Of a stretch of 64,000 bases of DNA, positions 1 through 64,000 are shown one piece after another. A program made the position numbers and the translations under genes. The stretch is from Terriglobia bacterium (GTDB lineage: Bacteria; Acidobacteriota; Terriglobia; JAJPHL01). The notes under the pieces were generated by a model that saw only the letters and a list, made by a program, of their open reading frames with translations, was not told where the DNA came from and ran no database searches. Position 1 is the first letter of the stretch. The number at the start of each line of letters is the position of its first letter. The stretch covers positions 62,001-126,000 of the forward strand of contig JAJPHL010000068.1 of the NCBI GenBank assembly GCA_021325275.1, in the 5' to 3' direction.

Positions 1-3000
1 GGCATCGGATTGTATCGCAGCATCGATGGCGGCACGACCTGGACCGACGCGATCAACGAGAATCTGGGTGCCAACGGCGTGGATACCCATGTCGATCAAC
101 AGGCGATGGTTTGGACACCCAACGGCGCAACTTTTTATTTTGGCAACGATGGCGGAGTCTACAGCACCAGCAGCGCCTCGCAGCCGGTGATCAACTTCAC
201 GAATCTCAATGGCAACCTGACGCTGACGCAGTACTATCCGGGCCTGGCGATTCATCCCACCAACATCAATCAGGCCATTGGAGGCACGCAGGACAACGGC
301 ATGGAGCGCTACAACGGCTCCGCGGTTACGGAGTGGGTCACCTGCGGCGACGGCGGATGGGCGGTCTACGATCCGGCGAATTCATCAACCATCTACGCCG
401 CTTGCATCAGGGGCGACGTTCGCCGGTCGACCGATGGGGGCGATACGTGGACCCAAGTCGGCAACAATATCCCGCCGGGAGTGACGAACTTCATTGCTCC
501 GCTGGTGATCGATCAAAACAGCCGCGTCTATTTTGGGACCGACACGGTCCTGCAAACAACCGACGGGGGAAATACCTGGAATCGTATTTCGCCGGCCATC
601 GGCAACGGAACTCCCATTACTTCGTTGGCGGTCTCGCCGAACAATGCGAACACGATCATCGCCGGGACCTTTCAGGGAAAAGTCTACATAACGACGAACG
701 CCTCCACATGGAATGACAAGACCGGCACATTGCCCGGGAGATCGGTTACACAAGTGATTGCGGACCCATCCAACGTCACGACGTTCTACGTGCTCTACTC
801 GGGATTCAGCAGCGTGACGCCATCCACGCCCGGCCACGTTTTCCGTTCGCAAGATAGCGGCGCGACGTGGAAGAGCATCGACGGGAATTTGCCTGACATT
901 CCGGCGGACGATCTGGCGGTGGACCCCGATATCGCCAACACCCTGTATCTCGCCACGGACTTGGGCGTCTTCGTCAGTTCCAATGGAGGAACTTCGTGGA
1001 GTTCCTTGGGGAGCGGATTTCCCAACGTCGCGGTGATGGGACTGAAGCTCCATCGGCAATCGCGCACACTACGCGCGGCAACCTACGGTCGTGGACTGTG
1101 GGATCTTTCGGTGCCGTGCAGCGGCCAAAATCCGCCGCCATCGATCACGGCGATCTCTCCCGCCATCCAGACGGCGGGATCGCCGGCCTTCGCGCTGACG
1201 GTTACCGGTTCCGGTTTCGGCCCAGGATCGGTGGTGCAGTGGAACGGTGCTTCCAGGGTCACAACCGGCACTGGCACGCAGTTGTCCGCCGCGATCACCG
1301 CCGCCGACATTGCCACTGCGGGAACGGCCTCGGTGACGGTGTTCATGCCCGCACCCGGCGGCGGCGTATCGAATCCGTTTGTGTTTGTCACGGGCGCGAC
1401 GAATCCCACGCCTACGGTCACTTCCATCAGTCCCGGCACGGTCAATGCCGGATCGGGACCGGCCACAATCACCGTGAATGGCACGAATTTTCTGGCTGGC
1501 GCCGCGGTGCAATGGAATGGCGCTCCGCACGCTTACGCTTTGGTGAATCCCACGCGCCTGCAAATCGCCGCCACGGCGGCGGATCTGGCCTCCGCCGGTT
1601 CGGCGAACATCACGGTGACGAATCCCACGCCGGGCGGCGGAACCTCCAATGCGCTGACTTTGTTTGTGACGAATCCACGCGCCGGTGTGGAGATTGCCGG
1701 GAGTCCTTGGCTATACCCCGCCTCGACGATCGCGGCCACCAGCGCGCCGCTGGGCGCGGTTCAAAAGGTCAACTTTGATAATGCCGGGAATCTGCTGGTT
1801 CCCGATACCAGCAACTGTCTGGTCTATCGGTTGAACGTCGCGAGCGGGAATCTCAATACGATCGCCGGCACCGGCAATTGCGTGGGCGGCGGATTGTATC
1901 GTCTAACCGGACCGGCACAAGCAGTCAGCGATTCCAAGGGCAACGTTTACATTCTCGATCAGTTTTCATTTCGCGTGGTCAAACTGAACAGCGACACATC
2001 GATGACCACCGTAGTGGGCGGCGCGCAGGGTTTCGATGTCGGTGACGGCGGGCCGGCCACTTCGGCATCTCTTTCTGTGTCCGAATCCCTGGCCTTCGAT
2101 TCGGCGGGAAACCTCTATATCTCCGACACCAATGCCTACCGAATCCGTAAAGTCGACCCGAGCGGCATCATCACCACGATTGCCGGAACCGGTACCCCCG
2201 GCTACTCCGGCGACGGCGGACCCGCGATCTCGGCGCAAATCAATTTTGTCCAATCGTTGGCGATTGATTCGGCCGGCAACCTGCTTTTCGCCGACACGGA
2301 CAATAATTGCGTTCGCAAGATCGATGCCGGAGGAAAAATTTCAACCGTCGCCGGACAGTGCGGCCAAACCAAGTCCGGCAGCACCGGCGATGGCGGGCCC
2401 GCCACGAGCGCGTTGTTTGCGCAACCGAAGGGCATCGCACTCGACTCCGCCGGCGATCTTTACATCGCCGACACAGGCAACAGTCGCATCCGCAGAGTCG
2501 ATGCATCATCGGGCCTGATTACCACGGTTGCGGGAACCGGCGTGCTGTCGTTTTCCGGAGACGGCGGTACGGCCACGAAAGCGGCGCTGAATCGGCCCCA
2601 GGGAGTGGCCATCGATTCAAGCGGGAATCTCTGGATCGCGGACAGCGGCAATTACCGCGTCCGGATGGTCGCCGCGGCGAGCGGCCAGATCAATACCGTC
2701 GTAGGCAACGGCGGATTTAAGTTTGCCGGCGACGGTGGGCCGGCGACGAACGCCAACTTCAACGGGCCCCAGGGCGTCGCCGTCGATGCGGCAGGAAATG
2801 TGTACGTTGCCGATACCAGCAACCATCGCATTCGCAAGATCACCACCGACGGTGTAGTGAGAACCATCGCAGGAAACGGCACTCCGGGATTCTCCGGCGA
2901 CGGCGGCCCGGCCGTCAATGCCGCGCTCAGCAGCCCGCAGAATTTGGTCGTCGATCCGCAAGGCAACGTGTACATCGCCGATTCCGGAAACGACCGCGTG

Positions 3001-4401
3001 CGGCGCGTGGGCACGGATGGAAACATCAGCACCTTTGCGGGCGGCGGCGCGAGCCCGAATGATGGACAAGCGGCTACCGCGGCGTTTCTTGCGGGTTTCC
3101 AGTCCGCCCTCTTTCACGATGGGACGAACCTCTACATCGGCGACAACAGCCGGCTTCGCATCGTGACGCCAGACGGCAAGATCAACACCGTGGCCGGATC
3201 GTTCAGCGGGTTTCAATCCACCGGTGACGGTGGACCCGCAACGAAGGCCGGGATCGCCGGCGTCGCGGGAATAACGATGGACGGCAGCGGCAACATTTTC
3301 CTCGCTACCAATCATTCAGTTCGCCGAATCGGAACCGATGGAATCATCAACACGGTTGCGGGCACCGGTGTGCTGGGTCCGGATTTCCAGCCACAGATCG
3401 CTCCTCCCGCGATCCTGGCGACCAGCACGGCGGATCTGCAAGGCCCCTTCGGCTTGGCGGCGGATGGCGCTGGAAATGTAGCCATCTCCGACGATGCCGG
3501 GGTCATTAATCGCGTCTACGAGTTGAGCCCGGTGGGTTCATTCACAACTCTCGCCAGCGGAGCGGACACTACAATCGGCGCTCGGGTGTTATCGCCGCAT
3601 GGACTGGCTGTCGACGGGGCAGGCAATTTATACATTGCCGACACCGGCAACGATCGCATCCTGAAAATCCCCGGCGCAATGGCGTCGGTCCCACTGCCGG
3701 TGGCGCCGAATAACGGTATCGTCAACGGCGCCAGCTTTGCGCCATCAGCCGCGGTCAGCCCGTGGTCGATTGCATCATTGTTTGGATCCAACCTGGCCAG
3801 CCGGACCACAGGCGCCACAACTTTGCCGTTGCCGACTTCGCTCGGCGGCACATCGGTTGTTGTGAATGGCGCGCCCGCGCCCTTGTTCTTCACTTCAACG
3901 GGACAAATCAATTTCCAAGTGCCGGTGGAAGCGACGGGGACATCGGCGACGGTTGCGGTGTCGTCGCGCGGCGCGGTGGGCAACTCCGTCACGCTGGCGA
4001 TCGCGCCCGCGGCGCCCGGCATTTTCACGGCGGACTCGAGCGGACGGGGTCAGGCGGCATTGCTCAACCAGGACAGTTCACCAAATAGCGCGACGAATCC
4101 CGCCGCGGCCGGCAGCGTGCTGCAAATTTTCGCGACCGGTTTGGGCGCGACGTCGCCCGCGGTTGCCACGGGGAAACCGGGCGCCAGCTCCGCGCCGTTC
4201 AACCAGACCACCACGACTCCCGTAGTGCTTTTCAACGGGACTCCTTCGCCGAGCGTGCAATTTTCCGCAGCCGCGCCGGGATTTGTGGGTCTTTATCAGG
4301 TGAACGCGGTGATCCCGCTGGGGACCGCCTCGGGAACGGTGACGTTGCAGATCCAAATCGGCGGCGCGACGAGCAACACGGCGACCATAGCCGTGAAATA
4401 A
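1..4401 (+). CDS. Giant secreted beta-propeller protein (BNR + IPT/TIG + NHL + TIGR03437-like), 5' partial
   Basis: The frame is open from the first base, so the N-terminus and any signal peptide lie outside the window. About 1,466 residues are visible. The first ~365 contain sialidase/VPS10-type Asp-box repeats (SxDxGxTW, for example STDGGDTW and SQDSGATW). Two IPT/TIG Ig-like domains follow at about 375-555. From about 575 to 1225 there are ten or more NHL-type repeats with the recurring pattern G-N-L/V-Y-I-A-D-T-x-N-x-R-I-R and linkers such as GDGGPAT. The last ~225 residues form the C-terminal domain common in Solibacter-type secreted proteins (starts near VNGASFAP). Such proteins are extracellular or surface-bound; binding of glycans or proteins is inferred, no enzyme activity is evident. 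The same C-terminal domain ends two other proteins in the window. Confidence 0.85.
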   Translation, partial: GIGLYRSIDGGTTWTDAINENLGANGVDTHVDQQAMVWTPNGATFYFGNDGGVYSTSSASQPVINFTNLNGNLTLTQYYPGLAIHPTNINQAIGGTQDNGMERYNGSAVTEWVTCGDGGWAVYDPANSSTIYAACIRGDVRRSTDGGDTWTQVGNNIPPGVTNFIAPLVIDQNSRVYFGTDTVLQTTDGGNTWNRISPAIGNGTPITSLAVSPNNANTIIAGTFQGKVYITTNASTWNDKTGTLPGRSVTQVIADPSNVTTFYVLYSGFSSVTPSTPGHVFRSQDSGATWKSIDGNLPDIPADDLAVDPDIANTLYLATDLGVFVSSNGGTSWSSLGSGFPNVAVMGLKLHRQSRTLRAATYGRGLWDLSVPCSGQNPPPSITAISPAIQTAGSPAFALTVTGSGFGPGSVVQWNGASRVTTGTGTQLSAAITAADIATAGTASVTVFMPAPGGGVSNPFVFVTGATNPTPTVTSISPGTVNAGSGPATITVNGTNFLAGAAVQWNGAPHAYALVNPTRLQIAATAADLASAGSANITVTNPTPGGGTSNALTLFVTNPRAGVEIAGSPWLYPASTIAATSAPLGAVQKVNFDNAGNLLVPDTSNCLVYRLNVASGNLNTIAGTGNCVGGGLYRLTGPAQAVSDSKGNVYILDQFSFRVVKLNSDTSMTTVVGGAQGFDVGDGGPATSASLSVSESLAFDSAGNLYISDTNAYRIRKVDPSGIITTIAGTGTPGYSGDGGPAISAQINFVQSLAIDSAGNLLFADTDNNCVRKIDAGGKISTVAGQCGQTKSGSTGDGGPATSALFAQPKGIALDSAGDLYIADTGNSRIRRVDASSGLITTVAGTGVLSFSGDGGTATKAALNRPQGVAIDSSGNLWIADSGNYRVRMVAAASGQINTVVGNGGFKFAGDGGPATNANFNGPQGVAVDAAGNVYVADTSNHRIRKITTDGVVRTIAGNGTPGFSGDGGPAVNAALSSPQNLVVDPQGNVYIADSGNDRVRRVGTDGNISTFAGGGASPNDGQAATAAFLAGFQSALFHDGTNLYIGDNSRLRIVTPDGKINTVAGSFSGFQSTGDGGPATKAGIAGVAGITMDGSGNIFLATNHSVRRIGTDGIINTVAGTGVLGPDFQPQIAPPAILATSTADLQGPFGLAADGAGNVAISDDAGVINRVYELSPVGSFTTLASGADTTIGARVLSPHGLAVDGAGNLYIADTGNDRILKIPGAMASVPLPVAPNNGIVNGASFAPSAAVSPWSIASLFGSNLASRTTGATTLPLPTSLGGTSVVVNGAPAPLFFTSTGQINFQVPVEATGTSATVAVSSRGAVGNSVTLAIAPAAPGIFTADSSGRGQAALLNQDSSPNSATNPAAAGSVLQIFATGLGATSPAVATGKPGASSAPFNQTTTTPVVLFNGTPSPSVQFSAAAPGFVGLYQVNAVIPLGTASGTVTLQIQIGGATSNTATIAVK

Positions 4402-4418
4402 TGAGCCGTGAAATAATG
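4389..4418. repeat. 15-bp perfect tandem duplication at a gene end
   Basis: The 15-base unit AGCCGTGAAATAATG occurs twice in direct tandem. The first copy spans the last codons and stop of the upstream gene and the second lies in the 24-base gap before the next gene. It looks like a recent slippage duplication with no evident function. Confidence 0.8.
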
Positions 4419-4425
4419 GTGCACT

Positions 4426-4911
4426 GTGAGTAAGAACGAATCGACGAAACCGAAGAGTGATCGTCCCCACATGCCGGGCTACGGCATCGTTCCCGCCGAT
4501 CAAGGCGACCTGTTGCCTTGGGAGTGGGCCGAAAAACGCCTGTCGGAGTCGCACAACTATTGGATTTCCACGGTGCGTCCCGATGGCCGGCCGCATTGCA
4601 TGGGCGTGTGGGGCGTGTGGGCGGAGAATCAGTTTTGGTTTTCCAGTGGCGCGCAGTCGGTGAAGACCAAGAATCTTCTGAAAAACGCCTATTGCGTGAT
4701 CTGCACCGAAGATGCCAGCCAGCCGGTGGTGCTGGAGGGAACGGCGCGTCAAATTACCGAAACGCCGAAGGCCGCCAGCGCTGTCTACAAAGCGAAATAC
4801 AAGTACGAGCTCGATCCAGCGATGGGCCCGATCTTCGTGGTCACGCCGAAGGTGGCGTTTGGCCTGGTCGAATATCAAATGATGAAGACGGCCACGCGCT
4901 GGAAATTCTAG
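4426..4911 (+). CDS. Pyridoxamine 5'-phosphate oxidase-fold (PPOX) family protein
   Basis: This 161-residue protein has the split-barrel FMN-binding layout of the PPOX superfamily: a strand ending in YWISTVRPDGRPH, then VWFxxxxxFWFSSG-like strands, SVKTKNLLKN and a C-terminal TPKVAFGLVEYQ strand before a final W-K-F. Family members bind FMN, F420 or haem and catalyse small redox reactions; the substrate here cannot be told. The start is a GTG 24 bases after the previous stop, because the nearby ATG frame closes at once. An ATG at 4471 is a possible alternative. It is followed convergently by the aconitase gene. Confidence 0.75.
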   Translation: MSKNESTKPKSDRPHMPGYGIVPADQGDLLPWEWAEKRLSESHNYWISTVRPDGRPHCMGVWGVWAENQFWFSSGAQSVKTKNLLKNAYCVICTEDASQPVVLEGTARQITETPKAASAVYKAKYKYELDPAMGPIFVVTPKVAFGLVEYQMMKTATRWKF

Positions 4912-4981
4912 CGCCTACTTGGCCGCGAGAAACTTGTACGCTTGCATTGCGACGTTCGCGTCCACGATCGGGCCGGAAAAG

Positions 4982-6925
4982 CTAAACCGAAAACGCTTCC
5001 TTGCCTTCCTTCTGCACCGCCGGCACCACGCCACCCGCCGACTGGATCCGCAGCGCAATGGCACTCACGGGATCAGCGCGAAATTCGCGCGTGCCGAGCC
5101 GCACCACGCCCGCGGCGGCGTCGATGGAAATCGCGTCGCCGTCGTGGACCGCGGAGTGAAACGCGTCGTCGTGCACCAGGAAAAACGGAATCGCTTCGTT
5201 CACCAGATTCCGTTTGTGGATGTACGCCACCGACTTGGCGATCACCGCCTTGACGCCCGAGTACTTCAGCGCCCACGCGGCGTGTTCGCGGCTGCTGCCC
5301 GATCCCCAGCCTTCGCCGGCCACGCAAATATCTTCGCCACGGGCGACGCGCGCGCGAAAATCGGGGCGCACGTAGCGGAACGCCGCGTCGGCGATCGCCG
5401 CCGGTTCCACGAGGTGGCAGAATTCGCCGGGAATCATCGCGTCGGTGTCCACGTGATTGCCAAAGAGTTGCGCATGGCCGCGAATTACTCCGTTGGCATG
5501 CGCCGCTGCCGCGTGCGTGGCGTGCGCCGCCGCGACCGAAGAGGTATCGGGCTCGGCGATGCGAATTTCCGGCGGCGATCCCGCTGGTTTCAAGTACGAC
5601 GCGAACTCCGCAGGAGATAGCGCCGCCAGTAACGGGCGCGGATCGGCGATCCGCATCGAAATCGCGCTCGCCGCGACCGTCGGCGCGCTGGCCAGCCAGG
5701 CAATCGATCCTTGTCCCATGCGATTTTCGAAGTTGCGATTTTGGCTCGACAGCCAATTCTCGCCGGGACCCGCTTTGTCGCTGGCGATTCCCAAGCACAT
5801 CGAGCATCCCGACGCGCCCACGCGGAAGCCGGCGCGTTCGTAAATCGCCAGCAAGCCTTTGGCGCGCAAGTTCTCGGCGATTTCCCGCGATCCGGGGACC
5901 ATCAAACGAGGCGCATCCGGTTTGGGCACGCCGTTCTCCAGCGCCTGGCGCAACACCATCGCGCCGAGGATCAACTCTTCTTCGGTGGTGGTGCACGCAC
6001 CGATGAACATGCCTTGCATTTCCATTCCCGCGACTTGATCGACCGGAAAAACATTGTCGGGTGAAAACGGTTTGGCCACTTGCGGCGCGATCTTCGACAA
6101 ATCGAACGCGTGACGCGCCACGTACTCGGCGCCTTCGTCGGCGCGAAAGTACAGGGCCGCCTTGTTGTCGCTGTGCCGCGACGCCAGCAGGGCGGCCGTG
6201 GCGCGATCGGCGGGGAAAATGCCGTTCAGTCCGCCGAACTCGGCGGTCATGTTGGCGACCGTGAACCGAAAGTCCGTGGAAAAATCCTCGAGCGCGTCGC
6301 CGACGTATTCCACCGATCGCTCCATCGCCGTGGTGTTGCGTCCCAACTCGCCCAGCGTCTTCAGGATCACGTCTTTGCCCGTGATTCCGAATGGCAAGCG
6401 ATTGTTGTACGCCACTTGGATCGCCTCGGGCACTTGAATCCATGTTTCGCCGAGAACCATGGCGATGCAAACGTCCGCGCCGCCCAGGCCAATGGCGAAC
6501 GTGCCTAATCCACCGTGCGACGAAGTATGCGAGTCCGCGCCGATGACGGTTTGTCCCGGCTGCACCAAGTCGCGATAGAACTTGGTGTGCATGATGGTTT
6601 CGTTGGCATCGTAAAAGTGTTTGAGCCGCGCTTCCTGTGCGAACTCGCGAGAGAGACGCACGAGTTTTTGGGTGCGCGGATCGTTGGCCAGCGTGTTGGG
6701 ATCGACGGTGTGATCGAGCGCCAGGTAAAAACGCTCGCCGTTGGCGAGCTTCGGACGGCCCAGCTTTTCGTACGTGGCGTTCATGCCGTTCCACGCCAAC
6801 TCGGAGGAAATCGTCCAATCGACGCGGATGCGCAGGATGTCGCCGGTTTCCACCCAAGGGCGCGTCCAGCCGATCGCGTGATGACGCAGGATTTTCTGCG
6901 TCAGCGTCATGGGCGTTTGGCTCAC
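4982..6925 (-). CDS. Aconitase-family hydratase, fused large (LeuC-type) and small (LeuD-type) subunits
   Basis: The 647-residue protein is a [4Fe-4S] hydro-lyase of the aconitase/isopropylmalate isomerase superfamily. The large domain covers about residues 1-430 with GADSHTSSHGGLG near 130. The cluster cysteines are one in GACTTTEEE near 308 and a CxxC in GCSMCLG near 373-376. The swivel (LeuD-like) domain begins near 480 and carries the substrate-binding loop GSGSSREHA near 541. Domain order and length (shorter than AcnA at ~890) resemble prokaryotic aconitase X / homoaconitase-like fused proteins. It may act as aconitase, homoaconitase or isopropylmalate dehydratase; the sequence alone does not decide. 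No leu or lys genes are adjacent, which argues mildly for a TCA role. Confidence 0.85.
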   Translation of the reverse strand: MSQTPMTLTQKILRHHAIGWTRPWVETGDILRIRVDWTISSELAWNGMNATYEKLGRPKLANGERFYLALDHTVDPNTLANDPRTQKLVRLSREFAQEARLKHFYDANETIMHTKFYRDLVQPGQTVIGADSHTSSHGGLGTFAIGLGGADVCIAMVLGETWIQVPEAIQVAYNNRLPFGITGKDVILKTLGELGRNTTAMERSVEYVGDALEDFSTDFRFTVANMTAEFGGLNGIFPADRATAALLASRHSDNKAALYFRADEGAEYVARHAFDLSKIAPQVAKPFSPDNVFPVDQVAGMEMQGMFIGACTTTEEELILGAMVLRQALENGVPKPDAPRLMVPGSREIAENLRAKGLLAIYERAGFRVGASGCSMCLGIASDKAGPGENWLSSQNRNFENRMGQGSIAWLASAPTVAASAISMRIADPRPLLAALSPAEFASYLKPAGSPPEIRIAEPDTSSVAAAHATHAAAAHANGVIRGHAQLFGNHVDTDAMIPGEFCHLVEPAAIADAAFRYVRPDFRARVARGEDICVAGEGWGSGSSREHAAWALKYSGVKAVIAKSVAYIHKRNLVNEAIPFFLVHDDAFHSAVHDGDAISIDAAAGVVRLGTREFRADPVSAIALRIQSAGGVVPAVQKEGKEAFSV

Positions 6926-6942
6926 AGCTTCATTCTAGCAGG

Positions 6943-7024
6943 AAGGGAAAGACGAGGCCGAGCCACGAGGCCCGAGGCCCGAGTAAAAGCTTGCTGACTC
7001 GGAACTCGGGCCTCGGAACTCGGA
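6943..7024. repeat. Period-7 palindromic array (ACTCGGR type)
   Basis: The left part is built from GAGGCCC/CGAGGCC steps and the right part from ACTCGGA/ACTCGGG heptads. The two halves are largely complementary around an AAGCTT-containing centre and could form a long hairpin. It lies just past the stop codon of the BACON-repeat gene and may end its transcription. The design matches the ACTCAGS arrays at 29735 and 50341. Confidence 0.6.
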
Positions 7025-7032
7025 ACTATGTC

Positions 7033-9834
7033 TTACTGCATCGTGATAGTCGCCTGCGCGCCCGTGGCGATGCCGCCCACCGACACGACAACGAGCGCAT
7101 CGCCGGACGGAACGCCGCTCGGAATCACGACGTTCACTTGATACAACCCGGCGAAACCCGGCGCCATGCCGGCGTACTGCACCGTGGCCGCTTGTCCGCC
7201 GATCATCACCGTGACCGGTGACACCGTTGCGTCGGTGCCCGCGGACGCGTTGCCGTCCGCCAGCGGCGTTTGCACCGCGCCGAGACCCGTGGCGTAGAGC
7301 AACACCACTTCGCCCGCTTTCGCCGGCGCCGTGGCGCTCACCGCCGAGTAATCGGCGCCATGCAGAAATGCGCCGGGTCCCGTGCCGTTTTGCGACACCG
7401 TGAACAACGCCGGCGACGCCGGCGCGAGCATCACGGTTTGCGGCGGCGTGATCACGCCGTTGCTTGACACGACCACGTCCGCTTGCGCCGCGCCTTGCAC
7501 CTCCCACGGCACTTCCAGGTTGATCTGCTGCGGTGAAGTGCTCGTCGAAACCATCGCGGCGGGGAAGCCGCCGATGGTCACGCTGACGCCCGCGAGCGAC
7601 GTCGGCAGCGGCAAGGATGACGCGATGCCCGTGCCGGTGGAGAGATTCACGCCGAAGATCGACACCAGCCCGCCGGCCGTGAGCGGCGTGGGTGACGGCG
7701 CGTAACTAGCCGCGCTCACCGTGCCGCCTTGATAGACCAGCGCGCTGGTCACGGTGTCGGACTCGATGTCGCCCGACACGGACACGGCGTTGGAAACCGC
7801 TGTGCTGGTCTGCGCGTTCGCAGTGAGCACGAGCGGTCCCGCCACCAACGCCTCGAAGACGCCGGAGTACGTACCGTCGCCGTTGTCGGTCAGCACAAGC
7901 GACGGTTCGGTGTTCGATGAACTCACCGTGACGGTCGCGCCTGTTACGGCCGCGCCCGTTTGGTCCATGAGATTGAATGTGACGTTCAATCCCATGTTCA
8001 CTTGACTGATGAATCCGATCGCGGGAGCGGAAAAGAATCCCGTCAGCGTGGGAGTCGCGGCCGCACCGGCGACGCCGCTTGTAATCGCGCCGCCACTGCT
8101 GGTTGCCTGCCCACCGGTCGCGACCACCACAAGATGGACGCGCAGTGTCACGGTGTTCGTTCCGGTCGCGGTAGCCGCGGGCGTGAAGACCACGCTGCCG
8201 TCATACACGCCGGCCGCGAGGCCCTTCGTGTTGACCGACACAGTGATGGCGGTGGTCGTGTTGCCCGATGTCGGCGTTGCGCTCAGCCACGTTCCACCGG
8301 AATTGGTGGAGACGGCCGCCGTCCAAGCGAGCGTCGCGCCGCCTTCCACTTCCAGCAGTACGCTCTGCGGTCCCGGACTCGATTGGCCCGCGACGGCGCT
8401 GAATCCAATGCCGCCGGGTTCCACTTCCAACTCTATCGACTCGTTCGCCCCGTGCACCTTTAGCGCGACGACCACGTCGTGCGTTACTTGCGACGCGCCG
8501 GGCGTTTGAATTTCGATCTTGCCGAGGTACCAACCCGGAGCAAGCGTCCCCGCGACGCTCGCGCTCACCGACGCCGTGGTGAAACTCGACGTGGTGATCG
8601 AGCCGGACGTGGGCGAAACACTCAGCCAGTTACCGCCGCTTGCCGTGCTGGCCGCCGCGGTGAATGAGAGTCCCGTGGCTTGGCTGGTGATGTGAATGTC
8701 ACGGCTCGCCGGCGTGACCACGCCTTGGCCGAAGTGAAATTCCATTACCTTCGGATGCACGTGGACGACCGGTTGCGACGCGCCGTCGACTTCCATGTAC
8801 ACGTGCGTCACCGCGGTTTGGCTCGCGCCGCTCACGTTGATTTTTGCGGAGTAAACTCCTTTCGCGAGACCCGCGGAATTCGCCGTCACGGTTACGGCGG
8901 AAGGAGTAGTGCCCGACGTCGCGCTCAGTGAGAGCCATGACGTGGCGGCGGTGGAGTCATACGCGATGGTGGCGGTCCAGGAAATGGTTCCCGATCCGCC
9001 GTTGGTGATATTGAGAGTTCTCTGTTGCACCGTTCCGGTCGATGGACACGCTTTTGGAGGCGCACAATTATCGTCGGGATCGAAGAACATCACCGGCGGA
9101 TCGAGATCCAGAGCCGGCGGCTTCGTTGCCGCTACGTTGAACGTAACGCTCACGGTGCCAACCGAACCGCCTGACGTGACCGCGACGGTTCCACTGTAAG
9201 ATCCCGCTGCGAGTCCCGTGGGATCCGCCATCACTTTCAGTGCATCGTTCGCCATGCCGGAGGTCGCGCCGAGCTTGAGCCATGTGCCTCCGGGAGGCGT
9301 GGTCACTGTGGCGGTTGCGGTCCAACTCGCCGCCGCTGCGGCCGGGCTGATGATCATCACGCTTTGCGCGGGCGGCGCCGATCCGCCGGCCACAGCGTCA
9401 AATTCCAAATGTGACGGACGCACGATGATGGTCGCAAGACTATTGCCTTCCACTTCGAGCAGCACCCCGATCGTCGCGGACGCGCTGAAACCCGTCGCGG
9501 CGATGGTGATCGTGCCGGCATACTCGCCCGCGGCGAGTCCGCTCGAATTCACCGAGACCGTCAGCGTCGCCGCGCCCGATCCTGACGTGGGCGAAACGCT
9601 CAGCCAGCTACCGCCGGTGGCGGTGGAAGCCGTCGCGGTGAACGATCCCAGCGCGACGCTGCCCACGGCGCTCAGCTTTACTTGCTGCGGCGCGAGAGTC
9701 GCACTGCCGGTTTGACGGAAAAACAAAAAGTTAGGTTGAACAACAAGGCCCGCGGCGCTGGAAGCCGCGGAAACTTGAGCAGCGAGCGGAATTGCGATCG
9801 CGGCTAGACAGAAACAGAAAAGGATGCGCCTCAT
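7033..9834 (-). CDS. Secreted BACON-type Ig-repeat protein with TIGR03437-like C-terminus
   Basis: A 933-residue exported protein. Residues 1-23 are a clear signal peptide (MRRILFCFCLAAIAIPLAAQ). Five repeats of ~100-110 residues follow between about 30 and 570, each with the BACON-type core GG-x-WLSVSPTSG followed by G-x-Y-x-G/A-x-I. A further Ig-like region covers about 575-695 and the shared Solibacter-type C-terminal domain runs from about 700 to the end (GGTVSAASYAPSPTPL...). BACON domains are thought to bind carbohydrate or mucin, so a surface or extracellular binding role is likely; no catalytic motif is visible. The start has a good ribosome site (AGGAG) eight bases upstream. It is transcribed alone, with a palindromic array at its 3' end. 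Confidence 0.8.
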   Translation of the reverse strand: MRRILFCFCLAAIAIPLAAQVSAASSAAGLVVQPNFLFFRQTGSATLAPQQVKLSAVGSVALGSFTATASTATGGSWLSVSPTSGSGAATLTVSVNSSGLAAGEYAGTITIAATGFSASATIGVLLEVEGNSLATIIVRPSHLEFDAVAGGSAPPAQSVMIISPAAAAASWTATATVTTPPGGTWLKLGATSGMANDALKVMADPTGLAAGSYSGTVAVTSGGSVGTVSVTFNVAATKPPALDLDPPVMFFDPDDNCAPPKACPSTGTVQQRTLNITNGGSGTISWTATIAYDSTAATSWLSLSATSGTTPSAVTVTANSAGLAKGVYSAKINVSGASQTAVTHVYMEVDGASQPVVHVHPKVMEFHFGQGVVTPASRDIHITSQATGLSFTAAASTASGGNWLSVSPTSGSITTSSFTTASVSASVAGTLAPGWYLGKIEIQTPGASQVTHDVVVALKVHGANESIELEVEPGGIGFSAVAGQSSPGPQSVLLEVEGGATLAWTAAVSTNSGGTWLSATPTSGNTTTAITVSVNTKGLAAGVYDGSVVFTPAATATGTNTVTLRVHLVVVATGGQATSSGGAITSGVAGAAATPTLTGFFSAPAIGFISQVNMGLNVTFNLMDQTGAAVTGATVTVSSSNTEPSLVLTDNGDGTYSGVFEALVAGPLVLTANAQTSTAVSNAVSVSGDIESDTVTSALVYQGGTVSAASYAPSPTPLTAGGLVSIFGVNLSTGTGIASSLPLPTSLAGVSVTIGGFPAAMVSTSTSPQQINLEVPWEVQGAAQADVVVSSNGVITPPQTVMLAPASPALFTVSQNGTGPGAFLHGADYSAVSATAPAKAGEVVLLYATGLGAVQTPLADGNASAGTDATVSPVTVMIGGQAATVQYAGMAPGFAGLYQVNVVIPSGVPSGDALVVVSVGGIATGAQATITMQ

Positions 9835-9973
9835 ATCTTCTCCTTATTTCAATTCGCATATGCGAACGACTTCAGAGGAAGTGGCTAGGGCGGTGTCTCG
9901 ATTCAATAAACCCAGACTAGTGCGGGAATGTTGCTATGAGCAATGGAACGGCGGGCCTAGTCGAACGACAGAC

Positions 9974-10780
9974 CTAGGGCAGAAGATTTTCGCTGGATGA
10001 AACGTAACGCCCACGTGCATCCCACCAGCGAATGCGCGCGAGGTCGACGAAAGCGTCGAGACCGGAAAGCGTACTCACTTTGGTTCCCGCGATGTTGTTC
10101 CAATGCACGGGAACTTCCGCGCTGCGATAGCCGAGCTTGCGCGCGAGGTAGAGAACTTCGGCGTCGAATCCGAAACCGTCGATTTTTTGCCGCGAGAAAA
10201 TCGCGCGCGCCGGTTCGCGCCGCATCAATTTGAATCCGCATTGCGTGTCGAGGAAGGGAAGTCCCGTGATCAGGCGCATCATCAGGTTGAAAAAACGTCC
10301 GGCGTTTTCGCGCAGCGCCGATTGATGGCGTCCCACGAACTCCGGACGCAAAGCGCGCGAGCCGATCACTACGTCGAAACCTTGGAGTGTTTTATCGAGC
10401 AGCGTGTGAACGTCTTCGATCGGCGTGGAAAAATCGGCGTCGGAAAACAAGATCCACTCGCCGGACGCGTTCAGCACGCCGTGGCGCACGGAAAATCCCT
10501 TGCCGCGATTACCGGGATTCCGCAACACGCGCATCGGCGGGCCGCCGGCGCTCCAAGCGCGCGCGATTTCATTGGCGATGTCCCAGGTGCGATCCGACGA
10601 CCCGTCGTCGACGACGATCACTTCCATCGATGGAAAATCGCGCGCGAACTCGCGCAGCCGTTCCAGCGGGGCGGGCAGTCGCGACGCTTCGTTGTAAGCG
10701 GGAATCACCACGGACAGAGTTGTCCGCGCATGGTTGGAAAGGGAGTTTTCCAAGGTGAGTAGTTTAACATTACATTGCAC
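9974..10780 (-). CDS. Family 2 glycosyltransferase, dolichyl/polyprenyl-phosphate sugar synthase type
   Basis: The 268-residue protein has a GT-A fold: LSVVIPAYNEASRLP near 23, the nucleotide-binding VVDDGSSDRTW, NRGKGFSVRHG and the metal-binding DADFSTP. QCGFKLMRREPARAIF followed by GFGFDAEVLYLARKLG closely fits ALG5-like polyprenyl-phosphate glucosyl/mannosyl transferases. It likely makes a lipid-linked sugar donor at the inner membrane face, the kind of donor used by GT39 or GT-C enzymes such as those encoded at 19.6-22.9 kb and 46.5 kb; that link is inference. A GTG start at 10780 is used, and a TTG at 10753 is possible. It is divergent from the MFS gene. Confidence 0.8.
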   Translation of the reverse strand: MQCNVKLLTLENSLSNHARTTLSVVIPAYNEASRLPAPLERLREFARDFPSMEVIVVDDGSSDRTWDIANEIARAWSAGGPPMRVLRNPGNRGKGFSVRHGVLNASGEWILFSDADFSTPIEDVHTLLDKTLQGFDVVIGSRALRPEFVGRHQSALRENAGRFFNLMMRLITGLPFLDTQCGFKLMRREPARAIFSRQKIDGFGFDAEVLYLARKLGYRSAEVPVHWNNIAGTKVSTLSGLDAFVDLARIRWWDARGRYVSSSENLLP

Positions 10781-10851
10781 TTTCAGCGGGTTTGAACTAT
10801 GCTCACGGCGTCTCTTGCGAGCGCGTGCCGCCTGAAGGTCTTCTCATCGTC

Positions 10852-12198
10852 ATGAACGTTACTCGGCGTCAAACATACTTCGCTCTCTTCATTTTGTTTG
10901 CGGTCAACACCATGAATTTTTACGACCGCCAACTGCTCGGCGTGCTGGCCGAGCCGATCCGCAAGGAATGGCATCTTTCCGATTCCGCGCTTGGCTGGCT
11001 CGGCGCTGCCTTCACGCTGATCTACGCGGCCGTCGGCGTGCCGCTGGGCCGTCTTTCCGATTTTTGGGCGCGCAAGAAAATCTTGTCTTTGGGCGTGGCG
11101 GCGTGGAGCGTGCTCACGGCCGTGTCGGGATTCACGTGGAGTTTCTCGTCGATGTTCGCCGCTCGTGTGGGCGTCGGCGTGGGCGAAGCGAGTTGCGCTC
11201 CTGCGGCGAATTCCCTGATCGGCGATTTGTTCCCGGCGGCGCGGCGGTCCATGGCCATTTCGCTTTTCATGTTGGGATTGCCGGTGGGCATTTTTCTCTC
11301 GGGAATCATCAGCGGCGACGTAGCTTTCGCGTACGGATGGCGCGCCGCGTTTTGGGTGGCGTGCGCGCCGGGCTTGCTGCTGGCCATCGCCGCGCCGTTT
11401 ATGGTTGAACCGTTGCGCGGCGCGTCGGAATCGCACGCTGTCGCCGGACGCCAACGCGAAGGGTCGCCGTATTGGCGCGTGCTCAGCATCCCCACCATGT
11501 GGTGGATCATCGCCTCGGGCGCGCTGCATAATTTCAACGCGTACGCCGTGAACGGATTCCTCCCGGCGTTTCTGGCGCGCTTCCACGGATTGAATCTGAA
11601 GCAAGCGAATCACATGACCGCGTATGTGCTCGGCGCCGTCGGCGTGGCGGGACTGATCGGCGGCGGCGCGATCGGCGACTACGTGCGCCGCACGCACAAA
11701 AACGGGCGATTGCTGATCGCCACCGCGGCACTCTTCATCTCCGGGCCGTGCGTGCTGCTGGCGATCTCGCGTCCCAAAGGCGATCTCGTCACGTTCATGG
11801 CGCTGATGGGCGCCGGCTGGATGCTGATGTATGTGTACTACGCGACGGTCTACTCGGCGATTCAGGATATCGTCGAGCCGGGATTGCGCGGCACGGCGAT
11901 GGCCCTATATTTTTTCGCGATGTACGTGCTCGGCGGCAGCTTTGGACCGCCGGTGACGGGAATGCTGAGTGATCACTTCGCGCATCAAGCCATGCTCGAC
12001 GCGGGAGCCAAGGCGATCACCGAAGCAAATCGCGCCGCGGGATTGCACAATGCAATGTACGTGATTCCGGCAGTCAGTTTAGCGCTGGCGTTCGTGCTCT
12101 TCGCGGCGTCACGGACCGTGGCGCGCGACATGGACGCGCTCGACCAGTGGATGCACTCGCACGCCGAGCTGCCCGCCGCGGGCGTGGTAGCAAAATAG
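10852..12198 (+). CDS. Major facilitator superfamily transporter
   Basis: About 448 residues with roughly 12 hydrophobic segments. The MFS signature between TM2 and TM3 is present as G-V-P-L-G-R-L-S-D-F-W-A-R-K, preceded by the acidic AEPIRKEW loop. The profile resembles Spinster-type and sugar-acid/anion MFS permeases of soil bacteria; the substrate is unknown. The frame is open from a TTG at 10792, but the ATG at 10852 starts the expected N-terminus (MNVTRRQTYFALF). The next gene, a Gfo/Idh/MocA oxidoreductase, is convergent and begins only 3 bases beyond this stop. Confidence 0.8.
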   Translation: MNVTRRQTYFALFILFAVNTMNFYDRQLLGVLAEPIRKEWHLSDSALGWLGAAFTLIYAAVGVPLGRLSDFWARKKILSLGVAAWSVLTAVSGFTWSFSSMFAARVGVGVGEASCAPAANSLIGDLFPAARRSMAISLFMLGLPVGIFLSGIISGDVAFAYGWRAAFWVACAPGLLLAIAAPFMVEPLRGASESHAVAGRQREGSPYWRVLSIPTMWWIIASGALHNFNAYAVNGFLPAFLARFHGLNLKQANHMTAYVLGAVGVAGLIGGGAIGDYVRRTHKNGRLLIATAALFISGPCVLLAISRPKGDLVTFMALMGAGWMLMYVYYATVYSAIQDIVEPGLRGTAMALYFFAMYVLGGSFGPPVTGMLSDHFAHQAMLDAGAKAITEANRAAGLHNAMYVIPAVSLALAFVLFAASRTVARDMDALDQWMHSHAELPAAGVVAK

Positions 12199-12201
12199 TC
12201 G

Positions 12202-13392
12202 TTACACCCAGCTTTTTTCCGGAACGATCCGCTGTTTCTTCAACGCTGCAATGTTCCCCAAGTGCGACGCCAAGGCCGAGCGATGACCGATCGCCACGTC
12301 GCCGTTCGGCGTCGCGCGGCTGCGCACGCAATGCAGGAAATTGTCGACGTGATTCACCGTGAGCGGATCGCCCGCGCCGGCGCGCACTTCGATGGGATCG
12401 CCTTTCAGCGGCGTGAACGTGTATCCCGCGCGCGTGATGTTCAATCGTCCTTCGCTGGCGAGAAACTCGATGCCGGACCCGCGCGCGCCCGGCGCGAGCG
12501 TCGCTTCGAATGTGGCGGTCCATTCGCCGGGATACTCCAGCAGCACGTTGATCGTGTCGGGTGCGGTGCGTCCATCTTTGTAGTTGTAGACGCCGCCCGT
12601 TGCCACGGCCCCCGTCGGCAGGTCTTGACCCATGAACCAATGCACCACGTCGATCCAATGGGTGAACAAATCGGTGATCTGGCCTCCGCCGTAATCGAGA
12701 TACGCGCGCCAATTCCAAAACTGCTGCGGATCCCAGGCGCGTGGCGCGAGTGGTCCTACGAAGCGGTTCCAATCGAGTCCCGCGGGTTTATCTTGAAACG
12801 GACATTTGCGCAAATGATATGTATTGCCATGCCACCACGTGCGCGCGATCGTGACCTTGCCGATTTTTCCGCTGTCGAAATACGTTTCTTTCGCTTGACG
12901 ATAGTGGTCGCCCGAGCGCTGCTGCATTCCCACTTGCACGATGCGCTTGTTTTCGCGGGCCGCCGCGATGATCGCGGGGCCTTCCTCGGGCTTCAGCGTC
13001 AGCGGCTTTTCCACGTACACGTCCTTGCCGGCGCGGCACGCGGCGATGGCGATGTCCTTGTGCCAATGGTCGGGCGTCGCGATCAGCACGGCGTCGATGT
13101 CCTTGCGGTCGAGCAGCGCGCGATAGTCGGCAAACTCGCTGGCGGTCGGGCGTCCCGCTCTCGAAAGCGTGTCCTGGGTTTTGGCGATGGCTTCGTCCCA
13201 TGCGTCGCACAGCGCGACAACTTCAACGTCGGAGAAGCGATAGAAGCATGACAAGTCCCCGCGGGCGCGTTCACCTGTGCCGATCACGCCGAGGCGGATG
13301 CGATCGTTAGCGCCGAGCACGCGCGGAACGGCGGTGAGCGCGGCGGCAGCGGCGGCGGAGCGTAGGAATGTGCGACGATTCGTGCTGTTCAT
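12202..13392 (-). CDS. Tat-exported Gfo/Idh/MocA-family oxidoreductase
   Basis: Using the ATG at 13392 gives 396 residues starting with a twin-arginine signal (NRRTFLRSAAAAAALTAVP). A Rossmann domain follows (IRLGVIGTGERARGD) with ATPDHWHKDIAIAACRAGKDVYVEKP, where EKP contains the conserved Lys of the family. The C-terminal domain carries GGGQITDLFTHWIDVVHW. Many planctomycete and acidobacterial paralogues are exported like this and act on sugars or sugar acids with a tightly bound NAD(P), but the substrate cannot be read. The upstream in-frame extension to 13782 lacks family similarity and overlaps the small cassette on the other strand, so it was not used. Confidence 0.85.
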   Translation of the reverse strand: MNSTNRRTFLRSAAAAAALTAVPRVLGANDRIRLGVIGTGERARGDLSCFYRFSDVEVVALCDAWDEAIAKTQDTLSRAGRPTASEFADYRALLDRKDIDAVLIATPDHWHKDIAIAACRAGKDVYVEKPLTLKPEEGPAIIAAARENKRIVQVGMQQRSGDHYRQAKETYFDSGKIGKVTIARTWWHGNTYHLRKCPFQDKPAGLDWNRFVGPLAPRAWDPQQFWNWRAYLDYGGGQITDLFTHWIDVVHWFMGQDLPTGAVATGGVYNYKDGRTAPDTINVLLEYPGEWTATFEATLAPGARGSGIEFLASEGRLNITRAGYTFTPLKGDPIEVRAGAGDPLTVNHVDNFLHCVRSRATPNGDVAIGHRSALASHLGNIAALKKQRIVPEKSWV

Positions 13393-13437
13393 GCCGCGAT
13401 TATGGCATGAGTGCTTCCAAAGTTGTAAAATAGCGCA

Positions 13438-13644
13438 ATGGCTGACCGATCGGGTTGGACAATTAGGAAGTTCCATTCCTTCGAGGAAATGGACGCCGCC
13501 GATCGCCAGTGGCGCCGTCAAGTTCCGCTCGATGAGCGGGCCGAGATTGTTTGGCAGGCAACAGAAACTTTGTACCGTGTGATGGGCAAATTCCCCGATG
13601 CTACCGGACTTCGTCGACTTGGTGAGCGCGTTCGTCGCGCATGA
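13438..13644 (+). CDS. Small conserved-looking protein preceding a nucleotidyltransferase, possible antitoxin-like partner
   Basis: The 68-residue charged product (IRKFHSFEEMDAADRQW...LDERAEIVWQATETLYRVMGK) resembles small proteins that often precede DUF6036/AbiEii-like nucleotidyltransferase genes; this is from memory of the pattern, not a search. The end overlaps the start of the next coding frame by 47 bases, which suggests coupling. The pair sits between two host genes of opposite strand and may be a small mobile cassette. A toxin-antitoxin role is an inference. Confidence 0.55.
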   Translation: MADRSGWTIRKFHSFEEMDAADRQWRRQVPLDERAEIVWQATETLYRVMGKFPDATGLRRLGERVRRA

Positions 13645-14033
13645 GGTCCGGTTCTTGATTGGGAGGCTTTGCCTTCGGTGTCCACGGTCAGTACCGCGCC
13701 ACAAAAGATTTGGACCTCTGGATTGAACCAACGCATGAGAACGCAACGAAGGTGATCGCCGCTCTACGAGCTTTCGGAGCACCGCTGGAGAACCTCTCGG
13801 AGGCCGACTTGGTTCAACCGGACCTCATTTGGCAAATGGGCGTTGAACCTTGCCGAGTCGAGCTACTCACGAGAATCGAGGCTGTGAACTTCGCGGAAGC
13901 GTGGGAGTCTCGCGTTCGAGCCCGCTTCGGCCCAATCGAGGCCGGCTATCTTGGGAAAGATCTCTTTATTCGGAATAAACGCGCGGTCGGGCGTCCGCGC
14001 GACCTGCTCGATATCCGTGAGATCGAGGACTAA
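13598..14033 (+). pseudogene. Nucleotidyltransferase-like (DUF6036/AbiEii-like) gene with an internal frameshift
   Basis: The frame starting at ATG 13598 encodes MLPDFVDLVSAFVAHEVRFLI and then runs into unrelated sequence. The frame open from 13659 to 14033 encodes GGFAFGVHGQYRATKDLDLWIEP and a ~120-residue remainder. Joined, they give the expected N-terminus of a nucleotidyltransferase-fold protein (R-F-L-I-[V]-G-G-F-A with DLDLW as the metal-binding D-x-D). The junction at about 13657-13662 reads ATTGGGAGG where a family member would have two more bases, so a 2-base loss explains it. A TGA precedes the downstream frame directly. It may be a true pseudogene, a sequencing error or, less likely, a programmed shift. 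Confidence 0.6.
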
Positions 14034-14573
14034 CTACTTTCCCTCCTTGATCCATTCCTGAAACTGCCCGACGACGCGATCGTCCATCCAATCGGCGGGA
14101 CCCACGATTTTGCGCAGCAAACGGCCGTCGCGCCCGGCGATGTAGGTTTCCGGATACTTGAACGTGCCGTAGTTGATGCTGGTGCGTTTGTCGCGATCGC
14201 GCGCCAGGTGCATCGACACGGGATGCGCCTTCAGAAAATCGTTGTACGCTTTGTCGTCGTCGTCCACGCTCACGGCCAGCACTTCCACGCCTTTGCCTTG
14301 AAACGTGCGCGCGAACTGGTCGAGCGACGGCACTTCATCCACGCACGGACCGCACCATGTGGCCCAGAAATTCAGGACCAGAATCTTGCCTTTGTAGTCG
14401 TCGAGAGAGACGTTGCCGCCGCCTTGCGCCGGTAAAGTGAAGTCGGGCATCGGACGCCCGGCGACCGGCGGTTCCTGGTCGGCGTTCCACAAAAATGCCG
14501 CGAGGAATCCGGCGACGGCGATGAGTAGTGCAACCTTTACGGCGAGATCGCGACGAGTCGAGACAGTGGCCAT
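14034..14573 (-). CDS. TlpA/ResA-family membrane-anchored thioredoxin
   Basis: The 179-residue protein has one N-terminal membrane anchor (about residues 12-28, LAVKVALLIAVAGFLAAFLW) and a periplasmic thioredoxin domain with the redox motif WCGPC in NFWATWCGPCVDEVPSL. A cis-Pro loop (KYPETYI) and the final VGQFQEWIKEGK helix complete the fold. Family members reduce protein disulfides, often during cytochrome c maturation. It is divergent from the pterin operon and ends against the upstream cassette without a gap. Confidence 0.85.
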   Translation of the reverse strand: MATVSTRRDLAVKVALLIAVAGFLAAFLWNADQEPPVAGRPMPDFTLPAQGGGNVSLDDYKGKILVLNFWATWCGPCVDEVPSLDQFARTFQGKGVEVLAVSVDDDDKAYNDFLKAHPVSMHLARDRDKRTSINYGTFKYPETYIAGRDGRLLRKIVGPADWMDDRVVGQFQEWIKEGK

Positions 14574-14620
14574 GCGCTATAATCAAGTTTACCTCATCAC
14601 GGCGCGCCGCCGGGCCTTTC

Positions 14621-15040
14621 ATGGTCTTTCTCACTCGACAAACCGAATTCGCCGCATCGCATTTTCTACATAATCCGGCGCTTTCGCCCGAGGAGAATCG
14701 CCGCCTCTTCGGAAAGTCGAACGCGCCGAGCGGCCACGGCCACAACTACGTCCTGCAAGTCACGGTGCGCGGCGAGGTGGATCCGCGCACGGGCATGGTG
14801 CTCGATTTGAAGGAACTGAAAGACCTCATCGAAGCCGAAGTGATGCAGGCGATGGATCATCGCTTCTTGAATCACGAATTGCCGGCGTTCGCCGCGGCCA
14901 TCCCCACCACGGAAAACGTTGCCGTCGAAATCTGGCGGCGGCTTGCGCCGCGCATCTCCACCGGACAGTTGCATCAAGTGCGTTTGTACGAGACGCCCGA
15001 CTTGTTTGTCGATTACTTCGGAGAAACGAATGGCCGCTAA
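14621..15040 (+). CDS. 6-pyruvoyl-tetrahydropterin synthase/QueD-family paralogue lacking the usual catalytic Cys
   Basis: From ATG 14621 the product has 139 residues. Zinc ligands are visible as His14 (in AASHFLHNP) and His39/His41 (GHGHNY). The acidic/His pair M-D-H-R is present, as is the pterin-anchoring Glu in LYETPD. At the place of the nucleophilic Cys (GKCNNPxGHGH in the standard enzyme) there is Ser33 (GKSNAPSGHGH). The rest is very like animal PTPS (IPTTENVAVEIW), so the substitution is striking and suggests altered chemistry, for example a lyase, aldolase-like or accessory role. The gene overlaps the next one by 11 bases and opens the pterin operon. Confidence 0.85.
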   Translation: MVFLTRQTEFAASHFLHNPALSPEENRRLFGKSNAPSGHGHNYVLQVTVRGEVDPRTGMVLDLKELKDLIEAEVMQAMDHRFLNHELPAFAAAIPTTENVAVEIWRRLAPRISTGQLHQVRLYETPDLFVDYFGETNGR

Positions 15041-15458
15041 CGCGCACCTGACACGCTGCTACGATTTTTGCGCGTCGCATCGCTTGCACGACGGGCGCAT
15101 GTCGGAAGAGGACAATCAGCGGATCTACGGAAAATGCAACAACCCGTGGGGACACGGCCACAACTATCGCCTGGAAGTCACGGTGGCAGGGCCGGTGAGT
15201 GAATCCACGGGAATGGTGGTCAACATCACCGATCTTGATCGCGTGGTGATGGCGGAAGTCATCGAACCGTTCGATCACCGCAATCTCAACACCGACGTCG
15301 CGAGTTTTCGCGAGCGCGTGCCGACGTCGGAAAACCTGCTGCTGGAAATCGCCACACGGCTTTCTCAACGCTGGGCTAGAGAAGGTTTCGACGGCAAGCT
15401 CGAGAAGTTGCGCCTACAAGAAACCGGCAAGAACTTTTTCGAATATCATCTGCCATGA
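15030..15458 (+). CDS. 6-pyruvoyl-tetrahydropterin synthase/QueD family protein
   Basis: Starting at ATG 15030, inside the end of the preceding gene, the 142-residue product keeps all family residues: zinc ligands His17, His42 and His44, catalytic Cys36 ([13 protein letters not shown]), the D-H pair in EPFDHRNLN and Glu in LQETGKN. It probably converts 7,8-dihydroneopterin triphosphate made by the adjacent GTP cyclohydrolase I into 6-pyruvoyl-tetrahydropterin or 6-carboxy-tetrahydropterin. The second route would lead to queuosine, but no queC/queE lie nearby. It overlaps folE by 4 bases (ATGA), a sign of translational coupling. Confidence 0.88.
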
Positions 15459-16039
15459 ATTCACCTGACAAGAACCCTCCCGACAACATCGAAGGACTGA
15501 TTCACAATCTGCTTGGCGAAATCGGCGAAGACCCGTCGCGCGACGGATTACTGCGCACTCCGAGGCGCGTAGCGAAAGCGTATCGCCATTTGACCAGCGG
15601 CTACGGCGTCAACATCGACAAGCTACTGAACGGCGCGCTTTTCGACGTCACCTACGACGCTATGGTGATCGTCAAGGATATCGAGCTATACAGCTTGTGC
15701 GAGCACCACATGCTGCCGTTCTACGGCAAAGCGCACATTGCGTATCTGCCGAGCAAAAAAGTACTGGGTTTGAGCAAGATTCCACGTATCGTCGACGCCT
15801 ACGCGCGGCGTCTGCAAGTGCAGGAGCGGTTGACACAACAAATCGCCGAAACGCTGATGGAAAAGATCGCGCCGCAGGGCGTGGGCGTCGTGATCGAGGC
15901 GCGCCATCTGTGCATGATGATGCGCGGCGTGGAAAAACAGAACTCCGTGGCGATCACCAGCGCGATGCTTGGGACTTTTCGCGATTGCCGGGAGACTCGC
16001 GAAGAGTTTTTGGCGCTCGTCCGCGGCGAACGTGCCTAG
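15455..16039 (+). CDS. folE: GTP cyclohydrolase I
   Basis: A 194-residue type I GTP cyclohydrolase: [19 protein letters not shown] near the N-terminus, the zinc/active-site segment [17 protein letters not shown] (Cys and His ligands), [27 protein letters not shown], and the second Cys ligand in [11 protein letters not shown]. It opens GTP to dihydroneopterin triphosphate, the first step of folate, biopterin and deazapurine synthesis. It is the last gene of a three-gene operon with two PTPS paralogues, which points to a pterin end product other than folate alone. A REP/MITE-like palindrome follows. Confidence 0.95.
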
Positions 16040-16096
16040 TGGGCCGTTTGGGAGTTCAAGATAGTGACGGAGGAATCGTTCTTAGGGACCGGCGTC

Positions 16097-16233
16097 GTAT
16101 CAGGGCACGGCTTCAGCCGTGCCGATCTCTGACGCCGACGGAATTGGGCTTTAGCCCCCGCCCTTAGTTTCAGGGGCTAAAGCCCCTACGCTCAACGAAT
16201 GCTCTCGGCACGGCTGAAGCCGTGCCCTGATAC
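16097..16233. repeat. Nested palindrome (MITE/REP-like), inner-core copy
   Basis: Perfect 27-bp terminal inverted repeats (beginning GTATCAGGGCACGG and ending CCGTGCCCTGATAC) flank an inner pair GGGCTTTAGCCCC / GGGGCTAAAGCCCC. Each arm is itself self-complementary (GGCACGGCTTCAGCCGTGCC, GGCTTTAGCC). The same core appears at 33047-33212 and 40455-40621 within a longer element. This copy lacks the outer flanks seen there. Confidence 0.85.
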
Positions 16234-16305
16234 AAACCTGATCATCGGCCAGCACGGTTACCACACTATCGAGAACTCGCCGCCAGCCCACTAGACTACG
16301 TCGAG

Positions 16306-16327
16306 GGACAGGCAGGGATGCCTGTCC
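16306..16327 (-). terminator. Hairpin just past the glycosyltransferase-like gene
   Basis: A perfect 9-bp stem GGACAGGCA / TGCCTGTCC with a GGGA loop sits three bases beyond the stop codon of the minus-strand gene. There is no T-tract, so termination is tentative; it may be another small dispersed palindrome. Confidence 0.4.
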
Positions 16328-16330
16328 TAC

Positions 16331-17296
16331 TTAGAGCGCGCGATACAACTCCGAATCGGCGAGCGTTTTGCAAAAATGCTCCGCCGTGAATTGGGATTTT
16401 GGCATTTCCGCCAGATACTGGTGCGCGGCCCTGGCACACGCGCGATCTTCAGCTTTGCGCGCGGCTTCTTCCAATGAGTTGAAGTAAAAAGGATATTCAC
16501 GGCCGAGGTATTCGACGACCGCGGGCAGGGGATTCACGAGGATCGGCGTATTTCGCACAATGCATTCGACCACCGTATTGTTGGCCGTGGCGTCGATGAT
16601 GTCGGCGAAGACGAAATTGCGCGACAACAGTTCGTCGTACCCCAGCGCGTCGCAATACGGAATGCGCTCGATTACACCCGGCGGTGAAAGATTCAAGGAT
16701 GCGAGCTCACGCGCCAGCACATCGTTGAATGGCCCGATCTTATCGGCGCCGAGCGGTTCGAGTACCGCGGCGGAGAGAGTCCGCAATGGCAACCGATAGA
16801 TTGAAATCATGCGTCGCAGCCACCAACCGACCTGGATCACGCGTTTTTTCGGATTCGCTTCAAAGGCTTCCCAAGAAAACTTGCTCAGCGGAGCTTCGGT
16901 GGGATGAATCAATGCGAGCACCGGAACATTCACGCGCGCGCGGACCCACTGGGCGAAATCCTCCGACAACGTCAGCAGCCCGCGACACGCCGCCACGCTT
17001 TCCCGCCACGTGGGTTGCGTGAAAATCACTTGCGGCGCGCTGCGATACTCGTGCCACTCGGGGATTCCCGGCGGATTGTGCAGGAATCCGATCCACGGCC
17101 GTAGATACGGAAGCTCCCCGAGCGCGAGCATCGGGCCGACATGCCAGCAGAAACTGGCCTCGAGAAACGTGTCGGTGAGCACGCCGCCGGTTTCGCACGC
17201 CAGAGGTTGCAGACTGGCGATCGCGAACTTCCATCCGCTGCGATGCTCCGGCCGTACGTTGTGATCGAGAAGCTGTAGTTTTCTACTTATCGGCAA
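16331..17296 (-). CDS. Glycosyltransferase-like protein (GT-B-like C-terminal region)
   Basis: A 321-residue soluble protein. The C-terminal half has the donor-binding style of GT-B enzymes: ELLSRNFVFADIIDATANNTVVECIVRNTPILVNPLPAVVEYLGREYPF, a surveillance of an acceptor or donor loop seen in capsule and LPS sugar transferases. The N-terminal part has GWKFAIASLQPL and PWIGFLHNPPGIPEW. The donor sugar is unknown. The likely TTG start overlaps the stop of the upstream VWA gene by 14 bases, suggesting co-transcription. It could also be a non-catalytic relative. Confidence 0.55.
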   Translation of the reverse strand: MPISRKLQLLDHNVRPEHRSGWKFAIASLQPLACETGGVLTDTFLEASFCWHVGPMLALGELPYLRPWIGFLHNPPGIPEWHEYRSAPQVIFTQPTWRESVAACRGLLTLSEDFAQWVRARVNVPVLALIHPTEAPLSKFSWEAFEANPKKRVIQVGWWLRRMISIYRLPLRTLSAAVLEPLGADKIGPFNDVLARELASLNLSPPGVIERIPYCDALGYDELLSRNFVFADIIDATANNTVVECIVRNTPILVNPLPAVVEYLGREYPFYFNSLEEAARKAEDRACARAAHQYLAEMPKSQFTAEHFCKTLADSELYRAL

Positions 17297-18380
17297 AGTA
17301 TCCGTCGCGCGCTTGGACCACCAGGTCTTTCTTGGCAGTGGTCAATTGAATGCGCCGATAACCGCCATTCGCGGCGCTGTCGGGCGTGTAGCCCAGGCTG
17401 TACTGATTGCGCAATTCTTCTTCCACTTGCGCATAGACCTGTGCGAGCGACGTTTTCTTCGATACCTCGAAATATCCGCCGCCGGTTTCGCGAGCCATTT
17501 GTTGCATCACTTTCCTGCCGTCGGCGTGTTCCTGTTGCGGAAAACGTCCGCCGCCACCGCCGCCGTGGCGTCCACCGCCCATTCCGCCGAAGCGCGGGCC
17601 GCCGTTGTAGGCGTCCTTGTCTTCGAACATCAGCGCGTAGACCATCGAATCGGAGCGCTGCGCCGCTTCGATCGCGCGCGATAGCGTCACTTTGCTGCCC
17701 TGGTCGACGCCGTCGGTCAAAACGATCAGCGCCTTGCGCCCTTTCTGGTGCGACATCAATTCGTCGGCGGAAAGCAGCACCGCATCGTAGAGCACCGTTC
17801 CCCCGCCGCCACCGCCGCCCCCACCGTTACGACGTCCGCCGCCTCCGCCGGGATATCCACCGCCTCCGCCGCCAGGATACCCGCCGCCACCTCGCTGCAG
17901 CGTTGGCTGGCCGATGTCTTGCAGCGCGCGTTGCAACAATGGCCGGGAAGGCGTGACGTCCTGGAGCAGTTCCGCCTCGTGATCGAAGTGGATCAGAAAT
18001 CCTTGATCCTTGTCGCGCAGCACTTGATCGAGAAACGTGCGCGTCGCGCTGACTTCTTCGCCGATCAAGCGCCGCTGGCTGCCGCTGGTGTCGACGAGCA
18101 GTCCCAGCGTCAAGGGGAGATCGGATTCCTGTGCGAAATAGCGGATGACTTGCGGGCGGCCCTCTTCGGCGAGGCTGAAATCCTGTTTCGTCAGGTTCTT
18201 GACGATCTCGCCGTGCTTGGTGCGCACCGTGGCCAGCACGTTGACCACGCGTGTTTCGGAAGAATACGTCGGTTCCTGTTGCGGCGGCTGGCCGCGGAGC
18301 GCGCGCGAGGCCGCCACGGCCATCGGCGCCGCCGCCAAGAGCAGATCACGTCGTGAGACACGTCGGGAAGCAGGGGGCAT
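17283..18380 (-). CDS. Tat-exported VWA-domain protein (acidobacterial VWFA-related type) with glycine-rich loops
   Basis: The 365-residue product begins with a twin-arginine signal (SRRDLLLAAAPMAVAASRAL) and a short beta domain (VVNVLATVRTKHGEIVKNLTKQDF). A von Willebrand A domain follows with the MIDAS motif DTSGS near 97 and the strand ALIVLTDGVDQGS. Two low-complexity Gly-rich insertions (about residues 162-190 with GGGGYPGG units, and about 255-280) interrupt it. The closing GGGYFEVSKKTSLAQVYAQVEEELRNQYSLGYTP matches the acidobacterial VWFA-related family (TIGR03436-like). Its partner is unknown; binding of a protein ligand through a metal is the family expectation. Confidence 0.8.
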   Translation of the reverse strand: MPPASRRVSRRDLLLAAAPMAVAASRALRGQPPQQEPTYSSETRVVNVLATVRTKHGEIVKNLTKQDFSLAEEGRPQVIRYFAQESDLPLTLGLLVDTSGSQRRLIGEEVSATRTFLDQVLRDKDQGFLIHFDHEAELLQDVTPSRPLLQRALQDIGQPTLQRGGGGYPGGGGGGYPGGGGGRRNGGGGGGGGGTVLYDAVLLSADELMSHQKGRKALIVLTDGVDQGSKVTLSRAIEAAQRSDSMVYALMFEDKDAYNGGPRFGGMGGGRHGGGGGGRFPQQEHADGRKVMQQMARETGGGYFEVSKKTSLAQVYAQVEEELRNQYSLGYTPDSAANGGYRRIQLTTAKKDLVVQARDGYFADK

Positions 18381-18448
18381 AGTATTAGGTTAAACCCGAA
18401 AGCGGCCGCAACGTTGCTGCGATAATCAAGATGCTATAATCGTTTTCG

Positions 18449-19627
18449 ATGAGTGGACCCGCGAGCGAAGGCAAGCCAAAGCGCTCCGCGATGGTTTGGA
18501 TCCTGCCACTGATCGCCGGAATCCTTCTGTTGTTTGGATTGCGGATGGCCGTCAGTTTCTATCTCCAATACAAAACAAGTGAGGGCGCGCCGAAGCTTTC
18601 CGACGCCGAGCGTGTGGTGGAGTCGCTGCCCGGCGTGAAGGCGCGGCGCATCGGCCAAATCCTCGAAGCGGAGACGTGGCAGAAGATGGCGCCGCGCGTC
18701 CGAGTGATTCTGTTCGTTCTCGGGCTGTTTGGCATTCTTGCGTGGGCCGCCGCGATTCTCGTCTACGAGTACTTCTTCTATTTCTTTGCCCAAGGACGCC
18801 GCCGCAATCGCTTCGCGCCGTATGTGTGGCTGCGTTGGATGGTTCTGACAGCGGCGGGCGTGGGAGTGGTGTGCATTTTCTACGGCTATTTCATCGAACC
18901 GAATTGGCTCGAGGTCACCCACCTCGATTTGCATTCGTCGAAACTCGCGCCTGGATCGCGGGTTCGCATTGTCCTGATTTCCGATCTGCACATGGCGCGC
19001 ACGGTGCGCCTGGAGCCGCGCGTGATGAAGGAAATGGCCGAGCAAAAGCCCGATCTCATCGTGTTCGCGGGCGACGCGATGAATTCCTCGTGGGTCCTCG
19101 GCCGCTTCAAGCAATTCCTGATCGAAGCATCGCAGATTGCGCCGGTCTTTACGGTGAAGGGAAACCAGGACGAAGGAATCGCCTGGGATCCCAAGGACAT
19201 TTATCGCGGCACCAACGCGCGCGAGCTCACGGGACAAGTGGAAACACTGGACGTTCGCGGAAACAAAATATGGATTCGCGGCATGGCCAACTTGCAGCGC
19301 TACATGTCGTTGCCGGAAAATCCGCCGCCCGGGAACGAATTCAGCATCTTCGTTCATCACACACCGGATGAAATCTTCGAGGTGGCGCGCGACCGCTACG
19401 ATCTCTACCTGTGCGGCCACACCCATGGCGGACAAGTTGCCTTGCCGTTCTACGGAGCACTGATCACTTTTTCGAAATTCGACAAGGAGTACGAAGCGGG
19501 TCTGTATCGCGTGGGGCCGACCACGATGTACGTGAACCGCGGAATCGGTTTGGCGAAATGGCCGCAGCCGGAAGTGCGATTCCTGGCGCGGCCGGAACTC
19601 ACCGTGATCGATGTGACCGCTGAGTAG
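18449..19627 (+). CDS. Membrane-anchored metallophosphoesterase (copy A)
   Basis: Of 392 residues, the first ~160 hold three or four membrane segments (about 14-34, 88-112 and 130-150). A calcineurin-like phosphoesterase domain follows with D-x-H in ISDLHMARTVRL near 178, GDAMN near 209 and GHTHGGQ near 326. The usual GNH[E/D] motif reads GNQDE, so the His next to the metal-binding Asn is absent. The layout resembles YkuE/YaeI-type enzymes, which act on lipid A precursors or phosphodiesters. A paralogue with the same architecture lies at 22906-24078 on the other strand, and two GT39-like genes lie between them. Confidence 0.8.
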   Translation: MSGPASEGKPKRSAMVWILPLIAGILLLFGLRMAVSFYLQYKTSEGAPKLSDAERVVESLPGVKARRIGQILEAETWQKMAPRVRVILFVLGLFGILAWAAAILVYEYFFYFFAQGRRRNRFAPYVWLRWMVLTAAGVGVVCIFYGYFIEPNWLEVTHLDLHSSKLAPGSRVRIVLISDLHMARTVRLEPRVMKEMAEQKPDLIVFAGDAMNSSWVLGRFKQFLIEASQIAPVFTVKGNQDEGIAWDPKDIYRGTNARELTGQVETLDVRGNKIWIRGMANLQRYMSLPENPPPGNEFSIFVHHTPDEIFEVARDRYDLYLCGHTHGGQVALPFYGALITFSKFDKEYEAGLYRVGPTTMYVNRGIGLAKWPQPEVRFLARPELTVIDVTAE

Positions 19628-19630
19628 CGC

Positions 19631-21259
19631 TCACTCGCGCACGTAATACAAATTGATCGAGTGGCCGATGCGTTCGACCGGTTCCAGACGGTACAGCCAA
19701 TCCCACGAGCCGTCGGCGGCGTGACCGGTGTAGAGATCGTGAATACTGATCGCTACGTAACCGGCGGTTTCTTCCCTCGGCTTGATTTTGGTGAAAGGCG
19801 GCAAGCCGGCGTGCTCGATCAGCTCGCCGCCCCAATATTGAATGCCGATATGATCCACATGTTTTTCGCGCAGCCGCGCGCTGAGCCGTCCCAGATCCTG
19901 ACCCCAGTCGAGATCGGAGTCGACGAGAATTTTCTCGGGATGCCCCAGTGCGAGTTCGTTGAAATATGGCAAGTAGTCCGGATGCGCCCAGACGGAAACG
20001 GCTACCAGCCAAGCCGATAATGCCAGCGGGACCCAGAACCATTTGCGCTTCGTCGTAAGATTCGCGGCGGCGCCGCCGGCCAGCACTGCGAGCGGCGCAT
20101 AGATCGGCAGAACGTGGCGCACCCCGCGATTGATGCGCGACGTCATGCAGACCAGTAGAATCCCGAGCGCGAATAGTGCGGTGACGCGATGCTGCCACTT
20201 CGCGCCGCGGAAGCGCCAAAGCGCCGCGCCGAGTCCGATCAGCGCCAGCACGGCGAATCCAATCGGCGTCTTGACGGCCAGCACAACCGGGAAGAAATAC
20301 CATATGCCGGTGTCTCGCACCGTACCGAGAAGAAATGATGGTTGTCCTTTGGCATCGTGATTCGCCACTTCGGCGAATCCGCGGAACAATCCTCCGAACG
20401 GTGTGGAGACGCCGAAAAGCGGATCTACAACGCGCGCCACTGCGGAGTGATTCCCGAAAACTCTTTCCATGCCGACTTTCACAAGGTCGCGATCGTCGGC
20501 CGAAAACATTGGTTGAACGTGGAAACGATATCCAGCCCACACCAAAACGAGCATCAGACCCAGCGCGGCCGCCGCTTGTTTTAGCAACAAACCGGCGGAC
20601 AGTTTTGGCGCCTCGCCGTGCCGGATCCCCAACCATCCCAGCACCGCGCCGATCACAAAAAACGCCGGAACCGAAAACTTGCATAACAGCGCGAGCGTGA
20701 ATGCGGCGGCCAGGATTAGCGCCCTGCGCATGGTCGGCTCTTCTCGCCAACGCAACAATTGATACAGCGCCAATGCGCACGTTGCGGTTGCGCCCATGTC
20801 GAGCGTCGCTTGACCGCTATGCGCGAGAATCGGCGGCAGGCACAGGAACAGAAACACCGCCCACAATCCCGCCCACGGACCAAACCAGCGCTTGGCCCAA
20901 AGTCCCACCACCACTGCGCCGAGAACCAAGAACGGCAAAGTTCCCAAGCGCGCCAGCGCCAATCGGTCGCGCGAATGTTCGTCGGCGTAGAGAATCGACC
21001 ATCCTTCCGGCCAGATTTCCCGCAATCCCGCCGATCGCACGCCGCTTAGATAAAGCGGAAGGCCGATCATCGCGCGCGCCAACGGCGGATGCTGGTACTC
21101 GTAGAGGCCCATCTTTCCTTCGAGCCACTCCATTCCGCACGCGATATGCGCCGGTTCGTCGGTCGTGGCGCTCAGACGGTAATACGTGGACGCGACGCGC
21201 AGCGAGGCAATCGCGATCAGCGCAGCCACGGCGATCCGCCACTTTGTTTCAGGCGTCAT
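19631..21259 (-). CDS. GT39-like membrane glycosyltransferase (copy A)
   Basis: The ATG at 21259 overlaps the stop of copy B (ATGA) and gives 542 residues with about 11 hydrophobic segments. The first periplasmic loop has the acidic pair DEP (SATTDEPAHIACGMEWLEG) and HPPLARAM, typical of GT39/ArnT-like enzymes that move a sugar from a polyprenyl-phosphate carrier. The C-terminal periplasmic part contains VDSDLDWGQDLGRLSARLREKHVDHIGIQYWG. Copy B shares these motifs closely, so the two arose by tandem duplication. The acceptor may be protein or envelope lipid. The stop lies 3 bases from the convergent phosphoesterase. Confidence 0.8.
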   Translation of the reverse strand: MTPETKWRIAVAALIAIASLRVASTYYRLSATTDEPAHIACGMEWLEGKMGLYEYQHPPLARAMIGLPLYLSGVRSAGLREIWPEGWSILYADEHSRDRLALARLGTLPFLVLGAVVVGLWAKRWFGPWAGLWAVFLFLCLPPILAHSGQATLDMGATATCALALYQLLRWREEPTMRRALILAAAFTLALLCKFSVPAFFVIGAVLGWLGIRHGEAPKLSAGLLLKQAAAALGLMLVLVWAGYRFHVQPMFSADDRDLVKVGMERVFGNHSAVARVVDPLFGVSTPFGGLFRGFAEVANHDAKGQPSFLLGTVRDTGIWYFFPVVLAVKTPIGFAVLALIGLGAALWRFRGAKWQHRVTALFALGILLVCMTSRINRGVRHVLPIYAPLAVLAGGAAANLTTKRKWFWVPLALSAWLVAVSVWAHPDYLPYFNELALGHPEKILVDSDLDWGQDLGRLSARLREKHVDHIGIQYWGGELIEHAGLPPFTKIKPREETAGYVAISIHDLYTGHAADGSWDWLYRLEPVERIGHSINLYYVRE

Positions 21260-22896
21260 TTCGAGTTCTCCGGCGGAATGTAGTACAAGTCGATCGACTT
21301 TCCGACTCGCTCGAGCGGTTTGCGATCGTACAGCCACGACCACGAGCCATCGCGGGCGTGACTGGTTTCGAGCGTTCGCAAGCTGATGGCGACGTAACCC
21401 GTGGTAACTTCATTAGGCTTCAGTTGAGTGTACGGCGGCAAGTCGCCCGAACTGAGCGGCGCGTTGCCGAAATATTGGATGCCCACGCGATCCACATGCA
21501 GCTCGCGCAGGCGGCGTCCCAAGCGGTCGAGGTCCTGGCCCCAATCGAGATCGGAATCCACGACTATTTTTTCCGGATGCGATCCCGCGAATTCGTTGAA
21601 GTACGACAGGTAGTCGGGGTGCGCCAGCGCCGAGGAGACGATCAGCCATGCGGTAAGAACTACCGGCAGCCACTTGGTTTGTCGAATCGCATAGAGTTGG
21701 TTGGCCGCGTGTCCCGCCAGCACGGCCAGCGGTACAAAGATGGGCAGGATGTGCCGCACGCCGATGTTGATCTGCGAACTCATGCAGACAATGAGAATCG
21801 CGAAAGGAAACAATGCGGTCACGCGAAGCTGCCACGGCGCGGAGCGAAACCAAACGAGCACCATAGCCAGTCCCGCCAGCGCCAGCAGCATGAATCCGAC
21901 CGGCGTCTTCACGCTTAGCACGACGGGGAAAAAATTCCAGAAGCCGGACGTGCTGTAGCGGCCGAGCAAGTAAGACTGATGTCCCCGGGCGTTGTGATTC
22001 AACAACTCCAGAAATCCGCGCGCCAGGCCGCCATACGGTGACCGAATATCGGCCGCATGACTCGCGATACTCACCAACTCCGGCCGCGTCACGCGCTCCG
22101 TCAACACGCGTAGGAACTCGGGCTTTTCCTTTGGCAGAACGATCGGGCGATAGTTGAAGTGGTATCCGGCCCACAAGAGGAACAGCAGAATTCCGGCGAT
22201 CGCGGCGGCTTGCCGCAGGAGCGAAGCAAACCTAAGCTTGGGAAGATTGGCGCCCCACAGGCCGAGGAGTCCAATCGCCGCGCAAGCGATCAGAAAAACC
22301 GGCACGGAAAACTTGCACAGAACCGCCAGCGACAAAGCCACGCCGAGCACAACCGCGCGCGTCATGGACGGCTCTTCGCGCCAGCGGATCAGTTCATACA
22401 GTGCCAGCGCGCATGACGCGGTCGCGGCCATGTCGAGCGTGGCGAGTCCGGCATGCGCCAGCGCCGGCGGAAGGAACGTGAAAAACAGCACCGCCCACAA
22501 TCCCGCCGTTGCGCCAAACCATCGCCGCGCCCAAAGCCAGACCACGACGCTGGCAAGAATCAGGAACGGCAAGTTTCCCATGCGCGCCAGCGCGAGCCGC
22601 CAACGGTGCTCGTGGCCCGTGTAGAGAATCAGGTTGCCTTCGCTGATCATTTCGTCGTCGCCCGAGGATCGCACGCCCTTGGCGTACAATGGCGCCGCCA
22701 ACATCACGCGCGCCAACGGCGGATGCTCGTAACCGTACGTATAAGTGCCGCGATCGATCCACTCCATGCCCGCGGCGATGTGGTCGGGCTCGTCCATCGT
22801 CGCGCTGAGCACCGGATACGTCGCGACGATGCGCGCGATGGCGATCGCGATCAGCGCGGCGACGATCCATGACGGTCGGGAGACGAGAAATTTCAT
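21256..22896 (-). CDS. GT39-like membrane glycosyltransferase (copy B)
   Basis: A 546-residue paralogue of the next gene, with the same plan: an N-terminal membrane helix, SATMDEPDHIAAGMEWIDRG with the acidic pair, HPPLARVML, about 11 membrane segments and a C-terminal periplasmic domain with VDSDLDWGQDLDRLGRRLRELHVDRVGIQYFG. It is translationally coupled to copy A (4-base overlap) and follows phosphoesterase copy B by 9 bases. The three minus-strand genes therefore look like one operon acting on polyprenyl-linked sugars at the inner membrane. Confidence 0.8.
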   Translation of the reverse strand: MKFLVSRPSWIVAALIAIAIARIVATYPVLSATMDEPDHIAAGMEWIDRGTYTYGYEHPPLARVMLAAPLYAKGVRSSGDDEMISEGNLILYTGHEHRWRLALARMGNLPFLILASVVVWLWARRWFGATAGLWAVLFFTFLPPALAHAGLATLDMAATASCALALYELIRWREEPSMTRAVVLGVALSLAVLCKFSVPVFLIACAAIGLLGLWGANLPKLRFASLLRQAAAIAGILLFLLWAGYHFNYRPIVLPKEKPEFLRVLTERVTRPELVSIASHAADIRSPYGGLARGFLELLNHNARGHQSYLLGRYSTSGFWNFFPVVLSVKTPVGFMLLALAGLAMVLVWFRSAPWQLRVTALFPFAILIVCMSSQINIGVRHILPIFVPLAVLAGHAANQLYAIRQTKWLPVVLTAWLIVSSALAHPDYLSYFNEFAGSHPEKIVVDSDLDWGQDLDRLGRRLRELHVDRVGIQYFGNAPLSSGDLPPYTQLKPNEVTTGYVAISLRTLETSHARDGSWSWLYDRKPLERVGKSIDLYYIPPENSK

Positions 22897-22905
22897 GGCC
22901 TGCCG

Positions 22906-24078
22906 CTATTTTCCCACCACATCGAGCAGCGTGACCTCCGGACGCGAGAAGAAACGCGCTTCCGGCTGCGGCCACTTGGCTAGTCCGATTCCGCGAGAGA
23001 CGTACAAAGTGGTTGAACCCAAGCGATACAAGCCGGATTCGTAGGCCTTGTCGTAATCGGAATAGGTCAGCAGCGCACCGTAAAACGGCAGAGCGATTTG
23101 GCCGCCGTGCGTGTGTCCGCAAAGATAGAGATCATAGTGATCGCGCGCCACGGGGAGAATTTCGTCGGGCGTGTGGAAGAGAAAAATGCTGAACTTGTCT
23201 GGCGGCGGCGGAAGATCGGGCATCGTCTCATAGTGTCCCTTGCCTGCGCCGCGAATCCACAGCGTTGCGCCACGCACGTCCAGTGTTTCGGCCTGTCCGG
23301 TGAGTTCGTGCGCGTTGGTCCCTTGGAAAATGTGCCACTGCTCCCAATACGCGCCGTCGTCGACATTGCCTTTCACGGCATAAACCGGTGCGATCCGGCT
23401 CAGTTGCAGAAAGAAATCCTTGAAGCGCGCGCGGACGGCGTCGGCCGGCGTATTCAGCGCGTCGCCGGCGAACGCGATCAAATCGGGTTTTTCCGCGGCG
23501 ATCACGCCGGGAAGGCGCGATTCGAGCCGCGCTTTGCGGTTCATGTGCAAATCGGAAATCAAAACGATGCGAACATGCGCTCCGTGCGGCAACTTGGAAC
23601 TTTCCACTTGAATGCGCGTGACCTCCAGCCAGTACGGTTCGATGAAGTATCCGTACAGCACGCACAGCGCGCCAACGCCCGCAATTCCCAGGATCGCGCG
23701 CCGCAGCCAGATGTAGGCACGCGACCGCCGGCGTCCGCCGCCGGTGACGGCCAGGAAAAAATATTCGTAGACCAACAGCAGCGCGGCGAACGAGAATCCG
23801 CCGATCAGCGCGGCGACGAAAAGCAGAACGCGCACCGCGGGATCGAGTTGCTCGAAAAGAAGTGCGTGCGCGACGCGCAGGAAGTTGCCTTCCTGGGCGC
23901 CCGGAATCGTGCGGAATATTTCGATCGCCTCGGTTAGCTGCGGAGCTTCACTGGTGGCATTATAGGCGCGATAATAAACGGCCAAGGGTCCCGCACAAAT
24001 CAAAATGGCGATTGCTAAGACGAGCGGAACGATCCAGACCAGCGGTGAACGCCGGCGCGTTGTCGGGGGTTGGTTCAT
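22906..24078 (-). CDS. Membrane-anchored metallophosphoesterase (copy B)
   Basis: A 390-residue paralogue of the gene at 18449, opposite in strand. It has the same N-terminal membrane segments and the same phosphoesterase motifs: ISDLHMNRKARLESR, GDALN, GNVDDG in place of GNHD, FLFHTPDEI and GHTHGGQIALPFYGALLTYSDYDKAYESGLYR. The missing His in the GNH motif is shared with copy A, although the replacing residue differs (Val versus Gln). The ATG at 24078 is preferred to a TTG one codon earlier. It heads the minus-strand operon with the two GT39 genes and is divergent from the secreted protein gene. Confidence 0.8.
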   Translation of the reverse strand: MNQPPTTRRRSPLVWIVPLVLAIAILICAGPLAVYYRAYNATSEAPQLTEAIEIFRTIPGAQEGNFLRVAHALLFEQLDPAVRVLLFVAALIGGFSFAALLLVYEYFFLAVTGGGRRRSRAYIWLRRAILGIAGVGALCVLYGYFIEPYWLEVTRIQVESSKLPHGAHVRIVLISDLHMNRKARLESRLPGVIAAEKPDLIAFAGDALNTPADAVRARFKDFFLQLSRIAPVYAVKGNVDDGAYWEQWHIFQGTNAHELTGQAETLDVRGATLWIRGAGKGHYETMPDLPPPPDKFSIFLFHTPDEILPVARDHYDLYLCGHTHGGQIALPFYGALLTYSDYDKAYESGLYRLGSTTLYVSRGIGLAKWPQPEARFFSRPEVTLLDVVGK

Positions 24079-24132
24079 CAAGTGCGCAACAAGCGTATGA
24101 TAGCACGTGCTATCGAACAGTTTCGTTTAGCC

Positions 24133-25107
24133 ATGAAGTCCTACCTCTTTGTGACCGTCGCGATCGTTGCGTTTACCGGCGCGGTTTCGATCGCGCTGCG
24201 CGGCAGCCGCGCTTCCTACCAGAGTCCCGCGATTCACTTGCCGCCGGGTTGCTCGATGCTTCCGGAGAACAACGTGTGGAACGCACGAATCGATCACTTG
24301 CCTCTCGACGCTATGTCGAGGGCGTACGTCGAATCGATTGGCCGCGACGCGCCGTTGCATCCGGATTTTGGGCGTGAATACGGATATCCGTACGGCGTCG
24401 CCCTCAACGACGCGCCGGAGACCGCCGTCACGTTCACCACGTATGCCGCGGCCAGCGATCGCGGCCCTTACCGGATCGCGCTCGACGCGCCGATCGAAGT
24501 GGAAGGCGATCGTCACGTGCTGGTGATCGACCCGGCGAAATGCCGCCTCTACGAACTTTTTGGCGCGCGACGCGGCTTTCTGGGCGGGCGGCCCAACGCC
24601 GGAGCGTGGACCGCCGAGTCGGGCGTCAGCATCGACCTGCGGTCGAACGCGCTGCGTCACGACGATTGGACTTCCGCCGACGCGTCCGGCATGGCGATGC
24701 TGCCGGGTCTGGTGCGCTATCAAGAAGTGGACGGCGGCGTCATTCGGCACGCGCTCCGTTTCACCGCACGCCGCACCCGCGCCGCGCACGTGTGGCCCGC
24801 GCGCCACGACGCGTCGCGCCTGCGGGAGTCCAGTTTGCCGCCGATGGGCCAGCGCTTTCGTTTGCGCGCGTCGTTCGATCTGTCTGGATTCAGCAGGGAA
24901 TCGCGCGTGATCCTGACGGCGCTGCAACAATACGGCATGTTTCTGGCCGACAATGGCGGCGCGTGGTACCTGAGCGGCGCGGTCGACTCACGTTGGAGGC
25001 CCGCGGTCGATGCGGAATTGAAACTCGTGAAAGGATCGGACTTCGAAGCGATCGATTCGAGTTCGCTGATGAAAGATCCCGATTCCGGCGAGATTCTTCG
25101 GCGCTAG
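24133..25107 (+). CDS. Conserved secreted protein of unknown function
   Basis: The ATG at 24133 gives 324 residues with an N-terminal signal or anchor (MKSYLFVTVAIVAFTGAVSIAL). The mature part reads PPGCSMLPENNVWNARIDHLPLD, then HPDFGREYGYPYGVAL, GDRHVLVIDPAKCRLYELFGA, DDWTSADASGMAMLPGLVRYQEVDGG, HVWPARHDASR and ILTALQQYGMFLADNGGAWYLSGA. I recognise this as a family widespread in soil bacteria and some fungi, without an assigned function. The dense aromatic and acidic motifs suggest an extracellular enzyme or carbohydrate-binding fold, which is inference. Confidence 0.6.
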   Translation: MKSYLFVTVAIVAFTGAVSIALRGSRASYQSPAIHLPPGCSMLPENNVWNARIDHLPLDAMSRAYVESIGRDAPLHPDFGREYGYPYGVALNDAPETAVTFTTYAAASDRGPYRIALDAPIEVEGDRHVLVIDPAKCRLYELFGARRGFLGGRPNAGAWTAESGVSIDLRSNALRHDDWTSADASGMAMLPGLVRYQEVDGGVIRHALRFTARRTRAAHVWPARHDASRLRESSLPPMGQRFRLRASFDLSGFSRESRVILTALQQYGMFLADNGGAWYLSGAVDSRWRPAVDAELKLVKGSDFEAIDSSSLMKDPDSGEILRR

Positions 25108-25110
25108 TTG

Positions 25111-25494
25111 TTACAGCGATTGCAGTTTGTCGAGAATCAGAAAATCGGCTTCCAGCAGATCGTAAACCCCGAGCTGCTTCGGCGCCACCCAGCGTATCTG
25201 CTCGAAGTCTTGGTTTACGATCTCGCCTTCGTAGCGGTCGACCTTGAAAAAGATCAAAAGGATTTTCGGCTTCTTCGGATAGCTGTAGCCGAAGCGCGCG
25301 ATCTCCGGACCGATTTCGGCGTCGATGCCGAGCTCTTCCTTCAATTCGCGCCGCAGCGCGGCGGTGGTTTCCTCGCCTTCCTCGATCTTGCCGCCGGGAA
25401 ATTCCCACTTGAAAGGAAATTCCCGGATGGCCTTGCGTTGGCAAATCAAAATCTTTCCGTCTTTCAGAATGACCGCGGCCGCTATCGATTTCAT
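25111..25494 (-). CDS. Nudix hydrolase, MutT/8-oxo-dGTPase-like
   Basis: The ATG at 25494 gives 127 residues (MKSIAAAVILKDGKILICQR). The Nudix box G-x5-E-x7-REUxEExGU is complete (GGKIEEGEETTAALRRELKEELGI), preceded by KWEFPGG, the mark of the MutT-like subgroup that clears oxidised nucleotides. The tail EQIRWVAPKQLGVYDLLEADFLILDKL is also typical. The upstream in-frame extension to 25548 is unlikely to be translated. The gene ends 3 bases from the convergent secreted-protein gene. Confidence 0.85.
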   Translation of the reverse strand: MKSIAAAVILKDGKILICQRKAIREFPFKWEFPGGKIEEGEETTAALRRELKEELGIDAEIGPEIARFGYSYPKKPKILLIFFKVDRYEGEIVNQDFEQIRWVAPKQLGVYDLLEADFLILDKLQSL

Positions 25495-25566
25495 CGTTTC
25501 TTGTCTTGCCTTCGTGCCTTGCCGTGCTACCGCACTTGCGCTTTCCATCGCTGGTCTATCTCCGTC

Positions 25567-26778
25567 CTATGATTCCCATCGCGCGCCCAACAACCCGGCC
25601 GCGAATTCCACCAACTTGCGATCCGCTTCCTTGAACGCCGCCGGCCGGTCGCTGTCGATATCGATTTCACCCACCACGCGTCCGTTCGACCAGATCGGCG
25701 CGACGATTTCCGATTTCGTCTCGATGCTGCAGGCGAGATATCGCGGATCGCTGTTTACGTCGTCGACGATCACCGTGGCGCCTTCGCGCACGGCCGCGCC
25801 GCAGATGCCTTGGTCGATGGGAATGCGCGTGTGAGGCGAGGGCTTGCCGAGATAAGGACCTAAGATTAACTCGTTGCCGTTCCCGTCCATCAGATAAACG
25901 CCAACCCAATTGTAGTGCGGAAGATTGGCTTTCAGGAAGCCCACAACTTTTTCGATGGCCTTCGCACCTTGCGCATTGTCGAGCGCCGATTCCAGCCGCG
26001 ACTCGAGCGACAACGTCATACCCACCTCCGGATGCAGAATTTCCAGCAGCGCTTCCGCGCCGCGCCGCAAAATCAAGGACGGCGTGTTGAGCCATTCGTC
26101 GCGAATCACGTGAACGCGCGCGTCGCGCACCGCAGGCACGGTGGCCCATCCCGGCCGCGCGATCACTTTTGCGGGATCGGCGCGATCGCCCGTGGCCGCC
26201 CACGCCAAAACGATCACTTCCGGTTGCGCGGCGATCACTTCGTGATCTTCGACCCGTCGCGCGGCCGGCGCAGGAACGAACTCGCCACCGGCGATGGCGA
26301 TTAATTCTGCGACCCACGTGGGCGACGCGATCAGCGGATTCGGCCAGCTCTCGCTCCAGACGCGCGGTCGCGTGCCGGTGGACCGCGCGAGCTTGCGCAC
26401 TTCTTCCAGCCTCGCGCGAAAAGCCGCGACGAGCGACAGCGCGGCTTCGGTCTCGCCGATCAGCCGGCCGATCATCTCGATTTCCAGGAAAACGTCAGAG
26501 AGCCGCGCGGGATTCTTGGCGACGAATCGCGCGCCGGCGGCGATCAGCTTGCCCGTAACGTCGGCGGAGTAGGGCACGCTGCCGATCACCAGATCGGGGC
26601 GATACTGCATCACCGTTTGCGGATCGGCGGTCCAACAGTCGTCGAGTTCGGGCAGGGAAGGAAGATCCGGGCAAACGTCCTTGCACCATTTCGTAACGGC
26701 TACCAAGCGGTCGCCCGCGCCCATGGCGAGAAGCATTTCGGTGGAGCTTGGCGCAAGAGAAACGATCCGCTCGAACAC
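25567..26778 (-). CDS. BtuF-like helical-backbone metal/cobalamin-binding domain fused to a GAF (fRMsr-like) domain
   Basis: The single 403-residue frame joins two unrelated folds. Residues ~1-250 match the helical-backbone periplasmic binding fold of cobalamin/siderophore receptors (RIVSLAPSSTEMLLAMGAGDRLVAVT, then PDLVIGS), but no signal peptide is present, so it is probably cytoplasmic. Residues ~265-400 form a GAF domain of the free-methionine-(R)-sulfoxide reductase type: NWVGVYLMDGN, LGPYLGKP, the Cys-bearing GICGAAV near 322 and YLACS near 348, then SEIVAPI and GEIDIDSD. Both family cysteines are kept, so catalysis is possible. A role linking corrinoid or metal sensing with redox repair is speculation. 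No corrinoid transporter genes are adjacent. Confidence 0.8.
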   Translation of the reverse strand: MFERIVSLAPSSTEMLLAMGAGDRLVAVTKWCKDVCPDLPSLPELDDCWTADPQTVMQYRPDLVIGSVPYSADVTGKLIAAGARFVAKNPARLSDVFLEIEMIGRLIGETEAALSLVAAFRARLEEVRKLARSTGTRPRVWSESWPNPLIASPTWVAELIAIAGGEFVPAPAARRVEDHEVIAAQPEVIVLAWAATGDRADPAKVIARPGWATVPAVRDARVHVIRDEWLNTPSLILRRGAEALLEILHPEVGMTLSLESRLESALDNAQGAKAIEKVVGFLKANLPHYNWVGVYLMDGNGNELILGPYLGKPSPHTRIPIDQGICGAAVREGATVIVDDVNSDPRYLACSIETKSEIVAPIWSNGRVVGEIDIDSDRPAAFKEADRKLVEFAAGLLGARWES

Positions 26779-26801
26779 AAGCTTTATTCTATTGTAGAAA
26801 G

Positions 26802-27152
26802 ATGTACAGCGCGCGGTTGCTCGATCATTTCCAAAATCCGCGAAACGCCGGCGAGATGGAAGGCGCGAGCGTCACGGTGGAAACATCGAATCCCGTGTGC
26901 GGCGACATTCTGAAATTGTGGGCGAAGATCGAGGACGGCCACGTCGCCCGCCTGACTTTCAAGTGTCGCGGATGCGTGGCCTCGATGGCCTGCGGATCGG
27001 CGCTCACCGAACTCGCGGCGGGGAACACGATCGCGGAAGCTCGCGCGATCACCACCGCGGATGTCGAAGCGGCCGTTGACGGTTTGGAGTCCGCGAGTAA
27101 GCACGCGGCTGTGTTGGCGGTGGATACGCTTAAGAAGTTGCTGGTTGGCTAA
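26802..27152 (+). CDS. NifU/IscU-like iron-sulfur scaffold protein with the third Cys missing
   Basis: The ATG at 26802 gives 116 residues in the IscU fold (MYSARLLDHFQNPRNAGEM). Cys33 lies in NPVCGD with the following Asp, and Cys58 sits in CRGCVASMACGSALTEL, with extra Cys55 and Cys64. The third ligand expected in the HCS motif is replaced: the sequence reads SKHAAVLAVDTL with Ala102 after the conserved His101. The extra cysteines could compensate. IscU/SufU-type scaffolds receive sulfur from a cysteine desulfurase; none is in the window. Divergent from the BtuF-GAF gene, which starts 24 bases away. Confidence 0.8.
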   Translation: MYSARLLDHFQNPRNAGEMEGASVTVETSNPVCGDILKLWAKIEDGHVARLTFKCRGCVASMACGSALTELAAGNTIAEARAITTADVEAAVDGLESASKHAAVLAVDTLKKLLVG

Positions 27153-27162
27153 CGGTTTTTTC

Positions 27163-27227
27163 AACGCAGAGGACGCAGAGACGCAGAGAACCCCAGGTTC
27201 TCTCTGCGTCTCTGCGTCCTCTGCGTT
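27163..27227. terminator. Period-8 hairpin (CTCTGCGT type) between convergent genes
   Basis: Arms at 27163-27189 and 27201-27227 are perfectly complementary over 27 bases and are built from repeated ACGCAGAG / CTCTGCGT units, separated by an 11-base loop. T-rich and A-rich runs flank it on both sides, as in a bidirectional terminator. It overlaps the stop codon of the minus-strand gene by two bases. A related 29-bp inverted repeat lies at 48242-48339. Confidence 0.7.
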
Positions 27228-27831
27228 AAAAAGAACCGCCGGGTGGCACAGTCAGGCCAGTGACTTGGGCGTACGCCTCAGGATCGTCGAGATCCTGCAA
27301 GATTCCCTCGCAGTCCACCGGGACGTGCAGCACGTTGTGCTTTCGCACGACCACGCGTGCGCCTTCGTCGAGCGACGCATCGAATAATTCTTGAAACAAC
27401 TCGCGACTGAAGATCATGGGATGGCCGCGGCGATCGCGATACGTGGGAATCAGTACGGGCGGGCGCGATTCTCTCCACGTAGAAACAAGCTGCGACACGA
27501 GCGCGCGATCGATACATGGATGATCCACGAGCGCGACGAGCGCCGCATCAACACCGGCCGGCAAAGCACGCAATCCTGTTTGCAATGAGGAAAGCTGTCC
27601 CGCGGCGTAGTTCTCGTTTACAACAGCTTGCGGAATCGCCACCGACGCACGGACGCGTTCGGCGTGCGCGCCGAGCACGACCACCAAAGGGCTCACAACT
27701 CCCTGAAGTTCCGCCAGCAAATGTCCAAGAAAAGTTGTTCCGCGATAGGGAAGGAGTGGTTTCGGAAATCCCATGCGCCGCGACTCACCCGCCGCCAGCA
27801 CGATCCCCGCGATGGTGGCGTCAGTTGGCAA
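27226..27831 (-). CDS. MocA-like nucleotidyltransferase (molybdenum cofactor cytidylyltransferase family)
   Basis: A 201-residue GT-A-fold nucleotidyltransferase: the signature IAGIVLAAGESRRMGFPKPLLPYRG binds the nucleotide, followed by QLSSLQTGL and LVDHPCIDRALVSQLV, then PTYRDRRGHPMIFSRELF typical of MocA/MobA-like proteins. MocA transfers CMP to molybdopterin for xanthine-dehydrogenase-type enzymes. The preceding gene encodes XdhC, with an 11-base overlap, which supports that role. The paired hydroxylase is not in the window. Confidence 0.82.
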   Translation of the reverse strand: MPTDATIAGIVLAAGESRRMGFPKPLLPYRGTTFLGHLLAELQGVVSPLVVVLGAHAERVRASVAIPQAVVNENYAAGQLSSLQTGLRALPAGVDAALVALVDHPCIDRALVSQLVSTWRESRPPVLIPTYRDRRGHPMIFSRELFQELFDASLDEGARVVVRKHNVLHVPVDCEGILQDLDDPEAYAQVTGLTVPPGGSF

Positions 27832-28645
27832 AAACGGATTTCGTCACGGCCTGCCGGTTATTGGATTGCTGCAATTCCGTGCCGCGGCGCACGGCGATCA
27901 ACTCCGCTACCACGCTCACGGCGATTTCTTCCGGCGTCACCGCGCCGATTTCCAGGCCGATCGGGGTGTGCACTTGCTCCAGGCGGTCGGCGGGTACGCC
28001 TTCACGCTCCAGTTCCTTGAACACTTCGATGGCCTTGCGCCGGCTGCCGATCATTCCAATGTACCGCGCGGGCGTCGAGACGGCCCAACGCAGCACGCGC
28101 ATGTCGTCCTTGTGTCCGCGCGTGACAATCGCCAGATAACTCGATTCGTTGATGTCGAGCTTCGGCATCACGTCTTCGTACTCCGCGGCGTGTACCTCGG
28201 CGGCCTCCGGAAAACGCGCGCGGTTCGCGAATTGCTCGCGGCTATCGACGACCACCGTGCGGAATCCCGCGAACGAGGCGATTTTCGAAAGGCTCAGCGA
28301 CACGTGTCCCGCGCCGAAAATATAGAGCGATTGCACAGGCAACATCGGTTCGATAAACACCTCCAGTTGACCGCCGCAGATCAAGCCATTGTCGAGCAGC
28401 GCGTCGCCCGCCAGGTTAAACGACATGCGCCGCGGCTTTCCGCTCTCGATCACCTCGCGCGCGGCGGCCCACACTTCCGCTTCCACGCATCCGCCGCCGA
28501 TGGTGCCCACCATGCTGCCGTCGTCGCGGATCAGCAGCTTGGCGCTCTCGTAGCTGGGGATCGATCCCTTGACGCTCACGATCGTCGCAAGCGCCGACTT
28601 TTGACCGGCACGACGCAGCCGCACGAGTTCTTCGAGAACGTCCAT
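27821..28645 (-). CDS. XdhC/CoxI-family molybdoenzyme maturation factor
   Basis: The ATG at 28645 gives 274 residues. The N-terminal XdhC/CoxI domain has TIVSVKGSIPSYESAKLLI and GTIGGGCVEAEVW, with the conserved Cys. The C-terminal Rossmann domain has LYIFGAGHVSLSLSKIASFAGFRTVVVDSR and AIVTRGHKDDMRVLRWAV ending in IGMIGSRRK. Family members bind and sulfurate or insert the molybdenum cofactor of xanthine dehydrogenase or CO dehydrogenase. The following mocA-like gene is coupled by overlap. A longer in-frame start at 28720 overlaps the divergent dehydrogenase and was not used. Confidence 0.88.
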   Translation of the reverse strand: MDVLEELVRLRRAGQKSALATIVSVKGSIPSYESAKLLIRDDGSMVGTIGGGCVEAEVWAAAREVIESGKPRRMSFNLAGDALLDNGLICGGQLEVFIEPMLPVQSLYIFGAGHVSLSLSKIASFAGFRTVVVDSREQFANRARFPEAAEVHAAEYEDVMPKLDINESSYLAIVTRGHKDDMRVLRWAVSTPARYIGMIGSRRKAIEVFKELEREGVPADRLEQVHTPIGLEIGAVTPEEIAVSVVAELIAVRRGTELQQSNNRQAVTKSVFAN

Positions 28646-28718
28646 AGTGCTTTCTTTGGTATTGTAACTCTTTGCCTGCGTCGCGGAGCGAAAGGAGCAG
28701 GCTTTTAAGGAGCAGAGC

Positions 28719-29741
28719 ATGAAGGCAGTGCGTTTTCATGAACACGGCGGATTGGACGTTTTGCGTTACGAGGACGCCCCCGATCCGGTGATTTCGTCGA
28801 CCGAAGTGCTGGTGCGCGTGAAGGCGTGCGCGCTGAATCATCTCGATATTCACTTGCGGCGCGGCGTCCGCAAAATGTCGTTGCCGCACATTGTCGGCGC
28901 GGACGTGGCCGGTGAAATTGCGGCGGCCGGCGCGGAGGTTCGCAACTGGAAAGCCGGGCAAAAAGTATTGTTACAGCCCGGCGTCAGTTGCGGCGTGTGC
29001 CCGGCGTGTTTGAGCGGCGACGACAATCTCTGCCGTCAGTACGCGGTGCTGGGCAGCGCGGGCGACGGCGGATACGCGGAACTCGTGAAAGTTCCCGAAG
29101 CCAACGTCATGCCGTATCCCGAGGGACTCTCGTGGGAGCAGGCCGCGGCCGTGCCGCTGGTGTTTCTCACGGCGTGGCACATGCTCTTGAATCGCGCGCG
29201 GATGCGCGCGGGCGACACGGTGCTGGTGATTGGCGCGGGCAGCGGCGTGGGCAGCGCGGCGATCCAAATCGTGAAGCTTTTCCACGGACGCGTGATCACG
29301 GTCGCCGGCAGCGACGCGAAACTCGCCAAGGCGCGCGAGTTGGGCGCGGACGAAACGATCAACCACGCCACGCAGGACATCACCGCCGAAGTGAAACGCA
29401 TCACCGGCAAACGCGGCGTCGACGTGGTGTTCGAGCACGTGGGACAAGCCACGTGGAATCACTCCTACATGAGTCTCGCCACCGGCGGACGCCTGGTCAC
29501 GTGCGGCGTGACGAGTGGTTACGAAGCGTCGATCGACTTGCGCTACTTGTTCAGCAAGAATCTTTCGTTGATCGGATCGTTCATGGGACGCAAGGACGAA
29601 TTGATCGAGTTGATGGAGTTTGTGAAGCAGGGCAAGCTGAAGCCGGTGGTGGATCGCGTCTTTCCGCTGGCGGAAGCGCGCGCCGCGCAGGAACACATCG
29701 AGAAGCGCGAGCAGTTCGGAAAAGTCGTACTACAGTGCTGA
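28719..29741 (+). CDS. Zinc-type medium-chain dehydrogenase/reductase (quinone oxidoreductase-like)
   Basis: A 340-residue MDR protein. It has the N-terminal GroES-like domain with MKAVRFHEHGGLDVLRYED, the structural zinc lobe CGVCPACLSGDDNLC, and a Rossmann domain with GAGSGVGSAAIQIVKLF. The usual catalytic zinc residues are partly replaced (LNHLDIHLRRG near 38), as in NADPH:quinone reductase-like members, so a zinc-independent reductase is likely. The substrate is unknown. A ribosome site AAGGAG precedes the ATG by about eight bases. Its end merges into a period-7 palindromic array. Confidence 0.82.
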   Translation: MKAVRFHEHGGLDVLRYEDAPDPVISSTEVLVRVKACALNHLDIHLRRGVRKMSLPHIVGADVAGEIAAAGAEVRNWKAGQKVLLQPGVSCGVCPACLSGDDNLCRQYAVLGSAGDGGYAELVKVPEANVMPYPEGLSWEQAAAVPLVFLTAWHMLLNRARMRAGDTVLVIGAGSGVGSAAIQIVKLFHGRVITVAGSDAKLAKARELGADETINHATQDITAEVKRITGKRGVDVVFEHVGQATWNHSYMSLATGGRLVTCGVTSGYEASIDLRYLFSKNLSLIGSFMGRKDELIELMEFVKQGKLKPVVDRVFPLAEARAAQEHIEKREQFGKVVLQC

Positions 29742-29829
29742 GTCCTGAGTGCTGAGTCCTGAGTAAGAACTCAGCACCCGGGACTAGCGGTGTACTCAGC
29801 ACTCACTCAGCACTCAGGACTCAGGACTC
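29735..29829. repeat. Period-7 palindromic array (ACTCAGS type) between convergent genes
   Basis: The left half repeats CTGAGTC/CTGAGTG heptads and the right half repeats ACTCAGC/ACTCAGG. The halves are complementary and can fold into a long hairpin. The array starts inside the last two codons and stop of the dehydrogenase gene and ends just before the stop of the convergent protease gene. A second copy of this design lies at 50341-50459. Confidence 0.75.
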
Positions 29830-29830
29830 G

Positions 29831-31975
29831 TTACTTAGCTTGGATCGTCACCGTATTGCTCTTGTTGCCGAGCGAATCGGTGATTTGCACGTTGACCGTG
29901 CCCGTTCCCAGGCCCGCCGGCAACGCCGCGTTCACTTGATAAAGCGCCGAGCAGCACGACGTGACGCCCGTGTACACGGCGCTCACGGTTTTCGTAGCCG
30001 TCGATGTCGAGAACGTCACGGTGGCGCCCGCCGTTGTGCCCGTTCCTGCGAGACCATCGATGGCCGCCGGCGACGTTTGGCCCAATCCCGAAGCGTAGAT
30101 CACCAGCGCATCGCCCGCCGCCGCTGGATTCGCGGAGTTCGCGATCGGACACGCGGCCGGACAGCCCGCCGCCGATCCGTCTTGGATCGCGCCTTGTCCC
30201 GATCCCGTGCTATCGATCGAGAAGAGCTTCGGCGCCGACGCGACCACGGTGATGGTGCCGTAATCGAACAGCGAATTGTTGCCGACCTGTACCTGCACGT
30301 CGACCGTGCAACCGGTGCTCGATCCGGTGGAGCAGGAAACGGCTTCGTACGGAATCATCGCGTTCACCTGGCCGGGACTCACGAAGAAGATCGGTGCAAA
30401 ACGGTCGCCGACGCGAACCATTACGCCGCCCAGTTGCGTGGGCACGGGGAAAACGGCGTTGCCGATCGTTTGCGTGGTCAGGTCGAGACCGTAGATGGAG
30501 ATGAACGATCCTGCCGCGTACGTTTTCGTGTTGGCCGCGGAGTCGATGATGCCACCCGCGCCGATAAAAGGATTCGTGGTGACTTGTAATCCGCCCGGTT
30601 GGACGTCGTTGCTGGTGTAAACGTCGTAGAATCCCGGTGCGCTCGTGGCGGGGAACGACATGGTTTGCGAGATCAGTGCACCGATGTTGCAGGTATCGGA
30701 AATGGTCGATCCGGTTGATGTCGCACCGGGCACGGATGTGGTGATCGGTCCCGCGAGACCCGCGCCATAGCCGCAAACTTTGTAGGTTCCGGTGTTGCTG
30801 GGATACGCGCTACCCACGCCGGCGCGCCGCAGGCTGACGAGATTCGCTCCAAAATTTGCAAATCCGCTATTGTTCGCGTTCGGGGTGCTGACCACGATGT
30901 CTTGGAACAGCGCCGTGTGCGACAGCAATGCTTGAAATGTGGGAATCGCGGTGTTCCCCGAGGCCGCCACGGTGATCGGCGACGGCAGCGAAAATGCATT
31001 GAACGCGGTGGGATTCGCCGTGTTGTACTGCGACGTGTAAAACGCCGGCGATGTCGGCGAGACGTCGAGCGGCTTCACCCACACGTTGTATGTGCCGGCC
31101 GGGACGATCATGGAATACGCGCCCGTGGAGTCGCTGATTCCGTCAACGGCGGGCATGCCGGTTTTGTTGTCCACCAAATGGACGACCGCACCTAAAACCG
31201 GAGCGCCCAATCCGTCGGTAATCTTGCCGGAAACGGAGCCGCCGAAATTGTTCACGCCGTACGCGGCCTGAATACCGGCAATATCGTCCGTGGCGAGGGA
31301 GCGATTCGGAAAACTCTGTTGGGCGGCGCCGACCATGATGGCGTTTTCCTGGGTCGAGTGATGCAATCCCAGAACGTGGCCTAACTCGTGGATCAACGTG
31401 CCTTCGATATCGTTCGCCTGGTTGAGAGCGGAGCCGTTGATGTAGCGTCCGTCGGTCGAGAAGGGAGATCCAATGTTGAAAGTGATGTCGGTTTCGTAAA
31501 TCTGTCCCGGGAAGGTTGTCGGAATCGCCGGGCAGGTTCCCGACGCGCCCCCCGGCACTTGCACCCAGAAAACGTAGGTGAACGCGAGGACACTGCCGGT
31601 CGGCGCGGGACTGCCCGCGCTCTGATCGTTGAACGTGATCACGTTGACGCCGTCGCATCCGGCGTTCTGCACGCTGGTGGTCGCACCACCATCGGCGAAT
31701 TGCACGTTGATCTTGTTGGCCTTCAGAACGCTGTTCCAGACGTTCAGCATGTCGTTCTTGATTACGGCTTGAACCAGCGAAGGATTCGGATTGCTGGACG
31801 CGAACTGCGACGGAAACGTCAAGTTGTACGCCATGGAGATCGTTCCGGATCCCCACTTTTGGTAGTAGGTTGTCTTGCCGTCCAAGGTCACGGCGTATTG
31901 CAACGTGTAGGTGTACGCGAGTGTGCCGAGGGCGATGACCGCGGCGAGAGAGAGCCAAAGGAATCGGTTGCGCAT
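29831..31975 (-). CDS. Secreted matrixin-like metzincin protease with TIGR03437-like C-terminus
   Basis: A 714-residue protein with an N-terminal signal/anchor (FLWLSLAAVIALGTLAYTY). The zinc motif HELGHVLGLHH (HExxHxxGxxH, about residues 195-205) places it in the metzincin clan, close to matrixins (M10). The Met-turn likely lies in ENAIMVGA. A carboxypeptidase-regulatory-like beta domain follows at about 245-305 (GKITDGLGAPVLGAVVHLVDN), and the shared C-terminal secretion/surface domain runs from about 470 to the end. It is probably a secreted or surface-bound endopeptidase. The gene follows a small secreted protein gene with a 1-base gap, so the two are one operon. Confidence 0.82.
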   Translation of the reverse strand: MRNRFLWLSLAAVIALGTLAYTYTLQYAVTLDGKTTYYQKWGSGTISMAYNLTFPSQFASSNPNPSLVQAVIKNDMLNVWNSVLKANKINVQFADGGATTSVQNAGCDGVNVITFNDQSAGSPAPTGSVLAFTYVFWVQVPGGASGTCPAIPTTFPGQIYETDITFNIGSPFSTDGRYINGSALNQANDIEGTLIHELGHVLGLHHSTQENAIMVGAAQQSFPNRSLATDDIAGIQAAYGVNNFGGSVSGKITDGLGAPVLGAVVHLVDNKTGMPAVDGISDSTGAYSMIVPAGTYNVWVKPLDVSPTSPAFYTSQYNTANPTAFNAFSLPSPITVAASGNTAIPTFQALLSHTALFQDIVVSTPNANNSGFANFGANLVSLRRAGVGSAYPSNTGTYKVCGYGAGLAGPITTSVPGATSTGSTISDTCNIGALISQTMSFPATSAPGFYDVYTSNDVQPGGLQVTTNPFIGAGGIIDSAANTKTYAAGSFISIYGLDLTTQTIGNAVFPVPTQLGGVMVRVGDRFAPIFFVSPGQVNAMIPYEAVSCSTGSSTGCTVDVQVQVGNNSLFDYGTITVVASAPKLFSIDSTGSGQGAIQDGSAAGCPAACPIANSANPAAAGDALVIYASGLGQTSPAAIDGLAGTGTTAGATVTFSTSTATKTVSAVYTGVTSCCSALYQVNAALPAGLGTGTVNVQITDSLGNKSNTVTIQAK

Positions 31976-31976
31976 G

Positions 31977-32567
31977 TTAGCGGGTCACCTTTCCTGCGGC
32001 CGTCCGCCGCACTGACTCGCTCACTTGCTTGAGAAACTCACCCAGATCGCGCGACGTACGTGTCGCGGTCACCACGTTGGCGATTTCATCGGATGCCACG
32101 ATTTGTCCACCGCCCGCCAACGGTTGACTGTGATTGACCGTGGCCGACGTTGCGCCGGGAGCCGAGCGCACGCGAAACGCGCCTTGTTCGTATCCGATCA
32201 CTTGATGGAACTTGGGGTCGGATTGCACGAAGAAGACCGCGCGCTCGCCTACTTGAAATTGCGGCGCGCCCGGAACCGATCCCACAATATTTCCCACCTG
32301 GCCGCCGGGTTCGGTCAATTCAAACGTGCGGCCCAGATTTCCTTTCATGTAACTCTCGGCCTGCACCGTGTAAAAAGTGTAGATCAAGCTGCCGGGACCG
32401 TTGATCCAAGCGGCGCGCGACGCTACGATGCGTCCCTGCACGATGGCCGAGGAACCGGCGGTCATTTGGTCCAAGGTGAGGATCTGAAGCGTGGCGGCCG
32501 GCGCGACACACGGCAGGGCCAGGCACACCGCCAGAGCCAAGCGGAGGCAAGGGGGGATTTTTTTCAT
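31977..32567 (-). CDS. Small secreted protein of unknown function, partner of the metzincin gene
   Basis: The ATG at 32567 gives 196 residues with a clear signal peptide (MKKIPPCLRLALAVCLALP). The mature part is a beta-rich domain: DQMTAGSSAIVQGRIVASRAAW, TVQAESYMKGNLGRTFELTEPGG, QVGERAVFFVQSDPKFHQVIGYEQGAFRV. I do not recognise the family with certainty; similar short secreted proteins occur beside metalloproteases in acidobacteria, and an inhibitor or propeptide-like role is possible. It lies one base upstream of the protease gene. The in-frame upstream extension to 32654 was rejected because the signal peptide begins at 32567. Confidence 0.6.
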   Translation of the reverse strand: MKKIPPCLRLALAVCLALPCVAPAATLQILTLDQMTAGSSAIVQGRIVASRAAWINGPGSLIYTFYTVQAESYMKGNLGRTFELTEPGGQVGNIVGSVPGAPQFQVGERAVFFVQSDPKFHQVIGYEQGAFRVRSAPGATSATVNHSQPLAGGGQIVASDEIANVVTATRTSRDLGEFLKQVSESVRRTAAGKVTR

Positions 32568-32772
32568 CCGCGATACTTTATCGGCCTTCCCGCGGTTCGT
32601 CAAGAGCGAGGACCCGCTGGGCCCGTTCTTTAACATTAGAGTTGGCATACACACTCACCTTCCGGCCGGCGATGCGGCCGCTGGATTTGTGGCGAGACAA
32701 GGTTAGCGGACAAACTTGGTAGACAGAGAGTCGATCAGGTAGACGAGGAAAACAGCCGTTCCCAACGCCGCG

Positions 32773-32889
32773 TTACTTCTTGGTCGCTTTTTCAGCGTAG
32801 AAGAGGAACGCGAACGTGCTCACCAAAATCGCCGTGCCGATCAGGGTGACCAGCGTCAAACCTTCCAAGAAAAATGCTAGCGCGAACAA
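32773..32889 (-). CDS. Possible small single-membrane-span peptide (38 aa)
   Basis: In the ~790-base gap between two minus-strand genes, a TTG at 32889 opens a 38-residue frame: MFALAFFLEGLTLVTLIGTA followed by ILVSTFAFLFYAEKATKK. A GGGAGG stands 4 bases before the TTG. The single hydrophobic helix with a charged C-terminal tail looks like a genuine small membrane protein, but no family is recognised. A second hydrophobic stretch in another frame follows after its stop. Confidence 0.35.
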   Translation of the reverse strand: MFALAFFLEGLTLVTLIGTAILVSTFAFLFYAEKATKK

Positions 32890-32964
32890 GAGCCCTCCCG
32901 AGGTAGACAAAGGAATTATGCCACAGGAGCCGGGAAACTGCAATTTGCAGTTGCGGCGGGTCGT

Positions 32965-33274
32965 GGCTCAATCTGAATTCGATTCCTGTGAAACTGTGGG
33001 CCAATCGGCTGCGCAGCTGCTCTGTAGCTCTTTTGTATCAGGGTTTGTATCAGGGCACGGCTTCAGCCGTGCCGACCGGACGTTTGGAAATAATGGGCTT
33101 TAGCCCCCGCACACAATGGCTGATCCACAATCTTGCCAAGTGCAAAGCCGCAGGGGCTAAAGCCCCAGGAACAAGGCCTGCTGGCGGCACGGCTGAAGCC
33201 GTGCCCTGATACAAAGCATACCTACGCGCAAGGTTAGATTTCCGCAAGTCCTGGAATTCAAATCGAGCCACTAC
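32965..33274. mobile_element. MITE-like element, copy 2 (outer terminal inverted repeats plus nested core)
   Basis: About 310 bp with imperfect outer inverted repeats: the left end reads GTGGCTCAATCTGAATTC and the right end, read on the other strand, GTGGCTCGATTTGAATTC. The inner core at 33047-33212 has the 27-bp arms described for 16097 (GTATCAGGGCACGG...) and the GGGCTTTAGCCCC / GGGGCTAAAGCCCC pair. Copy 3 at 40367-40690 matches over the whole length. There is no transposase; short open frames in it are by-products of the palindromes. The rest of the 32568-33356 gap holds only the possible small peptide. Confidence 0.75.
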
Positions 33275-33356
33275 CTTGCGTCGAATCCTCAGAGTTGTGC
33301 GAGTCAGGCCTCGCACGGCGAAGGCAGCGAGCCGCTGCACTCCAAAGCGTCATCAC

Positions 33357-34481
33357 CTAACCAAAAAACGCATTGATCGCCGCGGCCACTTGCTCCACCT
33401 GCTCTGTGGTGAGTTCCGCGTAGATCGGCAACGCCAGCACTTCGTGCGAAAGCTGCTCGCTCACCGGGAAATCGCCGGACTTATACCCGAGATTCGCGAA
33501 GCATTCCTGCAAATGCAGCGCCAGCGGATAGTAAACTGCCGTGCCAATGCCGATTTGCTTGAGGTGCTCGCGTAACGCGTCACGCCGCGGCACGCGAATC
33601 ACGTACTGATTGAAGATGTGCCGCGTGGTGTACGGCGCGGACTTCGGCACGATCACCGGAGCACGCAGCAAGCGCGAATAAAGCTCGGCGTTGCGCTGGC
33701 GCGCGGCGGTCCAGCCGTCCAGGTAGCGCATCTTCACGCGCAGCACCGCCGCCTGGATCGCATCGAGGCGCGAGTTGAAGCCCACCCACTTATGAACATA
33801 CGTTTCCGCGCCGCCGTGCTCGCGCAGTGCGGCGAGCTTCTTTCGCAATCCCTCGTCATTCGTGGTGAGCATGCCGGCGTCGCCGTAGGCGCCGAGGTTT
33901 TTTGTGGGATAGAAACTGAGCGTACCCATGTCGCCGATGCCGCCGGCGCGACGCCCTTTGTACTCCGCGCCGATGGCCTGCGCGAAATCCTCGATTACCG
34001 CGATGCCGCGCTCGCGCGCCATGGCCATCAGCGGGTCCATGTCGGCGCATTGACCATAGAGATGCACCGGGATCATCGCCTTCACGCGCGGATGCGCGTC
34101 GAGCACGCGTTTGGCATGCCCCACGCCGATGTTGAACGTATCGGGATCGACGTCGGCGAACACCGGCCGGGCGCCGGAGCGCGAAACCGCGCCGGCGGTC
34201 GCGAAAAACGTGAACGGCACGGTGAGGACTTCGTCGCCCGGCTCCAGATCGAGCGCCAACAACGCCAGCACCAGAGCGTCAGAGCCGTTGGCGCATCCGA
34301 TGGCGTGTTGCGCGCCGCAATACGCGGCGATTTCCTGCTCGAGCCCCTGGGTTTCAGGACCCAAGCCGAAGCGTTGCGAGTCGATGACCTTGACGATCTC
34401 CGCGAGAACCTCGTCGCGAATGGGACGATGCTGGCTCTGCAGATCGAGCAGGGGGATCGGCCGTGTTGCCGTTGCTTCCAT
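33357..34481 (-). CDS. DegT/DnrJ/EryC1/StrS-family sugar aminotransferase
   Basis: A 374-residue PLP-dependent enzyme (fold type I): IPLLDLQSQHRPIRDEVL, GCANGSDALVLALLAL, VPFTFFATAGAVSRSGARPVFADVD, and IEDFAQAIGAEYKG before the Schiff-base Lys in YPTKNLGAYGDAGML. Near the end NQYVIRVPRRDALREHL and the GTAVYYPLALHLQ loop are typical. It probably aminates a keto-sugar nucleotide for cell-surface glycan synthesis (for example a WecE/PseC/ArnB-like reaction). Its start overlaps the stop of the FecR-domain gene by one base. Confidence 0.88.
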   Translation of the reverse strand: MEATATRPIPLLDLQSQHRPIRDEVLAEIVKVIDSQRFGLGPETQGLEQEIAAYCGAQHAIGCANGSDALVLALLALDLEPGDEVLTVPFTFFATAGAVSRSGARPVFADVDPDTFNIGVGHAKRVLDAHPRVKAMIPVHLYGQCADMDPLMAMARERGIAVIEDFAQAIGAEYKGRRAGGIGDMGTLSFYPTKNLGAYGDAGMLTTNDEGLRKKLAALREHGGAETYVHKWVGFNSRLDAIQAAVLRVKMRYLDGWTAARQRNAELYSRLLRAPVIVPKSAPYTTRHIFNQYVIRVPRRDALREHLKQIGIGTAVYYPLALHLQECFANLGYKSGDFPVSEQLSHEVLALPIYAELTTEQVEQVAAAINAFFG

Positions 34482-35212
34482 TATTTTTCGCGTTCCTTTT
34501 TTTCTTTCTCTTCCTTGGCGGGACGTTTCTTCCCGGCGTTCTTCTGGCGAAATTCCTGGGCCCGCTGGACGCGATGTTGATTCCGCTCCTGGCGCTCCTC
34601 GGCGATTTCAGATTGCTCCGATTGCCAGCGTTTGCGCGTCGCGGCGGCGAATTTCGGATACAAGCCTTGGCGCATCTGTCCCGTGCGATGGACCAAGTGC
34701 GCCGTTTGCCCGCGCTGCAAATTCATTTTTTCGCCGGTTTTCTTGTTCGTGAAATCCACTTGACCTTCGTGGACGTGCACCTGCGTGGCTTCTTCGGTTG
34801 TGTCGAGTTCAAACTGCGTGCCGAGCACGCCGCAGACCACCGTTTGAGTGTGAATCTCGAACGGCGCCGGAGTTTGTCCCCCGACCGCGCCCACCACCGT
34901 CGCGCGCACGTATCCGTAATCGAGCTCCAGTTGTGTCTTGCCCGTGTCTTTGTCGTGCGCCAGCACCGTCATGTTGGCGTTCGAGGTGAGTGTGAGAATC
35001 GAGCCGTCGCTCAGTACGGCGCGGATGCGTCCATCGGGGCCGGTCTTGAGAACGTCGTTGATCTTCAGGCCTTCGTTGACGGACGCTTCGGTGGTTTTCG
35101 TTCCGCTGACCACGCTGGCCGGCTGCACTTCACGCGTCACGGTGCCGGCTTTTTGCGCGGCGGCGGGAATGGAAACTGCTAGCGAGGCGGCAAGCAGAAT
35201 CGAAAGACGCAT
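34481..35212 (-). CDS. Secreted FecR-domain protein
   Basis: The ATG at 35212 gives 243 residues with a signal peptide (MRLSILLAASLAVSIPAAAQ). A FecR-type beta domain follows: EASVNEGLKINDVLKTGPDGRIRAVLSDGSILTL and CGVLGTQFELDTTEEATQVHVHEGQVDFTN. A long charged, probably coiled-coil tail ends the protein (RQKNAGKKRPAKEEKEKKEREK). The domain is used in sensing or scaffold proteins at the envelope; unlike FecR itself there is no membrane span within a sigma-factor pair, so a structural or extracellular role is likely. It sits between RDD and DegT genes on one strand. Confidence 0.78.
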   Translation of the reverse strand: MRLSILLAASLAVSIPAAAQKAGTVTREVQPASVVSGTKTTEASVNEGLKINDVLKTGPDGRIRAVLSDGSILTLTSNANMTVLAHDKDTGKTQLELDYGYVRATVVGAVGGQTPAPFEIHTQTVVCGVLGTQFELDTTEEATQVHVHEGQVDFTNKKTGEKMNLQRGQTAHLVHRTGQMRQGLYPKFAAATRKRWQSEQSEIAEERQERNQHRVQRAQEFRQKNAGKKRPAKEEKEKKEREK

Positions 35213-35238
35213 GAAACTATTGTAAGCCGAACTTGTGG

Positions 35239-36189
35239 CTAACGGCCCGCTTGCTCGGTGAGACACGTCTCCGACATGTGATCGTGCCACGTGAGGCGTT
35301 CGTCGTCGACGGCCGCCCAGAAGAATCCCAGCATGAGCGAGGCAAAACTCGCCGTCGACGCCCACACCCGGCGGCGGCGCTGGCGCATTGTCGCGGGTCG
35401 GCCGTCGAAATTGACCAGGCGGAGTCCCATGCAGCTCATGCCGGGTGTTTGGCGCGCGTACACGAGGAAAAGATACAGGAACACCAGTGGCAAGACCGCG
35501 GCCGCGGCGACAAACGGCACCAGCGCCGATCGATCCACGGGGTGAAGCGCGATGTGACCGCCTAAGTAGAAGAACGCGGCCAGAATCGCCGCGAATCCCG
35601 CGCCGATGATCGCACCGTCGATCAAGGCGGAGATCGCCCGGGCGCGGAGTGAAGCCACGGGAAATTCCAGCAGCGTGGTCGGCTCGGCATTGACTCGCGG
35701 AAACGCGATTTGGTGTTGCAGCGCGGGCGGAAGCGGCGATCGCGGGCGGGGGACGGCGGCAGGTGGTCCCCATGTCGCGACAGGAGCCGCTACGGGAGCC
35801 GCGACAGGAGCCGCCACGGGAGCCGCTAGCGACGCCGCGCGTGGCGCCAATACCGGCGCTTCCACGGTCTCCGAAATCGGCGCCAGGGCGGGCGCGGCGG
35901 CAGCGCCCGCGCCGGAAGGTTGTGGAAACCGGATGACTTTGCCCGCCGTCAGTGCTTGGGACGGGCCGGGAGTGGATTCGGGTGCAGAATCAAATGGAAG
36001 TGTCGGCTGCCCTTGCTTGCGCGATCGCGCGCGCGGCACACGGGGCGGTGTGACCGGAAACTCCAGAGGGTTTTCAGCGGTAGCGGTTCGGGATGCCGGC
36101 GGCACGAAGGAATGAAAACGCACGCCGCATTTTTCGCAGCGATGAGCACTCCAATCGTTGGGATATCCGCACTCCGGACAGTGATTCAA
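35239..36189 (-). CDS. RDD-family membrane protein with N-terminal zinc ribbon and Ala-Pro repeat linker
   Basis: A TTG at 36189, with GGAG four bases before it, gives 316 residues starting MNHCPECGYPNDW; the zinc ribbon CPxCG...HRCEKCGVRF thus begins at once. A low-complexity linker follows, including four consecutive AAPV units. The C-terminal RDD domain (about 190-316) has the family R (SLRARAISALIDGAIIGAGF), several membrane segments and the closing D (FFWAAVDDERLTWHDHMSET). A longer frame starts at an ATG at 36255 but overlaps the divergent lptD start. RDD proteins are thought to transport or handle small ions/solutes; the role here is unknown. Confidence 0.78.
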   Translation of the reverse strand: MNHCPECGYPNDWSAHRCEKCGVRFHSFVPPASRTATAENPLEFPVTPPRVPRARSRKQGQPTLPFDSAPESTPGPSQALTAGKVIRFPQPSGAGAAAAPALAPISETVEAPVLAPRAASLAAPVAAPVAAPVAAPVATWGPPAAVPRPRSPLPPALQHQIAFPRVNAEPTTLLEFPVASLRARAISALIDGAIIGAGFAAILAAFFYLGGHIALHPVDRSALVPFVAAAAVLPLVFLYLFLVYARQTPGMSCMGLRLVNFDGRPATMRQRRRRVWASTASFASLMLGFFWAAVDDERLTWHDHMSETCLTEQAGR

Positions 36190-36223
36190 ACGCGCTCCGA
36201 TTTCCGTGTTAAGTTGACTAAGA

Positions 36224-38713
36224 ATGCATTTTTCCCGCTTTTTGTTGTTTAACATAGCTGTCGCGCTTTGTCATCTGCTTTGCACTGCGGGCGTGCAGGC
36301 GCAGTCAACATTACCGCCGGTGACCGACACACCAGCGACGATCGTTGCGAGCGAACTGGCGCTCCTATTGCCGCCGGCAACGTTCACGGAAACATACGGT
36401 CCGAGCGCGTGTATGCTGCCGAGCGAGCCGCTTTTGCCCGCGCCATCGCTTCAGGCGCAGTCGACGCAAACCGTGGCGCCGCAAGTCTCTCCTCTGCAAT
36501 CGACTCCCCTGCCGGGAACAGGTGAAAAAGTCGTCTTCAACTCCGATCGCCAATGGAAGGAAGGCAGCGTCACGCATTTGCGCGGGAAAGTGGAGATTTT
36601 CTATCGCGACATCGTCCTCAACGCCGATGAAGTGGATTACAGCGACGAAACGCAAATCGCCGACGCGCGCGGTCACGTTCACTTCATCGACAAAACGCGC
36701 GACGAAAACCTCTTCGCCGACACCGCTTCCTACAATCTCGCGGACGACACGGGTCACTTCACGAAAGCTTCGGGAACCTACGGCGTTCATGTGCCGGCGG
36801 GCGGCAGCAAGAACGTCTACTTGACCACGACGAATCCGTTTTTCTTCGAATCGCCGCTGGTGGATCGCACGGGACCGAACGCCTATTTGATTCATCAAGG
36901 CTGGATCACCACCTGCAAAGTGCCCGGCGAATTGTGGCAATTCCAAGGCGACAAGACGTTCGTTCGTCCCGAACAATACTTCACCGCGCGCGGCGGATGG
37001 ATGCGCATCAAAGGCATCCCGGTTTTCTACTTCCCGTATTTCCGCCACTCGCTGCAAAAGAATCCGCGCATCTCGGGATTTCTCACACCGCACTTCGGCA
37101 CGTCGACCATCAAGGGTGTTTTCCTCGGCGAGGATTATTTCTGGGCCATCAATCGCAGCATGGACTTGCTCGCGGGAGCCGAGCTCTACACGTCAAGAGG
37201 ATGGGCGCAGGACGCCACCTTCCGCTGGCGCGGCGAGGGCGAGGATCACTTGTCGGCGGTGTTTTTCGGCGTCATCGACCACGGCTTGGTGCAGAACGGT
37301 ATTCGCCAGCCGTCCGAGGGCGGACGCTCGCTATCGGTGCAAGGCTCTTACGACATGCCGTACGGTTTTCGCGCCGTCGCTAACGTCAATTATCTGTCGT
37401 CGTATTTGTTTCGCGTGGCCTTCACCACATCGTACGCCGAAGCCATCGCCACCGAAGTGCACACGCAAGCGTTCGTCACGAAGCACTTTGACACCTACGA
37501 TTTTCACACCGCGGTTTTCCGCTACCAGGATTTCCAAAGCACAACGCCCGACGATTCCATCCAGATTCGCTCCATGCCCAGCTTGCAGTTCACCGGCCAC
37601 GATCGCCCTTTGTTCGGCGACGCTCCCATCTTCTTCAGTTTCGACAGCGCCGCCGATTTCCTGAATCGCTCGCAAGTGGGCCTCTCGACGCCGGCGTTCG
37701 TCAGCCGCTTCGACGCCTTTCCGCGCGCCACCACGCCGTTTCACTTCGGCCACTGGGATTTCGTCGCGTCGTTCGGCGTGCGCGCCACGGGGTACACCAA
37801 CAGCGTGGAGTCCACGATCACGTCCGGCGGCGAGCACGTCCTGGGCACCGATCGCGTGCGCACGGCGGGCCAAGTCGATCTCGACATTCGTCCACCGGCG
37901 CTGGAAAAGATCTTCAAGTCGCCGATCAAATCGCTGGGCGACAAGTGGAAACACACCATCGAGCCGAAGATCACCGTGCAATACATCGGCGGCGTGGAGA
38001 ATCCGCAGAGCATTTTGTTGTTCGACGATCGCGACGTGATGGTCAACACGCAAGACATCACCTTCAGCGTGACGCAGCGCCTGTTTTCGAAGCGCGAGAA
38101 GGACGGGGAAGTGCGCGAACTCGTCAGTTGGGAAGTGGGCGAGCGCTACTATCTCGATCCCACGTTCGGCGGCGCGGTGGCGCCCGGCCAGCGGAACGTC
38201 TTTAGCTCCACGCTCGACTATTCGGCGTTCGCCTTCATCGACGGCTCGCGCCGCTGGGCGCCGGTTTTTTCGAACCTGAAGATCAGTTTGAATCACCGCT
38301 TCGATATCGATAGCTTTCTTCAGTACGATCCGGTGTTGCATCGCATCACCGCCGGCAGTCTCGGCGGCTCGGTGCGGCGCGGCAAGTTGTTCGCCTACGG
38401 CGGTCACGATTTCGAGCGCGGCGATCCGCTCCTGGAACCGCACGACAACTTGGTGCGCGCGACCGTTGGCTGGGGCAGTTCTTCGGGACGCGGCCCGAAC
38501 GTGGTTTGGACGGCCGTTCCCGACTTGCACAACGGCGGCATTCAGTATCAAGCGTCGCAGTTTGCGTACAACACCGATTGTTGCGGATTGATTGTCGAGT
38601 GGCGGCGCTATTCGCTCGGCGCGGCGCGCGACGAGAACGCTTGGCGCGCCGAGTTCAACTTCGCCAACGTAGGATCGGTGGGAAATATCAAGAAGAAGGA
38701 ACGGCTGTTCTAG
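36224..38713 (+). CDS. lptD: LPS-assembly protein LptD
   Basis: An 829-residue outer-membrane protein. A signal peptide (MHFSRFLLFNIAVALCHLL) is followed by an LptA-like OstA domain at about 100-225 (VVFNSDRQWKEGSVTHLRGKVEIFY...ADEVDYSDETQIADARGHV). The C-terminal beta-barrel has the LptD core (YFPYFRHSLQKNPRISGFLTPHFG and many alternating strands). Four Cys are well placed for the two inter-domain disulfides known in E. coli: Cys63, Cys231 (WITTCKVPG) and Cys786-787 (TDCCGL). It inserts lipopolysaccharide into the outer leaflet, so the organism is a diderm. It is divergent from the RDD gene. Confidence 0.93.
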   Translation: MHFSRFLLFNIAVALCHLLCTAGVQAQSTLPPVTDTPATIVASELALLLPPATFTETYGPSACMLPSEPLLPAPSLQAQSTQTVAPQVSPLQSTPLPGTGEKVVFNSDRQWKEGSVTHLRGKVEIFYRDIVLNADEVDYSDETQIADARGHVHFIDKTRDENLFADTASYNLADDTGHFTKASGTYGVHVPAGGSKNVYLTTTNPFFFESPLVDRTGPNAYLIHQGWITTCKVPGELWQFQGDKTFVRPEQYFTARGGWMRIKGIPVFYFPYFRHSLQKNPRISGFLTPHFGTSTIKGVFLGEDYFWAINRSMDLLAGAELYTSRGWAQDATFRWRGEGEDHLSAVFFGVIDHGLVQNGIRQPSEGGRSLSVQGSYDMPYGFRAVANVNYLSSYLFRVAFTTSYAEAIATEVHTQAFVTKHFDTYDFHTAVFRYQDFQSTTPDDSIQIRSMPSLQFTGHDRPLFGDAPIFFSFDSAADFLNRSQVGLSTPAFVSRFDAFPRATTPFHFGHWDFVASFGVRATGYTNSVESTITSGGEHVLGTDRVRTAGQVDLDIRPPALEKIFKSPIKSLGDKWKHTIEPKITVQYIGGVENPQSILLFDDRDVMVNTQDITFSVTQRLFSKREKDGEVRELVSWEVGERYYLDPTFGGAVAPGQRNVFSSTLDYSAFAFIDGSRRWAPVFSNLKISLNHRFDIDSFLQYDPVLHRITAGSLGGSVRRGKLFAYGGHDFERGDPLLEPHDNLVRATVGWGSSSGRGPNVVWTAVPDLHNGGIQYQASQFAYNTDCCGLIVEWRRYSLGAARDENAWRAEFNFANVGSVGNIKKKERLF

Positions 38714-38714
38714 T

Positions 38715-38732
38715 TTTGGAGCGCGCTCCAAA
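38715..38732. terminator. 18-bp perfect palindrome between convergent lptD and msrA
   Basis: TTTGGAGC GC GCTCCAAA fills the 19-base gap between the two stop codons. It could act as a compact bidirectional terminator, though there is no loop of normal size or T-tract beyond TTTT on one side. Confidence 0.4.
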
Positions 38733-39413
38733 CTACTTCTTGGCGACCCACAATTCCGGATAATCCTTCTTCAAGTGCTCGATCTTGGGGAGATCGTTCA
38801 CATAGATGTAGGGCTGCATCGGGTGCAGCTCGGCGTAATCCTGGTGATACCCTTCGGCCGGGTAAAAATCGGTGAGCATGCCGAGCTGCGTGACGATCGA
38901 GTGGTGGAAGACTTTCGCATCGTCAAGCTGCTTGATGTACGCCGTGGCCAGTTTCTTCTGATTCTCGTCGGCGAAGAAAATCGCCGAGCGATATTGCGTG
39001 CCTTCGTCCGGACCCTGGCGATTCAGCGTCGTGGGATCGTGCGCCACGGCGAAAAACACTTTCAAGAGTTGTCCGAAGGAAACTTGCGAGGGATCGTAGA
39101 CCACGCGCACCGACTCGGCGTGTCCCGTGCGGCCGGTGCTCACTTGCTCATACGAAGGATTCTTCACCGTGCCGCCGGCGTATCCCGAGGTCGACGAGAG
39201 AACGCCCTTGGTGTGTTTGAAAACGGCTTGCACGCCCCAGAAACATCCGCCCGAGAAAACCACTTGTTGCTGGCTCGACGTTTTCGCCAGCGGCTCGTCG
39301 GTGGCCGGATCGGGAAACGCGGCTTTGGGAGCCGCGGGAGTGAGCGCCGCGAACGTCGCGATCGCGAAACCGGCGGCGAGCGCGGTAACAGTAAGCTGCG
39401 ATGCAAGTTTCAT
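38733..39413 (-). CDS. msrA: Exported peptide-methionine (S)-S-oxide reductase
   Basis: A 226-residue MsrA with an N-terminal export signal (LTVTALAAGFAIATFAAL), which places it in the periplasm or on the envelope. The catalytic Cys lies in VVFSGGCFWGVQAVF. GYAGGTVKNPSYEQVSTGRTGHAE, then YRSAIFFADENQ and PAEGYHQDY are standard. It repairs oxidised Met-S in proteins. Its downstream neighbour on the map, beyond its start, is a secreted dienelactone hydrolase; co-regulation is unclear. Confidence 0.93.
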   Translation of the reverse strand: MKLASQLTVTALAAGFAIATFAALTPAAPKAAFPDPATDEPLAKTSSQQQVVFSGGCFWGVQAVFKHTKGVLSSTSGYAGGTVKNPSYEQVSTGRTGHAESVRVVYDPSQVSFGQLLKVFFAVAHDPTTLNRQGPDEGTQYRSAIFFADENQKKLATAYIKQLDDAKVFHHSIVTQLGMLTDFYPAEGYHQDYAELHPMQPYIYVNDLPKIEHLKKDYPELWVAKK

Positions 39414-39467
39414 GATTGAGCTCCTATGCTTTTCGACGGTCGCAAGGCCGTTCGAGTTGCAAAATAA

Positions 39468-40298
39468 CTACATGCCCTTCAGGATCGACCGGATGCGCAC
39501 CCAGGCGTCCTCGCGAGCCTTCTTGTTGTCTTCGTATTTCGGCTGACCTTCTTTGGGCGGCGTGGTGGGCGCGGGACCCTCGCCCGAACGCATGAATCCG
39601 TGGCCGGCGCCCTTGTACGTGACCGGTTCGAAGAATTTTCCAGCCGCTTTCATGTTGTCGACCGCGCCGGGATAGATCAACGCGTCGATGCGAGCGTCCA
39701 ACTCGGCGTAGAATCCGTAAACTTTGGCGTTGATCTTCTTCATGTCTTCGGTGGCCGGCGGCCCGCCATAGAAAGAGAGCGCTGCCGAAAGCGTCGGACG
39801 ATTCGTGGCGAAGCGGAACGTTTGCGAGCCGCCCCAGCAGAATCCCGCGGCCGCGAGTTTGCCGTTGGCCGAGGGCAGTTTCGTCACATAATCGGCAACC
39901 GCGTTCAAGTCTGCCGTGATTTGATCGGGGGGCAGTTTCTGGATCGCTTGTCCCACTTGCGAGGCATCCAAGGACGATGTTCCGCCGCCGTTGGGACCGG
40001 CTCCCGACAGCAAATCCGGCGCGATGGCGATGTAGCCGAGTTCGGCAAACTGGTCGGTCACGTCTTGCACCCAGTCCGTCATGCCGAAGATCTCGTGGAT
40101 CACCACGATGGCCGGCGCTTTGGTCTTCACCTCGGGATAAACCACCCAGGAGTGCACCGTGCGGTCGCCCGACTTTACGTCCACCCACTCACCGTGACGC
40201 GTGGACTTTGCCAGGTTCGCTTTCGCCCAATCTTGGGCGATGGCTATGGCGGCGACGGCGCACAGCACGATCAATACCAACGGCAGAACTTTCTTCAT
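39468..40298 (-). CDS. Secreted dienelactone-hydrolase-family esterase
   Basis: The ATG at 40298 gives 276 residues with a signal peptide (MKKVLPLVLIVLCAVAAIAIA). The alpha/beta hydrolase core has VVIHEIFGMTDWVQD (with the Glu that binds the substrate carboxylate), the nucleophile Cys in GFCWGG, the Asp in ELDARID and the His in GAGHGFM, the Cys-His-Asp triad of dienelactone hydrolases. It hydrolyses an ester or lactone; the natural substrate is unknown. A longer in-frame start at 40373 lacks a signal and was rejected. A MITE-like element lies upstream. Confidence 0.85.
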   Translation of the reverse strand: MKKVLPLVLIVLCAVAAIAIAQDWAKANLAKSTRHGEWVDVKSGDRTVHSWVVYPEVKTKAPAIVVIHEIFGMTDWVQDVTDQFAELGYIAIAPDLLSGAGPNGGGTSSLDASQVGQAIQKLPPDQITADLNAVADYVTKLPSANGKLAAAGFCWGGSQTFRFATNRPTLSAALSFYGGPPATEDMKKINAKVYGFYAELDARIDALIYPGAVDNMKAAGKFFEPVTYKGAGHGFMRSGEGPAPTTPPKEGQPKYEDNKKAREDAWVRIRSILKGM

Positions 40299-40366
40299 TG
40301 TTGGATCCCCCGGAACACATTTTACGACAGTTGCGCGCTGCGCGTCCACGAGGCGATTTCCCTGTA

Positions 40367-40690
40367 GGCTCAATTTGAATACGATCGCTGTGGGACTGTG
40401 AGCAATTCCCTGCGCAGCCGCTTTGTATCTCTTTTTGTATCAGGGCAAGGCTTTGTATCAGGGCACGGCTTCAGCCGTGCCGACCCCGACGTTTGGAAAT
40501 AGTGGGCTTTAGCCCCCGCAAACAACGGCTGATCCACAATTTTGCTAAGTGCAAAGCCGCAGGGGCTAAAGCCCCAGGAACTAGGCCTGCTGGCGGCACG
40601 GCTGAAGCCGTGCCCTGATACAACCCATACGTATGCGCAAGGGTTCGATTTCCGCAAGTCCTGTGATCGGAATTCAAACTAAGCCACTAC
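40367..40690. mobile_element. MITE-like element, copy 3 (outer terminal inverted repeats plus nested core)
   Basis: About 324 bp. The left end starts GTAGGCTCAATTTGAAT near 40364 and the right end, read on the other strand, GTAGTGGCTTAGTTTGAAT. The inner core at 40455-40621 repeats the 27-bp arms and GGGCTTTAGCCCC pair of the other copies. Just left of the core the words TGTATCAGGGCA...GCTTTGTATCAGGGCA appear twice, showing a small duplication. Together with copy 2 it defines the element; there is no coding sequence in the ~400-base gap between the dienelactone hydrolase and amidohydrolase genes. Confidence 0.75.
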
Positions 40691-40699
40691 GGATTTCCG

Positions 40700-41974
40700 C
40701 TATGGGTGCTTGTACACCTTGCCGCCCTTCATCACGAAGACCACCTTCTCAGTGGCGCGAATGTTTTCGAGCGGATTTCCCTCGACCGCCACGATGTCGG
40801 CAAGCTTACCGGCGACCAATTCACCGCGATCGCTGACGCCGAGCAGCTCCGCTGCGTTGATCGTGCCGGCGCGCAGCGAGTCCGCGGGCGACAGGCCCAA
40901 GCTGACCATGGTTACGAACTCCTTGGCGTTTTCGCCGAAGGGCACCAGCGGCGCATCGGTGCCGAGCGCGACTTTCACGCCGGCCGCCATCGCCTTGCGG
41001 ATGTTCACGCGCGCTTGCGGCAGAATCGTTTCGGCTTTCTTGCGGATCGGCGGCGGCAGCGAAGCGAGATCCATGGTTTCGCCCAACGCGACCGTGGGTA
41101 CAAGGAACGTCCCCCGCTCTTTCATCAGGCGGATCGCTTCGTCGTTGATCATCGACCCGTGCTCGATGGACGCTACGCCTGCTTTGACGGCCGCCAAGAT
41201 TCCCTCGATGCCGTGCGCGTGCGCCGCCACTTTTACGTTGTGGCGCGCCGCTTCTTCCACGGCCGCCCGCATCTCGGCGTCGGTCATTTGCTGCGCGCCG
41301 ACGGAATCCTCGAATGACAACACGCCCGCGGTCGCGCCGATCTTGATCACGCGCGCGCCGTGCTTGATCTGATAGCGCACCGCCTTCACCACGTCCTCGG
41401 GGCCGTCGACGATGCCGTACTCGGGACCTAAGTGGAAGAGCGCGGTGGAAAGATTTGCGTGCATTTCCGGATCCATGTGTCCGCCGGTGATGCCGATGCC
41501 GTGGCCGCACGCGACCATTCGGGGAGCGTCGATGTATCCGGCGTCGGAGGCGCGCGCCAGTGCCACGGCCAGCAGGTCGGGCGTCAAGTGATTCTGCGTC
41601 AGGTCGCGGACGCTGGTGAATCCAGCCATCAGCATCTTGTTCAAGCTGACGGTGGAGCGCAGCACGGCCTCGGGTCCCGTTTCTGCGATCAAGTCCATGC
41701 GCAGGCCGGCGGTGCCGGAGACGGTGGAGTGAACGTGCATGTCGAAGAATCCCGGCACCAGCGTGACTTCGCCGAGGTCAAAGCCGGAGCTGGCGTTGGG
41801 TGCGACCGGCGGGTTCACCGCTTCGATCACGCCGCGAGTCACGACAATCGTGGCCGGGGAAATCACGCGTCCCGTGCGCACGTCGATCATGTGCGCGGCG
41901 CGAATCACGGAGGTTTGGGCGGCGAGCGAAACAGCCGCAAGAAAAAACAGGCAGACAGCCAGGCGACGGATCAT
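40700..41974 (-). CDS. Secreted amidohydrolase (imidazolonepropionase/prolidase-like metal-dependent hydrolase)
   Basis: A 424-residue exported protein (signal MIRRLAVCLFFLAAVSLAAQ). The TIM-barrel amidohydrolase motifs are in order: metal His-x-His in PGFFDMHVHS near 80, the likely carbamylated Lys in GARVIKIGATAGVL, His in VAAHAHGIEG, His in ASIEHGSMI, and the final Asp in LGTDAPLVP. Such proteins hydrolyse peptides or cyclic amides, for example Xaa-Arg/Lys dipeptidase activity in this subgroup. The substrate here is unknown. Confidence 0.85.
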   Translation of the reverse strand: MIRRLAVCLFFLAAVSLAAQTSVIRAAHMIDVRTGRVISPATIVVTRGVIEAVNPPVAPNASSGFDLGEVTLVPGFFDMHVHSTVSGTAGLRMDLIAETGPEAVLRSTVSLNKMLMAGFTSVRDLTQNHLTPDLLAVALARASDAGYIDAPRMVACGHGIGITGGHMDPEMHANLSTALFHLGPEYGIVDGPEDVVKAVRYQIKHGARVIKIGATAGVLSFEDSVGAQQMTDAEMRAAVEEAARHNVKVAAHAHGIEGILAAVKAGVASIEHGSMINDEAIRLMKERGTFLVPTVALGETMDLASLPPPIRKKAETILPQARVNIRKAMAAGVKVALGTDAPLVPFGENAKEFVTMVSLGLSPADSLRAGTINAAELLGVSDRGELVAGKLADIVAVEGNPLENIRATEKVVFVMKGGKVYKHP

Positions 41975-42015
41975 GGGCCCGGATTGTACCGCGATCGGCC
42001 GTCAGTTTTTGGGTT

Positions 42016-42231
42016 TCAATTGCTGGCCTTTAAGTGCCATGACGAAAAAATCGCCATCGACACGACGATCACATTGGCGACGATCACGGGCAGGGAACCG
42101 ATCGACACGCCGTATGCCAGCCACAGTCCCGCGCCCAGGGCCTGCACGCGCCGCAGGGCGACCGGGGTCTTGAAGAGATAGGAGAGCGAAAAAGTCGCCG
42201 TGGCCATCCAACCGATGACGTCGGGTTTCAT
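42016..42231 (-). CDS. Small three-span membrane protein (YgjV/SemiSWEET-like)
   Basis: The 71-residue product has three hydrophobic segments (VIGWMATATFSLSYLFK, AGLWLAYGVSIGSLP and VIVANVIVVSMAIFSSW). The pattern resembles bacterial YgjV-type inner-membrane proteins or the half-size SWEET sugar transporters; I cannot decide. It is divergent from the flavoprotein/ECF41 operon and lies just beyond the amidohydrolase start. Confidence 0.6.
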   Translation of the reverse strand: MKPDVIGWMATATFSLSYLFKTPVALRRVQALGAGLWLAYGVSIGSLPVIVANVIVVSMAIFSSWHLKASN

Positions 42232-42256
42232 CGTGAAATCAATTATATATTGCCAG

Positions 42257-42283
42257 TGTCACAGGGCCGCGGGCTATCTCGTC
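42257..42283 (+). promoter_or_regulatory. Predicted ECF41 sigma-factor promoter
   Basis: TGTCACA at 42257-42263 and CGTC at 42280-42283 are separated by exactly 16 bases, the pattern reported for ECF41 targets. It lies 22 bases before the ATG of the flavoprotein gene, which is coupled to an ECF41-type sigma gene, so the operon probably controls itself. Confidence 0.75.
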
Positions 42284-42305
42284 TCACATGCGGGGAGAAA
42301 TACTT

Positions 42306-43562
42306 ATGGATTACATAGTTGTCGGCGGGGGTATCGCGGGGTTGACGGCGGCTTGCGAGTTGGCCGGTGCGGGCGGGGCGCGCGTGACGGTGTATGAGCA
42401 ATCGCGCAAGCTCGGAGGACGCGGCGGCACCGAAACGCGCGACGGATTTTCGCTGAATCACGGGCCGCATGCGCTGTATCGTAACGGAATCGCGCACCGG
42501 ACCTTCACCGAATGGAAAGTCCGGGTGGCAGGACGCGTGCCCCGATTGAAGGGAGACGCTTACGCCGTGCTGGGCGGCGGGCTTTTCGCTTTTCCGGCGG
42601 ATCCGGTGCGCTTGTTGACCAGCGGTCTTTTTCGCGGCTTGGAAAAATGGTCGGCGGCGCGGGCGTTTCAATGGCTGATGGGCGATACGCCCAAGGCTTC
42701 TGCGACTGTGTCTGACTGGTTGGATGAAAAATTCGGCGTGCGTGAACGTCCCAGCCGGGCCCGCTTGTTTCTGGAAGCGTTGTTCCGCGTGAGTACATAC
42801 TCGAACGCTCTCGACACAATGAGCGCCCGCGCCGCGCTACAGCAGGTGCGCTTCGCCACGAAAAACGGAGTGCTTTATCTCGACGGCGGATGGCAGATGA
42901 TCGTGGCGGGACTCGCCGATCGCGCCGCGTCGCTGGGCGTGCGTGTCGAGACGGGCGCGGCGGTGGAACGCGTGGAATCGGGACGCGTGCGCGTCGCCGG
43001 ACGCGACGTTGTCTGTGACGGCGTGGTGCTGGCCGTTACGCCGGACGCTGTCGAGTCGCTGACGGGCGTGCGAATGGCGGGGCTCGCGCCGGGCCTCACG
43101 CAAATTCGGGCGGCGTGTCTCGACTTGGCCATGAAGTCGCTGCCACGGCAGGCCGCGGTTTTTGCGCTGGGAATGGATACACCATTTTATTTTTCGCGAC
43201 ATTCCGCCACGGCGCGACTGGCGCCCGAAGGCGCGCATCTGGTTCACGTGGCGAAGTACCTGCGCACCGGAGAACGCGCCCAGCGTGAGGAATTGGAGCG
43301 GTTCGCCGATCTCGCGATGCCCGCATGGCGCCAACACTCCACGTTTGCCCGCTACCTGCCGGAACTCGCGGTGACTCATGCGGTGGTGACGCCGGCGGGC
43401 CGCCCCGGTGTCGACGCGCTGAATCTGCCGGGCGTCACGATGGCCGGCGATTGGGTCGGCGCGGAAGGAATGTTGGTCGACGGCGCGGTTGCGAGTGCGC
43501 GGGCCGCCGCCCGAAAAATTATGAGCGCGCCGGCTCAGGAAAGGAAGTTCGCTGCCGCTTGA
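42306..43562 (+). CDS. FAD-dependent oxidoreductase (amine oxidase/phytoene desaturase-like)
   Basis: The 418-residue flavoprotein starts at ATG 42306, eight bases after GGGGAG; an earlier in-frame ATG at 42288 is too close to the promoter. The Rossmann motif DYIVVGGGIAGLTAACELA and the next GGRGG segment (KLGGRGGTETRDGFSLNHGPH) bind FAD as in protoporphyrinogen oxidase and carotenoid desaturase relatives. The C-terminal FAD contact reads LPGVTMAGDWVGAEGMLVDGAVASA. The substrate is unknown. It overlaps the sigma gene start (TTGA), and an oxidoreductase is the usual partner of ECF41 sigma factors. Confidence 0.82.
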   Translation: MDYIVVGGGIAGLTAACELAGAGGARVTVYEQSRKLGGRGGTETRDGFSLNHGPHALYRNGIAHRTFTEWKVRVAGRVPRLKGDAYAVLGGGLFAFPADPVRLLTSGLFRGLEKWSAARAFQWLMGDTPKASATVSDWLDEKFGVRERPSRARLFLEALFRVSTYSNALDTMSARAALQQVRFATKNGVLYLDGGWQMIVAGLADRAASLGVRVETGAAVERVESGRVRVAGRDVVCDGVVLAVTPDAVESLTGVRMAGLAPGLTQIRAACLDLAMKSLPRQAAVFALGMDTPFYFSRHSATARLAPEGAHLVHVAKYLRTGERAQREELERFADLAMPAWRQHSTFARYLPELAVTHAVVTPAGRPGVDALNLPGVTMAGDWVGAEGMLVDGAVASARAAARKIMSAPAQERKFAAA

Positions 43563-44434
43563 CCGAAGCGTCTCGTCTCGACCACTTTACCGAAGCGCGG
43601 CCGATGCTTTTATCGCTCGCCTATCGCATGCTCGGCACGCGGGCCGACGCCGAGGACGTAGTGCAAGAAGCGTTTTTACGCTGGCAGGCGGCGGAAGCAT
43701 CGGAGATCGCCTCGCCGCGAGCGTATCTAGCGACGATCACCGCGCGATTGGCGCTCGATCACTTGAAGTCGGCGCGGGTGAAGCGCGAGACGTACGTGGG
43801 AACGTGGCTGCCGGAGCCGCTTGTGAATCATCCATCGCCCGAAAAACTGGAGCTCGCCGAGTCTCTCTCTGTGGCATTCTTGCACGTGCTCGAAAGCCTG
43901 TCTCCGCCGGAACGCGCGGCCTTCCTGCTGCACGATATTTTCGACGCCGATTACGGCGAAATTGCCGGGGCGCTCGATACGTCCGAAGCGAACGCGCGCC
44001 AACTTGCTACTCGCGCGCGGCGCCATCTAGAAGAACGCCGTCCGCGATTCACCGTGGATCGCGCCAAGCAAGAAGAAGTGCTCGGGCGCTTCCTCGCCGC
44101 GTGTAACAGCGGCGATATGACCTCGTTTCGCGCGATGCTCCGCGAGGACGCCGTTTCCTACAGCGACGGCGGCGGCAAAGTTTACGCCGCCATCAATCCC
44201 ATTTTTGGCGCGGATCGCGTGGTGCGATTGTACGCAGGGCTCATGCGCCGGAATTACGGCCAGGCTTTCGGTGTGGTGTTCGCGGACGTCAACGGGCAAC
44301 CGGGCGTCTGTTTTACGGTGGACGGCAAGCTTTCTATGGTCACAACTCTCGATTTGGATGAGAATGCCAGGATTCGGGCCCTCTATCACGTGCTGAATCC
44401 AGACGAATTGGCGGGCGTTCAGAGTCTTGCGTAA
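43559..44434 (+). CDS. ECF41-type RNA polymerase sigma factor with SnoaL-like C-terminal extension
   Basis: With the TTG at 43559 (overlapping the previous stop) the product has 291 residues. Region 2 reads LLSLAYRMLGTRADAEDVVQEAFLRW and region 4 LSPPERAAFLLHDIFDADYGEIAGAL. The linker holds the WLPEPL motif and the ~100-residue SnoaL-like extension holds DGGGK near 202, both marks of ECF41. In this group the extension itself regulates the sigma factor and no separate anti-sigma is needed. An ATG at 43604 could be the true start. Its end overlaps the convergent MBL-fold gene by 16 bases. Confidence 0.88.
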   Translation: MTEASRLDHFTEARPMLLSLAYRMLGTRADAEDVVQEAFLRWQAAEASEIASPRAYLATITARLALDHLKSARVKRETYVGTWLPEPLVNHPSPEKLELAESLSVAFLHVLESLSPPERAAFLLHDIFDADYGEIAGALDTSEANARQLATRARRHLEERRPRFTVDRAKQEEVLGRFLAACNSGDMTSFRAMLREDAVSYSDGGGKVYAAINPIFGADRVVRLYAGLMRRNYGQAFGVVFADVNGQPGVCFTVDGKLSMVTTLDLDENARIRALYHVLNPDELAGVQSLA

Positions 44435-45051
44435 AAGGGACGCTCTTCGCCGATCGTCGTGAGGTCGCCGTGACCGGGAATCACGATGGTCTCTTCGGGC
44501 AAGACCAGGAGCTTATCGCGAATGCTGCGGAAAATCTGCTTGGCGTTTCCGCCCGGAAGATCGGTGCGTCCGTAGCCGCCTTGAAAAAGCGTGTCACCCG
44601 CGAAAAGTTTTTTCTCATCCGCCAAAGGAAAATACAGCGACACGCTCCCCTGCGTGTGACCCGGCGTATGCAGAACCGTTCCCGACGTGCCGCCCACGGT
44701 GATCTTGTCGCCGTCGTTCAACGGCACATCGATGGGTCCGCGCTCGGGCGCGCGCTGCAGGCCGATCCACGCGGCTTGCATTTCGAGCGATTCATACAAC
44801 TCGGCGTCGTTGGCATTCATGCAGACGGGCGCGCCGGTGGCGTCGCGCAGTTTCTTCGCGCCGCCGATGTGATCGATGTGCGCGTGCGTGATCACGATCT
44901 GCGTGATGCGCAGGCTGTGGCGCCGCGCGATCGCCAAGACGCGCTCGATCTCATCGCCGGGATCGATCACCAGCGCTTCGCCGGTAGATTCGTCGCCGAA
45001 CACCGAGCAATTACAATGCAGCAGGCCGACAGGAAATGTCTCGAGGACCAT
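44419..45051 (-). CDS. MBL-fold metallohydrolase, glyoxalase II-like
   Basis: The ATG at 45051 gives 210 residues. The metallo-beta-lactamase-fold motif THAHIDHIGG binds two metals, with VLHTPGHTQGSVSLYF, FAGDTLFQGGYGRTDLPGG and VIPGHGDLTTI completing the ligand set (HxHxDH, H, D, H). The short form without the glutathione-binding C-terminus fits bacterial YcbL-type glyoxalase II proteins, which hydrolyse thioesters. It is divergent from ygfZ, 13 bases apart. Confidence 0.88.
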   Translation of the reverse strand: MVLETFPVGLLHCNCSVFGDESTGEALVIDPGDEIERVLAIARRHSLRITQIVITHAHIDHIGGAKKLRDATGAPVCMNANDAELYESLEMQAAWIGLQRAPERGPIDVPLNDGDKITVGGTSGTVLHTPGHTQGSVSLYFPLADEKKLFAGDTLFQGGYGRTDLPGGNAKQIFRSIRDKLLVLPEETIVIPGHGDLTTIGEERPFYARL

Positions 45052-45064
45052 GACGTGTGATCCG

Positions 45065-45961
45065 ATGTTATATCCTGAAGTCGTGGAGCGCAATTCAGAA
45101 TACTTTGCACTGCGCGATGGCGCGGCGGTGCTGGATTTTTCGTCGCGCGGGAAAATTGCGTTCACCGGCGACGACCGCGTCCGCTGGCTGCACGGCATGG
45201 TGTCGAACGACGTGAAAGGACTCGCCGCCGGCCAGGGGTGCTATGCCTTCGTGCTCGACGCGCAAGGCCACATTCGCGCGGACGTCAACATTTTCGCGGA
45301 ACCCGATCGCCTGATCGTCGATTGCGCGCCGGAATTCACCGAATCGCTCGCCGCATTGTTCGACCGCTTCATCATCATGGACCAAGTGGAGATGAGCGTG
45401 GTCACCGCGGAGATGGGAACGCTGGCCGTGGAAGGTCCGAAGACGGGCGAGGTGTTGTCGCACGTCAATTTGGCGGGAATCATCCAGTATTCCGTGCCGC
45501 GCGGCGTCTGGTTGTGGGCCTCTCCGTCGAGGCTGGCTGAGGCGCGTGCAGAAATTGAGAAAGCCGGCGCGGTTCCGGCGGGCGATCAAGCTTACGAAGC
45601 GATGCGCATCGAGGCGGGCATTTTGCGCGCGGGAGTCGACACCGACGAGTCGATCATCGCCAACGAAACAGGCTGCCTGCGGGCGCTGCATTTCACGAAA
45701 GGGTGCTACATCGGTCAGGAAATCGTGGAGCGTGTGCGGTCGCGCGGGCAGGTGAAGCGTATTCTCACAGGATTTTCGAGCGAATCGGAGATTGTGCCGG
45801 GATCGCGCATCGCGTGGGGCGATGACGATCTCGGTCGAATTACCAGCGCGGCGTTTTCACCTGGATTGCAGAGCTGGGTCGCGTTGGGTTACATGCGGCG
45901 GTCCCATGCGGGCGGGGAAGTGACCATCGACGGTCACCAGGCAACGGTACGAAGTATTTAA
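45065..45961 (+). CDS. ygfZ: YgfZ/GcvT-fold folate-binding Fe-S cluster repair protein
   Basis: A 298-residue protein of the aminomethyltransferase fold. The diagnostic motif K-G-C-Y-x-G-Q-E is present (TKGCYIGQEIVERVRSRGQ), with the reactive Cys, and the N-terminal RVRWLHGMVSNDVKGLAAGQGCYAFVLDAQG is typical. YgfZ helps repair or assemble [4Fe-4S] enzymes such as MiaB using tetrahydrofolate. The IscU-like gene at 26.8 kb is the only other Fe-S gene in the window. The upstream in-frame extension to 44876 is a shadow of the MBL gene. Confidence 0.88.
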   Translation: MLYPEVVERNSEYFALRDGAAVLDFSSRGKIAFTGDDRVRWLHGMVSNDVKGLAAGQGCYAFVLDAQGHIRADVNIFAEPDRLIVDCAPEFTESLAALFDRFIIMDQVEMSVVTAEMGTLAVEGPKTGEVLSHVNLAGIIQYSVPRGVWLWASPSRLAEARAEIEKAGAVPAGDQAYEAMRIEAGILRAGVDTDESIIANETGCLRALHFTKGCYIGQEIVERVRSRGQVKRILTGFSSESEIVPGSRIAWGDDDLGRITSAAFSPGLQSWVALGYMRRSHAGGEVTIDGHQATVRSI

Positions 45962-45994
45962 CGGGATCGACAGAATGGACCGCGATCCTGTAAA

Positions 45995-46495
45995 TTATCC
46001 GGCAGCGACAGGTTCTTTCTCAAGGTTCAGCGCGCGCAGGAACGATCCCTTGTCGTTCATGATTTTCTTCTGAAGCAAATTGATCGCGTAGATCAACTGC
46101 TCGGGACGCGGCGGGCAACCCGGTACATAAACGTCCACGGGGATCACTTGGTTCACGCCTTGCACGATCGCGTAATTGTTGAACACGCCGCCCGACGTCG
46201 CGCATGCGCCCATCGAGATCACCCATTTCGGCTCGGGCATTTGTTCGTAGAGCTGCTTGATGATCGGGGCCATCTTTTGGGAAACGCGCCCTGCGATGAT
46301 CATCAGGTCCGATTGCCGCGGCGATCCGCGGAAAACCTCCGCGCCGAAGCGCGAAATGTCGAAACGCGACGCGCTCATCGACATCATTTCGATGGCGCAG
46401 CAAGCCAAGCCGAACGTCATCGGCCAAATCGAAGACTTGCGGGCCCAATTCACGGCCATGTCGAGCGTGGTGAAGAGTACTCCGTCGGCTTCCAT
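45995..46495 (-). CDS. nuoB: NADH-quinone oxidoreductase subunit B
   Basis: The ATG at 46495 gives 166 residues. Cluster N2 ligands are all present: the adjacent Cys pair in [11 protein letters not shown], Cys in MGACATSGG and Cys in [30 protein letters not shown] and [14 protein letters not shown] are standard. It is a core part of complex I. No nuoC or nuoD follows it here, and nuoA lies 1.9 kb away on the other strand, so the normal nuoAB order is broken. The gene is divergent from the GT-C-like gene, 22 bases away. Confidence 0.93.
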
Positions 46496-46517
46496 GCCTC
46501 CATTATACTCAACACCG

Positions 46518-48242
46518 ATGGTGAATCTCCTCCGAATCCTGCGGCGCTTCGCGCCCGGCGTTGCGCTGGCGCTCGGAATCGTCGCTTTGTGGCTGCATCC
46601 GGCGGACGAGTATTTCTTCGGCGACAGCATTTCGACGTTGTTGACGCGATCGCTTTCCTGGCGCGCCGCGTTCATCGACTTTTTCCGTCTCGGCGGCACG
46701 CACTGGTATCGTCCGTTGACCAATGGATTCACGCAAGGCGTGCTTTGGCCGATCTTCGGAATGAATTTCACGGCGTACCACTTGCTCTCGATGTTCCTGC
46801 ATTGGTGCGTATGCCTCGGGCTTTTCTACGCGCTGCGGGTCTTTTTGAAGGATGGCCCGGAGGGGAGAATGGGCGCGTTCGTCGGCGCGGCATTTTACGC
46901 GTTTCATCCGATTCAGTTCTACGCCACCTACGACGTCTGCTTTTATCAGGAGCCGATCGGCGGAGGCTTGATCCTCGGTGCGGTGGCATTTTTCTACTGG
47001 TACGCCGAGCACGGCGGCTGGCGATACCTGGTGGCCGGCGCGGTCTTTTTTCTCGCCGCAGTGAGCGCGCGCGAGACGGCGGTGTTCACGCCAGGATTGC
47101 TCGCGATCCTCTTGTTTCCGCCCACCCACTGGCGGCGCGCGGCGACGGCGGTGGGAATCTCGGGCGTAGGCGGCGCGGCGTTTGCGGGCGTTTATCTCTT
47201 TGTGATGCATCCGCTACGCTATCAGCCGCCGAGCTATTCATCCGACTGGTCGCCGGGGCACCTGGCCGCGAATCTTTGGACGTGTATGCGATGGTCTTTC
47301 GGAATTGCGACGGGAACGCAGACGGACGGCTGGCGAAGTCCCGCGATTGTCACGGCGCTGTTGTGGATCGCGGCCGTCGCCATCGTTCTGGTGAGCGCCG
47401 TGCTGTGGCGGAAGGAACCGGCGATCTGGAAAGGTCCCGCGTTTTTCTGCGCCGCGTCGATCGCCGCGCTTTCGACGCATCGGTTGTGGCCGCATCATCT
47501 CTACTTGCCGTTGATGGGAACGGCGCTCTGGATCGGCGGCGTTGTTGCCGCCTGGAAGCGTTCGCAGGTCGCGCCGCGGACCATCGTTCCCACAGCCGCG
47601 ACATTGCTTGCTTGTATTTCGATTACTTCGGCCATCGGCGCGAGGTACGATTCGATCGATTCCTGGGTCGGACGAGATTCCTGGGTCACGCGCCAGCCTG
47701 TGCTTTACTCGCGCGCGCTCTTTCGAGACCTTCCACGTTGGCGAGGCGTTTGGGTGGTCGTGAAAACAGGCGATCCCAGTTTTTCTTGGCTCTACGGCGG
47801 GCTTTTTCGGTTGATGGCGGGCGATCACGAATTGGATTTGGAAACGCGCTTGATGCCCGTGCGCCCCGACGCCGCACCGCCCGGCATTCATGTTTTCGAG
47901 TATCGCGATTCGATGCTGTGGCCACTAGCGATTCCCGAGAGCCTCGAAGTCACGCCGACGTCGGTCAGCGTCAGCGTAACTCCCGATCGCGTGCATCCCG
48001 GCACGAGCTACACCGTGACAATTCCCGCGCTGGCCGGCCGCACGATCGACTTGCGCTATCGTTACAACGACCACCTCCCGGAAGTCGCGTACGAATTCAC
48101 CAAGCTCGCGGCCGATGGCACGGCGAAAATCCTCACGCCGCCCGACACGCCTTGGGGCGACGTCGAAATCATCGGCGTTCGTCCATCGGGAGCAGGGGAT
48201 TGGTCGCCGGTACGCGTGAAAGTGGAAGTGTTACGCGACTAG
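46518..48242 (+). CDS. Multi-span membrane protein, GT-C glycosyltransferase-like
   Basis: A 574-residue protein with about 11 hydrophobic segments in the first ~430 residues (for example [11 protein letters not shown] and [29 protein letters not shown]), then a soluble beta-rich C-terminus ([22 protein letters not shown]). An early loop has [11 protein letters not shown], and [20 protein letters not shown] is similar to GT-C enzymes that use polyprenyl-linked donors. No catalytic residue can be named with certainty. It is inserted between nuoB and nuoA; its end overlaps the left arm of an inverted repeat. Confidence 0.65.
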
Positions 48243-48339
48243 GTTTTCTCTGCGTCTCTGCGTCTCTGCGGTGAAAAAACCGCCAGCGAAAGGACCTGCA
48301 CTCTTTTTAACGCAGAGACGCAGAGACGCAGAGAAAACC
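48242..48339. repeat. 29-bp perfect inverted repeat of period-8 units (CTCTGCGT type)
   Basis: Arms at 48242-48270 and 48311-48339 are perfectly complementary over 29 bases, with GGTTTTCTCTGCGTCTC at the left edge, and enclose a 40-base centre. The unit CTCTGCGT also builds the hairpin at 27163. The right arm ends 29 bases before the nuoA start, so it may block read-through from the upstream gene. Confidence 0.8.
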
Positions 48340-48368
48340 AAGCGGCACTATGTTATGATTTGTTCCCG

Positions 48369-48725
48369 ATGGCCCATGAATATATTCCGATCTTTATTTT
48401 CCTCGCCGTCGCCGGAGCATTTCCCATCGTCACGTTGATCGCCGCCAAGTTGGTCCGGCCGGAATCGCCGTTCAAGGAAAAACTGCTCCCCTACGAGTGC
48501 GGCATCGATCCGGTGTCCGACGCGCGCGGCCGTTACACGGTGCGTTTCTACATCGTCGCTATTTTGTTCGTGCTATTCGACGTGGAAACCGTCTTCCTTT
48601 TTCCGTGGGCTGTCCGCTTCCGTCAACTCGGAATGTTTGGACTCGCCGAAATGGTCGTCTTCCTGGCCCTGCTGATCGTCGGTTATATCTGGGTTTGGAA
48701 GAAGGGCGCCCTGGAGTGGATTTAG
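48369..48725 (+). CDS. nuoA: NADH-quinone oxidoreductase subunit A
   Basis: A 118-residue membrane protein from ATG 48369 with three helices. KLLPYECGIDP near 46 contains the conserved Cys-Gly of the TM1-TM2 loop, followed by RFYIVAILFVLFDVETVFLFPWA with the acidic residues of NuoA, and a last helix ending GALEWI. It forms part of the complex I membrane domain beside NuoB, but nuoB is not next to it here. The udk gene follows after 4 bases and begins with TTG. Confidence 0.93.
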   Translation: MAHEYIPIFIFLAVAGAFPIVTLIAAKLVRPESPFKEKLLPYECGIDPVSDARGRYTVRFYIVAILFVLFDVETVFLFPWAVRFRQLGMFGLAEMVVFLALLIVGYIWVWKKGALEWI

Positions 48726-48729
48726 ACTC

Positions 48730-49335
48730 TTGATCATCGGCATCTGCGGCGGAACCGGATCGGGCAAGACCACCGTATCCGAAAAAATCCTCGAATCGCT
48801 GGAAGACCGCGTCGTTTACCTTCAGCACGATTATTATTACCGCGACCTGACTCATCTTTCCCTTGACGACCGCCGCAAGGTCAACTACGACCATCCCGAT
48901 TCGCTGGAATCGACCTTGCTCGAGGAACATTTGCGCGAGTTGAAAGCCGGACGCGCCATCGATCGCCCGGATTACGATTTCACGCTCCATAACCGCCGCC
49001 CGGAAAAAATTAAGGTTGCTCCGAAACCGCTGATTGTAGTCGAAGGCATCTTGATTTTTGAGAGCGCCGAGTTGCGCGCGCTCATGGACCTGAAAGTTTT
49101 TGTGGACACTGACGCCGACCTGCGCCTGTTGCGCCGCATGCGCCGCGACATCGTGGAGCGCGGGCGCACGCCGCATTCCGTGATGGACCAGTATCTGGCC
49201 ACAGTACGCCCGATGCATCTGGAGTTTGTCGAGCCGAGCAAGCGCTACGCGGACATCATCATTCCCGAAGGCTACAATCCGGTGAGCGTTGAGATGCTGG
49301 TCAAAGCGGTGTGGTCGATGATGCTCAAAGAGTAG
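48730..49335 (+). CDS. udk: Uridine kinase
   Basis: A 201-residue P-loop kinase with Walker A GGTGSGKTT, the QHDYYYRDLTHLSLDDRRKVNYDHPDSL segment and RPDYDFTLHNR, which bind uridine/cytidine, and IVVEGILIFES as Walker B. It phosphorylates uridine and cytidine for pyrimidine salvage. The TTG start is used because its frame begins exactly at the expected N-terminus (MIIGICGGTG). It follows nuoA by 4 bases and could be co-transcribed with it. Confidence 0.93.
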   Translation: MIIGICGGTGSGKTTVSEKILESLEDRVVYLQHDYYYRDLTHLSLDDRRKVNYDHPDSLESTLLEEHLRELKAGRAIDRPDYDFTLHNRRPEKIKVAPKPLIVVEGILIFESAELRALMDLKVFVDTDADLRLLRRMRRDIVERGRTPHSVMDQYLATVRPMHLEFVEPSKRYADIIIPEGYNPVSVEMLVKAVWSMMLKE

Positions 49336-49361
49336 TAGAATTCGCTCCAAGGAGAGTGCCT

Positions 49362-49592
49362 ATGCTCTGGTTTCTCGTCGTTGGAGTCATCGCGGGATTT
49401 CTTGCCGGAAAGATCATGCGCGGCAGAGGCTTCGGCATTCTCGGCGACTTGGTCGTCGGCGTCATCGGCGGAATGCTGGGAGGATGGGTCTTTGGACTGC
49501 TGGGAATCCATGCCGGCGGCCTGATTGGATCGATCGTGATGGCGACGATCGGCGCGGTGCTCTTGGTTTGCATCGTCCGCGCGATTTTTTAG
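49362..49592 (+). CDS. GlsB/YeaQ/YmgE-family small membrane protein
   Basis: A 76-residue protein from ATG 49362, with GGAGAG seven bases before it. Three hydrophobic Gly-rich segments read MLWFLVVGVIAGFLAGKIM, GDLVVGVIGGMLGGWVFGLL and GGLIGSIVMATIGAVLLVCIV, typical of the transglycosylase-associated (GlsB) family. Its members respond to envelope or general stress; their function is not settled. It lies between udk and the DUF4097-like gene. Confidence 0.88.
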   Translation: MLWFLVVGVIAGFLAGKIMRGRGFGILGDLVVGVIGGMLGGWVFGLLGIHAGGLIGSIVMATIGAVLLVCIVRAIF

Positions 49593-49641
49593 GAACTCGC
49601 GTCCAGCCTTCTCGTATAGAAACCAGAGGAGCGTGACATCT

Positions 49642-50337
49642 ATGCGTAGAGCGCTATTGTCGCTTTCGTTACTAGCCCTGACCATCCCGGCCTTCGCCGG
49701 AAACCGCGACGATTACACCGAACGATCGAGCTATGTGCAGCCCTTGTCGGCCAACGGCCGGCTGCTGGTCCACAACGGGATCGGCGACATCAAGATTCAC
49801 GCGTCGGATCGCAACGATGTGCGCATCACGGCGATCCGCCGCGCGCACGGCATGAGCGATTCCGAAGCGGCCTCGCGCATCAAAGACCTCGACGTCCGCG
49901 TGGATCACTCGCCGAACGAAGTGCGTGTCACGGGATCGCGCGAGCATCGCTCTTACACGTTTTTCGGTGTCAACGGCCTTAGCCTCGACTTCGAGATTGA
50001 AGTGCCGCGAACGGCACACATCGACGTGACCAATAATATCGGCGACATTCACATCGACGGCGCGGCTGCCGACGTCGATGTACACGAGAATATCGGCGAC
50101 GTGGTGGTGAACTATCAGTCCGGCGCCCGCCCGCGCACCGCGCGCCTGGAAGTGAACATCGGGGAAGTGCGGACCAATTTGCACGGAGAAGAACGCGGAT
50201 TCCTGGGCAAGAAGTTCACCGCGATGCAAGAGGGCGAGCATAGCGTGAACGTGAAACTGAATATCGGTGACATCTCCGTGCACACCGATGGTTCGAACGA
50301 CGACAAGAAGAAGTCGCGGAAACCTGTGGATCTGTAA
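49642..50337 (+). CDS. Secreted DUF4097-like beta-strand protein
   Basis: The ATG at 49642 gives 231 residues with a signal peptide (MRRALLSLSLLALTIPAFAG). The mature part consists of right-handed-helix-like beta strands with repeating GDI motifs (NGIGDIKIHASD, NNIGDIHIDG, ENIGDVVVNY, NIGDISVHTD). This resembles DUF4097/DUF4098-type putative adhesin repeats. A larger DUF4097 protein is in the operon at 58.9-62.7 kb. It faces, convergently, an anti-sigma/sigma/membrane-protein operon. Confidence 0.72.
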   Translation: MRRALLSLSLLALTIPAFAGNRDDYTERSSYVQPLSANGRLLVHNGIGDIKIHASDRNDVRITAIRRAHGMSDSEAASRIKDLDVRVDHSPNEVRVTGSREHRSYTFFGVNGLSLDFEIEVPRTAHIDVTNNIGDIHIDGAAADVDVHENIGDVVVNYQSGARPRTARLEVNIGEVRTNLHGEERGFLGKKFTAMQEGEHSVNVKLNIGDISVHTDGSNDDKKKSRKPVDL

Positions 50338-50340
50338 AAA

Positions 50341-50459
50341 AGTTCTGAGTGCTGAGTGCTGAGTCCTGAGTAACACCTGTAAGAAGTTCTGAGTCCTGAG
50401 TAAACTTCCGACTACTCAGCACTCAGCACTCAGGACTCAGCACTCAGCACTCAGGACTT
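50341..50459. repeat. Period-7 palindromic array (ACTCAGS type) between convergent genes
   Basis: The left half repeats CTGAGTG/CTGAGTC heptads, the right half ACTCAGC/ACTCAGG heptads; the outer parts are complementary and could fold as a long hairpin. It starts three bases past the DUF4097 gene and ends five bases before the stop of the anti-sigma gene. Its twin lies at 29735-29829. Confidence 0.75.
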
Positions 50460-50463
50460 AGCC

Positions 50464-50913
50464 TTATTCTTTGGCGAAGACTGCGTACAGCGCAAATCCC
50501 ATCACGCAAACCGCCGCCGTCCCTGCCAACAGGACCATCGACGGGCTGAGCAAGGCCGTGGCTTGCGTGGCCGACGGCCAGAACCACCAGGCGGTTGCCG
50601 CCGCCGCCAGGCCACCAGCGCCGAGCGCCGCCTTTTCGGCGATCCGCAGCGGGACCATCGCTTGTTCCTGCGTCTCGCGCTTGGCGCGCAGCTTCGATTT
50701 CCACCACACGAACGAGGCCGAGGGAAGATGGGCGTTGCCGCGGCTCAGTTCTTCCTGCACGATCTCGCTCTCGTTGCGAAGGAATCCGGCCACTAGTGCC
50801 AAGTCGGCGCAATCGGTGCATGCGGTCAAGTGCTCGCGCAACGGCTCCATGCGTCCCGATTGCAGAGCATCCAACACTTCTTGTTCGCGAGGGCAGGTGT
50901 TGTTGTTAAGCAT
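50464..50913 (-). CDS. Zinc-finger (zf-HC2) anti-sigma factor
   Basis: A 149-residue membrane anti-sigma protein. The N-terminal zinc motif HxxxCxxC is present as HLTACTDC near 28 (MEPLREHLTACTDCADL). Two hydrophobic helices follow (ALGAGGLAAAATAWWFW and MVLLAGTAAVCVMGFALYAVF). It overlaps the ECF sigma gene by 8 bases and probably binds that sigma at the membrane until a signal arrives. Confidence 0.8.
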   Translation of the reverse strand: MLNNNTCPREQEVLDALQSGRMEPLREHLTACTDCADLALVAGFLRNESEIVQEELSRGNAHLPSASFVWWKSKLRAKRETQEQAMVPLRIAEKAALGAGGLAAAATAWWFWPSATQATALLSPSMVLLAGTAAVCVMGFALYAVFAKE

Positions 50914-51487
50914 GGGCGACCTTCTTTCCCCGCAACACGCCCGCCAGTTTGCGGCGCGCCCGAAGCAACAACGGGCGAATGCTGGCCGTCTTCAATCCGC
51001 AGACCTGCGAAATCTCTTGATGGCTCGACCCTTCCACATACGCCAGCCACAACATTTCGCGCTCCCTCGGCTTGAGCGATTGCATGGCATGCTCCAACAC
51101 CGCGCGACTCTCATGCTGCTCGCCGTGCCGCGACTCGGGATTCCGTCCTTCGATGCGCTCCGGCTCCAGCTCCAGCGCCGGCGGTTGCGTCTTGCGCTTC
51201 CGCCATTCGTCGCGCACCAGATTCGTGGCGATGCGGAACAAGTACGATTTCAGCATGGCGTCGCCGCCATCGGGCAGCTTCACGCGGAGCAGACGATAGA
51301 ACGATTCCTGGACGAGATCGTCGGCCGCCGTGCGATCGCCCGTCAAGCGCGAGAGGTACGCCCACAACGGCCGCGACGTGCGTTCGTAGAAGGCGTGAAA
51401 TCTCGCTTCGTCCATTTGGAATGTTTCCTCGGCTGCCTGTTCCAGCGCCGGGACAAATACATTTCCAGTGGTTACGAAGTCGCTCAT
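50906..51487 (-). CDS. ECF RNA polymerase sigma factor
   Basis: The ATG at 51487 gives 193 residues. Region 2 reads RPLWAYLSRLTGDRTAADDLVQESFYRLL and the helix DAMLKSYLFRIATNLVRDEWRK; region 4 reads SLKPREREMLWLAYVEGSSHQEISQVCGLKTASIRPLLLRARRKL. The upstream membrane-protein gene overlaps by 4 bases (ATGA) and the anti-sigma gene follows by overlap, so the three genes form one operon. The in-frame extension to 51646 is probably not translated. Confidence 0.88.
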   Translation of the reverse strand: MSDFVTTGNVFVPALEQAAEETFQMDEARFHAFYERTSRPLWAYLSRLTGDRTAADDLVQESFYRLLRVKLPDGGDAMLKSYLFRIATNLVRDEWRKRKTQPPALELEPERIEGRNPESRHGEQHESRAVLEHAMQSLKPREREMLWLAYVEGSSHQEISQVCGLKTASIRPLLLRARRKLAGVLRGKKVAHA

Positions 51488-52293
51488 TGCGAGTCCCTCA
51501 TGTTGGCTTGACCTGTGAGTCCGAAGTGCCGCGACAGCGAGTACGATAATGCCGCCGAGATCAGCAAACCGGCCCCCATGGCCATTCCCAGTGTACCAAA
51601 GACCAAGAGCGGTTGCGCGTAATCGGGGAGTTGACCGCAAAGCCACACCAGTGCCGCTCCGACGAAGAGCACCACGATGCCGGCTTGCGCCGAAATCAAG
51701 ATGCGGGTGTAGGGAAACGCCGGATTCGACTTGTGGTCGATCTCAATATCGAACGGCGAGGACTCCAGGAAGCGCTTGCCGGCTTCCGTCTCCATGTACG
51801 CGAGGATTTCCTGGTTGGAGGAAAGTTTCTCCATCAGCCTGGAATGCATCTCGGTCTGAATCGAAGCTACGCGGTTCCAGCGGCGGTTCTCCATAAAGCG
51901 TCCAATGAACCAGATGGCCGTGGAAATGAACGTCGCGAAGACCAGGAATGCCATGACGTCGCTGAGGATTCGGATAATGTCTTCGTTATGGTTAGGGCTA
52001 TTGTAGCTGCGCTGGTTCATCCGGTTCATCGCATCACGCACCATCTGCTGGCGCATATGCAGCATCTCTTCGGCCACCTGCGTATTGAAGCGATCGTTTT
52101 CCTCGGCCAAGCGCGGATCTTTCAACGCTTGTTGGAGCTCCCGCTCGGCCTGCCTGGTTTCCTCGGCCGACGTGGCCGGGTCGGCGGGCGCTCGGCGTTT
52201 GACTTGCGCGGCGAGCGGAGAAACGGCCGCCAGGGTTAGGCTGGCGGCCAGAATGAATGGGATTATGATGCGGCGAAGATGGCGCTGGGGCAT
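51484..52293 (-). CDS. Membrane protein of unknown function, first gene of a sigma/anti-sigma operon
   Basis: A 269-residue protein with a signal sequence (IIPFILAASLTLAAVSPLAAQ), a charged helical segment (ETRQAERELQQALKDPRLAEENDRFNTQVAEE...) that may be a coiled coil, a central membrane helix (DVMAFLVFATFISTAIWFIG) and two C-terminal helices (AGIVVLFVGAALVWLCGQ and LVFGTLGMAMGAGLLISAALSYSL). I do not recognise a family. Position suggests that it senses or modulates the signal for the downstream sigma factor; this is inference. Confidence 0.6.
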   Translation of the reverse strand: MPQRHLRRIIIPFILAASLTLAAVSPLAAQVKRRAPADPATSAEETRQAERELQQALKDPRLAEENDRFNTQVAEEMLHMRQQMVRDAMNRMNQRSYNSPNHNEDIIRILSDVMAFLVFATFISTAIWFIGRFMENRRWNRVASIQTEMHSRLMEKLSSNQEILAYMETEAGKRFLESSPFDIEIDHKSNPAFPYTRILISAQAGIVVLFVGAALVWLCGQLPDYAQPLLVFGTLGMAMGAGLLISAALSYSLSRHFGLTGQANMRDSQ

Positions 52294-52362
52294 AAGTAAT
52301 GTCTCCTCACCCCTCTACAACGCGCCACCTGGCCCGATGTGAACAAGAAAACAATGCAAAAA

Positions 52363-53367
52363 CTACATTGTCAGGACCACCCGGAAGCGCGCCTGACCCG
52401 AAGTCATACGCTCATAGGCCTTGCCCGCGTCGGCCAGGGGATAGGTCTCGATCATCGGCCGGACGCCCGACAGCGCCGAGAATCCCAGGGTGTCCTCGAT
52501 GTCGGCGGCGGCGCCCGACGCCCAGCCCTGGACCGTCTTGCCGCCCTGAATCAGTTGAATCGGCGACACTTCGATCGGTTCCAGAGACGCGCCGACGACC
52601 ATTAGTTTGCCGCCCACGCCAAGTCCATTAATCAGTGCAGACATGGCCTTGCCGCTCGGCGAAGTGGCCAGGATTACCTTGGCCCCGCCCAACTTCTGCA
52701 ATTCGGCGGCGGGATCGCCTGCTGCGGAGTCGATGTAGGCTTGCGCGCCCAGCTTTTTGGCGAGATCGCGCGCCTTGTCGCCGCGCGAGATCGCCACCGT
52801 GCGGAATCCGAACTTGGCAGCGTACTGCACGCCGAGATGGCCGAGTCCGCCGATCGCCTGGACCGCCACGAGATCGCCGGGATGCGCGCCGGCGTGCCGT
52901 AGCGCGTTGAACGTGGTGATGCCCGCGCACATCAGCGGTCCTGCGTCGGCGGCGGAGAGTCCTTCGGGAATCGCGGCGAGCGACTGCGCGGGGGCGACCA
53001 TGTACTCGCTGTATCCGCCGTCGTGCGTGAATCCGGTGATGCCGGGGTTCTGGCAATAGATCAAATCGCCGCGGCGGCATGGCAAGCACACGCCGCAGTG
53101 TCCGCCGTACCAGCCGATACCAACGCGCTGGCCTTTTTTCCATTGCGTGACGCCGCTGCCGGGGAGATCCACCACGCCCGCGACTTCGTGTCCAGGCACG
53201 CGCGGATACGCGATGCCGGGCCAGTGTCCTTCTTTCACCATGGCATCGCTGTGGCAAATCCCGCACGCTTCCACTTTGATGCGAACCCATCCGGCTTGCG
53301 GATTGGGCAGTTCGCGTTCCACGATTTGAAAATCAGCGCCAGGTTTTGGGACGAGTACGGTTTTCAT
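52363..53367 (-). CDS. Zinc-dependent alcohol dehydrogenase (class AdhA/AdhP-like)
   Basis: The ATG at 53367 gives 334 residues. Catalytic zinc ligands are visible in CGICHSD and PGHEVAGVV, the structural zinc lobe in CGVCLPCRRGDLIYC, and the NAD(P)-binding motif in VQAIGGLGHLGVQYAAKFG. It oxidises or reduces primary alcohols/aldehydes. The frame extends to 53430 but the family N-terminus is MKTVLVPKPG. It lies in the same orientation as recG, 40 bases downstream of it. Confidence 0.88.
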   Translation of the reverse strand: MKTVLVPKPGADFQIVERELPNPQAGWVRIKVEACGICHSDAMVKEGHWPGIAYPRVPGHEVAGVVDLPGSGVTQWKKGQRVGIGWYGGHCGVCLPCRRGDLIYCQNPGITGFTHDGGYSEYMVAPAQSLAAIPEGLSAADAGPLMCAGITTFNALRHAGAHPGDLVAVQAIGGLGHLGVQYAAKFGFRTVAISRGDKARDLAKKLGAQAYIDSAAGDPAAELQKLGGAKVILATSPSGKAMSALINGLGVGGKLMVVGASLEPIEVSPIQLIQGGKTVQGWASGAAADIEDTLGFSALSGVRPMIETYPLADAGKAYERMTSGQARFRVVLTM

Positions 53368-53407
53368 ATAAACCGTTGGATTATCGGCCCAGGCGCCAGG
53401 TTGCAGA

Positions 53408-55522
53408 TTATCCGACCTGCACCAATCCATAACGCCGCGACCAGTGTTCCTTCACATACGTCACCAATTCCACCAACGCCTCGCGCGACGGCGGCGACTC
53501 GATGAATCCACGCGCTTCTTTACGGGCCAACTCGATAATTTCGGCGTCGCGCAGCAGGTCGGCGATGCGGAACGCGGGCATTCCCGATTGGCGCGTGCCG
53601 AAAAACTCCCCGGGACCGCGCAGGCGCAAGTCGGTTTCCGAGATGCGAAAGCCGTCGTTGGTTTCGCGCATCACGGCGATGCGCTGCTTGCCTTCGTCGG
53701 TGAGTTGACCGTACGTTACCAGGATGCAATACGATTGCTGCGCGCCGCGGCCCACGCGCCCGCGAAGCTGGTGGAGTTGCGCCAGTCCAAAGCGCTCGGC
53801 GTGCTCGATCACCATGACGCTGGCGTTGGAAACGTCCACGCCCACTTCGATCACCGTCGTCGCCACGAGAATCTGGATGCGGCCGGCCTGGAAATCGGCC
53901 ATGGTGCGTTCTTTTTCTTCCGCCTTCATGCGGCCGTGCAGGATTCCCACACGGAACTCCGGGAAAACGTCGCTACTCAAGCGCCGATGGCCGGAAATCA
54001 CGCTTTTTACATCCTGCTTTTCGGACTCCTCGACAACCGGATACACAATGTACGCCTGCCGCCCCGCTTTCACGTGGCCGCGCACGAAGTCGTAAACCTC
54101 CGGCGCGTTTTCATCGCGCTTGTGGCGCGTGAGAATGGGGCGCCGGCCCGGCGGCAACTCGTCGATGGTGGAAACTTCCAGGTCACCGAACAGGGTGAGC
54201 GATAGGGTGCGCGGAATCGGCGTGGCGGTCATCACCAGAACGTCGGGCCAGCGGCCTTTTTTCATCAATTGCATGCGCTGGACCACCCCGAAGCGATGCT
54301 GCTCGTCGACGACGATCAGCCCGAGCGACGCGAAGTCCACGTCCTGCTCGAGGAGCGCGTGCGTGCCCACGACCACGTGGACCAATCCCTTGGCGATGAG
54401 ATGTTTCACGCGATCCTTCTGCGCGGCCGTCTGCGATCCCGCGAGCATCGCCACTTGGTATCCGAGCGCGCCGAGAAGATTATGGAAATAGTGCAGGTGC
54501 TGCGCCGCGAGAATTTCCGTCGGCGCCATGATCGCGACTTGGCATCCGTTTTCGAGCGCCACGATCGCCGCCTGCACGGCGACAATCGTCTTGCCGCTGC
54601 CCACGTCGCCTTGCAGCAAGCGATTCATTGGGCGCTCCGCGGCCATGTCCGCTTCGATCTCCGCGATCACGCGTTGTTGCGCGGCGGTCAGGGCGAAGGG
54701 AAGGATCTGGCGGATCTTGCTGCGCGCCGCATCGTTCACCGGCAGCGATTGTCCTTGGGCGCGGCGCGCGCGGGCGCGTTTCAACTCCAGTCCCGTCTCG
54801 AGGAAAAACAATTCCTCGAAGATCAGCCGGAGTTGCGACGGCGACCGCACGGCGGCGAGCGCTGCTAGGTCTTCGGAGTCCTCGGGAAAATGGGTGTGCC
54901 TCAGGGCGTCACCGCGATTCGGCATCGCCAGCTTGTCGCGCACGGTTACGGGCAGCGGATCAAAGATGTTAGGCACTTCCTCCAGCGCCTGCCAAATCCG
55001 CCGGCGAAAGAATCGCGAGTTGAGTTTGCCGTACGCTGCGGTCTCGTAGATCGGGACAATCCGGCCCACTTCCAACGTGTGGCCGAGGTCTTCCGGCGGT
55101 GCTTCGCCTTCCTGCATCAGGATTTCGTAGTCCGGCTGATTGATCGCCAAGCCGCGCGCGTACTTGTCGTATTCCACGCGGCCAAAGACCGCGACGAGTT
55201 GCCCGGGTCGAAAAACTCGCTCGAGATAATTCGAGTTGAACCACTTGCACGCGAGTCGATGCAAGCCGTCGATCAGCGTGACTTCAAATAGTGTCGGCCC
55301 GCGCCGTAATTGGCGAAGCTGCGCGCCGGCCACCTGCGCCACCACGGTGGCCGTTTCGCCCGCCGTCAATTCCGCAATGGCCTTGGGATCGCGGCGGTCC
55401 TGATACTTGCGCGGAACGTAGTACAGCAAGTCCTCGACGGTGCGGATGCCCTTGTCCTCGAGGATTTTTGCGCGCGCCTCGCCGACGCCTTTCAGAAAGC
55501 GGACTTCACTGGTGAGCGTCAT
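53408..55522 (-). CDS. recG: ATP-dependent DNA helicase RecG
   Basis: A 704-residue RecG. The N-terminal wedge/OB domain reads RFLKGVGEARAKILEDKGIRTVEDLLYYVPRKYQDR. Helicase motifs are all present: Walker A in LLQGDVGSGKT, motif II as DEQH in VVDEQHRFGV, motif III VMTATPIPRTLSL, and motifs IV-VI with VEVGVDVSNASVMVIEHAERFGLAQLHQLRGRVGR. It reverses stalled replication forks and processes recombination intermediates. The gene is about the usual length and complete. Confidence 0.96.
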   Translation of the reverse strand: MTLTSEVRFLKGVGEARAKILEDKGIRTVEDLLYYVPRKYQDRRDPKAIAELTAGETATVVAQVAGAQLRQLRRGPTLFEVTLIDGLHRLACKWFNSNYLERVFRPGQLVAVFGRVEYDKYARGLAINQPDYEILMQEGEAPPEDLGHTLEVGRIVPIYETAAYGKLNSRFFRRRIWQALEEVPNIFDPLPVTVRDKLAMPNRGDALRHTHFPEDSEDLAALAAVRSPSQLRLIFEELFFLETGLELKRARARRAQGQSLPVNDAARSKIRQILPFALTAAQQRVIAEIEADMAAERPMNRLLQGDVGSGKTIVAVQAAIVALENGCQVAIMAPTEILAAQHLHYFHNLLGALGYQVAMLAGSQTAAQKDRVKHLIAKGLVHVVVGTHALLEQDVDFASLGLIVVDEQHRFGVVQRMQLMKKGRWPDVLVMTATPIPRTLSLTLFGDLEVSTIDELPPGRRPILTRHKRDENAPEVYDFVRGHVKAGRQAYIVYPVVEESEKQDVKSVISGHRRLSSDVFPEFRVGILHGRMKAEEKERTMADFQAGRIQILVATTVIEVGVDVSNASVMVIEHAERFGLAQLHQLRGRVGRGAQQSYCILVTYGQLTDEGKQRIAVMRETNDGFRISETDLRLRGPGEFFGTRQSGMPAFRIADLLRDAEIIELARKEARGFIESPPSREALVELVTYVKEHWSRRYGLVQVG

Positions 55523-55533
55523 TCATCAGGGCG

Positions 55534-56864
55534 TTACGCCGTGCCGATCCAGCGAACCAACTCCGGCAGCGTGACACGTTTGCCGTACATCAAGATACCG
55601 ACGCGATAGATGCGCGCGCAGATCCAGATCATGCCCGCGGTCGTGCCAGCCAACAGCGCGATCGAGAGTGCGATCTGCCACACCGGCGGGGTCTGCACGC
55701 TGATCCGCAGGAACATCAGCAGCGGCGTGAAGAACGGGATCAGCGACATCGCCACGGCCGTGGGACTCGACGGATTCCGGATGATCATTTGTAACAGCAT
55801 CACCGGTACGATGATGAAAGGCAGAATCACCATCTGCATCTGTTGCGCTTCCTGGTCGGAATTGGCGCTGGCGCCGACAGCCGCGTACATGGAACTGAAG
55901 AGCAGATAGCCGAGGATGAAGTAAATCAGGAAGTACACGTACAACATCGGGGGCACCGAGATGTCGCCGATTTGCGCGGACGCGGCCGCCAAACCGTACG
56001 CCGCCACGGTGCCGAACATCACGGCCCACACCGCGAGTTGCGTCAGTCCGACCGCCGCGACGCCGATAATCTTGCCGGTCATGAGCTCGATCGGCTTCAC
56101 CGAGCTGAGAAGCACCTCGAAAACCCGGCTCGATTTCTCTTCCTGCACGCTGCGCATCACGGTCGCGCCGTAAATCAGCAGCGTCATGTAGAGCAGCATG
56201 GTGAAGAACATCGGAATCACAAAGGCCGCGATGCCCTTGTCTTCCTTTTCACCCCCTTCGGTGATTTTTACGGTTCGCAGGTCGACGCGTTTCAACAGCG
56301 AGTCGACTTGATCGGGCGAAATGTTCTTGGCCTGTAGGCGGAGCCGCGTGACGGCGCGAGAAATGGCGCCTTCGAGCGTCGCGACGTTGCCGAAGTCCGC
56401 GGTGTTGCGTGCGTAGTAGTCGGCGTTTCCGGTTTCGGCCGTGTTCTTATCGATCCAAACGTAGGCGTCCAGCTTGTCGTCGTCGTTCTTCGCGTGGAGC
56501 ACTCGCTCCGACAGTCTCGCGCGGACCTGCGCTTCCTGCCCCGGTTCCACGGGAATCAGTTCCACGTTGTAGGTATCTTCCAGGATCGGATTGTTATCGC
56601 GTCCGCGGCCTTGCTGTGCTTTTTGGAGTGCTTCCTTGGGTTCGATTTTCGGTTTTTCGAGCAGGCGCTCCTTCACCAGCGATCCGATGCGGCCGTCGAG
56701 ATCGACAATCGCGATGTGCTGCGCTTTGTTGCTGCGCGCCATGAAGTAAACCGGACCAAGGAAGATGCCCACGATGAACAGCGGCGCCACCACCGTGAGA
56801 ATGATAAAGGCTTTGGTGCGCACGCGCTCCACGTACTCGCGAACCAGGATGTTGATGATGTTTC

Positions 56865-56868
<4 letters not shown>
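55534..56868 (-). CDS. ABC exporter permease, NatB-like (ABC-2 type)
   Basis: A 444-residue permease with one N-terminal helix (AFIILTVVAPLFIVGIFLGPVYF), a large periplasmic domain and five or six C-terminal helices, including IPMFFTMLLYMTLLIYGATVMRSVQEEKSSRVFEVLLSSVKP, the ABC-2 signature. It pairs with the ATPase encoded just upstream, whose stop overlaps by 4 bases. The NatAB type exports sodium in Bacillus, but other substrates are common. Confidence 0.85.
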
Positions 56869-57770
<902 letters not shown>

Positions 57771-57875
57771 ATTTGTTCGTCAGTGATTGTAACAGGGATG
57801 TGCGAATTGTGTTGACAACTGCAGACGCCGCCAACCCGCCACAAATGTTACGAAGGTTCGCGAAGGAAATTACAG

Positions 57876-58763
57876 TTACGGCTCAAGCGATTCGACTTTC
57901 TTCGCCGACTCCGGCCAGCGCCCCGACAGGAATTCCTTGATGGCCTCGAAAACCGCCGGCGGATTCTCGATCCAGGGCGCATGCGCGGCGTTTTCGATCG
58001 TGACCAAGCGCGCGTTCGGCAGCATCATCGCCCAATCGCGGCCGCCGCCGTACGGCGAACTGCGGTCGCGCGTGCCATGGACGATCAGTGTGTCGGCTTG
58101 CGCCGCCGCCAGCGATTCGCGCGAAAACTGGAGCTTCTGGATCGACGGCAAAACACTTTCGCCCCAATACTGCATGGCGTTTCGTTCGTTGGGAAGCTCG
58201 CAGCGTCCCCAGTGGACGCGCGAGGCGTTCGCGGGATCGACGACGTAGACCGGCCGCAGGATCGACCAGAATTTTTCGCACTGCGCCTGCGGATCGGGCA
58301 ACCGCGGCTCATTGCGAAGCATCGCCAACTGGCCGAGCACCGCGGTCAATGTCGCGTCGTTGCCGGTTAGATGCGCCGGATATTGCTTGGCGAGATCATG
58401 CTGCATGGGACCGATCAGCACCAGGCGTTTCGAGTGCGCCGGATACTTTGTCGCGTGCACCACGGCGATCAGGCCGGTGTAGGAATGCGCGATCACCTCG
58501 ACAGCGTCGAGTGCGAAGTGCCGCCGCAGCGTCTCCAGATCCTCGGCGTCTTGCGGAATCCCAGCGGCCGCTCCGGCGATACGGTCGGAGTGTCCACGAT
58601 GGCGGACGTCATAAAATATCAGCGTACGGTGATCGGCCAAATGCTGGAAATCGTCAAAGAGATGAAATCCGTTGGGGAGGAACACGGCTGGTCCAGCGCC
58701 GATTTGCCTGAAGAAAAGGCGTAGACCGTCGGGTGTTTGAACATATCCTTCGTTTGTTAGCAT
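57876..58763 (-). CDS. Alpha/beta hydrolase (proline iminopeptidase-like fold)
   Basis: The 295-residue protein has the alpha/beta hydrolase triad: nucleophile Ser in VIAHSYTGLIAVV, Asp in LIVHGTRDRSSP and His in IENAAHAPWIE. The oxyanion segment is FLPNGFHLFDDFQHL, and FYDVRHRGHSD follows. The cap region (LPNERNAMQYWGE...) resembles prolyl aminopeptidase relatives. Substrate unknown. It is divergent from the sigma operon at 58.86 kb. Confidence 0.8.
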   Translation of the reverse strand: MLTNEGYVQTPDGLRLFFRQIGAGPAVFLPNGFHLFDDFQHLADHRTLIFYDVRHRGHSDRIAGAAAGIPQDAEDLETLRRHFALDAVEVIAHSYTGLIAVVHATKYPAHSKRLVLIGPMQHDLAKQYPAHLTGNDATLTAVLGQLAMLRNEPRLPDPQAQCEKFWSILRPVYVVDPANASRVHWGRCELPNERNAMQYWGESVLPSIQKLQFSRESLAAAQADTLIVHGTRDRSSPYGGGRDWAMMLPNARLVTIENAAHAPWIENPPAVFEAIKEFLSGRWPESAKKVESLEP

Positions 58764-58860
58764 TTTTCAGGCCGAAGCATATCACCGCCGCTCACCTTTT
58801 GACGACATGGCCGTCCAAGCTTGTGTAAGACAAAGGTCAAGCAAGTAAATGGGGGCTTGA

Positions 58861-59529
58861 GTGACGGCGAATTCAGGGGCGATGGCCCAGCCAATGCCCG
58901 CGGCAGGAACGGAGCGCGAACATCGCGTGACAACAAAACCCGCAGCGGGCAAAATTGACGACGCCGCTTTGGTTCGCGCGGCGCAAGGCGGCGATCAAGC
59001 GGCTTTCGAAGAACTGGTCCGCCTTTACGACCGCCCCGTTTTACGCTTGGCCCTGAACTTGACTCGATCCGAGGAAGACGCTCGCGACGCCTATCAAGAA
59101 GCGTTCTTGAAAGTCTACCGGTCGCTGGGCAACTTCCGTTTCGAGTGCTCGTTCTACACCTGGATTTACCGGATCGTGACCAACATTTGTCTCGATCAGT
59201 TGAGGAAAAAGGCCGTGCGCAAAGAAGAAAAACCGGTGCTGCAAGGATCGGACGGCGACGCCGAACCTGGCGATTTTTTCGCGCAAGTGGCCGACGACCG
59301 CCCGGCCGGCGATCCCGAGCGCGACATGATCCGCCGGGAAATCGGCTACAAGATTCAGATCGCGCTGAAGCGGTTGACGCCGCGCGAGCGCATGGTTTTC
59401 GAATTGAAGCACTATCAAGGATTGAAGCTGCGGACCATCGGCGAAATGCTGGAAACCAGCGAGCAAACCGCCAAGAACTGCTTGTTCCGCGCCACGCAGA
59501 AATTGCGGGAAAGTTTAGGAGAGGTATAA
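58861..59529 (+). CDS. ECF RNA polymerase sigma factor (RpoE/SigW-like)
   Basis: A 222-residue sigma factor from GTG 58861 (ATG 58882 is also possible). Region 2 reads LVRLYDRPVLRLALNLTRSEEDARDAYQEAFLKVYRSL, then FECSFYTWIYRIVTNICLDQLRKK; region 4 reads RLTPRERMVFELKHYQGLKLRTIGEMLETSEQTAKNCLFRATQKLRESL. It is the first gene of a four-gene operon with an anti-sigma, a DUF4097 and a PDZ protein. It is linked to envelope functions by context. TTGACG at 58799 could be a -35 box. Confidence 0.9.
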   Translation: MTANSGAMAQPMPAAGTEREHRVTTKPAAGKIDDAALVRAAQGGDQAAFEELVRLYDRPVLRLALNLTRSEEDARDAYQEAFLKVYRSLGNFRFECSFYTWIYRIVTNICLDQLRKKAVRKEEKPVLQGSDGDAEPGDFFAQVADDRPAGDPERDMIRREIGYKIQIALKRLTPRERMVFELKHYQGLKLRTIGEMLETSEQTAKNCLFRATQKLRESLGEV

Positions 59530-59535
59530 CAGGCC

Positions 59536-60522
59536 ATGAATTGCGAATGGGTTAGGTCGAACATCACGCTGTATGTCTTCGAGGAATTGGGCGACGCCGA
59601 TCGCGCCGAGTTGGAACAGCACGTGGAACGCTGTCACGACTGTGCGCGCGACGCAGAAGCGGAAAAGCAACTGCGCCGCATTATGGATCTGCGGACGAAG
59701 CTTGAACCTTCGGCGTCATTGATGGCGGAGTGCCGCCTGCAGTTGTCGGAGGCGCTGGAGGAAGAGCGGCCGATCGCCGTGCCAACCCGGGCCGTGTCGC
59801 CGGGGAATTCGCGTTGGCTCGAGTGGTTGCGCGCGCCGTTCGCGGGATTGAATCTGCAATGGCAAGCGGGAATGGCGGTCGCGCTATTGTCGGTGGGATT
59901 TGTCAGCGGCGCTTTCTTGAGCTCGCGCGGCATGCGCGTGCCGGGCGGAACGAACACATCTGACATCAACGCCGCGAGCATCGCGGGCGTGCACTCCATC
60001 AACGCGCGGCCCGACGGAAAACTGGAAATTTCGCTCGACACGTTGCAGCGCAGAGACATTTCCGGATCGCTGGACGATCCCAAGATCAAAGAGGCGCTGG
60101 TCTCGGCGCTCGGCGACTACAACTCCAGCGTGCGTCTCGATTCCGCCGAACTGATCGCCAAGGCCATGGAGAACGGCAAGTCGCCGGCGCTCACCGCCGA
60201 TCCGCAAGTGCGCGCGGCGTTCTTGAATCGCTTGCGGACCGATAAGAATCCGGCGGTGCGCTTGACGGCGCTCGACGCGCTTAAGGGCATGGAGAACGAT
60301 CCGGCGGTGCGCGACGGTCTGGTGGCTGCGGTGATGTCCGACAGCAATTCCGGCGTGCGCATCAAGGCGATCGAGATGTTGGCGGGCCAAAAGGCGCCCT
60401 CCGGCGACAGTTCGGCGATTGTCGCGCTGCAAGAATTAGCGGAGAAAGATTCCAACAGCTACATCCGGTTGAAGAGCGCCGATACGCTGCGCAAGTGGAA
60501 TGTTCCGGTGCAGATGTACTAA
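59536..60522 (+). CDS. Zinc-finger anti-sigma factor fused to HEAT-like repeats
   Basis: A 328-residue protein. The N-terminal zinc finger has HxxxCxxC as HVERCHDC near 30-37. One membrane helix lies near 115-135 (GMAVALLSVGFVSGAFL). The part after it, about residues 170-325, is a run of HEAT-like repeats (NSSVRLDSAELIAKAM, NPAVRLTALDALKGM, NSGVRIKAIEMLAGQ, NSYIRLKSADTLRKWN), which would face the periplasm. Anti-sigma factors with such extracytoplasmic repeats are unusual; the repeats could bind a ligand or protein partner that releases the sigma. The gene follows the sigma gene by 6 bases. Confidence 0.82.
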   Translation: MNCEWVRSNITLYVFEELGDADRAELEQHVERCHDCARDAEAEKQLRRIMDLRTKLEPSASLMAECRLQLSEALEEERPIAVPTRAVSPGNSRWLEWLRAPFAGLNLQWQAGMAVALLSVGFVSGAFLSSRGMRVPGGTNTSDINAASIAGVHSINARPDGKLEISLDTLQRRDISGSLDDPKIKEALVSALGDYNSSVRLDSAELIAKAMENGKSPALTADPQVRAAFLNRLRTDKNPAVRLTALDALKGMENDPAVRDGLVAAVMSDSNSGVRIKAIEMLAGQKAPSGDSSAIVALQELAEKDSNSYIRLKSADTLRKWNVPVQMY

Positions 60523-60526
60523 AGAA

Positions 60527-61738
60527 ATGACCATGAAGATCAAATCGATTCAAGTTTTACTTCTGGCCGGCGTGCTTCCCGCGGCGCTTCTCGCGCAAGG
60601 CGGGAAAATCTCCCGCCAAGGCCGCGACTGGGTGGAGGAAATCTCCGGCACCTTGCCGGCGTCGCCGCGATTGAAGGTGGAAACGCCTGGTGGCGTCGTG
60701 GAAATCCGCGGCGGCGACGGCGCGGGCATCAGCTATCGTGCGGTGAAGCATACCCACGCGCGCAGCGAGGAGGAAGCGCACCGCCGCTTTGCACAGATGC
60801 GCTTGGAAGCGCGGCGCTCGGGCGATCAGGCCGACCTTTCGCTCGAAGGTTCGGAGCGGCACATCGATGTGGGCGCGGATTTCTTTGTCACCGTACCGAA
60901 GTCGCTGGCGCACGCCGTCGCTGAAACCGCAGGCGGCAACGTTTTGATTGAGAACATCGCGGGCGAAGCGATTGTCGCCACCGCGGGCGGCAATGTGCGC
61001 ATCGATCAAATCGGCGGCGGCGCGAAAGTCGAAACCGCCGGCGGGTTGATCGACATCGGAACGGTTCGCGGACGCCTCAACGCGCAAGGCTCGGGCGCGC
61101 GGATCACGGTGAAGGATGCGCAAGGCGAAGCGGTGCTGGAATCGAGCGGCGGAGATATCAGTGTAGAAAACTACGCGCGTACGATGCGCGCCGAAACCGC
61201 CGGCGGCAACGTGGACGTCAAGCACGGCGGCGGCGACATCAGGGTGGGAACGGCGGGCGGCAGCATTCGCTTGGGCACGATCGAAGGCACGGTCTTCGCG
61301 GAAACCAATGGCGGCGGCATCGAAGTGGGATCGGCGCGCGCCATCATTCGCGCGGAATCGACCGCCGGCATCATCCGCTTGGGACGCATCGCCGGCCCGG
61401 TGCGCGCGGAGACGGTCAACGGCAACATTTTCGCGACGGTGGTGGCCGATCGCGCGTCGTGGGGCGAATCGCTGATCGGCACGGGAATGGGCGACGTGGT
61501 CGTCTACTTGCCGGCGAATCTGGCCGTCACGATCCAAGCGATTGTCGAGAGTGCGGGGTCGCGCGGCGCGATTCGCTCGGACTTCCCGATGGTCTTCCAG
61601 AGCAGCGGTTCGCGCGGCCACGGAGAAGTGTCGGGTGCGGCGCAGATCAATGGCGGCGGTCCAGCGCTGAAGATTCGCACGACGATGGGCAGGATCGAAA
61701 TTATCAAGGTCAGCGCTGCCGATGCGTCAATTCACTAA
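60527..61738 (+). CDS. Secreted DUF4097-family beta-strand repeat protein
   Basis: A 403-residue protein from ATG 60527 (60533 is equivalent) with a signal peptide (SIQVLLLAGVLPAALLAQ). Residues 100-330 are a beta-helix-like array of about 12 short repeats with GGNV, GGxI and GDI motifs (AETAGGNVLIENIAG, ETAGGLIDIGTVRG, SSGGDISVENYA). This is the DUF4097 type of putative adhesin or polymer domain. It is the third gene of the sigma operon, which begins 4 bases before it, and likely forms part of what the sigma factor controls. Confidence 0.8.
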   Translation: MTMKIKSIQVLLLAGVLPAALLAQGGKISRQGRDWVEEISGTLPASPRLKVETPGGVVEIRGGDGAGISYRAVKHTHARSEEEAHRRFAQMRLEARRSGDQADLSLEGSERHIDVGADFFVTVPKSLAHAVAETAGGNVLIENIAGEAIVATAGGNVRIDQIGGGAKVETAGGLIDIGTVRGRLNAQGSGARITVKDAQGEAVLESSGGDISVENYARTMRAETAGGNVDVKHGGGDIRVGTAGGSIRLGTIEGTVFAETNGGGIEVGSARAIIRAESTAGIIRLGRIAGPVRAETVNGNIFATVVADRASWGESLIGTGMGDVVVYLPANLAVTIQAIVESAGSRGAIRSDFPMVFQSSGSRGHGEVSGAAQINGGGPALKIRTTMGRIEIIKVSAADASIH

Positions 61739-61762
61739 GTGGAATTCACCAGGAGGGGCTTT

Positions 61763-62680
61763 ATGAGATTTAAATCATTGAGACTCGAATCAGCCAAAAA
61801 ATATCTCGCAATTCTAACAGTAGTGCTTGCCACGGCGGCGCCCGTGGCGTTCTCGCAAACCGCGGCCACGCCGCGCGCCCAGGTAATCCGCATCGGCGGC
61901 GGCCCATGGATGGGCGTCAGCGTGCTGGACGTCAACGAGGAGCGCGTCAAGGAACTGAAGTTGAAAGAAGAGCGCGGCGTTGAAGTAGTGACGGTCGCGC
62001 CGGATGGTCCCGCGCAAAAGGCGGGCTTGAAAGAGCACGACGTGATCCTCGACTACAACGGCCAGCGCGTCGAGGGCGTCGAGGAATTCCGCCGGATGAT
62101 TTCAGAAACGCCCGAGGGGCGCAACGTGAAGCTCGTGATCAGCCGCGACGGCGCGACGCAAACCGTATCGCTGAAACTGGAAGAGCGCGCCGGCGTGGGC
62201 GTAGGCCACGGACGCGGCGGCAACAACTCCTTCGCATGGGCGTCGCCGACGCCGCCCTCCCCGCCAACGACCCCTCCGCCCGGCGCCCGCCGCACGCCGC
62301 GCGCCTTCGCCTGGGACGGCGACATGGGCAACCTCGGCGATCTTTTCTGGACGCCCTTCGGAACCAGCAGCCCACGTCTCGGCATTGAGGGCGAGGAAAT
62401 CACCGGCCAGCTCGGCGAATATTTCGGCGTGCCGGAGAGGAACGGCATCTTGGTGCGCGAAGTCCATGCAGGCAGCGCCGCGGAACGCGCCGGACTCAAA
62501 GCCGGCGACGTGATCACCAAGATCAACGGCAAGCACGTTCAGGACATGGGCGATCTGCGCGACCAACTGCGCGACAACGCCGGAAAGTCGTTTCCGATTA
62601 CGCTGATTCGCAACAAAAAGGAAACGACCGTCACGGTCACGGTAGAAAAAGTCGAGAACCGCATCATCGATCGCATGTAA
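61763..62680 (+). CDS. Secreted tandem-PDZ protein without a protease domain
   Basis: The ATG at 61763 follows a strong AGGAGGGG site and gives 305 residues. A signal peptide (LAILTVVLATAAPVAFSQ) leads to two PDZ domains: about 50-135 (WMGVSVLDVNEERVKELKLKEERGVEVVTVAPDGPAQKAGLKEHDVIL) and about 215-300 (ITGQLGEYFGVPERNGILVREVHAGSAAERAGLKAGDVITKINGK). A Pro-rich linker (PPSPPTTPPPG) joins them. The HtrA protease domain is absent, so it probably binds C-termini or scaffolds other envelope proteins. It is the last gene of the sigma operon. Confidence 0.82.
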   Translation: MRFKSLRLESAKKYLAILTVVLATAAPVAFSQTAATPRAQVIRIGGGPWMGVSVLDVNEERVKELKLKEERGVEVVTVAPDGPAQKAGLKEHDVILDYNGQRVEGVEEFRRMISETPEGRNVKLVISRDGATQTVSLKLEERAGVGVGHGRGGNNSFAWASPTPPSPPTTPPPGARRTPRAFAWDGDMGNLGDLFWTPFGTSSPRLGIEGEEITGQLGEYFGVPERNGILVREVHAGSAAERAGLKAGDVITKINGKHVQDMGDLRDQLRDNAGKSFPITLIRNKKETTVTVTVEKVENRIIDRM

Positions 62681-62704
62681 CCAAGGAACCAACGAGGGGA
62701 AGGG

Positions 62705-62736
62705 AAGGCGCGGGCCGCCGGCTGCGCCTTTTCTAT
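62705..62736 (+). terminator. Rho-independent terminator after the sigma/PDZ operon
   Basis: Stem AAGGCGC / GCGCCTT with a GC-rich loop, followed by TTTTCTATTT, 24 bases after the last stop codon. Confidence 0.75.
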
Positions 62737-62744
62737 TTGTCTCG

Positions 62745-63416
62745 CTACTTCACGTCGCGCACGATTTCCACTTTCGCGTCCGGAACGGCCACTTTCAGAA
62801 GCTTCGATCCGTCCGTCCAAATCTGCAACGTCGTCGCGTCGGTCTTCACGGACCACTTATCGTGGCCTTCGTCCTTGCCAAGATAATCGAGCAGCACCAT
62901 TCCCGGCGTTGCTTCCTGCGGGATCAGCACTTGCACGTGCTGCGCGCCGCCCTTCTGGCGGTCGTAGCGAGCGATCAGCAAAATGTAGTGGTGAAAGAAA
63001 TTGGTGTCAAGGATCACCACCGCCGGCTCGAGCATGAACTCGAAATCTTTAGGACCTTGCGGCGTTTGATAGTGCGCTTTCGCGTGCCCGGCCACAACTT
63101 CCAGTTGCGCGCTGGCCTTGGCCGGCGAATTCTGCAAGCGCGTGTAGGAGGTCACCGTGAGATCGTGCGCTAGATTCATCACCGCCGACTCGGTGGCGTT
63201 CTTGCCGTCCGGCATCTTCAACTTCAGATCGCCGCGCATGCGGAATCCCGTGCCGGCCGGTTCCACGCTGAACGTTTCGGTGCCCACAACTTGGCCGGCG
63301 GCCACAATCTTCAGCGTTCCATGATCCACCAGATCGGCGGGCGGCGCCGGTTGAGCCAAGGTGAGGGCGGCGAAAACCGCTAGTGAGCTATAAAACATAA
63401 TCGCCCGGAAATGCAT
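62745..63416 (-). CDS. Secreted protein of unknown function
   Basis: The ATG at 63416 gives 223 residues with an N-terminal export signal (MFYSSLAVFAALTLAQ within the first 25 residues). The mature part is beta-rich: TLKIVAAGQVVGTETFSVEPAGTGFRMRGDLKL, VVAGHAKAHYQTPQG, EPAVVILDTNFFHHYILLIARYDRQ and WTDGSKLLKVAVPDAKVEIVRD. I do not recognise the family. It lies 8 bases from the shikimate kinase start and may be co-transcribed with it. Confidence 0.6.
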   Translation of the reverse strand: MHFRAIMFYSSLAVFAALTLAQPAPPADLVDHGTLKIVAAGQVVGTETFSVEPAGTGFRMRGDLKLKMPDGKNATESAVMNLAHDLTVTSYTRLQNSPAKASAQLEVVAGHAKAHYQTPQGPKDFEFMLEPAVVILDTNFFHHYILLIARYDRQKGGAQHVQVLIPQEATPGMVLLDYLGKDEGHDKWSVKTDATTLQIWTDGSKLLKVAVPDAKVEIVRDVK

Positions 63417-63423
63417 GATCCCA

Positions 63424-63951
63424 TCATAGGCCCGAATCGAAGCGTTGGGCAATGGCGGAAACCGCGTCCTCGGGAGTGCCCGATCCGGTACCGATGGTCC
63501 AGGCGGCGAGGCGATACAACGGCTGCCTTTCGTTAAAGAGTCGCGCGAAGCGCTCGGGATCGCGCGCCAGGGGGCGATGCAACAACCCGGCGCAGCGTTC
63601 TTTCAAGACATCCAGTGGTGCGTCGAGAAAAATCGTCAAGGCGCGCGCCGCGGCAATCGATTCGCGGTTGCGTTGTTGCGCGAACGCGCCGCCGCCCAGC
63701 GCGATGACCAGGGGCGTATCGGCCTTTGCCAGCAGGTCGGTGAGAGCCTTAGCTTCCAGGTCGCGGAACGCCGCTTCGCCCAGCACCTCGAAGACGTCGG
63801 CGATGCGGCGGCCGGCGGCGGCTTCGATGCAATCGTCCAGGTCGATGAACTGGCGCGCGAGGCGCGCGGCGAGCAGCGCTCCCACGGTGGTCTTGCCGCT
63901 GCCCATGAATCCGAGAAGGATGATGTGGTCATTCACGCCGTGCGCGTTCAC
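63424..63951 (-). CDS. aroK: Shikimate kinase
   Basis: A 175-residue P-loop kinase with Walker A GFMGSGKTT, the DLDD motif in FIDLDDCIEAAAGRRIADVF binding Mg/shikimate, FRDLEAKAL, and the lid/arginine segment RPLARDPERFARLFNERQPLY. It phosphorylates shikimate for aromatic amino acid synthesis. It is complete; nothing further is coded between it and the window end. Confidence 0.92.
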   Translation of the reverse strand: MNAHGVNDHIILLGFMGSGKTTVGALLAARLARQFIDLDDCIEAAAGRRIADVFEVLGEAAFRDLEAKALTDLLAKADTPLVIALGGGAFAQQRNRESIAAARALTIFLDAPLDVLKERCAGLLHRPLARDPERFARLFNERQPLYRLAAWTIGTGSGTPEDAVSAIAQRFDSGL

Positions 63952-64000
63952 TGTGAAAGTCTAGCATGGCGCGCGGATCTGACAAATTCGCACAATAGAA

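Follow-up and report, generated by a model that had tools for sequence, protein, structure and literature searches.

A signal-less BtuF-like domain fused to a type II fRMsr-like GAF domain in a Terriglobia genome

The closest described relatives of the protein analysed here are free-methionine-R-sulfoxide reductases (fRMsr), enzymes that repair oxidised free methionine, and binding proteins of the BtuF type, which serve vitamin B12 ABC transporters. The fRMsr of T. acidophilum, named type II, has a two-cysteine pattern in which Cys84 is the nucleophile and Cys60 is required yet forms no disulfide with Cys84, which is thought to be resolved by an external thiol (PMC6211008). The fRMsr structures 3mmh and wild-type 3ksf have a further, third cysteine, placed ten residues ahead of the first. 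For E. coli BtuF, the aromatics of the cobalamin pocket are Y50, W66, W85, F162, F168 and W196 (PMC5269720). A limited full-text search of the literature found no fusion of a binding protein with a GAF domain, and the papers searched gave no ligand report for signal-less BtuF-like proteins. Here, we describe an open reading frame that joins two such domains, located in a 64,000-nt stretch of Terriglobia DNA (the window).

The frame is uninterrupted over its 403 codons (Table 1). Pfam places Peripla_BP_2 (PF01497) at residues 5–226 (E 1.9e-24) and GAF at residues 289–399 (E 4.5e-13), and the GC3 content across the junction is even (0.77/0.72/0.74). An AlphaFold2 model based on 39 related sequences has a mean pLDDT of 92.5 and a pTM of 0.81, with both halves confident. 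Together with the structure matches given below, this bears out a sequence-only reading of the locus, which had described a continuous frame joining a signal-less BtuF-type fold to a GAF domain of the fRMsr type that keeps both fRMsr cysteines (GICG and LACS).

Table 1 Features of the fused gene and its neighbours in the window; locus counts are from the 80 loci described in the text, which are biased toward loci holding the binding protein.
Feature	Position	Strand	Basis or remark
Fused ORF, 403 aa, GTG start, TAG stop	25567..26778	-	Reading frame
Class III substrate-binding-protein half, residues 1–253, without signal peptide	26020..26778	-	PF01497, family alignment, fold match
Type II fRMsr-like GAF half, residues 254–403, from Met254	25567..26019	-	Start coincides with start of stand-alone homologues; structure matches; alignment
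His316 codon	25831..25833	-	Position of the third cysteine in type I fRMsr
Cys326 codon (GICG)	25801..25803	-	Aligns with Cys60 of T. acidophilum fRMsr (4mmn); invariant in 26-sequence alignment
Cys350 codon (LACS)	25729..25731	-	Aligns with Cys84, the nucleophile of T. acidophilum fRMsr
GGAGGT Shine-Dalgarno-like site, 4 nt before internal ATG (26019-26017)	26024..26029	-	Sequence
TAGAAT, -10-like box, 7 nt before GTG start	26786..26791	-	Sequence; TAnnnT in homologues
MutT/NUDIX neighbour, 18 nt downstream of fused ORF	25111..25548	-	Pfam/profile matches; homologue in 71/80 loci
NifU/IscU-like scaffold gene, divergent, 23 nt from fused ORF (gap 26779-26801)	26802..27152	+	Pfam; homologue in 65/80 loci
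MocA-like molybdenum-cofactor nucleotidyltransferase	27226..27831	-	Pfam/profile matches; homologue in 46/80 loci
XdhC-family maturation factor	27821..28720	-	Pfam/profile matches; homologue in 39/80 loci

The nearest structures to the GAF half are those of fRMsr. Its sequence matches 3mmh (E 8.6e-26) and 4mmn (E 1.2e-23) far beyond chance, and its AlphaFold model superimposes on 3mmh with Z 23.7 and an rmsd of 1.4 over 146 residues, on 3ksf with Z 23.5 and on 4mmn with Z 23.2. Besides the two cysteines, the fRMsr alignment shows that the active-site columns W291, Y295, E357, D373 and D375, which we take to be the substrate site, are kept, and all of these columns are conserved in the stand-alone neighbours too. 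The sequence-only reading had proposed testing for fRMsr-type residues at all three positions, and one of these differs: ten residues before the VCG cysteine, where type I enzymes have their third cysteine, stands His316. The same histidine occurs in the stand-alone GAF neighbours, in 44 of 50 by pattern and in the remaining six by eye. The two-cysteine pattern of type II fRMsr is present, and the GAF half is likely an active type II fRMsr domain. A search of the source genome found no second fRMsr-like protein; the other matches to the GAF half were only GAF stretches, about 30% identical, of one 650-aa open frame.

The binding half matches V. cholerae BtuF and heme-binding proteins in sequence, and its AlphaFold model has the class III binding-protein fold of BtuF, with Z 24–26 against heme- and B12-binding proteins (1n4a, Z 24.3; 5ysc, Z 24.2). 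Conserved in the family alignment are W31 (W or Y), C32, D47, W49, Y70, E143 and W145, and further W155, W193, W211, D227, E228, N231 and P233. The signal peptide is absent, as had been noted from the sequence, given that the fold begins at residue 4, and the homologues are alike: nearly all begin 1–13 residues before the RIVSL motif and most also lack a signal peptide. The accompanying suggestion that this half binds a corrinoid finds no support. In an alignment with E. coli BtuF, one of the six pocket columns is aromatic (Y50, here W31); W49 and W145, both invariant in the family, are each displaced by one residue from W66 and F162, and the aromatics at W85, F168 and W196 are lost. The glutamates E72 and E202 of BtuF, which presumably dock on BtuC, are not kept either, being Q54 and H179 in columns that vary within the family. 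The same genome carries a separate BtuF with a signal peptide, adjoining BtuC and BtuD (L197; names by eye), and the binding half is therefore not the binding protein of the B12 transporter. No Rfam element, cobalamin riboswitch included, reached the gathering threshold near the gene (20000–32000), and neither a permease nor an ABC ATPase was seen in the conserved neighbourhood. The binding half is best read as a class III binding protein of the cytosol that has lost its role in ABC transport; the fold permits no more than a guess at the ligand, such as a planar metal cofactor or a comparable small molecule. A second signal-less BtuF-like protein is encoded in the same genome (L198, 809–1729), just before a frame that by eye resembles a Dph6/ATP-pyrophosphatase-type protein.

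We compared the locus with 80 loci from other genomes that were found by binding-protein patterns, so that all counts are biased toward loci holding the binding protein. The titles of all but one place them in Acidobacteriota, in Terriglobia or in a genus of these (79/80; the exception, L149, is titled Betaproteobacteria). A GAF gene follows directly downstream on the same strand in 50 of these 80 loci, mostly after a gap of 5–60 nt. The MutT, NifU, MocA and XdhC homologues and a zinc alcohol dehydrogenase homologue (25/80) have the same relative placement as in the window. The two halves had been taken to belong to unrelated functions, but relatives encode them side by side and in the same orientation, within a single conserved neighbourhood, and the fusion therefore joins neighbours rather than strangers. 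Nevertheless, in the closest relative among those examined (L040, same order) the run nifU - fRMsr - mutT lacks an intervening binding protein, and in many genomes the binding protein and mutT occur without the reductase alongside; the two proteins are therefore not strictly interdependent. The conserved order across the window (25111–28720) and L114–L193 reads xdhC - mocA - (HAD-like phosphatase) - nifU-like - binding protein - fRMsr - (TlpA-like thioredoxin protein in some) - mutT, often with an NRAMP-like transporter on the far side (HAD, TlpA and NRAMP named by eye). Elsewhere in the window, a 345-aa ORF at 24070–25107 has no Pfam match at E 0.001, and a 714-aa protein at 29831–31975 combines, by eye, a matrixin-like metalloprotease and a carboxypeptidase-regulatory-like region with a C-terminal domain of a kind common in Solibacter-like Acidobacteriota.

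The fused arrangement was found nowhere else. Among the matches listed from searches of 61, 2, 399 and 396 genomes (repeats included), no other spans both halves without stops, no record in a plasmid collection covers 80% of the fused protein, and the binding-protein/GAF pairs read in relatives are always separate genes. Alignment A3 holds read-through translations of loci at which both genes share a frame. Ten loci with a long shared open frame were considered as further fusions and rejected, given that translation revealed stop codons between the genes; at six others the long open frame upstream of the GAF gene does not encode the binding protein. Homologues with the halves always separate, which the sequence-only reading had named as counting against it, are thus what all relatives inspected have, and the fusion therefore seems private to the source genome and rests on one genome.

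The codons across the junction are CAT CCG GAG GTG GGT ATG ACG, that is, HPEVG followed by Met254, the point where the stand-alone GAF homologues start. A GGAGG lies 4–9 nt upstream of only 3 of the 1,533 ATGs on both strands of the window, the internal ATG included. Given this strong ribosome-binding site, the reductase may also be made alone, probably by internal initiation at Met254. Many stand-alone GAF genes have, by eye, TTAAGAT a few bases before their ATG, where the GAF start in the window has the Shine-Dalgarno-like site instead. The TGA that overlaps the internal ATG (ATGA) lies in the +1 frame, and thus one indel within the final codons of the binding protein is enough to switch between a fused gene and overlapping genes. 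A 4-nt gene overlap at one locus (L156) holds only with a TTG start, and we make no claim for it. At the other end of the gene, 45 of 78 homologues carry a TAnnnT box 3–12 nt ahead of their start, compared with a mean of 9.7 and a maximum of 18 in shuffles, and Shine-Dalgarno-like motifs are not enriched there, which suggests that transcripts of the binding-protein gene are leaderless. The 23-nt gap at 26779–26801 holds -10-like boxes for both the divergent nifU-like gene and the fused gene, and both may be leaderless.

We consider it probable that the ORF unites, in this genome alone, two adjacent genes from a neighbourhood of oxidative housekeeping and cofactor genes: one contributes a cytosolic binding domain, the other an fRMsr domain of type II that is likely active. 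The neighbourhood xdhC - mocA - nifU-like - binding protein - fRMsr - mutT would have supplied both genes, and the binding-protein stop codon was probably lost or bypassed right beside the reductase start. Both domains would then act side by side in oxidative-damage housekeeping, with Met254 and its ribosome-binding site probably yielding a separate reductase too. The same junction could also arise from a one-base sequencing, assembly or strain-specific indel, with the real genes abutting or sharing ATGA and encoding two proteins, as in relatives. We regard this as unlikely, though it deserves to be taken seriously: the genes are separate in all relatives inspected, the junction GGAGGTGGGTATGACG is one indel away, with its TGA overlapping the internal ATG in the +1 frame, and a strong Shine-Dalgarno site is kept before that ATG. 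However, the assembly is fairly good (75 contigs, 97.6% complete), the frame is intact to the HPEV tail and from Met254 onward, and the longest run at the junction is GGG, with no long homopolymer.

GAF domains are often sensors, and the fold of the binding half resembles both BtuF and heme-binding proteins, which would fit a version of the coupling suggested by the sequence-only reading, with a corrinoid, heme or siderophore bound in the cytosol and the signal passed on to a GAF domain turned from enzyme to redox sensor. The retention of all fRMsr active-site columns, the largely lost or displaced cobalamin pocket and the existence of two separate proteins in relatives make this very unlikely; the fused protein also has no output domain, although none would be necessary if it binds a partner. 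Even less can be said for a binding protein of an ABC transporter with an accidental C-terminal passenger, which we judge extremely improbable despite the profile matches to BtuF-type transporter proteins. The fused ORF and most of its homologues have no signal peptide, the conserved neighbourhood shows no permease or ABC ATPase, the docking glutamates are replaced by residues that the family does not conserve, and a full secreted BtuF-BtuC-BtuD set is encoded elsewhere in the genome.

Fusion of two genes that are conserved neighbours elsewhere hints, by the circumstantial ‘Rosetta stone’ argument, at joint work of fRMsr and the cytosolic class III binding protein, and it makes signal-less BtuF-like proteins accessible to testing. 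Provided that the fusion is real, ligand and reductase are open to study in one recombinant protein. A bolder proposal, which we think distinctly improbable, is that the two are genuine functional partners, covalently joined here and made separately in other genomes. The binding protein would then carry an oxidised small molecule or a redox-sensitive cofactor for repair by the GAF enzyme, and both would belong, with NifU, MutT, MocA and XdhC, to an unrecognised cluster of Acidobacteriota for oxidative repair or molybdenum-enzyme maturation.

Compared with known systems, the fused ORF is a modest variant of known parts, not a new system. The separate acidobacterial binding-protein/fRMsr gene pairs (for example, L116, L126 and L137) share its domains, order, strand and neighbours, but consist of two genes, separated by a stop codon and, in most cases, 5–60 nt. 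BtuF of V. cholerae (5ysc, 24–25% identity to the binding half) and E. coli (1n2z, 17%) has the same class III fold, whereas the half in the window is without signal peptide or adjoining transporter genes and has mostly not kept the pocket aromatics and docking glutamates. The best fold matches to this half are heme-binding periplasmic proteins (RhuT 5y8b, 2r7a and 2r79; Z 25–26, for the fold alone), which differ in being periplasmic and transporter-linked. Type I fRMsr (N. meningitidis 3mmh, S. aureus 3ksf, E. coli YebR 1vhm and yeast YKL069W 1f5m) shares the fold, the substrate-site columns and two of three cysteines with the GAF half, but has the third cysteine in place of His316. T. acidophilum type II fRMsr, with about 35% identity over the GAF domain, has its two cysteines at the same positions, a histidine for the third cysteine and the GEIDIDSD motif; it is a stand-alone protein, whereas the GAF domain in the window sits behind a binding-protein domain.
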